A stretch of 42,020 nt of DNA from Ignavibacteria bacterium (GTDB lineage Bacteria > Bacteroidota > Ignavibacteria > UBA10030 > SZUA-254): positions 1 through 42,020 of the forward strand of contig JACOSY010000042.1 in assembly GCA_016178595.1 (NCBI GenBank). Reading direction: 5' to 3'. This document shows positions 1-42,020 of this stretch, piece after piece. The position numbers and the translations under genes are program-made. Every line of letters begins with the position of its first letter. The first letter of the stretch is position 1. The notes beneath the pieces were generated by a model, which worked only from the letters and a program-made list of their open reading frames with translations, did no database searches and was not told the DNA's origin.

Positions 1-140
1 AATGAACAAACTCTACACGTAACGACATGGCAGACACTGCTTTCCAGGGCATGAGCAACCTCCGTTTGATTGTTGATCATGTCCAAATAAGTGTTTACCA
101 TGTCTCCGAACAAGTGTTACCCATGTCCCCGGTCTGTACA
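1..140 (-). mobile_element. Probable insertion-sequence end (terminal repeat region; body outside window)
   Basis: Read on the minus strand, this segment starts with TGTACAGACCGGGGACATGG and contains three spaced copies of a motif centred on CATGTC on the plus strand (78-83, 99-104, 122-127; 21 and 23 bp apart), each preceded by GTGTTnACC or a degenerate form. From memory, multiple spaced copies of a GACATGGGTAACA-type motif next to a TGTACAGACC end resemble the termini of IS481/IS21-like elements. No transposase lies inside the window; the element body would be to the left. It could also be only a solo remnant. Confidence 0.4.
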
Positions 141-145
141 TTCCC

Positions 146-171
146 AAGAGAGGGACTGCAGGGTGAGTTCG
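146..171 (+). repeat. Half-copy of dispersed palindrome family R1
   Basis: The segment AGAGAGGGACTGCAGGGTGAGTTCG matches, with one difference (G for A), the right half of the complete hairpin repeat at 15434-15475. The left stem expected here is missing and is replaced by the putative IS end that stops at 140. Confidence 0.5.
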
Positions 172-247
172 TATTCACAGAAATGGTCAGGTGAATAATT
201 CATAACTGTAAATATGAACTTGAAATAAATGTGTACCAGGAGACCTT

Positions 248-1735
248 ATGAAAAAATATCAAAACTTTATCAACGGCAAATGGGTGGATGCAAAATCGGG
301 TCAGACGTTTGAAGACCGGAACCCGGCTAACTGGGACGAGGTCGTGGGAACGTTCCCGAAATCGGGGAAAGAAGACGTCGATGAGGCAGTGAAAGCTGCC
401 CGCACAGCGTTCGAGAAGTGGCGGCTTGTACCGGCGCCGCAGCGCGGCAACATCCTGAAAAAAGTCGGCGACATTATGACTGCACGTAAGGAAAAGATTG
501 CACGTACAATGACGCGCGAAATGGGCAAGGTCATTGTCGAAACACGCGGCGACGTGCAGGAAGGAATCGACACGGCATACTACGCTGCATCGGAAGGTCG
601 GCGATTGTTCGGACACACCGTACCATCCGAGCTGCCGAACAAATTCAACATGGCAATCCGTGTTCCCATCGGCGTCGCGGGGATTATCACGCCGTGGAAT
701 TTCCCGATGGCGATCCCGACATGGAAGGTTTTTCCAGCCATCCTCTGCGGCAACACTATTGTCTTCAAGCCGGCACATGATACTCCTGCGACCGCAACGC
801 TGCTCGTCGAGATTCTGATGGAAGCAGGTGTACCCGAAGGAGTCGTGAACATTATTCACGGTGGCGGCGCTGACGTTGGCAACGCGATTGTCGATCATCC
901 GGACGTCGATCTCATCAGCTTCACGGGATCGACGGCGGTCGGTAAGAAAATCTCCGCATCGGCAAGCCAGACGCTCAAGCGCGTTTCTCTCGAACTCGGC
1001 GGTAAGAATGCGCAGATCGTCATGGACGATGCGGATTTGAATCTCGCACTCGATGGAGTGCTCTGGGGCGCGTTCGGCACGACTGGCCAGCGATGCACAG
1101 CTACAAGCAGACTTCTCCTCCACGAAAAAGTGTACGACAAGTTCATGTCGATGCTTGTCGATCGAACGCAAAAGCTTCGGCTCGGTGATGGACTTCTGGC
1201 AACCACCGACGTCGGTCCGTGCATTCATGAAGGACAACGCAAAACCGTTCACGGTTACGTCGAGTTAGGACAACAGGAAGGCGCCAGGCTCGTTCTCGGT
1301 GGTTCTGTCGGGGCGGGGAACGGATTGAGCAAAGGCTGGTTCTATCAACCGACGATCTTTACCGATGTCACACCGGAAATGCGTATCGCGAAAGAAGAAA
1401 TCTTCGGGCCTGTTCTGTCGGTCATTCGAGTCAAGTCGCTCGAAGAGGGCATCACCGTCCTCAACAACACGATCTACGGTTTGTCCTCCTCCATCTACAC
1501 GAAGGATGTCAACAGCGCCTTCAAGGCGATCCGCGACGTGAAGGCAGGCATCACGTACATCAACGCACCGACGATCGGGGCGGAAGCGCATATGCCGTTC
1601 GGCGGAGTGAAGCAGACAGGCAACGGTCACCGCGAAGGCGGCTGGACGGTCTACGATTTCTTCTCCGAGTGGAAGACCGTCTACATCGATTACAGCGGCG
1701 GGTTGCAGCGGGCACAGATTGATATTGAGGAATGA
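248..1735 (+). CDS. Aldehyde dehydrogenase, probable 2-aminoadipate-semialdehyde dehydrogenase
   Basis: This 495-residue protein is a full-length NAD(P)-dependent aldehyde dehydrogenase. Visible family marks are the substrate/cofactor Asn in PWNFP (Asn151), the FKP motif (Lys174), FTGSTAVG (225-232), the general base Glu249 in LELGGK and the catalytic Cys283 in GQRCTA. ALDHs of this type oxidise an aldehyde to its acid in the cytoplasm. The substrate is inferred from the next gene: L-lysine 6-aminotransferase makes 2-aminoadipate 6-semialdehyde (in equilibrium with piperideine-6-carboxylate), which this enzyme would convert to 2-aminoadipate. The ATG is preceded by AGGAGA at good spacing. The C-terminal MPFGGVKQTGNGHREGG is typical of general ALDHs rather than the ALDH7 (antiquitin) branch, so 2,5-dioxovalerate or another semialdehyde remains possible. 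Confidence 0.9.
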   Translation: MKKYQNFINGKWVDAKSGQTFEDRNPANWDEVVGTFPKSGKEDVDEAVKAARTAFEKWRLVPAPQRGNILKKVGDIMTARKEKIARTMTREMGKVIVETRGDVQEGIDTAYYAASEGRRLFGHTVPSELPNKFNMAIRVPIGVAGIITPWNFPMAIPTWKVFPAILCGNTIVFKPAHDTPATATLLVEILMEAGVPEGVVNIIHGGGADVGNAIVDHPDVDLISFTGSTAVGKKISASASQTLKRVSLELGGKNAQIVMDDADLNLALDGVLWGAFGTTGQRCTATSRLLLHEKVYDKFMSMLVDRTQKLRLGDGLLATTDVGPCIHEGQRKTVHGYVELGQQEGARLVLGGSVGAGNGLSKGWFYQPTIFTDVTPEMRIAKEEIFGPVLSVIRVKSLEEGITVLNNTIYGLSSSIYTKDVNSAFKAIRDVKAGITYINAPTIGAEAHMPFGGVKQTGNGHREGGWTVYDFFSEWKTVYIDYSGGLQRAQIDIEE

Positions 1736-1755
1736 ATCACCGTCTGCTTTCCACT

Positions 1756-1834
1756 CGTTCCCAACGTCTCGTTGGGAACGGAATTGCCGCTCCCAAGTCC
1801 CGAAGGGACTCCACCGGAGCAGAGCTTGGGAGCG
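1756..1834. repeat. Double-hairpin intergenic repeat (family R2)
   Basis: A perfect 11-bp stem CGTTCCCAACG/CGTTGGGAACG (1756-1766, 1770-1780, loop TCT) is followed by a second palindrome whose outer arms are CGCTCCCAAG (1788-1797) and CTTGGGAGCG (1825-1834), with a small inner TCCC/GGGA stem. The TCGTTCCCAA core recurs at 22475-22503. It follows the ALDH stop by 20 bp but has no T-tract, so it is more likely a dispersed repeat than a classical terminator. Confidence 0.7.
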
Positions 1835-1869
1835 AGCCGAAATTCCACAAATTCCGTTGAAATCGCCTC

Positions 1870-1898
1870 TTGATTCTCTTTGAGATTTTTCTTATCTT
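1870..1898 (+). promoter_or_regulatory. Sigma70-like promoter upstream of the lysine aminotransferase
   Basis: TTGATT (1870-1875) and TATCTT (1893-1898) are separated by exactly 17 bp in an A/T-rich stretch. The same -10 hexamer and spacing occur at 41744-41772. It would allow lat to be transcribed separately from the upstream aldehyde dehydrogenase, from which it is separated by the R2 repeat. Confidence 0.5.
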
Positions 1899-1907
1899 TA
1901 TCATAGT

Positions 1908-2018
1908 ATGATCAACAACTTCCGACATAGCAATCATCCGCACAAGCAGGAATCGACCCCGCTCATTGTCGGTCGTCCCTACATCGTTTCCCTCTTCGAG
2001 CACCAGGAATTCTTCTAA
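1908..2018 (+). CDS. Possible 36-codon leader ORF upstream of lat
   Basis: An ATG ten bases after the predicted -10 box opens a 36-codon frame (MINNFRHSN... ...VSLFEHQEFF) that ends at TAA 2016-2018, 62 bp before the lat start. It begins with the same ATGATCAAC that opens lat. There is no Shine-Dalgarno, and translation would start nearly leaderless. It is not recognised; it has no run of lysine codons that would suggest a classical attenuator (only one Lys). It may be a chance ORF. Confidence 0.25.
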   Translation: MINNFRHSNHPHKQESTPLIVGRPYIVSLFEHQEFF

Positions 2019-2080
2019 GAGCCGGATTTTCTTCGCTGGAAATCCATTGATCTTAGAACGAATATTCCGAAAGGTGCCTT

Positions 2081-3448
2081 ATGATCAACAAGAATTTTAC
2101 AACAGGTTCAGCCGCCGCTGACGTGTCTCCTCCGATTCATCCAACAGACGTCCCACGCGTTCTTGAGAAACATATGCTCGTTGATATGCTGGACTTCGTG
2201 GTCGATTTGAAAAGGAGTGAAGGTACATATATATGGGATTCGAAATCGAATCGTCGACTCCTCGACTTCTTCACGTTCGTTGCGACGATGCCGATCGGCT
2301 TGAACCATCCGAAGATGACAACGCCGGAATTCATGGAAAAACTCGCGTATGTTGCTGTCAACAAACCGACGAACTCCGACGTGTACACCGTCGAGATGGC
2401 GGAATTCCTTGAAACGTTCGAGCGCGTTGCCATCCCTGAATACTTGCCCTATGCATTTTTCGTCGAAGGCGGAGCGCTTGGCGTTGAGAATGCACTGAAG
2501 GCTGCATTCGATTGGAAGATCCGCAAGAACTTCATGAAGGGATACACAGAAGAGCGCGGCAAACAGATCATTCACTTCCGCCGTGCGTTCCATGGTCGTT
2601 CGGGCTACACGATGTCGCTGACGAACACCGATCCGGTGAAGACGAATCTTTTCCCAAAATTCAGCTGGCCGCGCATCGACTCTCCTGCAGCTCACTTTCC
2701 GTTGAACGATGAGAATGTGAAAGCAGTTGAAAAGGCGGAACGGATCGCCATTAATCAGATCAAAGATGCTATCCGACAACATCCGGATGACATTGCAGCC
2801 ATCATTATCGAGCCGATTCAAGGCGAAGGCGGCGACAACCATTTCCGGAAGGAATTCTTCGTCGCTCTCCGGCAGATAGCTGATGAGAATGAGATTCTCT
2901 TGATTTTGGATGAAGTCCAGACCGGCATCGGACTTACCGGAAAGATGTGGGCACACCAACATTTCATCCAGCCGGATATGATTTCGTTTGGAAAGAAGAT
3001 GCAGGTATGCGGCTTCCTCTGCAGCAAGCGGATCGACGAAGTGCCCGACAATGTTTTCAAAATCTCAGGTCGGTTAAACTCCACGTGGGGCGGGAACCTC
3101 GTCGATATGGTACGCGCGCAGCGTTATCTGGAGATCATTGAAGAAGACAATCTCGTCGAGAATTCCCGCATCATGGGTGAGTACTTGAAGAAGCGGTTCG
3201 AAGAGCTTCAGGGGGAGTTTCCACGCATGGTGAGCAATGCTCGCGGGCGCGGCCTCTTCTGTGCAATCGATTTACGGAACTCCACCGAGCGAAACGAACT
3301 GAGGAAGAAAGCCTTCGATCGAGGTCTCGTCATTCTCGGCAGCGGTGAGCGCTCACTGCGCTGCCGGCCGCCGCTCACGATTCAACGGCATGAAATAGAT
3401 GAAGCGATCGGTATCCTTCGTGAATCTTTGAAGGAGATGAAAGCGTAA
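2081..3448 (+). CDS. lat: L-lysine 6-aminotransferase
   Basis: This 455-residue protein is a class-III PLP-dependent aminotransferase of the lysine epsilon-aminotransferase type. It transfers the 6-amino group of L-lysine to 2-oxoglutarate, giving 2-aminoadipate 6-semialdehyde and glutamate. Recognisable elements are the AFHGRSGYT segment (169-177), the cofactor Asp277 in ILDEVQTGIG, and the Schiff-base Lys305 in ISFGKKMQVCG, a string very like the mycobacterial LAT. The C-terminal RGRGLFCAIDL and LRCRPPLT are also typical. Length matches the family (about 450). With the aldehyde dehydrogenase upstream it forms a two-step route from lysine to 2-aminoadipate. The start ATG follows an AAAGGTG sequence. 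A rho-independent terminator lies 60 bp downstream. Confidence 0.92.
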   Translation: MINKNFTTGSAAADVSPPIHPTDVPRVLEKHMLVDMLDFVVDLKRSEGTYIWDSKSNRRLLDFFTFVATMPIGLNHPKMTTPEFMEKLAYVAVNKPTNSDVYTVEMAEFLETFERVAIPEYLPYAFFVEGGALGVENALKAAFDWKIRKNFMKGYTEERGKQIIHFRRAFHGRSGYTMSLTNTDPVKTNLFPKFSWPRIDSPAAHFPLNDENVKAVEKAERIAINQIKDAIRQHPDDIAAIIIEPIQGEGGDNHFRKEFFVALRQIADENEILLILDEVQTGIGLTGKMWAHQHFIQPDMISFGKKMQVCGFLCSKRIDEVPDNVFKISGRLNSTWGGNLVDMVRAQRYLEIIEEDNLVENSRIMGEYLKKRFEELQGEFPRMVSNARGRGLFCAIDLRNSTERNELRKKAFDRGLVILGSGERSLRCRPPLTIQRHEIDEAIGILRESLKEMKA

Positions 3449-3508
3449 AAAGGAGTAGAGCAACAAGCATACGGCGTCGGGCCTGGTGGATACCTGACGC
3501 TGGAATAC

Positions 3509-3548
3509 AAAGCCCCGGCCAGTAGGGAAGTCGGGGCTTTTCTTTTCG
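3509..3548 (+). terminator. Rho-independent terminator after lat
   Basis: A perfect 9-bp stem AAAGCCCCG (3509-3517) / CGGGGCTTT (3532-3540) with a 14-nt loop is followed by the T-rich TTTTCTTTT. It ends lat; on the other strand the tail is weaker, so any bidirectional role for the convergent gene at 3626 is secondary. Confidence 0.85.
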
Positions 3549-3565
3549 AACCATATCGAAGTGCG

Positions 3566-3601
3566 TTACTTCAAGAGAACCAGCTTCTTCATTTCGCTGA
3601 A
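3566..3601 (-). pseudogene. Possible remnant of a type IX secretion C-terminal sorting signal
   Basis: On the minus strand the sequence reads FSEMKKLVLLK followed by TAA. This resembles the terminal strand of the T9SS type A sorting domain (commonly ...EMKKLVLLK-stop). It lies just downstream of, and in the same frame as, the Rossmann-fold gene at 3626-5347, after that gene's TAG stop. No other part of a sorting domain is visible, so it may be the last scrap of a deleted secreted-protein gene, or chance similarity over 11 residues. Confidence 0.3.
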
Positions 3602-3625
3602 TGGACAGGCATTGTGTCTTTGTAT

Positions 3626-5347
3626 CTATGCCTTCATCCTCATTCCACGCTCTTCGTAATTGAAAATCCAACCGGCGAGTTTTCCGGGATCGATGTCCTT
3701 GAAGTTACTCCAGTATTCGCTCGTGTAGAGGTGACGAGAGCTGGATTCGTTTTTCGGAATCTCGTTCACCATTGTCTGTATTTGCTGGAAACGGTTCTTC
3801 CACCGTTTCATGTTTACGACGCGGAGATCAACCCATCCGTCGTGTGCCCATAGGTTGATGTTCTTCGAGGTAATGGGGACTTCATTTTCACCGTGGTATG
3901 GCGGGATCTTGATCTCCCGTGCGCGAAGAAATGATTTTCTATCCTGAAGCAAGATGGGAATGCCGATCGAGATGATCTGCGCCCGGAGTGTGCCGTCATC
4001 TCGAATCTCCTTACTGAGTTTCTGAGAGAGGATTCTTGGATTGGTCTTCATTACCGTGACCATATCTCCGCAGCAAACCTTCAACAAGTACGCTTCGTAC
4101 AGGAGCTTGGACAGTCGTGGCGGTCCGAGTATTTCAAAGGCAATGCTCTTGACGCCATGCTCTTCTTCCAACCTCCGAATCTGTTCCTTGGCACTCTGGA
4201 ATAAATATCCAGCACGATAGGTGGGTGAGAGCGATGCATTATCGAGCGCGTTGATGATGTCGTGTCCCGTATTGCCGCCTTTGATTTCGTAGATAACGCT
4301 TTCGGCGATCTCTTCAGGCGTCACGAATTCCATCTGACCCGGGGTCGAGATCGCTTCAAACTCACCCCCGGAAAAAAGTCCATTCTCGCCGGTATCGATA
4401 AAAACAGATTTCAAGGTGTCGCCGGTGGGTTTTGCTGCATCCTTCATCGAGAGTTTCAATGTGCGGCTCAGCTTGATCGCGCGCGAGGGCGGACAATCGT
4501 AGAGCTCGATTGCCTTGCCACGCTTCTTGATCTCGCCGTAGGCGACGCGTTTCCATGCAATCGCAGCAGCAGGCTTGATCTCTTTTGTGATTGGCGCATC
4601 AGGTGTTCGCCCCATCAGGAACAGAAGTAATGTGTGTGCGCCGGCGACAGCCGATTTACTCAACAGCACGCTTGATGGGCGTTCCTCGCTGTGCGTGTAG
4701 GGGATATTGAGTCCCATGCCGCCAGTGCCGCTCGTTCCGATCTTGACATAAATCTTTGTCCCGGAGGCGTGCATCGATCGGTAGAGAATCTGGACGTGCC
4801 GGATGAGCTGTGGCGTGTACAGCGTGCAGAGCAAGTGCTCGGCTGCATTGGCGAGTGAACCCGCTTCATTTTTCTTTTTCCCGCCCGACTTGGTCTTTTG
4901 TATTTCCTTAAGAACGGCGCGTGCACTCTGAAAAATATCCTGGTAAGCGATTGCAGTTGCCGAGTTTATGCAGTCAATGATGACCTCAGGTTTATAGGCA
5001 TGGACAAGCTGAAAGATTGTCGACCGCTTGAGCACCGGCTCGGTCAATTCATTCAAAATGTCTTCGATCAGCATTGCCCGCGTATCGGGATTGCTGAGAA
5101 TATCTTCGCGGCGTGTGTCCTTGAGATCATTTCTCACGAAGATGTTGCCCCACCATGGCACGAAGAACCGCTTGCCAACGCGAGGGAATTCCTTTCGCAG
5201 TATCTTCACTGTCCCTTCTGCTTCAGAACGGAGGAGAGAGGTGACGATGATTCGCTTCGGTTGTTCGTCGATAAGCTTTCGGCAGATGGCCGATCCGACC
5301 AATCCACCACCGCCAAGCACTACAACGGTTCGATTCTTTATGTCCAT
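3626..5347 (-). CDS. Large NAD-binding Rossmann-fold (SDR/epimerase-like) protein, function unknown
   Basis: A 573-residue protein with an N-terminal dinucleotide-binding motif VVVLGGGGLVGSAICRKL (8-25), as in extended short-chain dehydrogenases and NAD-dependent epimerases. The rest is unusually long for an SDR (250-350 is common), and I do not recognise the C-terminal 250 residues. An Asn/Ser region near DCINSATAIAYQ (about 124-135) is where SDRs line the active site, and a TSGTGGMGLNIPYTHSEE stretch follows, but a clear YxxxK could not be placed. No signal peptide is present, so it is probably cytoplasmic. It is the last gene of a tightly spaced minus-strand run (ALDH, lipoprotein, YbjQ, this gene). 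An oxidoreductase acting with the aldehyde dehydrogenase is an inference only. Confidence 0.7.
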   Translation of the reverse strand: MDIKNRTVVVLGGGGLVGSAICRKLIDEQPKRIIVTSLLRSEAEGTVKILRKEFPRVGKRFFVPWWGNIFVRNDLKDTRREDILSNPDTRAMLIEDILNELTEPVLKRSTIFQLVHAYKPEVIIDCINSATAIAYQDIFQSARAVLKEIQKTKSGGKKKNEAGSLANAAEHLLCTLYTPQLIRHVQILYRSMHASGTKIYVKIGTSGTGGMGLNIPYTHSEERPSSVLLSKSAVAGAHTLLLFLMGRTPDAPITKEIKPAAAIAWKRVAYGEIKKRGKAIELYDCPPSRAIKLSRTLKLSMKDAAKPTGDTLKSVFIDTGENGLFSGGEFEAISTPGQMEFVTPEEIAESVIYEIKGGNTGHDIINALDNASLSPTYRAGYLFQSAKEQIRRLEEEHGVKSIAFEILGPPRLSKLLYEAYLLKVCCGDMVTVMKTNPRILSQKLSKEIRDDGTLRAQIISIGIPILLQDRKSFLRAREIKIPPYHGENEVPITSKNINLWAHDGWVDLRVVNMKRWKNRFQQIQTMVNEIPKNESSSRHLYTSEYWSNFKDIDPGKLAGWIFNYEERGMRMKA

Positions 5348-5373
5348 GAATAATCAGATGAGTCTGAGATGCT

Positions 5374-5706
5374 TCACATCCTTTCAGCTACAACCGCAGT
5401 TCCGTACGCGAGCACTTCCGTGACCCCGGCGGCAACTTCATTCGCATCATACCGCATGCCGATGATGGCATTCGCACCCATCTGATTTGCATGCAGCACC
5501 ATAATGTCGTATGCCTCCTGGCGGGCACGCTCGCACAATTCTTGATACAGCGAGATATTTCCTCCGAAGAGGATCTGAATCCCCGCGCCGATGTTGCCGA
5601 TGATCGACCGGGAACGAACGGTGATACCTCGAACAAGTCCCAGTTGCCGGGTAACTTTGTAGCCTTCGAGATTGAAGGCTGTCGTGACGAGTGCATGTTC
5701 AATCAT
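5374..5706 (-). CDS. YbjQ/UPF0145 family protein
   Basis: A 110-residue protein matching the small YbjQ (DUF74/UPF0145) family: an N-terminal LEGYKVTRQLGLVRGITV, a central RSIIGNIGAG, a helical ELCERARQEAYDIMVLHANQMGANAIIGMRYD and the terminal VLAYGTAVV. These proteins form pentameric rings; the cellular role is unknown. It starts 7 bp after the stop of the upstream lipoprotein gene and ends 26 bp before the Rossmann-fold gene, so all are probably co-transcribed. Confidence 0.88.
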   Translation of the reverse strand: MIEHALVTTAFNLEGYKVTRQLGLVRGITVRSRSIIGNIGAGIQILFGGNISLYQELCERARQEAYDIMVLHANQMGANAIIGMRYDANEVAAGVTEVLAYGTAVVAERM

Positions 5707-5713
5707 GTGTGCC

Positions 5714-6724
5714 TCATTTGAGATTCATTGTTGTGACGATTTTTTCGAACACAGGGAAATAAACATCCTTTTGCACGGCGAACCAGGTAACGGTTGCTCG
5801 AATCACCTTATCATTCTTCACGACGAAATAGGTTCGGCTCATGATGTTCGCGACCGGCGAATAGTCCACCCAGATCGACTTGTTGCCGCCAATCGTCGCC
5901 TCGCCGTTGCCTCGCGACTTGAATTTACCTTTGTTTTGATCCCACACCTTCTCGACGGTTAAGCCTTTCGCGCCAAAGACGTCGATCTGGATGCTGCAAT
6001 CGAGGCGGTCGGCGCGGAGTTTCACCACATAATCTTTATCGCCTTTCGCAACGTTCATGAACTCCAGATTGTCGGGATATTTTGCAGAGAAGTAGTTCGA
6101 CGTGAGTGCCTCGAGATTTGCCGATGGATTCCACACATCAGCTTTCTTTGCGACGACGACCGGTATTTGAAAAGATTTCAACATTTCTTCGAAGAGCGGC
6201 ACGTGGAGTCCATACTGGTCTCCGAAGCCCTCGAAATTCAGCCGGTACATTGCGGTATCGCCGGCGACGAAGACGTAGTGACCATAGATGCTCTTCTTTG
6301 TCGTTGCCTGAATTCTGTAGGGTATCATCTTGCCGTTTTTTCCGGCTACAGGGTACGATCCGTAGTTTGATCCTTTGCCGGAATCGATCTCAGCGTTATT
6401 CGCCTTGAGTTCTTCCATCGTCTGCGTGATGATATCATTGGGGCTCTTTCCCGCGTACGTAATAACGTCGACAGAGACTTGTCCGCCTTCGATGCCGGCT
6501 TTGGGATCGCGGAACTTATCCAGCACTTCCTGCGACTTGGCGAAGACTGCCTGGCCCGTTGTGCCAAGCTGCTTCCAATCCTTGGGATACTTGATCGAAA
6601 ATCCATATCCGGGATCGCGGTACTCTTGCATCTCGCCCACCGGAACCGGCTGTAGTTTTTGTTCGCTGCATCCGAAGAAGATGATGAATGCAAGCATCGT
6701 GCTGAGAACAAGTGTGAATTTCAT
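5714..6724 (-). CDS. Lipoprotein with two PsbP-like domains
   Basis: Starting at the ATG 6724, this is a 336-residue lipoprotein: MKF, a hydrophobic segment and a Cys in IIFFGCSE about 19 residues in. Two halves each begin with a similar pattern of an aromatic-rich YGFSIKYPKDW or NYFSAKYPDNL strand followed by alternating strands and end near MLKSFQIP or IVTTMNLK. That arrangement resembles PsbP/DUF1795-type domains, suggesting an internal duplication. The frame could be opened further upstream (6784), but that would put 20 polar residues before the lipobox, so the inner start is preferred. It lies between the aldehyde dehydrogenase (30 bp) and YbjQ (7 bp). Function unknown; it would sit in the cell envelope. 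Confidence 0.8.
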   Translation of the reverse strand: MKFTLVLSTMLAFIIFFGCSEQKLQPVPVGEMQEYRDPGYGFSIKYPKDWKQLGTTGQAVFAKSQEVLDKFRDPKAGIEGGQVSVDVITYAGKSPNDIITQTMEELKANNAEIDSGKGSNYGSYPVAGKNGKMIPYRIQATTKKSIYGHYVFVAGDTAMYRLNFEGFGDQYGLHVPLFEEMLKSFQIPVVVAKKADVWNPSANLEALTSNYFSAKYPDNLEFMNVAKGDKDYVVKLRADRLDCSIQIDVFGAKGLTVEKVWDQNKGKFKSRGNGEATIGGNKSIWVDYSPVANIMSRTYFVVKNDKVIRATVTWFAVQKDVYFPVFEKIVTTMNLK

Positions 6725-6753
6725 GGTTCTACTCCGTGTGATTGTAAGTGGAT

Positions 6754-8256
6754 TTACGATTTGGGTACCACCGTGTCGTACCAAAATTTTTTCTCGCGTG
6801 AACCAAGCTCATCGATATGGAGATGCTTGGTTTCCATGTATTCGCGCAATCCTTCGACGCCGAACTCGCGCCCGATGCCGCTTTGCTTGTATCCGCCGAA
6901 CGGCGCTTTTTCCGAAATCAAATGCCACTCGTTGATCCAAACCGTGCCGGCCCGCAATTGTCGTGCGACGGTCATGGCTTTTTCGCGATCGCGCGACCAG
7001 ACGCCGCCGCCCAGGCCGTACACCGTGTCGTTCGCTTTCGCGACTGCGTCCTCGACGGACTTGTATGTGATAACGGAGAGAACCGGACCGAAGATTTCTT
7101 CCTGTGCAATCGTCATCGTGTTGTCAACGCCTGTGAGGATGGTTGGCTCGACGAAGAATCCGTTCCGAAGCGCCGGATCTTTTGGCGTCGATCCGCCAAG
7201 CGCAACCTTCGCGCCCTGCTTAACGCCGCCGGCGATGTAGCCGAGGATGCGATCTCGCTGCTTCGCAGAGATGACCGGTCCGTTGTCGGTCGAGGGATCT
7301 TTCGGATCGCCAAGCTTCATTTTCTTCGTCGTCTCAATCATCCGTGCGACAAATTCATCGTGCAGCTTTTCCGGGAGAAAGAGGCGAGTGCCGGCTTCGC
7401 AGCATTGACCCTGATGGTAGAAGATCGCATAGAGCGCTCCATCCACCGCGATGCTCAGGTCAGCGTCGTCGAGGATGATGTTGGCGGATTTTCCGCCGCA
7501 TTCCAGCGTACATTTCTTCAACGATTCCGAGGCAAGGCTCATCACCCGTTTGCCAATTGTCGTCGAACCGGTGAATGAGACTTTGTCAACCATCGGATTC
7601 CCGGCAAGTTCTTCGCCAACATCGCTGCCATAACCCGGGACGATGTTCACGACGCCCGGAGGAAATCCAACCTCATGAAAGATATTCGCAAGCTCCATCG
7701 CCGTCACCGGTGTCAGCTCGGATGGCTTCAACACGACAGTGTTTCCTGCCGCGAGTGCGGGACCGAGTTTCCATACCGCCATCTTCAGCGGGAAGTTCCA
7801 TGGAATGATTGCAGCCACAACGCCAATCGGCTCGCGAACGACGAGGTTCTGGCTGAACCCCGGCTTTGATAATCCGTCAACAGGCTCGAACGGATCCATC
7901 GCGGCAAGCTTCGAAAAGTAATTCATCGCACGGGCGCTGAGATAAACGTCTTCTTTTACCTTGCGGATCGTGCCGCCGGAATCGTCCACCTCAAGCTGTT
8001 CGAAGCCGCTCTTCCGCTCGTTGATCTTGTCGGACACAGCTTTGATGAGGGCGCTCCGTTCTTCCTTTGACATGCGCTGCCATGGACCATTGTCAAAGGC
8101 TTTCCGTGCTGCGGCGATGGCGTGCTGCGCGTCGTCGATTCCTGCCAGAGAAACACGAGCGACGATTTCCTGATTGAATGGATTGATGGAGTCGAACGTT
8201 TTCTTTGATGCGGACTCGACAAACTGGCCATCGATATACAAACGGTACTCGCGCAT
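6754..8256 (-). CDS. Aldehyde dehydrogenase (NAD(P)-dependent), substrate unknown
   Basis: A 500-residue ALDH of the class 1/2 (betaine-aldehyde/retinal) type. Key residues are Asn154 in PWNFP, Lys177 in LKPSE, SFTGSTTIGK (227-236), Glu252 in LECGGK and the nucleophile Cys286 in GQCCEAGT. The C-terminal APFGGYKQSGIGREFG is diagnostic of this branch. It is clearly distinct from the ALDH at 248-1735. It begins 3 bp after the stop of the small membrane protein at 8260 and is followed by a lipoprotein, YbjQ and a large Rossmann-fold protein. Substrate cannot be told from sequence; a broad-range aliphatic or betaine-type aldehyde is likely. Confidence 0.93.
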   Translation of the reverse strand: MREYRLYIDGQFVESASKKTFDSINPFNQEIVARVSLAGIDDAQHAIAAARKAFDNGPWQRMSKEERSALIKAVSDKINERKSGFEQLEVDDSGGTIRKVKEDVYLSARAMNYFSKLAAMDPFEPVDGLSKPGFSQNLVVREPIGVVAAIIPWNFPLKMAVWKLGPALAAGNTVVLKPSELTPVTAMELANIFHEVGFPPGVVNIVPGYGSDVGEELAGNPMVDKVSFTGSTTIGKRVMSLASESLKKCTLECGGKSANIILDDADLSIAVDGALYAIFYHQGQCCEAGTRLFLPEKLHDEFVARMIETTKKMKLGDPKDPSTDNGPVISAKQRDRILGYIAGGVKQGAKVALGGSTPKDPALRNGFFVEPTILTGVDNTMTIAQEEIFGPVLSVITYKSVEDAVAKANDTVYGLGGGVWSRDREKAMTVARQLRAGTVWINEWHLISEKAPFGGYKQSGIGREFGVEGLREYMETKHLHIDELGSREKKFWYDTVVPKS

Positions 8257-8259
8257 GGC

Positions 8260-8742
8260 TTACAACGCTCCGGTCCGACCAAAAACAGAGAGCGTGAGAA
8301 TGATGAGAAAAAGAATCGGCATGATAAGATACGACAGCCTGATTTGTTGATCATGACTTTTCAGAATCACTTCAGCGTTGGCAGGCGCGGAACCGGCGAC
8401 CATTTGTTGAATGATCGCGCCTCGCTTGCGTCCGCGAATGGAGAAGATGACGCCGCTGATGAGTGCGATGGCGAAGAAGACAATCTTGTATGCGAGCCAG
8501 GGTGGAAGCTCGAAGAGGCTGTAGCCGAGAATGTGCATGTTGCCGATGCCCGTCACCAGCATGATGAGTGAAGCGAAGGGAGACAGCAAACCTATCGGTC
8601 TCATTCCGCGAAGGATCGTTGCCTTCGTCTGAAGGTCATTTGCCTTCGTGTACTGTCTATTGAGGATGAAGCCTGCGACGAACGTGGTGACGAATAAGCC
8701 CAAGCCGATAAAGTGAATAATCAGTGTGATCTGGCGTTCCAT
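8260..8742 (-). CDS. Small four-helix membrane protein
   Basis: From ATG 8742 (AGGAA eight bases upstream) the protein has 160 residues with four hydrophobic segments: LIIHFIGLGLFVTTFVAGFI, LLSPFASLIMLVTGIGNM, WLAYKIVFFAIALISGVIF and SYLIMPILFLIILTLSVFG. Histidine and arginine between helices recall DUF2269/CopD-like inner-membrane proteins, but no firm family is assigned. A longer frame starts at 8895 but its first 51 residues are polar and lack support. It is 3 bp upstream of the aldehyde dehydrogenase and probably heads that operon. Confidence 0.7.
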   Translation of the reverse strand: MERQITLIIHFIGLGLFVTTFVAGFILNRQYTKANDLQTKATILRGMRPIGLLSPFASLIMLVTGIGNMHILGYSLFELPPWLAYKIVFFAIALISGVIFSIRGRKRGAIIQQMVAGSAPANAEVILKSHDQQIRLSYLIMPILFLIILTLSVFGRTGAL

Positions 8743-8903
8743 GCGATTCCTTCTGAAAATGGCGATATCTCTGTCTTGATGATGCCGGCTCCCACGCGCC
8801 GACAGAAATGGAAATGGTGATTGAAGATACAGAAACTTTTCGAAAGTCTCAAGGATTTCACGACGGATGTTGGAATGCATTTCAAGACCGTACATCGGAT
8901 CTA

Positions 8904-9488
8904 CTATGGCACGATGATAGAAAGTTGTTTCCTTACCTGTTCAGCTTGCCAGAGATGACGCCGCTGGTGAGCGGCAAGAATATGGAACACGGAATAGACA
9001 TTGTAACGCACGCGCTTGCTGAAGGGGGAGACAAGTTTAATGTGTGACAGATCGAGACCGTCGGCGTCCTCAAGAATTTGTATCAGCTCTTCCTGACTCT
9101 TGAGGAATTCAGCCAACATGCTTTGGAGCGGTTCCACATCCAATGGCTGAAGAGATCCGGATGTCTTCACACGAAGTCGGACCGGAGGCTCGAGTGCCCA
9201 TCTGAACAGCCGCGCGCCAATATCCATGTGATAAGGACCGGGAGCCTTCAATCCTTTCACGCGCGAACGGTCGAGGGCGTCGTTGAACATTGGAATATAA
9301 ACGTGGGTCGTCCGGGTGAGATGAACGATACACTGTGCGATCGACCAACTCTGCGGCTGAGGCCGCCGGACTAATTGTTCGTGTGAGTGATCATTGGTGA
9401 GTTTTGCTGCATGGGCGGATACACGCTCGAATTGTTGCTTGAGATCGCTAAGTTGAGGAGAAAGTATCACGAAGTGGCTGACAGGCAT
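8904..9488 (-). CDS. DinB-fold (DUF664-like) putative metal-dependent protein
   Basis: A 194-residue four-helix-bundle protein of the DinB/YfiT superfamily. The candidate metal-binding histidine triad is His56 (CIVHLTRT), His174 and His178 (AAHQRRHLWQAEQ), at the spacing expected for the family. Many members are thiol-dependent transferases (mycothiol or bacillithiol) or of unknown function. The start ATG at 9488 is the first of the frame. It is followed 160 bp later by the membrane-protein operon on the same strand. Confidence 0.85.
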   Translation of the reverse strand: MPVSHFVILSPQLSDLKQQFERVSAHAAKLTNDHSHEQLVRRPQPQSWSIAQCIVHLTRTTHVYIPMFNDALDRSRVKGLKAPGPYHMDIGARLFRWALEPPVRLRVKTSGSLQPLDVEPLQSMLAEFLKSQEELIQILEDADGLDLSHIKLVSPFSKRVRYNVYSVFHILAAHQRRHLWQAEQVRKQLSIIVP

Positions 9489-9507
9489 CTTCGAAGTTGC
9501 GAAGCTC

Positions 9508-9633
9508 TCATCCTCGAATCATGATCAACAACGTCTTGAATCCGGATGTCGCTTTGACGGCGTGAGGAATGTTTGCCGGCAATGTAAAGGTTTTGTAGTG
9601 CCGGTGTGCCTTCTGGTGCAGCGCCTCTATCGT
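9508..9633 (-). pseudogene. C-terminal remnant of a cupin-domain protein
   Basis: A minus-strand frame closed upstream by TGA and ending at TGA 9508-9510 reads ...HYKTFTLPANIPHAVKA... ...LLIMIRG. This is the last strand pair of a small cupin (typically TLPANIPHAVKA followed by LLLTxIR). Only about 42 codons remain and there is no start codon. The 5' end overlaps the last 7 bp of the M61 peptidase gene, so the cupin was truncated when that gene came to lie here. Confidence 0.6.
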
Positions 9634-11537
9634 TCATGTCTTCCTCTTATTCTCGCTGCGACAGGACTGATGATCGTACTCAGCACATCAGGTCTTGATG
9701 AATTCCTTTCAAGGAATGGATACCGCTCACCGTCGTGATAGTTGATGAGGAAGGTGCTGTAATAGTCACCGTTGACGACGAGAAATTGCATGGGGTTCGT
9801 ACTGTTCTTGCCCGTTCGGACCGCATCTCGCAAATAATCTTTCGAATATTTTCGTCCATCGATCGCAACGAGCTTCATGCCGGGTGCGAGACCTGCTTTG
9901 GCTGCCGGAGTTCCGGGAACTACGTCCCGCATCGTCCCTTCTTCATCGAACAGGATACCGAGCGAAAAGCTCATATCGATCCGCTTGTGCGTCGATTCCC
10001 ATGCCTTCTGCATGCTGTTGGGCATGTCGCGGTAGACGAGCTTCCATCCGCCTTTCTCAATACCACCGAGAGGGGCGTGTGCGTTCAACGATTGCAGCCG
10101 GTCGGTGAGGAATGTTGCCCAGTCGTATTTCGCAACATCGTTCAACGTGGCAACAATATCCTCAAACGTGTATATCTTCACCATCGGTCCGGAACTCTGA
10201 CCGCCATGAAAGCGCTTGCAGAAGTCGTCGAGTGATCGCTTTCCCCTGGTAATCTGACGGATGCTTGCGTCCACCTCCAGCCAGACGAGGTCGCCCTCGT
10301 CGTAAAAATCCACACTGCGCCGCAACGACCCCCAATCGTCCCGTCCATAATAGAGGAGCTGGGCTTCGTCGGCAGCATCTTGTAATGGCCGCCACTCGCG
10401 TCCGGGGCGATTGTCAAGCGCTGCTGCGACGATTGCAAGGTGGTCGCGGTACTCGTCGGGTGTGCGCAGGCCGGAACGCGCGGCGAGAAGATTTCCGAGA
10501 TACTGTGTAAGCCCTTCGTAGACCCAGAGAAGATCGCCTTTCATCGGTGTGGAATAATCGCCTGTTGCAAGATCGGCAGGACGACGGTATTTGCCATTCC
10601 ACGAATGAACGTATTCATGCGGCAGAAGTCCGGAATGAACTTTCCACAAGTCTTCGTTGAGGAGCGTTCGTTCTTCGACCCGGTCGTCGCTCGATTGATG
10701 ATGCTCGAGACCGAAGTGCGCAACTTGGTCGCTGAGTGTATACAGGAAATCATAGTGTTTGTAATGATGAGCACCGAACAACGCGTTTGCTTCACGCACA
10801 AGATTCTGATGTTTAGCGATCTGTTCCGGCGACATCGCCAGCGCTGCATCCCCATCGCTTGCAATGTCCAGAAACACCGGAACGGTTGTACCCGCGGTAA
10901 TATCAATTCGTTTGAAATGCGCGCCTGCCAGCACCGGGGAATCGATCAGCATCGTGAGTGAGATTGGCTTGAAGTGGATCGTTCCTTCAGACTGATGATC
11001 ATTTTCCAGTGCAGTGCCGAACTTCCACGCATCGGGCAACCGGAGCGATGGTGTGACCGTAATACTGTCCGGATTTTGGTCTTCGGGATAGAGGACAACC
11101 TGATTCCAGCTCAGCACGAGCAGTGATGCCGATGACGATGCACCGGAGGAGAAGCCCTCTGTTGCAGCAGGAAGCACGAAATCAAAGGCGAGATCGAGTG
11201 AATAAGTCTCTACTGGAACGTCGCAGTGGATCGCGTACATGTCCACCAGATCGCGTCGCCACGAGAGCGCATTTCCTCCGGCCATAATTTTCAGACTGAC
11301 GAGATCGAGGACCGGACCCGTAGGACCGTGCTCGCCGGGAATCCATTTGGGATAGTAGAGCGTCGTCTGACCGGCATGAATCGTCATCGATTCCGCGATG
11401 TGGAGAATCTTGCGTGGCGCTTCGGTCGCATCAACGGTGAGCGTGATGGAGGATTGGGCCCGCAGAGCGAGCACGAAAATGAGAGTGGAAAATAGAGCGG
11501 ACAGGACGAGCCTGTGAATTCTGCCGAGAGCAATCAT
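9627..11537 (-). CDS. M61 family (glycyl aminopeptidase-like) zinc peptidase with PDZ domain
   Basis: A 636-residue exported metallopeptidase. The N-terminus is a signal peptide (hydrophobic 9-25, ending ALRAQS). The zinc site is HEYVH (307-311) with the downstream glutamate ligand in VYEGLTQYLG (Glu341), both as in M61 enzymes. The N-terminal 150 residues form the beta-rich domain that precedes the catalytic domain in this family, and a PDZ domain with VVPGTPAAKAGLAPGMKLVAIDG lies near 555-580. Members cleave N-terminal small residues from peptides; the periplasm is the likely site. The last 7 bp overlap a cupin remnant. Confidence 0.92.
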   Translation of the reverse strand: MIALGRIHRLVLSALFSTLIFVLALRAQSSITLTVDATEAPRKILHIAESMTIHAGQTTLYYPKWIPGEHGPTGPVLDLVSLKIMAGGNALSWRRDLVDMYAIHCDVPVETYSLDLAFDFVLPAATEGFSSGASSSASLLVLSWNQVVLYPEDQNPDSITVTPSLRLPDAWKFGTALENDHQSEGTIHFKPISLTMLIDSPVLAGAHFKRIDITAGTTVPVFLDIASDGDAALAMSPEQIAKHQNLVREANALFGAHHYKHYDFLYTLSDQVAHFGLEHHQSSDDRVEERTLLNEDLWKVHSGLLPHEYVHSWNGKYRRPADLATGDYSTPMKGDLLWVYEGLTQYLGNLLAARSGLRTPDEYRDHLAIVAAALDNRPGREWRPLQDAADEAQLLYYGRDDWGSLRRSVDFYDEGDLVWLEVDASIRQITRGKRSLDDFCKRFHGGQSSGPMVKIYTFEDIVATLNDVAKYDWATFLTDRLQSLNAHAPLGGIEKGGWKLVYRDMPNSMQKAWESTHKRIDMSFSLGILFDEEGTMRDVVPGTPAAKAGLAPGMKLVAIDGRKYSKDYLRDAVRTGKNSTNPMQFLVVNGDYYSTFLINYHDGERYPFLERNSSRPDVLSTIISPVAARIRGRHER

Positions 11538-11627
11538 GAATCTTTCCTTCTATTGTGTTGCCCCCTCTTGTGAATGGACTAATGTAGGAAATGGATGGAG
11601 AAGAAGCAACGCATTCTCACTATCAGA

Positions 11628-11906
11628 TTACGGCGTGCTCGTTCTCCAGCGCTCTAATTTCGGAATCCCTCGCACGAAGAAACCCGCCATGAAGCCCGGC
11701 AGCCCTATTTCCTTTATCTTTCCACGGACACGTTCTTGCATCTGTTCCATTGTGATATCCGGTAACGTGAATTTTCCATGCTGATAACAATGGCTGCAAT
11801 ACTTCGTGCTCTTCGAGCCGTCGGCTTCCGTTCCACCGCCTTGTGGATCTTTCGAGAGCGGCATCCCGCAGCTCTGGCAGTTCTTGTACGATTTCTGTTG
11901 TGCCAT
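11628..11906 (-). CDS. Zinc-ribbon domain protein
   Basis: From ATG 11906 (AGGAG nearby upstream) this is a 92-residue protein with CQSCGMPL near residues 10-17 and a second CSHCYQHG about 25 residues later, a four-cysteine zinc ribbon of the putative-zinc-ribbon family (PF12674-like). The C-terminal half (MEQMQERVRGKIKEIGLPGF) is helical. It starts 25 bp after the stop of the chimeric DsrE ORF. In related genomes such ribbons often sit with small redox or stress genes; the role is unknown. Confidence 0.75.
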   Translation of the reverse strand: MAQQKSYKNCQSCGMPLSKDPQGGGTEADGSKSTKYCSHCYQHGKFTLPDITMEQMQERVRGKIKEIGLPGFMAGFFVRGIPKLERWRTSTP

Positions 11907-11931
11907 GAACGGTTCTCCTTTCGTGATGTGG

Positions 11932-12669
11932 TTATCCAAGATACACGTACGTCATTCCCGCCTCCTGAGCGCGGTTGGCTGCGACGATCATTGCAGGCAC
12001 GATGATGATGCCGGGAAGAATGTTTGCCAGCAGCTCATCCCGAATAAGGTCCTCATTTCCATTCAGGTTTTTTGCAAGATCTTTTGCCATCGAGCGGAGT
12101 GAACGATTGCAGCCGATGAAACGGACGCCACGTTTCTGTAACGCCTCGATGGAACGATCACCGCATGTTTTGCTTGGCAGGTTTTTGTGAAACATGTTCC
12201 GTGTCACCAGTGATAGCTCAATATTATGCTCTACTCTATGGCTCAGAATGAATGACGGATTAAAAGAATTTTCCCGTGATTCCCCTTTTGCGGTTCCCAG
12301 AGAGGAAGAGGATTGTGAGGAATACAAATACGAGTATGTGTAATCCCCGTTTGTCTGAGCGGGAGTGAAAGAGATCAACAGGGAAAGCGTTGTTGCATCC
12401 GAGATTCCGTAGACCGCACTGGTGGCAAGACGAAATACCGAATACGACGAGCTTGATGTGTTGACTGATGCGGAGACGGGATTACCCGATATAGAGTTAC
12501 CTGAGTTATCGTACGGGCGATTCGAATAACTGGGCGTCACCGTCAGAATGTACTGACCCGAGCGAAGCGCAGGCAAATGGAAGCCGTTCGGGACGAGGAA
12601 GTTCGACAAATCCTGTGCATGAGAGAGTGCAGCGAAGAACATAAACGCTGCTAGAAAAAATGTTTTCAT
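11932..12669 (-). CDS. Chimeric ORF: exported beta-barrel N-terminus joined to a DsrE-family C-terminus
   Basis: The 245-residue frame has two unrelated parts. Residues 1-155 start with a signal peptide (MKTFFLAAFMFFAALSHAQ) and continue as a Ser/Thr/Tyr-rich, strand-forming sequence like the beginning of an outer-membrane (meta-pathway phenol-type) channel, with SLLISFTPAQTNGDY and ending near LSLVTRNMFH. From about residue 168, SIEALQKRGVRFIGCNRSLR and, at the end, ILPGIIIVPAMIVAANRAQE, then YVYLG, are the C-terminal half of a DsrE/DsrF-like sulfur-relay fold protein. Neither partner is complete: the barrel lacks its second half and DsrE its first half. A deletion fusing two genes in frame is the simplest reading. 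A functional fused product is doubtful. Confidence 0.7.
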   Translation of the reverse strand: MKTFFLAAFMFFAALSHAQDLSNFLVPNGFHLPALRSGQYILTVTPSYSNRPYDNSGNSISGNPVSASVNTSSSSYSVFRLATSAVYGISDATTLSLLISFTPAQTNGDYTYSYLYSSQSSSSLGTAKGESRENSFNPSFILSHRVEHNIELSLVTRNMFHKNLPSKTCGDRSIEALQKRGVRFIGCNRSLRSMAKDLAKNLNGNEDLIRDELLANILPGIIIVPAMIVAANRAQEAGMTYVYLG

Positions 12670-12769
12670 CGGTTACTCCGAATAATGAAGAATTGTTTGG
12701 GGTGATTTAAAAAATCGAACCGGGAAAATGTAGCAATTGCTTGAGTGAGTATCAAACAGTAGTGCCGGG

Positions 12770-13207
12770 TCAGAAAATAAATGGAATCAGTCTCTTTGTC
12801 TTCCGAGAATACTCAGCGTATTCAGGATAACGGTCGAGCAAAAGTTTTTCTTCGCTCATGATGCGTACAAACAGCATGGAGACAATGACCGACTCGACAA
12901 TTATATTTTGCACGGATATATTGGCAAGAACTCCGACAAGCGTAAAGTACAGGATCGCCGCATAGATAGAATGGCGCACGAAGCGATACGGACCCGTTGT
13001 GACGACGCCTCCTTCGGTTGGATTCGCTGCCGCATGGAAGCTTCGCTTCCCAAACGTGATGCGCGCCCAGACCATCAACAGGAACGCCGCAATTTGCAGA
13101 CCGATAGCTATCGGCTCATGTCCGAATAAGCTCTGTGTGTAGAACAAATACACAACTGCAAGAACGAGCACAGCGACGGCGAACGTGGAAGCGAGTTTGG
13201 GGTTCAT
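12770..13207 (-). CDS. Isoprenylcysteine carboxyl methyltransferase (ICMT)-family membrane protein
   Basis: A 145-residue membrane protein with three to four hydrophobic segments and the family signature GGVVTTGPYRFVRHSIY (66-82), followed near the C-terminus by EEKLLLDRYPEYAEYSRKTKRLIPFIF. The TGPYRxVRHPxY and EExxLxxxYxxYxxY motifs line the SAM pocket of ICMT/PEMT-type enzymes. In bacteria the substrates are mostly unknown small molecules or lipids. The start is ATG 13207. Confidence 0.87.
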   Translation of the reverse strand: MNPKLASTFAVAVLVLAVVYLFYTQSLFGHEPIAIGLQIAAFLLMVWARITFGKRSFHAAANPTEGGVVTTGPYRFVRHSIYAAILYFTLVGVLANISVQNIIVESVIVSMLFVRIMSEEKLLLDRYPEYAEYSRKTKRLIPFIF

Positions 13208-13285
13208 AAGATATGTCAGCTTGAGTGACTGGATATCGTGATGGCCGGATTCGAGCTTGAAATGCCTGCTTCGGGGAGCGGCTGG

Positions 13286-13831
13286 TCACCCGGCACGGTT
13301 CGGCTTTTTCAACGCTTCATTCAATTGCTTGTAGTTCACCTTGCCGCCGTTGGCTTTCAGATGTTTCGTGATAACGATGGAACGAGAAATTCGGCTTTCC
13401 GGATTTTTTGCCGACCCGATGATATACAGCAGCGTCCGTTGTTTCCCCGCTGTGAGGACATGGAAGAAGCGCTTGCCTTCCGCGTCTTGTCGAAACAGCT
13501 CTTCCAATTCCTCGGGCATCGGTAAGCCGTACTTGCTCCCATCTTTCCGCAAGCCGACGTGAACCGTCATTCCGAATTTCAAGCCAAGAGCGTCGCGCAA
13601 CTTCTTGTTGACGGTAATAACGAACGATCCGTTGCCATGAGGCACCAGTGCGCATTGGTGTTCCGCAGAATCATTCAGCGTAGAGACTACGCGACGCGAG
13701 CTGCCATCGATCAACTGTCGTGCAATGGAGTCCGGAACACCAAAATGGCAGCCCCACAATTTATTGCGCGACTCTTCCAATATTGAAGCGAATCGTAATG
13801 TTTTGTGCTTGGGCATGGCATGAGCGGTCAA
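13286..13831 (-). CDS. DUF1905/YdeI-like (bacteriocin-protection, OmpD-associated) protein
   Basis: A 181-residue protein. The first 105 residues follow the DUF1905 beta-barrel pattern (FGVPDSIARQLID, CALVPHGNGSFVITVNKKLRDALGLKFGMTVHVGL), and the C-terminal part is a YdeI/OmpD-associated-like helical domain (FFHVLTAGKQRTLLYIIGSAKNPESRISRSIVITKHL). It is cytoplasmic and of unknown mechanism. A TTG start at 13831 has GAGG seven bases upstream and overlaps the stop of the preceding gene; ATG 13816 is the alternative start with no Shine-Dalgarno. It is the last of three closely packed genes. Confidence 0.75.
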   Translation of the reverse strand: MTAHAMPKHKTLRFASILEESRNKLWGCHFGVPDSIARQLIDGSSRRVVSTLNDSAEHQCALVPHGNGSFVITVNKKLRDALGLKFGMTVHVGLRKDGSKYGLPMPEELEELFRQDAEGKRFFHVLTAGKQRTLLYIIGSAKNPESRISRSIVITKHLKANGGKVNYKQLNEALKKPNRAG

Positions 13832-14187
13832 CCCGCAGCCTCATTCCGCATAACGTCTTTTCCGAATGCGCTCCCGTGGACCATGACGAACACGACACCG
13901 GCGCCGTACACCAGCAGCGGTAACCCGCTATGCAGACCGTGAACTGTTAGCGCAATGAAAAAGATCATCAGAAGACCAACGGCGCCAATCCTCAGCGTTG
14001 CAGGCACAAGAAACAGAAGCGCCGCCATCGCCTCGGCGATGCCGAGCCAGACCGCAAAATGACTGGCGGGTTGTGCGTCACCGCCGGCCGCTGCGTGCAA
14101 CGCCGTGAGCACGCTCTGAATGAACACGACGATCCCCAGTGTCAGGTGGAACACGATGAATGCACGGCGAAGTGCATCACGATGCAT
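13828..14187 (-). CDS. Small DoxX-like membrane protein
   Basis: A 119-residue protein with four hydrophobic segments (LTLGIVVFIQSVLTALHAA, VWLGIAEAMAALLFLVPAT, GAVGLLMIFFIALTVHGL, LLVYGAGVVFVMVHG). Layout and the GIAEAMAALLFLVPATLRIGAVGLL-like pattern recall DoxX-type membrane proteins, without a firm match. ATG 14187 has AAAGGAG eight bases upstream. It starts 18 bp after the gene at 14206 and overlaps the next start, so the three are one transcription unit. Confidence 0.7.
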   Translation of the reverse strand: MHRDALRRAFIVFHLTLGIVVFIQSVLTALHAAAGGDAQPASHFAVWLGIAEAMAALLFLVPATLRIGAVGLLMIFFIALTVHGLHSGLPLLVYGAGVVFVMVHGSAFGKDVMRNEAAG

Positions 14188-14205
14188 GGTTCGGTACTCC
14201 TTTGG

Positions 14206-14646
14206 TTACTTGATTCTATTTTCATTTGCCTGGAGTAAATTATCCGAATGATTTTCCCAGTACGGCATGAAATACTTCTTGTACCTGACGTCGAAGGAAT
14301 CCCGCTTTGCCGATCCTGCGGGGTAATGGTCTTTATCGTACTGATCGTTCCACGCTTCGGCAAGATCGATCTCGCCGAGGCTCGCATACTCCGTGATCCG
14401 CCAGATGTTCGGTTCCGAAGGACCATAATAGTGTGTTGCGACGCGGGAAGAAATAATGTGCGGGTTCGCTTTCAGCCGCGGCACGATATACTCGTCGACG
14501 AACGAAAAGAAGCCGTCCCATTCGCTGCGGGGCACGGTGTACGTCTGAACGGCGATGACGCGGCTCTTTCCCGGTTCCGGAGTAGGGCTGGAAGCGGGCA
14601 GCGATGTCAGAAGCACGAACATCGCGGAGATGAGTGTGAGTTTCAT
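14206..14646 (-). CDS. Exported protein of unknown function (NIPSNAP-like pattern)
   Basis: A 146-residue protein beginning with a signal peptide (MKLTLISAMFVLLTSLPAS). The mature part VQTYTVPRSEWDGFFSFVDEYIVPRLKANPHIISSRVATHYYGP...WRITEYASLGEID is compatible with a dimeric alpha/beta-barrel fold of the NIPSNAP/ABM type. No catalytic residues can be named. The ATG has a strong AAGGAGG. It leads the three-gene unit running to 13286. Confidence 0.6.
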   Translation of the reverse strand: MKLTLISAMFVLLTSLPASSPTPEPGKSRVIAVQTYTVPRSEWDGFFSFVDEYIVPRLKANPHIISSRVATHYYGPSEPNIWRITEYASLGEIDLAEAWNDQYDKDHYPAGSAKRDSFDVRYKKYFMPYWENHSDNLLQANENRIK

Positions 14647-14709
14647 GATGATCCTCCTTTTGTATGAGAGTTAGACAGCTATCGTTCCCCTAACTTGCCA
14701 AAAATGTTT

Positions 14710-15072
14710 TCAGCTTCCACGCTGACCGCCTCGACGAATCGCACCGGCTCCCCGATTGCTCACATCGCCGCGGAATTTTCTGCTGGCATGGAAGTCAGAA
14801 CCAACGGGCCTTCCCGCCGTGTGAAAGTCGTCTCCCGGCTTGAGCGCTCGCACGCGGAGCGGTTTTCCCTGCATGTCCTTCCCGCGCAATGCATCAACCG
14901 CCGTGCGCGCTTCGTGCTTGACCGGCATCTCGACGATACCGTATCCTTCCGAAGCTCCCGTCTTCTTGTCTTTTCCGATCGCCGCTGCGGCGACGGTGCC
15001 GAATGGCTCGAACATGGATTTCAAGTCGATGTCTGTAAATTCCAGCGGAAGATTTCCAATATAGATTTGCAT
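14710..15072 (-). CDS. RRM-domain RNA-binding protein
   Basis: From ATG 15072 this is a 120-residue bacterial RNA-recognition-motif protein. RNP2 is IYIGNL (3-8) and RNP1 is EGYGIVEM (42-49), with the usual beta-alpha-beta-beta-alpha-beta spacing (KSMFEPFG, ARTAVDALRGKDMQGKPLRV). The C-terminal 30 residues are rich in Arg and Gly (SRKFRGDVSNRGAGAIRRGGQRG), a common RNA-binding tail. Such proteins are single-RRM, often cold-induced, RNA chaperone-like factors. An in-frame upstream start at 15132 would add 20 unlikely residues. The 5' side is a repeat-rich gap. Confidence 0.9.
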   Translation of the reverse strand: MQIYIGNLPLEFTDIDLKSMFEPFGTVAAAAIGKDKKTGASEGYGIVEMPVKHEARTAVDALRGKDMQGKPLRVRALKPGDDFHTAGRPVGSDFHASRKFRGDVSNRGAGAIRRGGQRGS

Positions 15073-15221
15073 TGCGTGACCTTTCGTTGTAAACGATCTT
15101 GGTTCAATAGTCTTGCCAATCAGAACATACAAAATATTTCGCAGAAATCATCGTTTTCTTCACGGCGTCAAGTTGAGCGGCTGATTGACCGGCGCTAATC
15201 CATGGCCTGCAGTGTTTGCCC

Positions 15222-15248
15222 TTACTTTCTTTCCGAGAAAGAAAGTAA
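15222..15248. repeat. Perfect 12-bp-stem hairpin
   Basis: TTACTTTCTTTC (15222-15233) and GAAAGAAAGTAA (15237-15248) pair perfectly around a CGA loop and are followed by CAAAGAAAT. Palindromes of this type are common dispersed repeats in many bacteria. It lies 150 bp upstream of the RRM gene start, outside any gene. Confidence 0.75.
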
Positions 15249-15261
15249 CAAAGAAATCTTC

Positions 15262-15415
15262 TCGAAATCGAAAACCGCACGAATCAATCGCTCGCGCACG
15301 TGCTAACAATTTCTGTGCATGACGTGCTTGCCGATTCTTCGAGAGGATCTATGCGCACAGAAATTGAAACGCTTCGATTGATTCTTTCCTTTCCACACAC
15401 CGCTCACGATTTCGA
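15262..15415. repeat. Nested three-block inverted repeat in the RRM/GIY-YIG gap
   Basis: Three exact complementary pairs are nested about one centre: TCGAAATCG (15262-15270)/CGATTTCGA (15407-15415), GAATCAATCG (15281-15290)/CGATTGATTC (15375-15384), and AATTTCTGTGC (15308-15318)/GCACAGAAATT (15355-15365), enclosing a 36-nt loop. Spacers between the blocks differ in length. The transcript could fold into a long stem with bulges, or this may be a degenerate miniature element. With the hairpins on either side it fills most of the 458-bp gap, which has no gene. Confidence 0.65.
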
Positions 15416-15433
15416 ATTCTCCCCTGGAAGAGC

Positions 15434-15475
15434 GTCCCTCTCTAACATTAGAGAGGGACTACAGGGTGAGTTCGA
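15434..15475. repeat. Complete copy of dispersed palindrome family R1
   Basis: GTCCCTCTCTAA (15434-15445) and TTAGAGAGGGAC (15448-15459) form a perfect 12-bp stem with a CA loop, followed by TACAGGGTGAGTTCGA. The right arm and tail recur at 146-171, and the related CCCTCTCCC/GGGAGAGGG palindromes are at 16131-16204 and 23643-23714. Confidence 0.75.
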
Positions 15476-15530
15476 ACGTCTGCAGCTTGAGACGCTGGTT
15501 AGCTAGCAGCAGATCGGATCCCGATGAGTT

Positions 15531-15998
15531 CTAGTGAGTGTCAAAGTCATTGAACGGTGTCTCGAGGACGACAGCGGCGTATATCTCTAAGATCGCCTGC
15601 CGAAGTTGATTGGTCTCTTCAACGAACCGGACATTCATCTCTCGAATTCGCGCTTTCGCGGCGAGAAAGGCTTCAGCGAAGGCAGGATCTTCGGCCAGTT
15701 GCTTCCGCGACCCCTCAGTGCGATAGGTTGCTTCTGTTTGTCGAGTTTCCTGGCGTGCGATCTTAAATGCGAAAGCAGCAACGTTCTGCCGTGAGTTGAC
15801 CGCACCATGTCGCCGAATTCGATCACGTAAGCGATTGCTTCTGCCAACGTACAAATGAGCGCCGCGCTCCGTGAATAGATATACGCCCGACGCCGGCATA
15901 CGCCGAGGCAAGGAGACGGACTTAACGGGCGCCATTGCGAGCAGCCCTTCAAAAGTGGGAGGGAGTATTTCTATTACTTGAACAAAATGAGGGTGCAT
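15531..15998 (-). CDS. GIY-YIG nuclease-domain protein
   Basis: A 155-residue protein with a GIY-YIG fold: GVYLFTERGAHLYVGRSNRLRDRIRRHG (38-65) holds the two tyrosine motifs and the catalytic Arg, and the C-terminal LRQAILEIYAAVVLETPFNDFDTH supplies the metal-binding Glu and the terminal Asn typical of the domain. It is a stand-alone domain, possibly a structure-specific or homing-type endonuclease, or an uncharacterised housekeeping member. ATG 15998 is used; a shorter start at residue 22 is possible. It is flanked on both sides by palindromic repeats. Confidence 0.85.
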   Translation of the reverse strand: MHPHFVQVIEILPPTFEGLLAMAPVKSVSLPRRMPASGVYLFTERGAHLYVGRSNRLRDRIRRHGAVNSRQNVAAFAFKIARQETRQTEATYRTEGSRKQLAEDPAFAEAFLAAKARIREMNVRFVEETNQLRQAILEIYAAVVLETPFNDFDTH

Positions 15999-16130
15999 AA
16001 CGCTTTATGCTTCCTAACTAGTTCTTGTGCCGCATCGTTCATCACTGAATTTTGATTTCTTGTGCCATAAAATTGCAACAAGTTCTCTTCCCACCTCAAA
16101 GTTACTCAAACACCCTCTCATTCTCAAGTG

Positions 16131-16204
16131 ACCCTCACCCCTGTCGCCGACTTCGTCCGCGACTTCCCCTCTCCCAATGGGAGAGGGGATCGAGGGGTGA
16201 GGGT
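16131..16204. repeat. R1-type two-stem palindrome
   Basis: An outer 12-bp perfect pair ACCCTCACCCCT (16131-16142)/AGGGGTGAGGGT (16193-16204) encloses a CCCCTCTCCC/GGGAGAGGGG hairpin (16166-16175, 16179-16188, loop AAT). The copy at 23643 is the same kind of element. Confidence 0.75.
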
Positions 16205-16245
16205 TCATAGCAACTCACTCAAAATTTTTGTATCTTTTTCCAATT

Positions 16246-16324
16246 GTAGTGGCCGACCACTGGTCGGCGCTTCTGGAACGCGGGTCGGGGACCCGCTACT
16301 ACACGACGGCGGGTCGCCGTCTAC
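16246..16324. repeat. REP-like cluster of three hairpins with GTAG/CTAC ends, abutting carB
   Basis: GTAG (16246-16249) leads into GCCGACC/GGTCGGC (16252-16258, 16262-16268). Two further hairpins, GCGGGTC/GACCCGC (16280-16286, 16290-16296) and GACGGCG/CGCCGTC (16305-16311, 16315-16321), each end in CTAC (16296-16299 and 16321-16324). Direct and inverted REP units with GTAG heads are the hallmark of REP/REPIN elements mobilised by RAYT (TnpA-REP) proteins; none is in the window. The cluster ends 11 bp before the carB start, leaving no room for a normal Shine-Dalgarno. Confidence 0.7.
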
Positions 16325-16335
16325 TACCAACATCA

Positions 16336-17805
<1,470 letters not shown>

Positions 17806-17820
<15 letters not shown>

Positions 17821-17837
17821 AAAGTCAAAAGTAAAAA
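17806..17837 (-). repeat. 32-bp A/T-rich repeat, left copy (inverted), at the carB break
   Basis: Its reverse complement matches 17883-17914 at 28 of 32 positions. The four differences come from two swapped heptamers (AAAAGTC and TTAAAAA type). It begins exactly after the last CarB-like codon (CTG 17803-17805) and contains the TAA that ends the N-terminal ORF. Confidence 0.8.
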
Positions 17838-17850
17838 GGAAAGGGAAGAA

Positions 17851-18360
17851 ATGAGTAACGATACGAGTAGAGCAAGAAATATTTTTTACTTTTTAATTTT
17901 GACTTTTGAATTGATCGCGCTTTGCGCGAACGCTCAGGTTCCTCCGGACCGCGACGGACTTCTTGGCGGCGAAGGCATGGGGTATGGACAGTTCGCCGAG
18001 ATCAATGGCTACCCCGGACCCAAGCAAGTACTCGATCTTGCCGATAAACTTAAGCTCACCGCTGCACAGAAGAAGTCGATGCAGGAAATCTACGGCGAGA
18101 TGAGAACGCGGGCAAAGGAACTTGGCAAGCGCATCGTCGGCATCGAAGAAGAGTTGAACGAAGCGTTCAGTTCCGGGCTGGTCAATGAAAAAGCGACGCG
18201 TGATGATTGCGAACAGATAGGCAAGCTGCGCGGCAGGCTGCGTGCGGCTCATCTTGCAGCGCACCTCAAAGCGAAGAACATCCTGACGGAAACACAGATC
18301 GAGTCGTATAAGAAATTGCGCAGTACAGAGAAGAACGCTCAGCAGAGTCATCAGCATTGA
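17851..18360 (+). CDS. Exported Spy/CpxP-like protein inserted between the carB halves
   Basis: A 169-residue protein. The N-terminus carries a hydrophobic stretch FYFLILTFELIALCANA (12-28) that looks like a signal peptide ending before QVPPD. The mature part is helical: KQVLDLADKLKLTAAQKKSMQEIYGEMRTRAKELGKRIVGIEEELNEAF...LRAAHLAAHLKAKNILTETQIESYKKLR. The KLTAAQKK and ILTETQI turns match the LTxxQ motif of Spy/CpxP/periplasmic metal-sensor helical hairpins, which act as envelope chaperones or stress sensors. AAGGGAAGAA precedes the ATG. The repeat at 17883-17914 encodes part of the signal peptide. It has no functional link to carbamoyl-phosphate synthesis. Confidence 0.8.
   Translation: MSNDTSRARNIFYFLILTFELIALCANAQVPPDRDGLLGGEGMGYGQFAEINGYPGPKQVLDLADKLKLTAAQKKSMQEIYGEMRTRAKELGKRIVGIEEELNEAFSSGLVNEKATRDDCEQIGKLRGRLRAAHLAAHLKAKNILTETQIESYKKLRSTEKNAQQSHQH
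17883..17914 (+). repeat. 32-bp A/T-rich repeat, middle copy
   Basis: It matches 18479-18510 in direct orientation at 29 of 32 positions and 17806-17837 in inverted orientation at 28 of 32. It lies in the signal-peptide coding region of the Spy-like gene and translates there as FYFLILTFEL. Confidence 0.8.
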
Positions 18361-18413
18361 AGAGAAGGTGTTATTTGTTTTCAGTTATTAGTTATCGGAG
18401 TGACTAGTGGACG

Positions 18414-20312
18414 GTGAAATGGAATACTCCCTCAGTTCTTTCTATACTCAGTACTTCTATACTAACGCACCACCATACTTTTTACTTTTGCATTTTGACT
18501 TTTGACTTGAAACCAATCACCAAACAGATTCTCCTCAAAGCGAAACGATTCGGCTTCTCGGACCGCCAGCTTGCGACGATCTGGAAAACGGATGAGCTGG
18601 CGATACGAAAACTTCGGAAGCAGCTTAGCGTTCACTCCGTGTTCAAGACCGTCGATACGTGTGCGGCGGAGTTCGAAGCAGAGACGCCGTATCACTATTC
18701 GACATACGAGCAGGAAAGTGAGGTCCGCGTTTCCGACCGGAAAAAAGTGATCATCCTCGGCGGCGGACCGAACCGCATCGGTCAGGGAATCGAGTTCGAC
18801 TACTGCTGCGTGCACGGAGTGTTTGCGCTCGAAGAAGAAGGTTACGAGACGATCATGATCAATTGCAACCCCGAAACCGTCTCGACCGATTACGACCAGA
18901 CCGACAAACTCTACTTCGAGCCGCTAACGCTGGAAAACGTCCTCGATATCTATGAAGTCGAAAAACCCGAGGGAGTCATTGTCAGCTTCGGCGGACAAAC
19001 TCCGCTCAAGCTCGCGAAAGCGCTTGAAGCGAATGGCGTAAAGATTCTCGGCACGTCGTCCGATAGTATCGACGTTGCAGAAGACCGGAAACGGTTTGGC
19101 GATCTTCTCAAGAAGCTTCACATCCCGCATCCACAGGATGGAACAGCTACCTCTGTTGAGGAAGCGGAAACTGTTGCAGCCCGAATCGGTTACCCGGTGC
19201 TTGTGCGTCCATCGTATGTTCTTGGCGGACGCGGAATGGAGATTGTCTATAGGGTCGATGCGCTGCGCGAATACATGAAAGCGGCAGTCAGCGTCTCTCC
19301 CGATCACCCCATCCTCATTGATAAATTTCTTGAAGACGCAAAGGAGTTCGATGTCGATGCCGTCTGCGACGGGAAGGATGTATTGATCGGCGGCGTCCTC
19401 CAGCATATCGAGGAAGCCGGCATCCATTCCGGCGACAGTGCGTGCGTGTTGATGCCGCAGGTCGAGAGCGTTCAGGTGATCGAACAGCTCAAAGATTTTA
19501 CGCGCAAGCTTGCTCTCGCGTTGAACGTCAAGGGACTCATCAATGTACAATGTGCCGAGAAAGGCGGCATCGTGTATGTCCTTGAAGTGAATCCCCGCGC
19601 CTCGCGAACGGTTCCCTTCATCAGCAAGGCAATGGGTTTGCCGCTGGCGAAGATCGCGACGAAAGTCATGCTCGGCAAAACGCTGCGCGAGTTGGGCTTG
19701 CCGCTGGATCGGCAGCCGAAGCATATTGCCGTGAAGGAGCCGGTGTTTCCGTTTGGAAAATTTCCGAAGGCGAAAGTATATCTTGGTCCGGAGATGCGCT
19801 CGACCGGTGAAGTGATGTCGATCTCGGATACGTTCGGCGAAGCGATCGCGAAAGCGTTTGTCGGAGCCGGCGGTACTCTCCCGTCCGAGGGCGGCGTCTT
19901 CATCAGTGTCAACAACAACGATAAGAATTACCGGACGGTCGAAGTGGCGAAGGGATTCCAGCAGCTCGGCTTCACAATCTACGCGACGAGCGGCACGCAG
20001 GTTTTCCTGACGAAGCACAACATACCGGTTACGAGCGTGTTCAAGGTAAACGAGGGACGTCCGAACATCGTTGACCATATCAAGAATGGAGCAATCGACA
20101 TTGTTATCAATACGCCGCTTGGCGAGACGTCGCGGTTCGACGAGCTGGCAATCGGCAGCGCGGCGCTCGAAGCGAAACTCCCGATCATTACGACCGTCTC
20201 CGCCGCTGCCGCTGCCGTCAAAGGCATCCAGTGGATGCGCGATCAGAAATCGAGTGTGAAGAGTTTGCAGGAATATCATAGTGAAGAAAGTGCGACGCAC
20301 TTGGAACTATAA
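18414..20312 (+). CDS. carB: Carbamoyl-phosphate synthase large subunit, C-terminal half (interrupted)
   Basis: This ORF carries the remainder of CarB: the end of the oligomerisation domain (ITKQILLKAKRFGFSDRQLATIW, VDTCAAEFEAETPYHYSTY), the second ATP-grasp (carbamoyl-phosphate) domain (ILGGGPNRIGQGIEFDYCCVHG, NCNPETVSTDYD, FGGQTPLKLA, RPSYVLGGRGMEI, EVNPRASRTVPF) and the C-terminal MGS-like allosteric domain (YATSGTQVFL, NEGRPNIVDHIKNG, NTPLGE). It should turn carbamate and ATP into carbamoyl phosphate. CarB-like sequence begins at about Lys33 (18510). The first 32 residues from GTG 18414 come from repeat DNA, and where translation really starts (GTG 18414 or the TTG at 18507) is not decided. 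Catalytic motifs are all intact, so the two halves could still work together. Confidence 0.9.
   Translation: MKWNTPSVLSILSTSILTHHHTFYFCILTFDLKPITKQILLKAKRFGFSDRQLATIWKTDELAIRKLRKQLSVHSVFKTVDTCAAEFEAETPYHYSTYEQESEVRVSDRKKVIILGGGPNRIGQGIEFDYCCVHGVFALEEEGYETIMINCNPETVSTDYDQTDKLYFEPLTLENVLDIYEVEKPEGVIVSFGGQTPLKLAKALEANGVKILGTSSDSIDVAEDRKRFGDLLKKLHIPHPQDGTATSVEEAETVAARIGYPVLVRPSYVLGGRGMEIVYRVDALREYMKAAVSVSPDHPILIDKFLEDAKEFDVDAVCDGKDVLIGGVLQHIEEAGIHSGDSACVLMPQVESVQVIEQLKDFTRKLALALNVKGLINVQCAEKGGIVYVLEVNPRASRTVPFISKAMGLPLAKIATKVMLGKTLRELGLPLDRQPKHIAVKEPVFPFGKFPKAKVYLGPEMRSTGEVMSISDTFGEAIAKAFVGAGGTLPSEGGVFISVNNNDKNYRTVEVAKGFQQLGFTIYATSGTQVFLTKHNIPVTSVFKVNEGRPNIVDHIKNGAIDIVINTPLGETSRFDELAIGSAALEAKLPIITTVSAAAAAVKGIQWMRDQKSSVKSLQEYHSEESATHLEL
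18479..18510 (+). repeat. 32-bp A/T-rich repeat, right copy, at the carB break
   Basis: It matches the middle copy at 29 of 32 positions and the left copy in inverted orientation. It ends where CarB-like sequence resumes (AAA 18510-18512) and is translated as FYFCILTFDL in front of the C-terminal half. Confidence 0.8.
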
Positions 20313-20320
20313 ACCCAGGT

Positions 20321-20377
20321 AGGCGACGTCACCCTACGGGTCTATCGACCCATAGGGTCGTAGACGTGACGTCGCCT
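20321..20377. repeat. Palindrome family R4, form with a 33-bp core
   Basis: Arms AGGCGACGTCAC (20321-20332) and GTGACGTCGCCT (20366-20377) are perfect complements. Between them lies a second stem, CCTACGGGTC/GACCCATAGG, with one mismatch. Exactly the same arms, joined without a core, form the palindrome at 29672-29695. It lies 8 bp after the carB stop, with no T-tract. Confidence 0.8.
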
Positions 20378-20416
20378 GCAAGCAGATTTCCACCAACAAT
20401 CGAAAGGAAGTCGAAC

Positions 20417-21034
20417 ATGAAATTGATCCATCTCCTCATCATGCTGATGATATTCGTCAGAGTTTGTTCGGCGCAAGTTCCCGCAGCTCCTGTCTCTGTG
20501 CCGCTGAGTATTGAGCTTGGCATCGGTGGCGGCGTTTCGTTGCCCGGAGATGAACTGTCGAAGTACACGGAGACTCAGGGCTGGCATGCAGGCATAAAAG
20601 CGCGTGTGCATAGTGCCTTGCCTCTCGATGTCGTGGGATCGTTGACATACAATCGAATCAGGGACAAAGGCGGCTCCTTCGGCCCCACGCAATCTCCGCC
20701 GGATATTTTTGGAATCCCCACAGAACCGGGGGAGTATGTTGTCATGTGGATGTTCGGCGCAGGACTTGAGTACAAGCTTCCCGTGCCGATCGTGACTCCA
20801 TACCTCGGCGCCGACGGGATGCTGAACAGCATTTCGAACACCAAGTCGGGCTCAACCTCCTTCACGCGCGGCGGCGTCGGACTTGGCGGCGGCGTGCAGT
20901 TTTCCGTTCCCGTGTTCGGAAGTTTCGACGCGTCCGTGAAGTATCAAATCTTCAACGTGACGGGAAAAGAAAACGGCGAGGAAAGTCTTTCGCAGGTCGC
21001 CGCAAACCTGATGGTGATATTCAGCGTGCTCTAG
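20417..21034 (+). CDS. Outer-membrane beta-barrel protein, paralog 1
   Basis: From ATG 20417 (AAGGAAG upstream) a 205-residue exported protein: signal peptide MKLIHLLIMLMIFVRVCSA, then IELGIGGGVSLPGDEL, alternating amphipathic strands such as WHAGIKARVHSALPLDVVGSLTYN and VPIVTPYLGADGMLNSISN, and the final strand AANLMVIFSVL. This is the pattern of a small OmpX/outer-membrane-beta-barrel (PF13505-like) protein. The next gene at 21308 has the same layout (LDVGVGGGVSFPMSDL; WNVGLKTRLHGFSPLQVALGAHYN), so the two are tandem duplicates. Function unknown. The frame also opens at 20366, inside repeat DNA. Confidence 0.75.
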   Translation: MKLIHLLIMLMIFVRVCSAQVPAAPVSVPLSIELGIGGGVSLPGDELSKYTETQGWHAGIKARVHSALPLDVVGSLTYNRIRDKGGSFGPTQSPPDIFGIPTEPGEYVVMWMFGAGLEYKLPVPIVTPYLGADGMLNSISNTKSGSTSFTRGGVGLGGGVQFSVPVFGSFDASVKYQIFNVTGKENGEESLSQVAANLMVIFSVL

Positions 21035-21057
21035 CGGGATGTCGAAGAAGGGAACTC

Positions 21058-21200
21058 GTAGCCACGAGCTTCAGCTCGTGGAAAACAATAGAAGAAAAGT
21101 TACGATGGGTTTCAACCCATTATATCAAATGCACATTTTTTGGGAGGGCTGAAGCCCTTTTGCTTTTATTGCATACTGAACCACGACCTGAAGGTCGTGG
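21058..21200. repeat. Four-hairpin REP-like array with about 40-bp period
   Basis: Hairpins are CCACGAGC-TTCA-GCTCGTGG (21062-21081), ATGGGT-TTCA-ACCCAT (21105-21120), AGGGC-TGAA-GCCCT (21145-21158) and CCACGACC-TGAA-GGTCGTGG (21181-21200). Centres are 41, 39 and 39 bp apart. The first two have TTCA loops and the last two the complementary TGAA, so the array is an inverted pair of pairs. GTAG (21058-21061) heads the first unit. It fills the gap between the two outer-membrane paralogs. Confidence 0.8.
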
Positions 21201-21307
21201 CAAGTCCGCACCCTGCAAAGTGTTTCAACAACCTGCTACAGTTAACAAAAGAGCGAAGCGTAACATGCTTCTGACGTCCGTCGCACCTCACCAAAGGAAG
21301 TAACAAT

Positions 21308-21883
21308 ATGAAATCATTTATGCGATTCCTTGCGTTGCTTGTCGTGCTGCTCTTTCCGACCGGATCGCTTGCGCAAATGGCGGATCCATCCTTCAAGCTT
21401 GATGTTGGTGTGGGCGGCGGGGTCTCGTTCCCGATGAGCGATCTCAGTAATCGGACAAGCAGAGGCTGGAATGTCGGGTTGAAAACTCGGCTGCACGGAT
21501 TCTCGCCGCTCCAGGTTGCACTTGGCGCACACTACAATTCTCTTCCGCTCACTTCGTATGGGTTCTTCACTGGTCGCGGCTCGCTTCAGCATTGGATATT
21601 CAATGGCGGGCTTGAGATTCCCGTCCCGGTTGGACAACGAGACTATCCCTATTTCAGTTTTGGCGCGCTCCTTGCCGCCGTGGAAAACACTGGATCATTT
21701 ATCACGACGTCCTCCGGCGGATTGGAAGTGGGAGTCGGGATCGTGGAGCCGTTCGCGCCCCGTTCGACAATCGACTTCGATTTGAAGTACCAGTGGATGA
21801 ATCTCTTCGGCAAGGATAAATTCGACGGCGACTTCAATCAGATTCAGTTGATGGGTCATTTAATGGTAGGAGTTGTGCGGTAG
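21308..21883 (+). CDS. Outer-membrane beta-barrel protein, paralog 2
   Basis: A 191-residue exported protein with signal peptide MKSFMRFLALLVVLLFPTGSLAQ and a strand pattern like that of the gene at 20417, ending in the strand IQLMGHLMVGVVR. The GVGGGVSFP and WNVGLKTRL segments align by eye with paralog 1. AAAGGAAG lies upstream of the ATG. Its TAG stop codon is the last three bases of the GTAG head of the REP-like pair at 21880, so the natural C-terminus may have been set by that repeat. Confidence 0.75.
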   Translation: MKSFMRFLALLVVLLFPTGSLAQMADPSFKLDVGVGGGVSFPMSDLSNRTSRGWNVGLKTRLHGFSPLQVALGAHYNSLPLTSYGFFTGRGSLQHWIFNGGLEIPVPVGQRDYPYFSFGALLAAVENTGSFITTSSGGLEVGVGIVEPFAPRSTIDFDLKYQWMNLFGKDKFDGDFNQIQLMGHLMVGVVR

Positions 21884-21941
21884 CCGCAGACTTTATGTCT
21901 GCGTTTCTCTAGTATTTCGCGACCATGAAGGTCGCGCCTAC
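21880..21941. repeat. REPIN-like inverted pair overlapping a stop codon
   Basis: GTAG-C then CGCAGAC/GTCTGCG (21885-21891, 21897-21903) is mirrored by CGCGACC/GGTCGCG (21918-21924, 21930-21936) then C-CTAC (ending 21941). Two REP units with outward GTAG heads form a REPIN. The first GTAG contains the stop codon of the outer-membrane gene. Confidence 0.8.
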
Positions 21942-21969
21942 CCTGACGGTGCAACGAAGGAACAACACC

Positions 21970-22320
21970 TCAATTTCTTCCGCTCCGACTCGAACCGATT
22001 GTTCGAACGCCTTCTGCGTTGACAGAGCCTGATCGATGATTTCCGAAGTCGCGATCTTGTTGCGCTGGTTTCTGTTGCGTCCCTCCAGGAGGCGAAACCA
22101 CAACGGTCGGCGGTGGAACGTACGGAGGTTCAATTGGCACAATGATCGGTTGAATAATGACAACAATCGGAGGAGGCTGGAATACAACGATCGGATCTAC
22201 ATTGGTCGGTTCGGGTTCAACCGCAGCATCGGAGTTCTCGTCGTTCAATGCAAGTTGCGTATAGCAACCGCCGGTGAGCATCGCCACCGATAGCAGGAAG
22301 GAAAGTATGATTGTTTTCAT
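21970..22320 (-). CDS. Small proline-rich lipoprotein
   Basis: A 116-residue protein with a clean lipobox (MKTIILSFLLSVAMLTGGC, Cys19). The mature chain has a Pro/Val/Ile-rich stretch (VVFQPPPIVVIIQPIIVPIEPPYVPPPTVVV) and a Gly/Ser/Arg-rich tail. It is probably an extended envelope spacer. No family is recognised. AAGGGG precedes the ATG. Confidence 0.65.
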   Translation of the reverse strand: MKTIILSFLLSVAMLTGGCYTQLALNDENSDAAVEPEPTNVDPIVVFQPPPIVVIIQPIIVPIEPPYVPPPTVVVSPPGGTQQKPAQQDRDFGNHRSGSVNAEGVRTIGSSRSGRN

Positions 22321-22474
22321 GGCTTACCCCTTTCGCCGACAAACTATGACAACATCCGTGCCATTTGAAAAGGAGTGAAGGGCACTAAAATGAAAGGCTT
22401 ATCTGTCCAAACCAATGTATCTATTGTTCTCGAAACGGGACGGTTCAATTACGACCGACGTTGCTCATTGTTGA

Positions 22475-22503
22475 CTCGTTCCCAAACTCGGTTTGGGAGC
22501 GAG
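22475..22503. repeat. R2-type hairpin
   Basis: CTCGTTCCCAAAC (22475-22487) and GTTTGGGAGCGAG (22491-22503) pair with one G-T wobble around TCG. The TCGTTCCCAA core is shared with 1754-1834. The rest of the 22321-22594 gap shows no gene. Confidence 0.7.
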
Positions 22504-22594
22504 ACATGGAAGCGTTGAGGGAGTATTTTCCTCTGACATTCCCAGCGTCGTACTTTGCGTGTTATGCGAAGGCTGCAACAATTGGTTTACGACG

Positions 22595-23386
22595 TTATTC
22601 TTCAACCGTAGCGTTCTCATTCACAAAAACCCGCTTGATCTCAGGATCAATATTTCCAGAAACGGTGACCTTTAATTTGAATATGGACGTACCCAGAAGA
22701 GCACCACGCATTCGAATCGCATAGACATCGGTGACTTGAATGTTTGCACCCACCGTTTTCTTGTCGCGACTGTCCAGGCGTACCTCTTCAATGTTGGATA
22801 ATCCATGTCGGCTCTTTGCTTCATGCATTGCCCGATCCTTCATCATACCGAAGAGCTTGTTACCAAGTGTACTGAGTTCTTGCTCCAATGTGGATTTTCT
22901 TGATTGCCAAGACATAAGAGCTGTCTTGGCAGATGTATTCCATTCACCTTCTGAGTGTTTGGTAAGATATGTCTGCAACGAGTTAATCATATCGTCACAA
23001 CTCTTCATCCAAACCACATAGTCGGTGGAGTGCTGCATAACCTGCTCTGCAGCGTCTTGAAGCTTCTGAACTTCCTCGAAGTCCAACTTGCGATTGACGG
23101 CTTCTTGTATCGAAGCCCTCTTTGATTGCCAATTCCCCAATGCCGACTTGGCAGTTGTATTCCACTCGCCCTCGGGATGGTTCTGAATGAATTCCTGTAG
23201 AGCTCTGATAACATCATCACACGATTTGAGTTTTGCGGCATCGTCACTCGTACCTTGGATACTTTGCTCGGCTGTGGTTTGCAGCTGCTGGACTGGTTCA
23301 TATTCCTTCTTCGGATTCGAACATGAAGACAAGAAAAGAAGTACGAAAGTGAAGAGTATGGCGGGACAGGTTTTTGTGGTTATCAT
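22595..23386 (-). CDS. Lipoprotein with an internally duplicated helical repeat
   Basis: From ATG 23386 (AGGAAG upstream) this is a 263-residue lipoprotein with lipobox FLSSCS (Cys21). Two tandem copies of a roughly 70-residue unit follow: LQTTAEQSIQG...SCDDVIRALQEFIQNHPEGEWNTTAKSALGNWQSKRASIQEAV, then LQDAAEQVMQH...SCDDMINSLQTYLTKHSEGEWNTSAKTALMSWQSRKSTLEQEL. Each unit keeps SCDD, EGEWNT and WQS(K/R). The C-terminal 100 residues (LDSRDKKTVGANIQVTDVYAIRMRG...LKVTVSGNID) look like a separate strand domain. Function unknown. The repeats resemble TPR-like helical pairs only loosely. Confidence 0.75.
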   Translation of the reverse strand: MITTKTCPAILFTFVLLFLSSCSNPKKEYEPVQQLQTTAEQSIQGTSDDAAKLKSCDDVIRALQEFIQNHPEGEWNTTAKSALGNWQSKRASIQEAVNRKLDFEEVQKLQDAAEQVMQHSTDYVVWMKSCDDMINSLQTYLTKHSEGEWNTSAKTALMSWQSRKSTLEQELSTLGNKLFGMMKDRAMHEAKSRHGLSNIEEVRLDSRDKKTVGANIQVTDVYAIRMRGALLGTSIFKLKVTVSGNIDPEIKRVFVNENATVEE

Positions 23387-23642
23387 GTTACTTCCTTTTA
23401 TTGTTGAATTCTCTGTTGCAGCCTTGCGCATAACTTCATCTATCCGCATTGTCTACGACTCTTCGAGCGTTTTCGATTCTTCCATTAAGTACAAAACCCG
23501 CCAACGAAGCGGCTCAAGGTTTGCCGGTCCATCGACGGGTTCTCAATTCTTCCGGACTCTCCCGGCTTTCGCCAGTGCAATGTAAGTAAATCCGTATGGA
23601 GAATCAATGACCGAGAGTTGCCTTGCTTTGTCATCAGAGATG

Positions 23643-23714
23643 ACCCTCTCCCCCGTCCCCTCTCCCAAATTGGGAGAGGGGTGGCTCCGACGAAGTCGGA
23701 GACGGGGTGAGGGT
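23643..23714. repeat. R1-type multi-stem palindrome
   Basis: CCCCTCTCCCAA (23657-23668) and TTGGGAGAGGGG (23670-23681) form one stem, CTCCGAC/GTCGGAG (23685-23691, 23695-23701) another, and an outer ACCCTC...GAGGGT pair closes the element. Related to 16131-16204. It lies upstream of uvrA in a gap (23387-23762) otherwise without a visible gene. Confidence 0.75.
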
Positions 23715-23762
23715 AAAAGCAGGATTCACAATGTCGCGTGTCATTAGCAGCAAAGTCGAAGG

Positions 23763-26714
23763 GTGCTTGGAAAATCTTTTGAAATGCTTACATTGTATTC
23801 ATCCATTCTGCAATCTATACACATTGTGAGCAAGGTTCGTACAAAGAAATCCAACACGGTCGCGCGCGCGGCTGCTGCCGAAAAAATTCAGAAGCCCACG
23901 AACGGCAGCCGCAAATCCAACATCGTCATTCGCGGTGCGCGTGTTCATAATCTCAAGAACATCTCGCTCGAGCTTCCACGCAACAAGCTGATCGTCTTTA
24001 CCGGCGTGAGCGGTTCCGGGAAATCCAGTCTCGCATTCGATACGATTTACGCGGAAGGACAGCGGCGGTTCGTCGAGAGCCTTTCGGCGTATGCACGGCA
24101 ATTCCTTGAGCGCATGGACAAGCCCGACGTCGATTTTATTCAGGGCATTAGTCCGGCAATTGCCATCGAGCAGAAAACGACCGCCCGCAATCCACGCTCG
24201 ACCGTTGGAACGACGACGGAGATCTATGATTACCTTCGTTTGCTCTACGCTCGCATCGGCAAAACGTATTGTCATAATTGCAAACAGCTTGTCCAGCGCG
24301 ATTCGGTTCGTACCGTACTTGATACGCTTCAAGCGGAGAGCGAAGAGCATGAAGCGGCGAGCGGCGATGGAGGAGGCCTGAAGCTTTACGTGTTGTTTCC
24401 TCTTCATGAACATAAAGATATCCCGCTGAAGGTCGAGCTGGAGAATCTGAAGCGAGAAGGATTCTTCCGCGTCTTCCATAATAATGAGATCATCGACCTG
24501 AATGAACGCACGCTGAACTCTAAAACAAAGAAGAAGGATGTCCTTGTTCTTGTCGATCGTCTCGTGTATCGGAAAGGCGAAGAGAATACACGGATGACGG
24601 ATTCAATCGAAACGGCGTTCAAAGCCGGCGAAGGATATGCCGTTGTAAAATTACCGGACAGTGGGGAGGAGTATCGCTTCAACCAGCATTTCGAGTGCTC
24701 CAACTGCGGCATCCGGTACGAAGAGCCGGACCCGCGGCTTTTTTCCTTCAACAATCCGTTCGGTGCGTGTCCGAAGTGCCAGGGGTTCGGTCGCGCCGTC
24801 GGCATCGATATGGATTTGGTCGTGCCCGATAAAGAAACGTCGCTGCGCGATGGCGCGATCCACCCGTGGATATCGCCGAAGTGGCACAACTGGCTCCGCG
24901 ATCTCCTCCGCATTGCCTACGATGCAAAGCTGCGGATCGACGTGCCGTTCAAAAATCTGACAAAGCGCGAGATCGACATCGTGATGAACGGCTGCGACGG
25001 TTTCGAGGGGATCCACGCTTTCTTCACGATGATCGAACGGAAAATGTATAAGATTTACTATCGCATTCTCCTCAGCCGGTATCGCGGGTACACGACATGC
25101 GATGCGTGCGGCGGCGCGCGGCTACGGCCCGATGCGTTGTATGTTCAGGTTGGTGGAAAGAACATCTCCGATATCGTCCGCATGACAATCGAGGAGGCGC
25201 ATGCGTTCTTCGATCGATTAAAATTGACGCAATTTGAAGTCGACATCGCCCGCAGGATTCTTGAGGAGCTGCGTCGCCGTCTGAAGTATCTCGACGATGT
25301 CGGCATCGGTTACCTCACGCTTGACCGGCTCTCGAATACACTTTCGGGAGGCGAGTCACAGCGCATCAATCTTGCGACCGCACTCGGATCGTCGCTCGTC
25401 GGATCGTTGTACGTCCTCGACGAGCCGAGCATCGGACTTCATCCACGCGATAATCAGAAACTCATTTCCATCCTCAAGTCGTTGAGAGACGTGGGAAACA
25501 CCGTCATCGTCGTCGAGCATGATGCGGAGATGATGGAACACGCCGATCAGATTGTCGATATGGGACCGCGTGCCGGTGAGTTTGGCGGAGAGATAATATT
25601 TCAGGGAGACTACGCGAGCCTGCTTGCCGATATGAAATCCGTTACGGGGCGATACTTGAGCGGGCACGAGTCGATCCCCGTTCCTAAGAAGCGTCGGGGA
25701 ATGTCGAAGCGGAAGATCGTTGTTCGTGGGGCGGCTGAACATAATCTCAAAAACATTGACGTCGAGATTCCACTGAATATGTTTGTAACGATCACCGGTG
25801 TCAGCGGATCGGGAAAGAGCACGTTGGTGCATGAAGTTCTTTATACCGCTCTGAAGCAGATGAAGGGGATGCCCGGTGAATCTGCCGGCAAGCACAGGGC
25901 AATCGAAGGCGCTGAGTTCATCGACGACGTCGAGCTTGTCGATCAATCACCGATCGGCAGAACGCCGCGTTCCAACCCGATCACATACATCAAAGCCTTC
26001 GATATCATCAGGGATCTCCTGGCATCAACGCAGGCGGCGAAAATCCACGGCTACTTGCCGGGGTACTTCTCGTTCAACGTCGAAGGAGGACGCTGCGAAG
26101 CGTGCGAAGGGAGCGGCATTCAAACGATCGAGATGCAATTCCTCGCCGATCTCGAGCTGACGTGCGAGGTGTGCAAGGGGAAGCGATACAAGAAGGAAGT
26201 TCTTGAGATACGCTACCGCGAAAAAAACGTCGATGACATTCTGGGCATGACGGTGACGGAAGCAATCGAGTTTTTCAAAGCGCATCCGAGCGGGAAACGG
26301 GTTGCGCAGCGGCTCCAGGTATTGGATGATGTCGGCATGGGATATATTCGTTTGGGTCAATCGGCGACGACACTCTCAGGCGGTGAGGCACAGCGCATTA
26401 AGCTTTCTTCACATTTGGTGAATCGGGAAAAAGACAAACACACGCTCTTTATCTTCGACGAGCCGACGACTGGCCTTCACTTCGACGACATCGCAAAACT
26501 CCTCCGCGCGTTCAATGCGCTGATTGAAAATGGCAATTCCGTTTTGATCATCGAGCACAACATGGACGTCATCAAATGCGCCGATTGGATGATCGATCTC
26601 GGCCCGGAAGCGGGAGACAAAGGGGGAGAGATTGTTGCAGTGGGAACGCCGGAGGAAGTGGTATCATCGAAGCCATCTTACACGGGAGAATTTCTGAAAC
26701 GACATCTTTCCTAG
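23763..26714 (+). CDS. uvrA: UvrABC excinuclease subunit A
   Basis: A full-length UvrA. It finds DNA damage in nucleotide-excision repair and loads UvrB. It has two ABC ATPase modules, with Walker A motifs GVSGSGKSS (81-89) and GVSGSGKST (about 680) and signatures LSGGESQR and LSGGEAQR. Zinc-binding cysteines are visible in CSNCG...CPKCQG, CDACGG and, in the second half, [10 protein letters not shown]...CEVCKGK. The UvrB-binding/signature region [21 protein letters not shown] is present. The open frame runs from GTG 23763. The first 50 residues are not conserved UvrA, so the true start may be GTG 23826 or later; neither has a good Shine-Dalgarno. Confidence 0.96.
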
Positions 26715-26741
26715 TGCGCTGGTTGCCGTACTTCTATAGTC

Positions 26742-27449
26742 TTACCACGCACTCCCGAAGTTGACCGTGATGAAGAATCCGCCGAACTCCTTCTTCGTCA
26801 GCGTTTCGTTGGTCATCGGATTTCGAAGGCTCTCCAATCCATCGCTGAAGTATGGGAGGAAGTAATAGCGGAGATTCATGCCGAGGAGACTTGAGCGTTC
26901 CGAGCCGAAGAATGCACCCACGCCGATATATCCGCCAATCGTATATTTCGGTTGACCTTTACCAAGTGCTGTGAAGTATTCATCATTGTATGGGAAGACG
27001 TAGATCATCGTCGGTCCCGCGGCGACGTTGATGTACGGACGGAAGTTATCGAGGATGTCATCCTTGAAGAGCCGCTTCTGCAATCCCACAAAGAGCGGCA
27101 TCACGAGGAAGCGATTTACTTTGCCGGGCGTAAACTTGTTGCCATAATAATCGACGAACTCCTTCTCATCGTCATCATGTGCCTCGGAGATCGAGAAATC
27201 AAGGAAGCCGGAAAGATCGTCCGAGTACTCGTTCCGATAAAACCCGCCGAGCCCGAATCCTCCGGTTGAAATAAGGAGATCGATACCCCACGAATGCTTC
27301 GGAGGATTCGTCGGCAAGTTTGCCATGTGATCGAGCGATGCTATGGCGGAGCTGTCGGATCGCGATGGTGTTATGGAATCCTGGCCGCAAACCGGTAGGG
27401 TAAGGATGAAGAGACAACTGAGAAGAGCGAGAATTTTTGTGCTGAACAT
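26742..27449 (-). CDS. Outer-membrane beta-barrel protein
   Basis: A 235-residue exported protein with signal peptide MFSTKILALLSCLFILTLPVCG and alternating strands such as WGIDLLISTGGFGLGGFYRNEY, RFLVMPLFVGLQKRLF and RPYINVAAGPTMIYVF, finishing with GGFFITVNFGSAW, an aromatic-terminated last strand typical of outer-membrane barrels. Function unknown. It converges on uvrA, whose stop is 27 bp away. Confidence 0.75.
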   Translation of the reverse strand: MFSTKILALLSCLFILTLPVCGQDSITPSRSDSSAIASLDHMANLPTNPPKHSWGIDLLISTGGFGLGGFYRNEYSDDLSGFLDFSISEAHDDDEKEFVDYYGNKFTPGKVNRFLVMPLFVGLQKRLFKDDILDNFRPYINVAAGPTMIYVFPYNDEYFTALGKGQPKYTIGGYIGVGAFFGSERSSLLGMNLRYYFLPYFSDGLESLRNPMTNETLTKKEFGGFFITVNFGSAW

Positions 27450-27533
27450 GGCGCCGCTTCCTTCCGAAACTCAGAACACTGCTACATGAAATATACTTTT
27501 GAATTGAACCAAAGTCAATGGGAACTTGTTCCC

Positions 27534-28748
27534 TTACGTAACATGAAATACGCCGAATTTCAGGTATCGTGTCTCGGGCATTGCCGGCAGAACCGGGTGA
27601 TCCGGCGCCGCGCCGTGCCACTCGAGCAGATTGACGGTGCGTCCGGACAATCGTGCAGATGCAGCAATAATCTCCAGAAATGTCTCTTCAAAAATGTGAT
27701 GAGAGCACGAGGCAGTGGCAAGTATGCCGCCGGCACTGAGCAACTGAAAAGCGTACTGATGAATCTCCTTGTATCCTCGAATTGCCTTCAGCACGGTCTT
27801 CTTATTCTTTGCAAATGAGGGTGGATCGAGAATAACGAGGTCGTATCTCTCCTTTTTTTCAACGGCTTCTTTGAGGAAGAGGAACGCGTCGCGCGCGATG
27901 AAGTGTGTCTTGGCGTCAAGATGATTGGCGGCTGCATTCTGTGATGCGCGTTCAACCGTTGGCGCTGAAATATCGATTGCCACGACATCCGTTGCGTCGC
28001 TGTACGCAGCATTGAGTGCGAAGCCGCCGTCATTGCAGAAACAATCGAGGACGCGCCCGCCCTTTGCGTATCGCCGGATCGCCTTTCGATTCTCACGCTG
28101 ATCCAGGAAGAACCCCGTCTTTTGTCCCTCCAGTAAATCGATTTGGTATTTGATGCCATACTCCGATATCGTCACAGGCTCGATCGCTCCGCGGATGACT
28201 CCCTTGTGTTGATCGAGTCCTTCAAGCGTGCGGATGAGCGCTTCGTTTCGCTCCACAATTCCTTTCGGATGAAGAAGCGATTCAACGACGTCACACATGA
28301 GCGTCAGGCGTTTATCCATTCCGTAGGAAAACGTCTGGATAGAAAGAAACTCGTTGTACTTGTCGATGATGAGGCCCGGCAGGAAATCTGCTTCACCGTG
28401 CACGAGTCTGAATGTTTCGGCATTCGGATAGAGCTTCCGTCGAAGTGCGAGGGCAGTCTCGATCCGGCGGTGGAAAAATTGGAAGTCGATTTTTTCTTCC
28501 TCCCGGGAAAGGAGGCGGATGGCAATAAGTGAATTGGGATTGAAGAGTCCGAGTCCGAGGAATTGTCCGGCATGATTGTGGAGATGCACGATGTCGCCGA
28601 CCTGCGGCTCTCCGTCGATTGTTTCGATCTCGTTGCTGAATGCCCAGAGATGTCCGTTCTGAATGCGCTTGTCTTCGTTCTTCTTGAGCGTAACGATTTT
28701 GTTCACGGCGATTTGTGCTATTGGCTGTAGGGAGAATTGAGCATCCAT
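27534..28748 (-). CDS. RlmI-type 23S rRNA (cytosine-C5) methyltransferase family
   Basis: From ATG 28748 a 404-residue SAM-dependent methyltransferase of the RlmI/PUA family. An N-terminal PUA-like domain (NKIVTLKKNEDKRIQNGHLWAFSNEI, VGDIVHLHNHAGQFLG) precedes the EEHD-like middle (FRLVHGEADFLPGLIIDKY) and the Rossmann MTase with VLDCFCNDGGFAL and the catalytic DPPSFAKNKK. Family members methylate C1962 of 23S rRNA. The frame extends to 28934, but the extra N-terminal 62 residues overlap the upstream lipoprotein gene. The 5' end overlaps that gene by 31 bp, which suggests coupling. Confidence 0.9.
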   Translation of the reverse strand: MDAQFSLQPIAQIAVNKIVTLKKNEDKRIQNGHLWAFSNEIETIDGEPQVGDIVHLHNHAGQFLGLGLFNPNSLIAIRLLSREEEKIDFQFFHRRIETALALRRKLYPNAETFRLVHGEADFLPGLIIDKYNEFLSIQTFSYGMDKRLTLMCDVVESLLHPKGIVERNEALIRTLEGLDQHKGVIRGAIEPVTISEYGIKYQIDLLEGQKTGFFLDQRENRKAIRRYAKGGRVLDCFCNDGGFALNAAYSDATDVVAIDISAPTVERASQNAAANHLDAKTHFIARDAFLFLKEAVEKKERYDLVILDPPSFAKNKKTVLKAIRGYKEIHQYAFQLLSAGGILATASCSHHIFEETFLEIIAASARLSGRTVNLLEWHGAAPDHPVLPAMPETRYLKFGVFHVT

Positions 28749-29536
28749 GAAAAATATTCTTTGTTGCGCCAGTTCTGCATCCAGACACTGACACCGGCAT
28801 TTGTATCGATCACCGTTTTCGCGAACCTCTTGAGGAGAGCGCCCGCGCTGTCGAAATCCGCTTCGGTTGCATAACGATAGAAACGAGTCGGTGCGTCGTA
28901 GTAATGTCCGCTGCTTTCGAGGGAGTACGGCCAAACACCGACATTGGGAGGTTCGATCTCCTGTAATGGCAAATGATGGATGAGCGTATCATAAAATGCG
29001 GTACACATCCAGGAAGTGCTTGTCAATGTGCCGCAGTAAACCGCAAATGATTGCCGGGGATACCGCCAGAAGAGTGATGCCTCGGGCCGCGAGACACTGC
29101 TGTCGTGCGCAGTAAGCTGTACGGCCGATTCTGAAACAGTCACGGTATATATATCAGTCATGTTGTGGAGATGAACGGCAAGGTGATATTCACCTGGCGA
29201 CACATCGAACGAGTCGCGCGAGGTTGCAGGACCCAGTGCATCCAGGCAAATACTGGGGGCTGTGACGCCGAAGATCGTCACATCAAACTCGTTATTCGTC
29301 CGGATGAGCCGGTAATCAATCCGGAAGTTGAAGCATTCATAAATATCATACGTTCTCATGGTGAGCATAAGGACGGGTGTGCTCGCTGAATCATAACGAG
29401 TAAACTCCTCTGCGATCCTTAGCGACACTTTTCCCCGGATGTCGCGATGGATGTCGTTGCGTGGCCCCTGTCCGGTATCGCATCCGCTAAGAACGATTAC
29501 TACACTTATCCAGACTGCGATGAGGATATTTTTCAT
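28718..29536 (-). CDS. Lipoprotein of unknown function
   Basis: From ATG 29536 a 272-residue lipoprotein with lipobox VLSGC (Cys19) in MKNILIAVWISVVIVLSGCDTG. The mature part has several aromatic strands (GEYHLAVHLHNMTDIYTVTVSES) and a C-terminal domain with five cysteines scattered through it. No family is recognised. A more upstream start (29599) is less likely because the lipobox would be internal. It is separated from fbaB by a terminator and overlaps the RlmI-type gene by 31 bp. Confidence 0.6.
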   Translation of the reverse strand: MKNILIAVWISVVIVLSGCDTGQGPRNDIHRDIRGKVSLRIAEEFTRYDSASTPVLMLTMRTYDIYECFNFRIDYRLIRTNNEFDVTIFGVTAPSICLDALGPATSRDSFDVSPGEYHLAVHLHNMTDIYTVTVSESAVQLTAHDSSVSRPEASLFWRYPRQSFAVYCGTLTSTSWMCTAFYDTLIHHLPLQEIEPPNVGVWPYSLESSGHYYDAPTRFYRYATEADFDSAGALLKRFAKTVIDTNAGVSVWMQNWRNKEYFSWMLNSPYSQ

Positions 29537-29624
29537 GTTGCACCTCCTTGTGTGTGCATGTGTAATGACAAGATACGCTTTTTTGGTTGTACTCTCCATC
29601 GATGCCTATCGTTCCATTGCTAAA

Positions 29625-29658
29625 TAAGAAATCCCCGTCCACGTGCGGGCGAGGATTT
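29625..29658 (-). terminator. Rho-independent terminator after fbaB
   Basis: On the minus strand AAATCC-TCGCCC-GCACGT-GGACGG-GGATTT forms a 12-bp stem with one mismatch and one G-U pair around a 6-nt loop, followed by the T-rich CTTATTT. It lies about 50 bp after the fbaB stop, beyond the R4 palindrome. Confidence 0.75.
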
Positions 29659-29670
29659 GAAATATCTTGG

Positions 29671-29696
29671 AAGGCGACGTCACGTGACGTCGCCTT
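29671..29696. repeat. Perfect 26-bp palindrome (R4, coreless form)
   Basis: AGGCGACGTCAC is joined directly to its complement GTGACGTCGCCT, with one more matching base on each side. The arms are identical to those at 20321-20377, where they enclose 33 bp. It sits between the fbaB stop (29709) and its terminator. Confidence 0.9.
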
Positions 29697-29708
29697 CGAG
29701 CGGAATAT

Positions 29709-30767
29709 TCACGCTACCGTTACTTCCTTGCAGAGGTACACATCCTGAATTGCATTGAGTATCTGCACTCCTTCTTTCATCGGACGCTGGAACGCTTTGC
29801 GACCGCTGATCAATCCCATGCCGCCGGCACGTTTGTTGATGACCGCTGTTCGCACAGCTTCTGCCATGTCCGATTGCCCCTTCGACTCACCGCCCGAGTT
29901 GATCAAGCCGGCACGACCCATGTAGCAGTTCGCAACCTGGTAGCGGCAAAGATCGATGGGGTGATCGCTCGTAAGCTCGTCGTAGACCTTCTTGTGCGTC
30001 TTACCGAACTTGAGCGCGGTGAAACCGCCGTTGTTTTCCGGCAGCTTCTGCTTGATGATGTCTGCTTCAATCGAGACGCCGAGGTGGTTTGCCTGACCGG
30101 TGAGATCGGCAGAGAGGTGAAAATCTTTTTCGGGAGTTTTGAATGCCGGGTTGCGCAGGTAGCACCAGAGAATCGTTGCCATGCCAAGCTCGTGCGCTTG
30201 CTGGAAGGCGAGGCCTACTTCCTGAATCTGCCGCTTCGATTCCGTCGAACCGAAATAGATTGTTGCGCCGACGGCAACAGCGCCCATGTCGAATGCCTGC
30301 TTCACCCGTCCGAAGATGATCTGATCGTATGAATTCGGGTAGGAAAGAAACTCATTGTGGTTCAATTTCATAATGAAGGGAATCTTGTGCGAGTACTTTC
30401 GTGCAACCGCACCCAACACGCCCAACGTTGACGCGACGGCATTGCATCCGCCTTCAATCGCGAGCTTGATGAGATTTTCGGGATCGAAGTAGATCGGGTT
30501 CGGTGCAAAGGATGCGCCCGCGGAATGTTCGATGCCCTGGTCGACCGGCAGAATGGAAACGTAGCCGGTGTGTGCAAGTCGGCCCTGATGAATGAGCCAG
30601 TTCAAGTTCTTCAACACCGGCGCCGGACGATCGGAGTGTGCATACACGCGATCGACATAATCGGGTCCGGGGAGGTGAAGTAATTCCTTCGAGATGGTTT
30701 TGGATGTATGTCCCAATAAACTCTTGGCGTCACTGCCTAAGAGTTGTTCGATGTCGTTGATCTTCAT
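29709..30767 (-). CDS. fbaB: Class I fructose-bisphosphate aldolase, FbaB/DhnA type
   Basis: A 352-residue aldolase of the archaeal-type FbaB family, splitting fructose 1,6-bisphosphate into dihydroxyacetone phosphate and glyceraldehyde 3-phosphate through a lysine Schiff base. Recognisable parts are [14 protein letters not shown] (71-84), [48 protein letters not shown] and the C-terminal [14 protein letters not shown] and [17 protein letters not shown] that bind phosphate. Length is right for the family. A palindrome and a terminator follow it. The divergent HAD gene starts 170 bp away. Confidence 0.94.
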
Positions 30768-30937
30768 TGATCTTCCTTTGTGATGAGATGAAGAATAGAG
30801 CGATTCATATGAAAATATATCAGGAAGAATATACGAAAAAGAGGGGAGAAGAGGAAATGAATTTGTATCCTATGTACTGTTGCTTGCCGACCTCTTTCTT
30901 TGGAACTCCCTCCATTTTTTGGTATATTTTCATCACC

Positions 30938-31612
30938 ATGAACAAACTTTCCTGCATAATTTTCGATCTCGACGGCACACTGACACAGACCAATGAGCTG
31001 ATCTTTGCCAGCTTCAACCACATCGCGAAAAAATATGCTCACCGGACCTACACATCGCAAGAGATTGTCGCAATGTTTGGTCCGCCGGAGGAAGTGGCTG
31101 TCGAAAACATTGTCGGTAAAGATCAGGTTGATGAGGCGATGGATGATCTCTGTGAGTTTTACAACGAACATCACCCGATGATGGCGGAGATTCATGAAGG
31201 CATTCGCGAGCTTCTCGACTTTCTCAAACAGCGCGGGCTTCTTCTTGCACTCTTTACCGGAAAGGGAAAACGGACAACGCTCATCACGCTCGAGAAATTC
31301 AGCCTCAAACCATATTTCGATCTCATCGTCACCGGCAACGATGTCGAGAACCATAAACCATCGGCGGATGGCATCCGGAAAGTGATGAAGACATTTCATT
31401 TGAAACCTGGGGAACTATTGATGGTCGGCGATGCCGTTTCGGATGTGAAAGCTGCGCACGAAGCGGGTGTCGCGATCGCGGCAGTGTTATGGGATTCGTA
31501 TGGCAAGGAGAAGGTACTACAGATGGATCCGGATTACCGGTTCCACAACGTGGGCGCGTTCACGGAGTGGCTGAAATGTGCTGTGCCATCCGGCGGGGTG
31601 CGCACCCATTGA
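30938..31612 (+). CDS. HAD-superfamily phosphatase (phosphoglycolate phosphatase/PpaX-like)
   Basis: From ATG 30938 a 224-residue HAD hydrolase. Motif I is IIFDLDGTLTQT with nucleophile Asp10 and Asp12; motif II is the Thr in LALFTGKGKRT; motif III is the Lys in NHKPSADG; motif IV is MVGDAVSDVKAAHEAG. The cap after motif I is the helical C1 type of phosphoglycolate phosphatase and PpaX. Substrate is not decided. In-frame upstream starts (30767) lie in A/T-rich DNA and add a poor sequence. No Shine-Dalgarno is evident. Its stop overlaps the TTG start of the next gene. Confidence 0.87.
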   Translation: MNKLSCIIFDLDGTLTQTNELIFASFNHIAKKYAHRTYTSQEIVAMFGPPEEVAVENIVGKDQVDEAMDDLCEFYNEHHPMMAEIHEGIRELLDFLKQRGLLLALFTGKGKRTTLITLEKFSLKPYFDLIVTGNDVENHKPSADGIRKVMKTFHLKPGELLMVGDAVSDVKAAHEAGVAIAAVLWDSYGKEKVLQMDPDYRFHNVGAFTEWLKCAVPSGGVRTH

Positions 31613-33132
31613 ACGACTTCCCCTGGCTTCGACGGCTGATCATCGTCGCGCTTCCGGTTATCGTTGCATTTTTCTACATGACGGCATCGCGGCATTTTTC
31701 GTACACGCCCGACGGCACGTACATTTACTTGCAGTTTGCCAAAAACGTCGTTCGGGGCGCCGGGATTGCATTCAACGCCGGAGAGCCCACCTACGGCGTG
31801 ACCAGTCCGCTCTGGCTTTTCGTCATTGCACTTGGAGGGAAATTGGGTCTTGATCTGTACATGGCTGCGAAGGCGATGGATCTCGTATTCGCAAGCCTCG
31901 GTCTTGTCGCGTTCTTCTTCGTTGCATACGAAGTAATCCGGAACGGCGTCGTGGCGCTTTGCGCGACGGTGGCATTCTCCGTTGATGCCTGGTATCTTCG
32001 CTGGGCAGGCTCTGGCATGGAAACCTCGCTCTCGGTACTTCTTGTCCTGCTGACGTTTCTCTTCTGTCTGCGAAACGAATACTTCCTTTCCATAGTCTTC
32101 GCAGCGCTGCTGACGCTCGTCCGGCTCGAAGCGATTCTCATGGTTGGACTCATCATTCTCGATGCCTATATCAACTCGCAGAACAAACGGCGGGCACTGA
32201 AACTGGGCACTGCGCTCCTCGTGGTGTATAGCGCGCTCATTGTTCCATGGTTCCTCTATGCACGGATGACGTTTGGATCAGCCGTTCCGACTGCTGCTAT
32301 GGGGAACATTGGTTTCAAATTCACGATCGATGCGATGGCGCCGACGTTTACCAACGTACTCGAGACAATCGTTGCTCCGAATGGAGTTGCAATCGCCGTT
32401 CTCATCGTCGCAGGGATCGTCTTGTTGATGAAGAGAAAGGATCTCGTGTCGCTCGATCCGAGCGAAGAGTCTACCGAGAAATTTTTCATCTTCCGGCAAA
32501 GTCTCATCGGCGTTGGATGGATTGCTCTGATTTCCCTCTTCTATATTAGTATGAAAACCGGCGTCGTCTCGCGTTATCTTTTACTTGTGACGCCGTTTAT
32601 CGTGATCTATGCGTTTTTGTTTCTCATGAGGGCGATCCTTCTCCTTCCCTGGCGGCGTTTTGCGTATGCAGCGGTTTTCGTGTTTGCAGCGCTCGTGATG
32701 TTGCAGAACCAGGTCTTTTATCGCTCGATTGTTCTGCCGGGAATCGAAGCATTCGAAGTGGGGATGGAAGGATGTCTCATCCCGATCGGGAAGTGGCTCG
32801 CGGAAAACACCCCGGCCGGATCGTCGGTCGTCGTCGGCGATATCGGTGCAATTGGTTATCACTCCGACAGAAGAGTATTCGACACTGCCGGGCTTGCATC
32901 GCCGGTATTCCTTCCGCTGCTGCACCGCGGATTTGAACCGTACGATATTATTGAGAAAAAAATGTACCGGACATACTGCGAGCCTGATTTTGTTATCGAC
33001 CGGTCCGAACAGCCGGAGCGATTGAAGAATGACCCCGAACTTCTGCCGCTCGCGACGCGTCCATTCTATTACACGGGCCTCTCGAATTCGAAGATCATCT
33101 TCTACACGATCTACAAAGTCAACAAACTCTAA
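31609..33132 (+). CDS. Polytopic membrane protein, GT-C/GT39-like glycosyltransferase
   Basis: A 507-residue protein (start TTG 31609, overlapping the HAD stop as TTGA) with about nine to ten hydrophobic segments. After the first helix, YTPDGTYIYLQFAKNVVRGAGIAFNAGEPTYGVTSPLW carries the acidic residue and the loop usual in PMT/ArnT-like GT-C enzymes that use polyprenyl-phosphate sugars. The C-terminal soluble part (GKWLAENTPAGSSVVVGDIGAIGYHSDRRVFDTAGL) is also typical, as in bacterial ones with a VGDIG-YxSxRxxxDxxGL motif. Sugar and acceptor are unknown. An upstream in-frame start (31489) would overlap the HAD gene by 120 bp. Confidence 0.75.
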   Translation: MNDFPWLRRLIIVALPVIVAFFYMTASRHFSYTPDGTYIYLQFAKNVVRGAGIAFNAGEPTYGVTSPLWLFVIALGGKLGLDLYMAAKAMDLVFASLGLVAFFFVAYEVIRNGVVALCATVAFSVDAWYLRWAGSGMETSLSVLLVLLTFLFCLRNEYFLSIVFAALLTLVRLEAILMVGLIILDAYINSQNKRRALKLGTALLVVYSALIVPWFLYARMTFGSAVPTAAMGNIGFKFTIDAMAPTFTNVLETIVAPNGVAIAVLIVAGIVLLMKRKDLVSLDPSEESTEKFFIFRQSLIGVGWIALISLFYISMKTGVVSRYLLLVTPFIVIYAFLFLMRAILLLPWRRFAYAAVFVFAALVMLQNQVFYRSIVLPGIEAFEVGMEGCLIPIGKWLAENTPAGSSVVVGDIGAIGYHSDRRVFDTAGLASPVFLPLLHRGFEPYDIIEKKMYRTYCEPDFVIDRSEQPERLKNDPELLPLATRPFYYTGLSNSKIIFYTIYKVNKL

Positions 33133-33161
33133 CTTCGCGATCGTCAGCTACGAGGAAAGCC

Positions 33162-34154
33162 ATGAGTAAATTTCCAGTTGGTGTTATTGGCGTGGGTCAC
33201 TTGGGTTCATTGCACGCGAAGATGCTCGCCGGTATTTCATCCGTGGAGCTGGTCGGAGTCTCGGACATCGATTTTTCGCGCACCGAAACTGTTGCAAAGG
33301 AGGTAGGAGTAAAAGCTTTTGAATCACTCGATGAATTGCTCGTGCATGTGAAAGCGGTTACGATCGCCACGCCCACAAGCACACACTTCGCGATTGCCTC
33401 GAAGGTGATCGAGAAGAGAATCCATGCGTTCATTGAAAAACCGATCACGAGTAGTGTCGAAGAAGCGGAAGGTCTCATTCGGCTTGCACGAAAACACAAT
33501 GTGAAAATCCAGGTGGGTCACATCGAGCGGTTCAATCCGGCACTGCTGGCGCTTGAACAGTATGAACTCAAGCCGATGTTTGTGGAATCGCACAGGCTCG
33601 CGCAGTTCAATCCGCGTGGGACCGATGTTGCCGTAGTGCTTGACTTGATGATTCACGACATCGATATTATTCTTAGCCTCGTACAGTCTCCGGTGGAGAA
33701 AATCGATGCAAATGGCGTGGCCGTTATCTCTGATACGATCGACATCGCGAATGCCCGGCTACAGTTTGAGAACGGCTGCGTTGCGAACGTCACGGCAAGT
33801 CGCATTTCACAGAAGAAGATGAGAAAGATGCGGCTCTTCCAGCGCGACGCATATATATCGCTCGATTTTTCTGAAGGACTTGCCGAGATCTACCGGCTCA
33901 CCGATGGAAGCGGCAAGGCTGGCTCATCCGCGATGATGCTTGGGCACATCGACTCCGGCAAAGTGAAGAAAACGATTGTCTACGAGCAGCCGGAAATGAA
34001 GGAAGTTAATGCGCTGAAATACGAGCTTGAACTGTTCGTCGGTGCGATTCTGCACGATACGAAGCCTGTCGTAACTGCGGAAGAGGCAACGCTCGCCCTC
34101 CGCATCGCGCATGACATCATGGAAAAGATCAATCGGCAGAAACTCGCTCTATAA
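33162..34154 (+). CDS. Gfo/Idh/MocA-family oxidoreductase
   Basis: A 330-residue NAD(P)-dependent oxidoreductase. The Rossmann motif is GVIGVGHLGSLHAKML (7-22), the Gfo/Idh EKP motif is IEKPITSS (91-98), and VGHIERFNPALLAL and LMIHDIDIILSLV contain the usual catalytic-domain histidines. From memory, the VGHIERFNPA form resembles UDP-GlcNAc 3-dehydrogenases of the GnnA type used for 3-amino lipid A, but no partner (lpx or gnnB) lies nearby, so this is only a suggestion. AAGGAGG-like spacing is weak (GAGGAAAGCC upstream). It follows the membrane glycosyltransferase by 29 bp. Confidence 0.87.
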   Translation: MSKFPVGVIGVGHLGSLHAKMLAGISSVELVGVSDIDFSRTETVAKEVGVKAFESLDELLVHVKAVTIATPTSTHFAIASKVIEKRIHAFIEKPITSSVEEAEGLIRLARKHNVKIQVGHIERFNPALLALEQYELKPMFVESHRLAQFNPRGTDVAVVLDLMIHDIDIILSLVQSPVEKIDANGVAVISDTIDIANARLQFENGCVANVTASRISQKKMRKMRLFQRDAYISLDFSEGLAEIYRLTDGSGKAGSSAMMLGHIDSGKVKKTIVYEQPEMKEVNALKYELELFVGAILHDTKPVVTAEEATLALRIAHDIMEKINRQKLAL

Positions 34155-34158
34155 TAGT

Positions 34159-35595
34159 ATGACGGTTCGGCAAGACATAATCGATTTTCAACAAACGATC
34201 ATTCATACCATCGGCAGTATTGCCGACGAGTATGGCTTCGAGGTGTACGTTGTCGGCGGATACGTGCGTGATAAACTGCTGGGCAAGGAGGTGAAGGATA
34301 TCGATTTCGTTGTCATCGGAGATGGGATTGCATTCGCGAAGCTCGTTGCCACAAAGTTTAAACGGAAGAATATTGTCACCTATGAGACATTCGGTACCGC
34401 GATGCTGCAGCTCGACGATGGCAAGATTGAATTCGTTGCGGCTCGCGAAGAGCGTTACGATGCCGATTCCCGCAAGCCGCACGTGAAGCGCACAACGCTC
34501 GAAAGCGATCTGTCACGCAGAGACTTCACGATCAATGCAATAGCGGCATCGATCAACAAAAAAACGTTTGGCGAAATTGCCGATCCATTCGATGGACGAT
34601 CAGATCTTGAAGAGGAAATCCTTCGTACGCCGCTTGCGCCTGAGCAGACGTTCGACGATGATCCTCTGAGGATGATGCGTGCCCTCCGTTTCGTCTCTCA
34701 ACTCTACGATCCATCGACGAGCCGGAGGTTCATTGTCCAACCGGAAACACGTGAAGCCATCAAGAAGAAAGCCGAACGGATCGTGATCGTCTCCAAAGAA
34801 CGAACAACCGATGAGTTCCTGAAAATTCTTGCATCGCCAAAGCCTTCCATCGGCTTGAAACTTTTGTATGAAACAGGCCTCGCGAGCTACGTCTTCCCTG
34901 AACTCGTCGACATGGTTGGCGTCGAGCAGCGAAAGGACTACCATCATAAAGACGTCTTCCTCCACACCTTGAAGGTTGTCGATAATATCAGCACCACAAC
35001 CGACGATGTCTGGCTTCGGTTTACAGCTCTCGCGCACGACATCGCCAAGCCGCGGACGAAGGCATTCAAGGAGGGAATCGGTTGGACGTTTCACGGACAC
35101 GAAGACCTTGGTGCCCGTATGATGAAGCCGATCTTCCGCCGTATGCGCTTCCCGATGGATAAACTCCCGTATGTTGAAAAGCTTGTTCGTTTACACCTGC
35201 GACCCATGGTGCTGGTAAGTGAGGAAGTGACCGATTCTGCCATCCGCAGACTTCTCTTCGAATCTGGCAATGATATTGACGATTTGATGGCATTGTGCCG
35301 GGCCGATATTACCTCACAAAACCCCAATCGAGTTGCTCGCTATCTGAAAAATTACGATATTGTAATGCAGAAAATGCAGGAAGTGGAGGAAAAAGATCAA
35401 CTCCGCAACTGGCAGCCACCTGTTCGCGGGGACGAGATCATGCAGGTATGCGGCATTCAACCGGGTCCACTTGTGGGTATTTTGAAGAAAAGAATTGAGG
35501 AGGCAATACTCGATGGACAGATTCCCAACGAACACGATGCGGCACTCGAGTACCTTTTAAGCATCAAAGGCCAGGTCTTGCAGGAACATTCCTGA
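34159..35595 (+). CDS. CCA tRNA nucleotidyltransferase/poly(A) polymerase family protein with HD domain
   Basis: From ATG 34159 a 478-residue class II nucleotidyltransferase. The head has VYVVGGYVRDKLLGKEVKDIDFVVIGD (GGxVRD and DxD), then RRDFTINAIAAS, DPFDGRSDLEEEILRTPLAPEQTFDDDPLRMMRALRF, the ERTTDEFLKIL helical neck, and an HD-type domain (VFLHTLKVVDN, LAHDIAKP, FHGHEDLGARM). The enzyme adds or repairs the CCA end of tRNA; whether it is CCA-adding, A-adding or a poly(A) polymerase cannot be told by eye. Only 4 bp separate it from the oxidoreductase stop; an earlier in-frame start would overlap that gene by 44 bp. Confidence 0.92.
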   Translation: MTVRQDIIDFQQTIIHTIGSIADEYGFEVYVVGGYVRDKLLGKEVKDIDFVVIGDGIAFAKLVATKFKRKNIVTYETFGTAMLQLDDGKIEFVAAREERYDADSRKPHVKRTTLESDLSRRDFTINAIAASINKKTFGEIADPFDGRSDLEEEILRTPLAPEQTFDDDPLRMMRALRFVSQLYDPSTSRRFIVQPETREAIKKKAERIVIVSKERTTDEFLKILASPKPSIGLKLLYETGLASYVFPELVDMVGVEQRKDYHHKDVFLHTLKVVDNISTTTDDVWLRFTALAHDIAKPRTKAFKEGIGWTFHGHEDLGARMMKPIFRRMRFPMDKLPYVEKLVRLHLRPMVLVSEEVTDSAIRRLLFESGNDIDDLMALCRADITSQNPNRVARYLKNYDIVMQKMQEVEEKDQLRNWQPPVRGDEIMQVCGIQPGPLVGILKKRIEEAILDGQIPNEHDAALEYLLSIKGQVLQEHS

Positions 35596-35707
35596 ACAAT
35601 CAGCCTGCTCTCTTCCTGTAACTTTTTCACGCGAGATTCGTTAACAGGGATGGTCTTCGCGAGTCCTTTCTTTTGCTTTCACTATATCTATAGAAGGAGT
35701 TTGAACG

Positions 35708-37042
35708 ATGACATTACGATGTACTTCATTTTTCTTGTTCGTACTCACGTTGGTTGGAACCGTTGGCGCGCAGCAGCCTGTGACACTGAGCCTGGAGAAG
35801 GCTGTTCAGCTTGCGTTAGAGCAAAATTCAACCGTCATCCAGGCACGGAACACAATAGAGGCACGACAAAGCTCCGTCACCGCAGCATATGGTCAGTTTT
35901 TACCGTCAGTCGGTATCAGCGGAGACTGGTCGCAAACAAAGAGCGACTTTGCTTTCTTTAATGGAATAGAGATTCCCGGCGGTAGTTCGGAAACGCGGAA
36001 ACAATATACTGCCGGCCTCGGTGCGAACTTAACACTCTTCAACGGTTTCGCAAATACATCGTCGGTTAATCTCGCAAAGGCAAACGAAGCATCAGCCGAA
36101 CACTTCACGCGACGAACCGAACAATCGATCGTTTTCCAAACGCATCAACTGTACCTGAACGTCGTCCGAACGTTCCAGTTGCTCAAGGTGAATGAAGATA
36201 ACTTGAAGCGAAGCCAGCGGCAGCTCGAGCGCATCACCGAGTCGAACAAAGTGGGAGCGGTGGCTCTTGCCGACGTGTACCGTCAGCGCGTTCAAGTGGG
36301 CAATGATGAGCTTGCATCAATCCGTGCACAGAACGACTACGAGAAAGCAAAGGCGGACTTGCTTGCTCTCCTTGCAGTGGATGGAGAGCAAGAGTACCAA
36401 ATCGATCTCAACGGAATTCCCACCGATATTGACACGAACGAGTTTCGTGCGTTGAACGGGCAGTATACCAATTTTCCAGAACTGACCCGGCAGGCAATTC
36501 AGAATCGGCCCGATTACTTGTCGGCTCTCGAAAGCAGGAACGGTGCCGATGCGTCGCTGAACATTGCACGGTCGGCGTACTATCCTTCGATCACGACAAG
36601 TGCTTCGTACGGATACGATAATACGGAATTCAGCAAGCTTGCTGACAACAAATCGTTATCCTTCCGTCTGTCCGTGAATTATAATCTCTTCAATGGATTC
36701 TCAACGCAGGAAAAAACGCAACAGGCTGAAGTCAGCCGCAGGAATTCCGATGAGCAGTTACGGCAAACGGAACGCAGTATTCAGGTTGATGTGAAGAAAG
36801 CGCTCCTCGATCTCGAAGCGTCGGAGAAGCAGGTCAACGTCACGCAGACAAGCGTCGAGTCTGCTGAGATGGATCGGAAAATAGCTGAAGAAAAGTACAA
36901 CCTTGGTGCGGGCACGCTTCTCGATCTTCTCATCGCAAACGCAAATTACACGACTGCATTGAGCAACAAAGTCAATGCGGTGACCGGCTATGTACTCGCG
37001 AAGAAACAGGTTGAGTTTGTACTCGGCACAATCACGAAATGA
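35708..37042 (+). CDS. TolC-family outer-membrane efflux protein
   Basis: A 444-residue protein with a signal peptide (to GTVGAQQ). The duplicated outer-membrane-factor fold is evident: LSLEKAVQLALEQNSTVIQARNTIEARQSSV and, in the second half, LTRQAIQNRPDYLSALESRNGADASLNIARSAYYPSI, each followed by long coiled-coil helices and ending VLAKKQVEFVLGTITK. It forms the trimeric exit duct of a tripartite pump. AGAAGGAG precedes the ATG. It leads an operon with the MacA-like adaptor (27 bp later), ATPase and two permeases. Confidence 0.93.
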   Translation: MTLRCTSFFLFVLTLVGTVGAQQPVTLSLEKAVQLALEQNSTVIQARNTIEARQSSVTAAYGQFLPSVGISGDWSQTKSDFAFFNGIEIPGGSSETRKQYTAGLGANLTLFNGFANTSSVNLAKANEASAEHFTRRTEQSIVFQTHQLYLNVVRTFQLLKVNEDNLKRSQRQLERITESNKVGAVALADVYRQRVQVGNDELASIRAQNDYEKAKADLLALLAVDGEQEYQIDLNGIPTDIDTNEFRALNGQYTNFPELTRQAIQNRPDYLSALESRNGADASLNIARSAYYPSITTSASYGYDNTEFSKLADNKSLSFRLSVNYNLFNGFSTQEKTQQAEVSRRNSDEQLRQTERSIQVDVKKALLDLEASEKQVNVTQTSVESAEMDRKIAEEKYNLGAGTLLDLLIANANYTTALSNKVNAVTGYVLAKKQVEFVLGTITK

Positions 37043-37069
37043 CATCAAGTTTTTTGGAAGGACACGACA

Positions 37070-38338
37070 ATGGCAACGAATGGCAAGCGATCCAAGAAGA
37101 AAGTCATCATTTTCTCCATTGCGGGAGTAGTGTTGATTGCATTGACGCTGCTCGTCATACTCGGCAGCAAACGCGAGCCTGTTTTCACGGTGCAGACGGA
37201 GAAAGTTGAGCGGCGTACGATTACGCAAACGGTGACGGCAACCGGCAAGATCTATCCGGAAATTCAAGTAAACATCACGCCGGAAGTGAGCGGTGAGATC
37301 ACCAGTTTGCCGGTAAAAGAAGGGATGAGAGTACGAAAGAGCGATCTTCTGATGAAGATCAAGCCTGATACGTATGCTGCACAGCGTGATCGGGCAGCAG
37401 CCGAGTTGGCGTCGGCAAAGGCAAGTTTACAAAAAAGCGAGTCGGAGTATAAGCGAGCGAAAGAGTTATTCGCGAAGGGACTGATCTCCAGCGCAGATCT
37501 TGAGCAAGCGAACACAAACTATGAAGTCTTGAACGGGCAGTACGCGCAGTCGGAAGCAGCTCTCAAACAATCGAATGAGAATCTGCTGAAGACCACGATT
37601 TATTCACCCATGGAAGGCACCGTCAGTCAACTGCTTGTCGAGCTTGGCGAGCGTGTGCTTGGCACCAGCCAGTTTCAGGGAACGAACGTTATGACTGTTG
37701 CCGATCTTTCACGGATGGAAGCCCGCGTTGATGTCGGAGAGAACGATATCGTTCTGATTTCTCTTGGCGACACTGCTCGCATCGACGTAGACGCGCTCAA
37801 GGGCAGAAAACTCACAGGCATCGTCTACGAAATCGGCAACGCAGCCAAAACAAAGGGTCTCGGTACTCAGGAAGAAGTCACGAATTTCGTGGTCAAGATT
37901 CGTATTCTCGATAAGGATGTCTCGCTCCGGCCCGGCATGTCGATGACGGCAACGGTTGAAACGGAAACGAAGAACAATGTTCTCGCTGTACCGATACAGA
38001 GTGTCACAACACGCTCGCCTAACAAGATGAAGATGGGCGAGAAAAAAGAGCCTGAAGAAGGCGAAGACATGGCTGCCAATGATTCCAAGATCAAGCAAAA
38101 AATCGAGAAGCCGAAAGAAGTGGTTTTCATCGTCGAGAACAATGTTGCCAAGATGCTGGAAGTGAAGCGTGGCATATCCGACGATGCGTATACCGAAATC
38201 ACGAGTGGTCTCGATGCAGGCAAAGAAGTTGTCTCCGGGAGTTACAAGGCTATCAATAGAGAACTGGACAACGACGTCAAGGTCAAGGTCGAGAACATGA
38301 GCGCCAAGAATGGTCCGCTATCCACGGCGTCGAAGTAA
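37070..38338 (+). CDS. MacA-like membrane-fusion (HlyD-family) adaptor
   Basis: A 422-residue periplasmic adaptor with one N-terminal membrane anchor (VIIFSIAGVVLIALTLLVIL, 14-33). It continues with the lipoyl half-motif ITPEVSGEITSLPVKEGMRVRKSDLLMKI, a coiled-coil hairpin of about 90 residues (AAQRDRAAAELASAKASLQKSE...LEQANTNYEVLNGQYAQSEAALKQ), the second lipoyl half (IYSPMEGTVSQLLVELGERVLG) and beta-barrel and C-terminal domains. A charged linker GEKKEPEEGEDMAANDSKIKQKIEKPK is inserted in the last third. It links TolC to the MacB-type permeases. Confidence 0.92.
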   Translation: MATNGKRSKKKVIIFSIAGVVLIALTLLVILGSKREPVFTVQTEKVERRTITQTVTATGKIYPEIQVNITPEVSGEITSLPVKEGMRVRKSDLLMKIKPDTYAAQRDRAAAELASAKASLQKSESEYKRAKELFAKGLISSADLEQANTNYEVLNGQYAQSEAALKQSNENLLKTTIYSPMEGTVSQLLVELGERVLGTSQFQGTNVMTVADLSRMEARVDVGENDIVLISLGDTARIDVDALKGRKLTGIVYEIGNAAKTKGLGTQEEVTNFVVKIRILDKDVSLRPGMSMTATVETETKNNVLAVPIQSVTTRSPNKMKMGEKKEPEEGEDMAANDSKIKQKIEKPKEVVFIVENNVAKMLEVKRGISDDAYTEITSGLDAGKEVVSGSYKAINRELDNDVKVKVENMSAKNGPLSTASK

Positions 38339-38365
38339 TTACCTGACACCAAAAACGGAGCATCG

Positions 38366-39094
38366 ATGAATAACAATTCGGTCGTCATCAGTTTACAGCA
38401 GATCAAGAAAATCTACGACATGGGTGGAGTGGAAGAGGTTCAGGCACTGCGTGGTGTTTCGCTGGAGATTCAGAAGAACGAGTACGTCGCGATCATGGGA
38501 CCGTCCGGTTCGGGCAAGTCAACGCTCATGAATATTATCGGATGTCTCGATACGCCGACATCCGGTCTTTACGAATTCAACACCGTCAACGTGAGCGAGA
38601 TGAACGATAACCAGCTTGCGAGGGTCCGTAACAAAGAAATTGGATTTGTCTTTCAGACCTTCAACCTTCTGGCACGATCGGATGCGTTGCACAATGTCGA
38701 GCTTCCATTGATCTACGCGGGTGTTCCATCGGTTGATCGCAAGCGGATGGCGCGTGAAGCGCTGGAACATGTCGGGCTTGGCGATCGGATTCACCATAAA
38801 CCGAACGAGCTCTCGGGAGGTCAACGGCAACGTGTCGCGGTCGCGCGGGCTTTAGTGAACAGGCCTTCGATCCTCCTCGCCGATGAGCCGACCGGTAATC
38901 TGGACTCGAAGACCGGCGATGAAATCATGATCCTTTTCGAGGAGCTTCATCGTCAAGGGAATACAATCATTCTGGTAACGCACGAGGAGTATATCGCCGA
39001 ACACGCGTATCGCATTATCCGAATTCGCGACGGTATGGTGGAAAGCGATACACCCGTTGAGCGACGAGCAAAAGTACTTGCTGCCGTTTCCTGA
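38366..39094 (+). CDS. ABC transporter ATP-binding protein (MacB/LolD type)
   Basis: A 242-residue ATPase. Walker A is GPSGSGKST (about 51-59), the Q-loop is [27 protein letters not shown], the signature is [40 protein letters not shown], and the H-loop is ILVTHE. It belongs to the MacB/LolD/FtsE group that powers mechanotransmission permeases. In most MacB proteins the ATPase is fused to the permease; here it is separate, followed by two permeases. It begins 27 bp after the adaptor gene. Confidence 0.95.
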
Positions 39095-39104
39095 GGATAC
39101 TGCT

Positions 39105-40331
39105 ATGGTCTCACTCTTCGAATTTCGAGAAGGATTATCGGTTTCGCTTCGTGCACTTCGCGCTAACAAGATGCGCTCGGTGTTGACGATGATCGGCATT
39201 GCTTTCGGTATATGGGCCGTCACGATGATGGCCACTGCGATTGAGGGAGTAGGCCGTGCGTTTGAAAAGAGCACGTCGGCATTCGGTTCGAAAGTTGTTT
39301 ACATCCAGAAATTTGCCTGGGCAAGCGGTGAGGAAGAATGGTGGAAATCTCGGAACCGCAGAAATATGAAAGTCGAGTACGCCGACTATATTCTCCATCA
39401 TGCAACACTCATCGATGCCGTAGCTCCCGCTGTCGCGACTTTCAAGGATGCGAGTTTCGGTTCACGCACCATGATAGCCGCTTTCATCACCGGTACGACA
39501 CACTACTACCAGGAGGCATCAGGAACGACAATTGCTGAAGGCCGTTTCTTCTCACAGGAAGAATCCGATGGCGGCCGGCCCGTCTGTGCCATCGGTGCGA
39601 ATGTTGCCGAGACTCTGTTCCCGAACATCGACCCCATTGACCAGGTCATAAAAGTCGGAGGCTTTCCGTACCGCGTGCTTGCGGTCTTCGAGAAACAAGG
39701 AGGAATGTTCGGAGCGTTTACGTCCGATAATCGGATCTATATTCCTATCAGATCGTTTATGAATCAGTTCGGCACGCGCCGGGACGTGACGCTCAATGTT
39801 CGTGTGGCGCAGAGCGCCGACATTGAAGACGCGAAGGAAGAACTCCGTGGAATTATGCGGAAGGTACGGCAGTTGAACGTCGGACAAGAAGACGATTTTA
39901 GGATTAACGAGCAGGAGCTTTTGAATCGGCTCTTTCGAAGTATTACAGCAGTTATTGCATCGATCGGGTTTTTCATTACCGGACTTGCATTGTTTGTCGG
40001 CGGGATCGGTATCATGAATATCATGTACGTGTCTGTGAGTGAACGGACCAAGGAAATCGGGATTCGCAAGGCCATCGGTGCACGGCGAAGAACGATCCTC
40101 TTCCAGTTCCTCGCCGAGTCGGCAATCATTTGCATGATCGGCGGGCTCATTGGCCTCCTGTTTGCATTTCCATCCAGTCTGCTCCTGAACCAGGTTCTCC
40201 CGACGGCGATGCCTCTTTCGGTTGTCTTTGTTGCGCTTATTGTGTCGGCGCTGGTGGGTATTGTCTCCGGCTTCTTGCCTGCGTACAAAGCAGCGAAGAT
40301 GGATCCGGTTGAAGCACTGCGGTACGAGTAA
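39105..40331 (+). CDS. MacB-like ABC permease 1
   Basis: From ATG 39105 (GAGGA upstream) a 408-residue permease. The layout is that of MacB: a first helix (MRSVLTMIGIAFGIWAVTMMATAI), a periplasmic domain of about 250 residues, and three C-terminal helices with IGIMNIMYVSVSERTKEIGIRKAIGARRRTILFQFLAESAIICMIGGLIG and the final PAYKAAKMDPVEALRYE. The in-frame start at 39057 would overlap the ATPase gene. It is probably half of a heterodimer with the next permease. Confidence 0.93.
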   Translation: MVSLFEFREGLSVSLRALRANKMRSVLTMIGIAFGIWAVTMMATAIEGVGRAFEKSTSAFGSKVVYIQKFAWASGEEEWWKSRNRRNMKVEYADYILHHATLIDAVAPAVATFKDASFGSRTMIAAFITGTTHYYQEASGTTIAEGRFFSQEESDGGRPVCAIGANVAETLFPNIDPIDQVIKVGGFPYRVLAVFEKQGGMFGAFTSDNRIYIPIRSFMNQFGTRRDVTLNVRVAQSADIEDAKEELRGIMRKVRQLNVGQEDDFRINEQELLNRLFRSITAVIASIGFFITGLALFVGGIGIMNIMYVSVSERTKEIGIRKAIGARRRTILFQFLAESAIICMIGGLIGLLFAFPSSLLLNQVLPTAMPLSVVFVALIVSALVGIVSGFLPAYKAAKMDPVEALRYE

Positions 40332-40378
40332 GCTGAAGAATGTTGTCTACATTGTTGAAAACATAGTTTCGAGATTTT

Positions 40379-41638
40379 ATGCCGCGATCATTTGAATCCA
40401 TCCTCTACGAGATACGAGAAAGCCTCGTCATGGCACTCGTAGCGCTCAGGACGAACAAACTTCGTTCAATTCTCACACTTCTCAGCATGTCGGTCGGTGT
40501 CTTTTCGATCATTGCGGTGATGACAGCAATGGGAGTGATGGTGAATAGTATCGAGAATGGTTTGAGCCAGCTTGGAGCGAACACGTTCCAGGTTCAGAAA
40601 AACCAGGAGTTTGAATCTGATAATCCGCGTGATCGCGCCAAGCTCCGAAATCGGAAAAACATCCAACACTCCGAAGGTATACTCGTCAAGGAGCGGGCAT
40701 CGCTTGCCAAGATCGTTGGACTGGAAGCATGGGAAGGCGGGAAAATTATAACGACCACCGATGGAAAGAAAACGAATCCCGGCGTCAGTCTGGTCGGTGA
40801 AGATGTGGAAGGTTTCGCAACAAACGATTGGTTGATCGGTGACGGACGATTGTTTACACAAGACGAGTTGAACTCCGGTCGCCACGTAGCGATCATTGGT
40901 ACCGTCGTCGTACAGAAACTGTTTGCAAAAACCGATCCTCTTGGTCAGACAATCCGCATCGATGGGCAGGAGTATGAGATCGTCGGTGTTCTTGCCGAAA
41001 AAGGCGGCATGCTTGGCGGGAACCAGGATAATTTCGTTGCAATTCCGCTCACGACCTTCTTTACAATCTACGGGCATGACCGGGATATCCATATCATGGT
41101 GCAGTCAACTTCTCGTGAAACATACGAGGACTGCATCGAGCAGGTACGCGGCATCCTGCGCGCTGTTCGTCACGTTGCTCCGGGAGCCGACGACGATTTC
41201 CACATCTTCTCAAACGATACTCTGATCCAATCGTTTAACGATTTCTCAAAATATGTCCGGCTCGGATTGCTCTTCATCAGTGCGGTTGCACTCATTGCTG
41301 CCGGCGTCGGTATCATGAATATCATGCTCGTTTCCGTGACTGAACGGACGCGCGAGATCGGTATCCGAAAAGCGATCGGTGCAAAGAAAAAGAATATCCT
41401 CACGCAGTTCATACTCGAAGCCGTTGTCGTGAGCCAGCTCGGCGGTGTGATTGGTATTCTTTTTGGAGTCATTGCCGGCAATATCATTGCTTTCATGTTA
41501 TCTGTCCCACCCGTTATCCCCGTCGACTGGACGATTATCGGTTTCGTTACTTGCTCCTTGATCGGGATAATTTTTGGAGTGTATCCTGCCTGGAAAGCCT
41601 CAAACCTCGATCCGATCGAGGCGCTCAGGTATGAGTAA
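40379..41638 (+). CDS. MacB-like ABC permease 2
   Basis: A 419-residue permease with the same architecture as its neighbour: first helix LRSILTLLSMSVGVFSIIAVMTAMGVMV, a periplasmic domain of about 240 residues, and the C-terminal VGIMNIMLVSVTERTREIGIRKAIGAKKKNILTQFILEA...YPAWKASNLDPIEALRYE. The paralogs differ in the periplasmic domain, which fits a heterodimer that shares one ATPase. It is the last gene of the five-gene operon; no clear terminator is visible after it. Confidence 0.93.
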   Translation: MPRSFESILYEIRESLVMALVALRTNKLRSILTLLSMSVGVFSIIAVMTAMGVMVNSIENGLSQLGANTFQVQKNQEFESDNPRDRAKLRNRKNIQHSEGILVKERASLAKIVGLEAWEGGKIITTTDGKKTNPGVSLVGEDVEGFATNDWLIGDGRLFTQDELNSGRHVAIIGTVVVQKLFAKTDPLGQTIRIDGQEYEIVGVLAEKGGMLGGNQDNFVAIPLTTFFTIYGHDRDIHIMVQSTSRETYEDCIEQVRGILRAVRHVAPGADDDFHIFSNDTLIQSFNDFSKYVRLGLLFISAVALIAAGVGIMNIMLVSVTERTREIGIRKAIGAKKKNILTQFILEAVVVSQLGGVIGILFGVIAGNIIAFMLSVPPVIPVDWTIIGFVTCSLIGIIFGVYPAWKASNLDPIEALRYE

Positions 41639-41743
41639 CCTTGAGGAGAAGGGCAAAATTCTGACGTATGAGATGAAATTGCGAGCTTCTTATCCGCTTT
41701 CTCCGGTTTTTCACCTCATAACGTGTTTACTAGGGTTTCACTC

Positions 41744-41772
41744 TTGACAGTCTGAAGGATTTCTCATATCTT
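41744..41772 (+). promoter_or_regulatory. Sigma70-like promoter for the last gene
   Basis: A consensus TTGACA (41744-41749) is followed after exactly 17 bp by TATCTT (41767-41772) and an A/T-rich TATATAAAGC. The ATG of the downstream exported protein is about 50 bp further on. Confidence 0.7.
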
Positions 41773-41824
41773 ATATAAAGCATGCCCGCAATTTTGATCA
41801 CCATTTTTACCTTATGAGGGGTTT

Positions 41825-42020
41825 ATGAAATTACGATACAATGTTGTTATTCTCGGTGGAGCTATTGTGTTCTCGCTCCTATCGAGTGCGCTCTTCGCAC
41901 AGCCGAAGTACCGCACCTTTAATCAGAATGATCTGGGAGAGAAGAAGGACAAGGCGGGAAAGGCCGTGGGAAGTACGGCGTGTTTTGTTTTCCATAATAC
42001 GACCGGTCAGACGGTGAATA
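41825..42020 (+). CDS. Exported protein, partial (runs off the window)
   Basis: The ATG at 41825 follows GAGGGG and opens a frame with signal peptide VVILGGAIVFSLLSSALFAQ and a mature chain (KYRTFNQNDLGEKKDKAGKA, then a TACFVFHNTT stretch). The frame continues past the end. No family is recognised from 65 residues. It has its own promoter, so it is not part of the efflux operon. Confidence 0.75.
   Translation, partial: MKLRYNVVILGGAIVFSLLSSALFAQPKYRTFNQNDLGEKKDKAGKAVGSTACFVFHNTTGQTVN

Follow-up and report, generated by a model that had tools for sequence, protein, structure and literature searches.

A divided carB gene with a Spy-like gene between its halves is probably an inherited arrangement in an order of Ignavibacteria

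The carB gene, which encodes the large subunit of carbamoyl-phosphate synthase, is divided in an Ignavibacteria bacterium into separate genes for its N-terminal and C-terminal halves (carB-N and carB-C), and a gene for a Spy/LTXXQ-like exported protein lies between them. The window, which is the whole stretch of 42,020 nucleotides that was analyzed, is contig C40 of a 61-contig, 3.1 Mb assembly. With a probability of about 0.8, the arrangement reflects an old split whose resident Spy-like gene was inherited with the halves as an array, with repeats arriving later and a two-chain CarB as the product. The cut would predate the genera that have it, and most likely the families as well. Most simply, one type of Spy/LTXXQ-like gene was already present between the halves in an ancestor common, at the least, to the window's family (f1) and a second family (f6), and the three-gene array would then have been inherited as a unit. 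Some descendants would have lost the Spy-like gene, either alone or along with a rejoining of the halves.

The left ORF (positions 16336 to 17820, forward strand; 494 amino acids) matches CarB to about residue 490. CarB sequence restarts at TTG 18507 or AAA 18510 in the right ORF, which extends to 20312 on the forward strand and comprises 601 amino acids if translated from TTG 18507, or 632 if translated from GTG 18414. A sequence-only reading of the window had described carB as divided with its frame preserved, with almost nothing lost, and with both halves intact and cut in the oligomerization domain; the two in-frame ORFs and their profile matches bear out this description. Against NCBIfam CarB model NF003671 (1058 positions), the left ORF aligns to positions 1-477 (835 bits) and the right ORF to positions 479-1058 (834 bits), so that each half individually exceeds the cut-off of 599 and one model position is missing between them. 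The TIGR01369 scores are 797 and 729 against a cut-off of 1027, and each half is below the threshold when scored alone, as expected of half-length proteins. The cut falls between model positions 56 and 57 of the Pfam oligomerization domain PF02787, and carB-C contains the end of this domain, the second ATP-grasp unit and the MGS domain. Assignment to CarB is supported by the presence, across the two ORFs, of both synthetase units, the oligomerization domain and the MGS domain. The key ATP-grasp residues of the N half, R129, R169, Q285, E299, N301 and R303 (E. coli numbering), are invariant in all 10 aligned N halves, and EVNPR is present in the C half, as judged by eye. The carA gene is on contig C33, with a score above the cut-off. 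Downstream of carB-C, a tRNA with a stop anticodon was called by ARAGORN at 21133-21224 of the window, and is probably a false positive.

The CarB large subunit would thus be made as two chains cut in the oligomerization domain, each retaining a complete synthetase unit, and these may assemble into the usual enzyme. Because CarB works as two halves in Aquifex, an active two-chain enzyme is likely in this lineage. It is extremely improbable that the structure is an assembly or sequencing artefact or a decaying pair of pseudogenes. Assemblies do break near the site in several genomes (G002, G004, G058, G076, G079 and G080), as repeats or strain variation would cause, but the same structure is found in 22 genomes, both halves pass the NF003671 cut-off, and dN/dS for carB-N and carB-C is about 0.05-0.1 in the six comparisons with a defined dS. 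Moreover, a search for an intact copy elsewhere, as had been proposed from the sequence, revealed no second carB of the split type in the window's assembly when the left half was the query; only the two halves match as CarB, and the third match is weak (24%).

The Spy-like gene occupies positions 17851 to 18360 on the forward strand and encodes 169 amino acids; this ORF and its antisense shadow are the only ORFs of at least 90 amino acids inside the segment. The protein resembles the Spy/CpxP/ZraP/CnrX family (PF07813 and PF13801) in that it passes the cut-off of PF07813 LTXXQ (26.2 versus 24.3 bits), contains two LTxxQ motifs (LTAAQ and LTETQ), begins with an export signal judged by eye, the mature part starting at about residue 29, and is helical in a single-sequence structure model. 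It differs from this family in that it fails the cut-off of Metal_resist PF13801 (27.1 versus 29.2 bits), contains a YPGPKHVL-like stretch, is placed between carB halves, and yields no significant fold match: the low-confidence model (pLDDT 64) has CnrX as its best PDB matches (lowest E 0.47), and ZraP follows from rank 20. No PDB chain matches the protein by sequence at E 0.05 or better. The PF07813 match and the export signal agree with the initial description of an unrelated exported Spy/CpxP-like gene. Judged from these features, the protein probably reaches the periplasm and may have its own role there, either as a chaperone or in metal binding. The nested gene is under purifying selection because dN, which is 0.05-0.41 in nine genome pairs, is well below dS, which is at least 0.86 in seven pairs and saturated or undefined in the other two. 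In the single member of family f5 with the nested gene (G036), the Spy-like gene and carB-C share 4 nt if TTG is the start of the latter.

Three copies of a repeat are found at the locus; all are arrays whose 7-bp unit is TTTTGAC or a variant of it. Copy 1 (17806 to 17838) is A-rich on the forward strand, and so inverted relative to the other two, and it encodes the last four codons of carB-N (SIQN) and the stop codon. Copy 2 (17879 to 17914) is T-rich on the forward strand and lies inside the Spy-like ORF. Copy 3 (18475 to 18510), also T-rich on the forward strand, holds the TTG start of carB-C at 18507, and is read through if translation starts at GTG 18414. The sequence-only reading had placed repeats at both joints (17806-17837 inverted, and 18479-18510), with the left one supplying the stop codon, and both observations hold; 17806-17838 and 18478-18510 are 85% complementary over 33 nt. 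Copy 2, which that reading missed, matches 18475-18510 with 89% identity over 36 nt. Its translation provides the hydrophobic part of the predicted signal peptide of the Spy-like protein (..RNIFYFLILTFELIALCANA; judged by eye). Copies 1 and 2 can pair as 37-nt arms that are 84% complementary and 45 nt apart, to form a hairpin of -28.2 kcal/mol (z -2.35), and 4 of 200 shuffled sequences were as stable. A further inverted match between 17780-17808 and 18415-18443 (79% over 29 nt), which links the end of carB-N to sequence ahead of copy 3, is probably due to chance. No target-site duplication was seen by eye at the segment.

The distribution of this arrangement was established from 80 relatives (62 with a match) and 75 members of the order with at least 90% completeness (52 with a match). 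Loci were fetched, and the states of 53 loci in four families, including the window, were assigned by hand. Among these, 22 have the order carB-N, Spy-like gene, carB-C; nine are bare splits, one has another gene inside, and 21 are unbroken. In the window's family, all six loci have the Spy-like gene between the halves. Family f6 has 15 loci with the nested gene, seven bare splits and three fused genes (n = 25), family f5 has one, two and four, respectively (n = 7), and family f4 has 14 fused genes, one with another ORF inside, and none with the Spy-like gene (n = 15). One of the 22 spans a contig break, since carB-N stops at a contig end in G004 and the Spy-like gene begins another contig. 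The carB-C gene is cut by a contig end in G002, G076 and G079, and three f4 genes (G053, G062 and G068) are cut by contig ends yet read through the joint. Left unclassified were G187 and those f5 members that gave partial matches only, such as G032, G051, G057, G060, G066, G069, G072 and G078. Within f1, the sole CarB of G003, G005, G008, G011 and G014 has about 49% identity and an open frame of 645-1087 amino acids, as if the split CarB had been replaced, and G001, G010, G012 and G013 have no carB match at E 1e-80. The nested type of Spy-like gene is retained as a free copy in G005, G014 and G010 (truncated by a contig end in G010), and no split-type carB-N was found in these three genomes.

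Relatives do share the split and the Spy-like gene, as a check suggested from the sequence showed: 22 of 53 loci, in three families, have one gene type at one site. This finding also bears directly on the origin first proposed for the arrangement, in which a repeat-ended mobile segment carrying the Spy-like gene, the repeats being its ends, recently entered a carB that was still whole, within this genome or genus, and left both halves functional. Such an event would account for the inverted repeat copies at both joints, and the repeat acts like an insert elsewhere in the genome: in alaS (L211, G000:C28, 2369-2405), an in-frame heptamer array adds about 10 residues (..TTKSKVKSQKSKSG..), and of the six relatives with a match among eight searched, five lack the array stretch and one, G002, carries an insert of another kind. 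A recent insertion is nonetheless very unlikely, and is contradicted by the co-divergence of the Spy-like gene with CarB (r = 0.91) and by G002, G006, G007 and G029, which have the nested gene and in which the repeat pattern gives 0 matches with up to two mismatches. These are four of the eight nested-gene genomes searched. The Spy-like ORF is, as noted, the only one of at least 90 amino acids in the segment apart from its antisense shadow. A mobile element would be absent from close relatives and would require repeats at its ends; here the segment is shared by relatives, and some genomes with it have no copy of the repeat at up to two mismatches. These results favor instead what the sequence-only reading had offered as its alternative, an older lineage-level split with repeats added later.

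The repeats are not needed for the three-gene arrangement. Because four nested-gene genomes lack them at up to two mismatches, a later arrival is simplest, and the heptamer repeats at the joints are thus most simply younger than the split and its resident gene. Against this, other nested-gene genomes searched do carry the repeat: at the same setting, matches number 16 versus 0 in the control for G009, 7 versus 3 for G004, and 8 versus 2 for G024. The window's genome (G000) has 43 versus 2. In 91 carB loci, the 1.3-2.8 kb part was scanned for arrays; it does not reach the joint in G004 and G062. A stricter setting yields arrays in G000 and G009 only, and a looser setting adds weak matches in G043, G068, G035, G159 and G141. 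The signal peptide of the Spy-like protein of G009 (L073, G009:C130, about 1663-1701) scores as a decayed heptamer array, and because this array overlaps the signal peptide, the repeat probably predates the parting of the window's genus and that of G009. Arrays dispersed through the genome would therefore have reached the gene borders in or before the common ancestor of these two genomes, and one of them would have come to encode the core of the Spy-like signal peptide. Signal peptides of more distant Spy-like relatives are unrelated to the repeat-encoded one. A dispersed intergenic repeat that supplies coding sequence for export signals is already known, and the signal peptide core encoded by a repeat is similar here; the present case differs in that the repeat is an array of 7-bp units, and in that more distant relatives of the protein have unrelated signal peptides.

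The repeat is dispersed in the window's genome beyond chance, because a search with its 19-bp core and up to three mismatches, another check that had been proposed, finds 80 matches versus 19 for a reversed control. Unit scoring in the stretches fetched around core matches yields 46 arrays, among which are five inverted pairs within 150 nt, two same-strand neighbors, and none in the opposite order, numbers that allow no firm conclusion on a mobile element with paired arms. Other arrays in this genome lie at ORF ends, upstream of starts, or inside alaS. Four ORFs (in L008, L012, L192 and L203) end within heptamer arrays and have tails such as SKVKSKK or SKVKMKK, as if the arrays had extended the gene ends. 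The idea that the repeat is a general source of signal peptides was rejected, since the Spy-like gene is the only clear case in a first motif scan of stretches from this genome, judged by eye.

Trees of CarB were made by using FastTree and a short treekit search, with the long-branched G092 excluded from the second tree. Loci cluster by family, and fused and split members are intermixed. In the quick tree (LG+G4), a single clade of all fused loci is rejected (log-likelihood 1105 lower), as is a single clade of all Spy-bearing loci (1021 lower). The nested Spy-like genes and the three free copies form one clade relative to a paralogue elsewhere in the genomes (support 96/98), and Spy-like and CarB distances are correlated with r = 0.91 both in 22 genomes and within the 15 genomes of f6; none of 10,000 permutations is as high in either set. 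Because the nested genes form one clade and their distances follow those of CarB, the simplest account of these sequences is that the Spy-like gene was inserted once, before f1 and f6 parted.

Alternatively, the carB site might be a hot spot at which several fissions occurred and various genes landed, the Spy-like gene more than once. Different genes do occupy the gap in some genomes, namely a 351-aa ORF with an export-like start in G044 and an ORF read by eye as HAD-hydrolase-like in G145 and G094. In addition, the split G044 adjoins the fused G017 in the CarB tree (SH-aLRT 91), f4 contains fused genes, as does the base of f6, and the Spy-like type also occurs as free copies, so that separate entries of an inherited gene in f1 and f6 are possible. 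This explanation is doubtful as a general one, given that the nested genes are of one type relative to the paralogue and track CarB, and that one event most simply explains why f1 and f6 have this type at the same site. Independent insertion may be correct for G044, for family f14, and perhaps for G036, whose placement is not firm: an AU test does not reject a grouping of its Spy-like gene with the paralogue (p 0.22), which counts against the single-insertion reading for f5. Furthermore, gene state alone could allow a fused ancestor of f4 and f6, with the fused G055 basal in f6 and f4 nearly all fused.

An old split inherited with its resident gene, the reading preferred here, raises the question of how the fused genes arose. 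Within the order, at least nine state changes are needed for the Spy-like gene and six for the fused state; these are unrooted counts that give no direction. With at least six transitions between the split and fused states required by the tree, more than one rejoining of carB is probable, and tree positions together with parsimony favor repeated rejoining. The chances are about even that several lineages independently reversed an ancestral split with a resident gene by losing the resident and rejoining the halves in frame, such that fission has been reversible within one order. The strongest cases, whatever the root, are G037, which is fused and pairs with the split, Spy-bearing G049 of its own genus (SH-aLRT 97), and G046, likewise fused, which belongs to a clade (100) with split members of its own genus, including two that carry the nested gene. 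Family f4 adjoins f6 in the tree (SH-aLRT 94), and an ancestral split would add f4, G055, and part of f5 to these cases. The reverse is seen in G044, which is split beside a fused relative.

The joints of the fused genes are uneven in length: 43-61 residues in the 21 fused genes of the order, and, outside it, 44-46 residues in 37 of the 47 loci that match the motif among 80 named loci, with a full range of 42-54. The joint of G037 (..GGMKPVTADRLLKAKQ..) contains a methionine (..GGMKPVT..) that recalls the second-half starts MMKPVT in G044 and MKQIT in G007. This likeness is suggestive only, because in its sister G049 the second half begins elsewhere and lacks this methionine.

A split CarB is already known, and the arrangement described here is a different version of it. 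In the account given in PMC6022934, the carbamoyl-phosphate synthase of Aquifex aeolicus comprises CPS.A, CPS.B and a glutaminase (Ahuja 2001), and the mixed chains form an active complex. As far as that account goes, the Aquifex enzyme is similar in having its large subunit encoded by two genes, one for each synthetase unit. What is different here is that a single order presents a series of fused genes, bare splits and splits holding a resident gene, and that the two halves lie far from each other in other families of the class. Two genes for the large subunit, carB1 and carB2, are also found in some methanogens, which are similar in this respect. No description of the carB-N, Spy-like gene, carB-C arrangement was noticed in the literature, mainly in titles and the openings of abstracts.

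Fused, bare split and resident-bearing states of one enzyme gene occur side by side in this order, and nearby families add scattered halves, so that the order of events, the tolerance of carbamoyl-phosphate synthase to a two-chain form, and what becomes of a gene lodged within another are directly testable. If gene splitting is reversible, a fused or a split state does not mark history in one direction only. The locus also exemplifies a conserved protein whose export signal is encoded by a simple repeat, and carB genes such as these may be mistaken for broken ones.

A class-wide search covered 215 genomes, order members included, and 188 of them gave a match at E 1e-120. Of the genomes followed up among the matches listed, the eight of f11 are bare splits in which 31-76 nt separate the halves, and the nine of f9 have scattered halves, as does the one of f7 (G120). 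The seven genomes of f14 among these matches comprise four with scattered halves, two with other ORFs between the halves, and one fused gene; the remaining families listed are mostly fused. In four of the 14 scattered cases (G102, G162, G165 and G186), one contig carries both halves, separated by 70-341 kb. In the others, the halves are on different contigs, and no carB-C was found in the few kilobases fetched beyond carB-N. A Chloroherpetonaceae metagenome-assembled genome (L112), the best named match among those listed (72%), has a carB-N of 492 amino acids and no carB-C within the fetched flank. In L227 (G094:C16), the HAD-hydrolase-like ORF between the carB halves has a neighbor, at 1699-2319 of the oriented locus, that resembles a REP-associated transposase.
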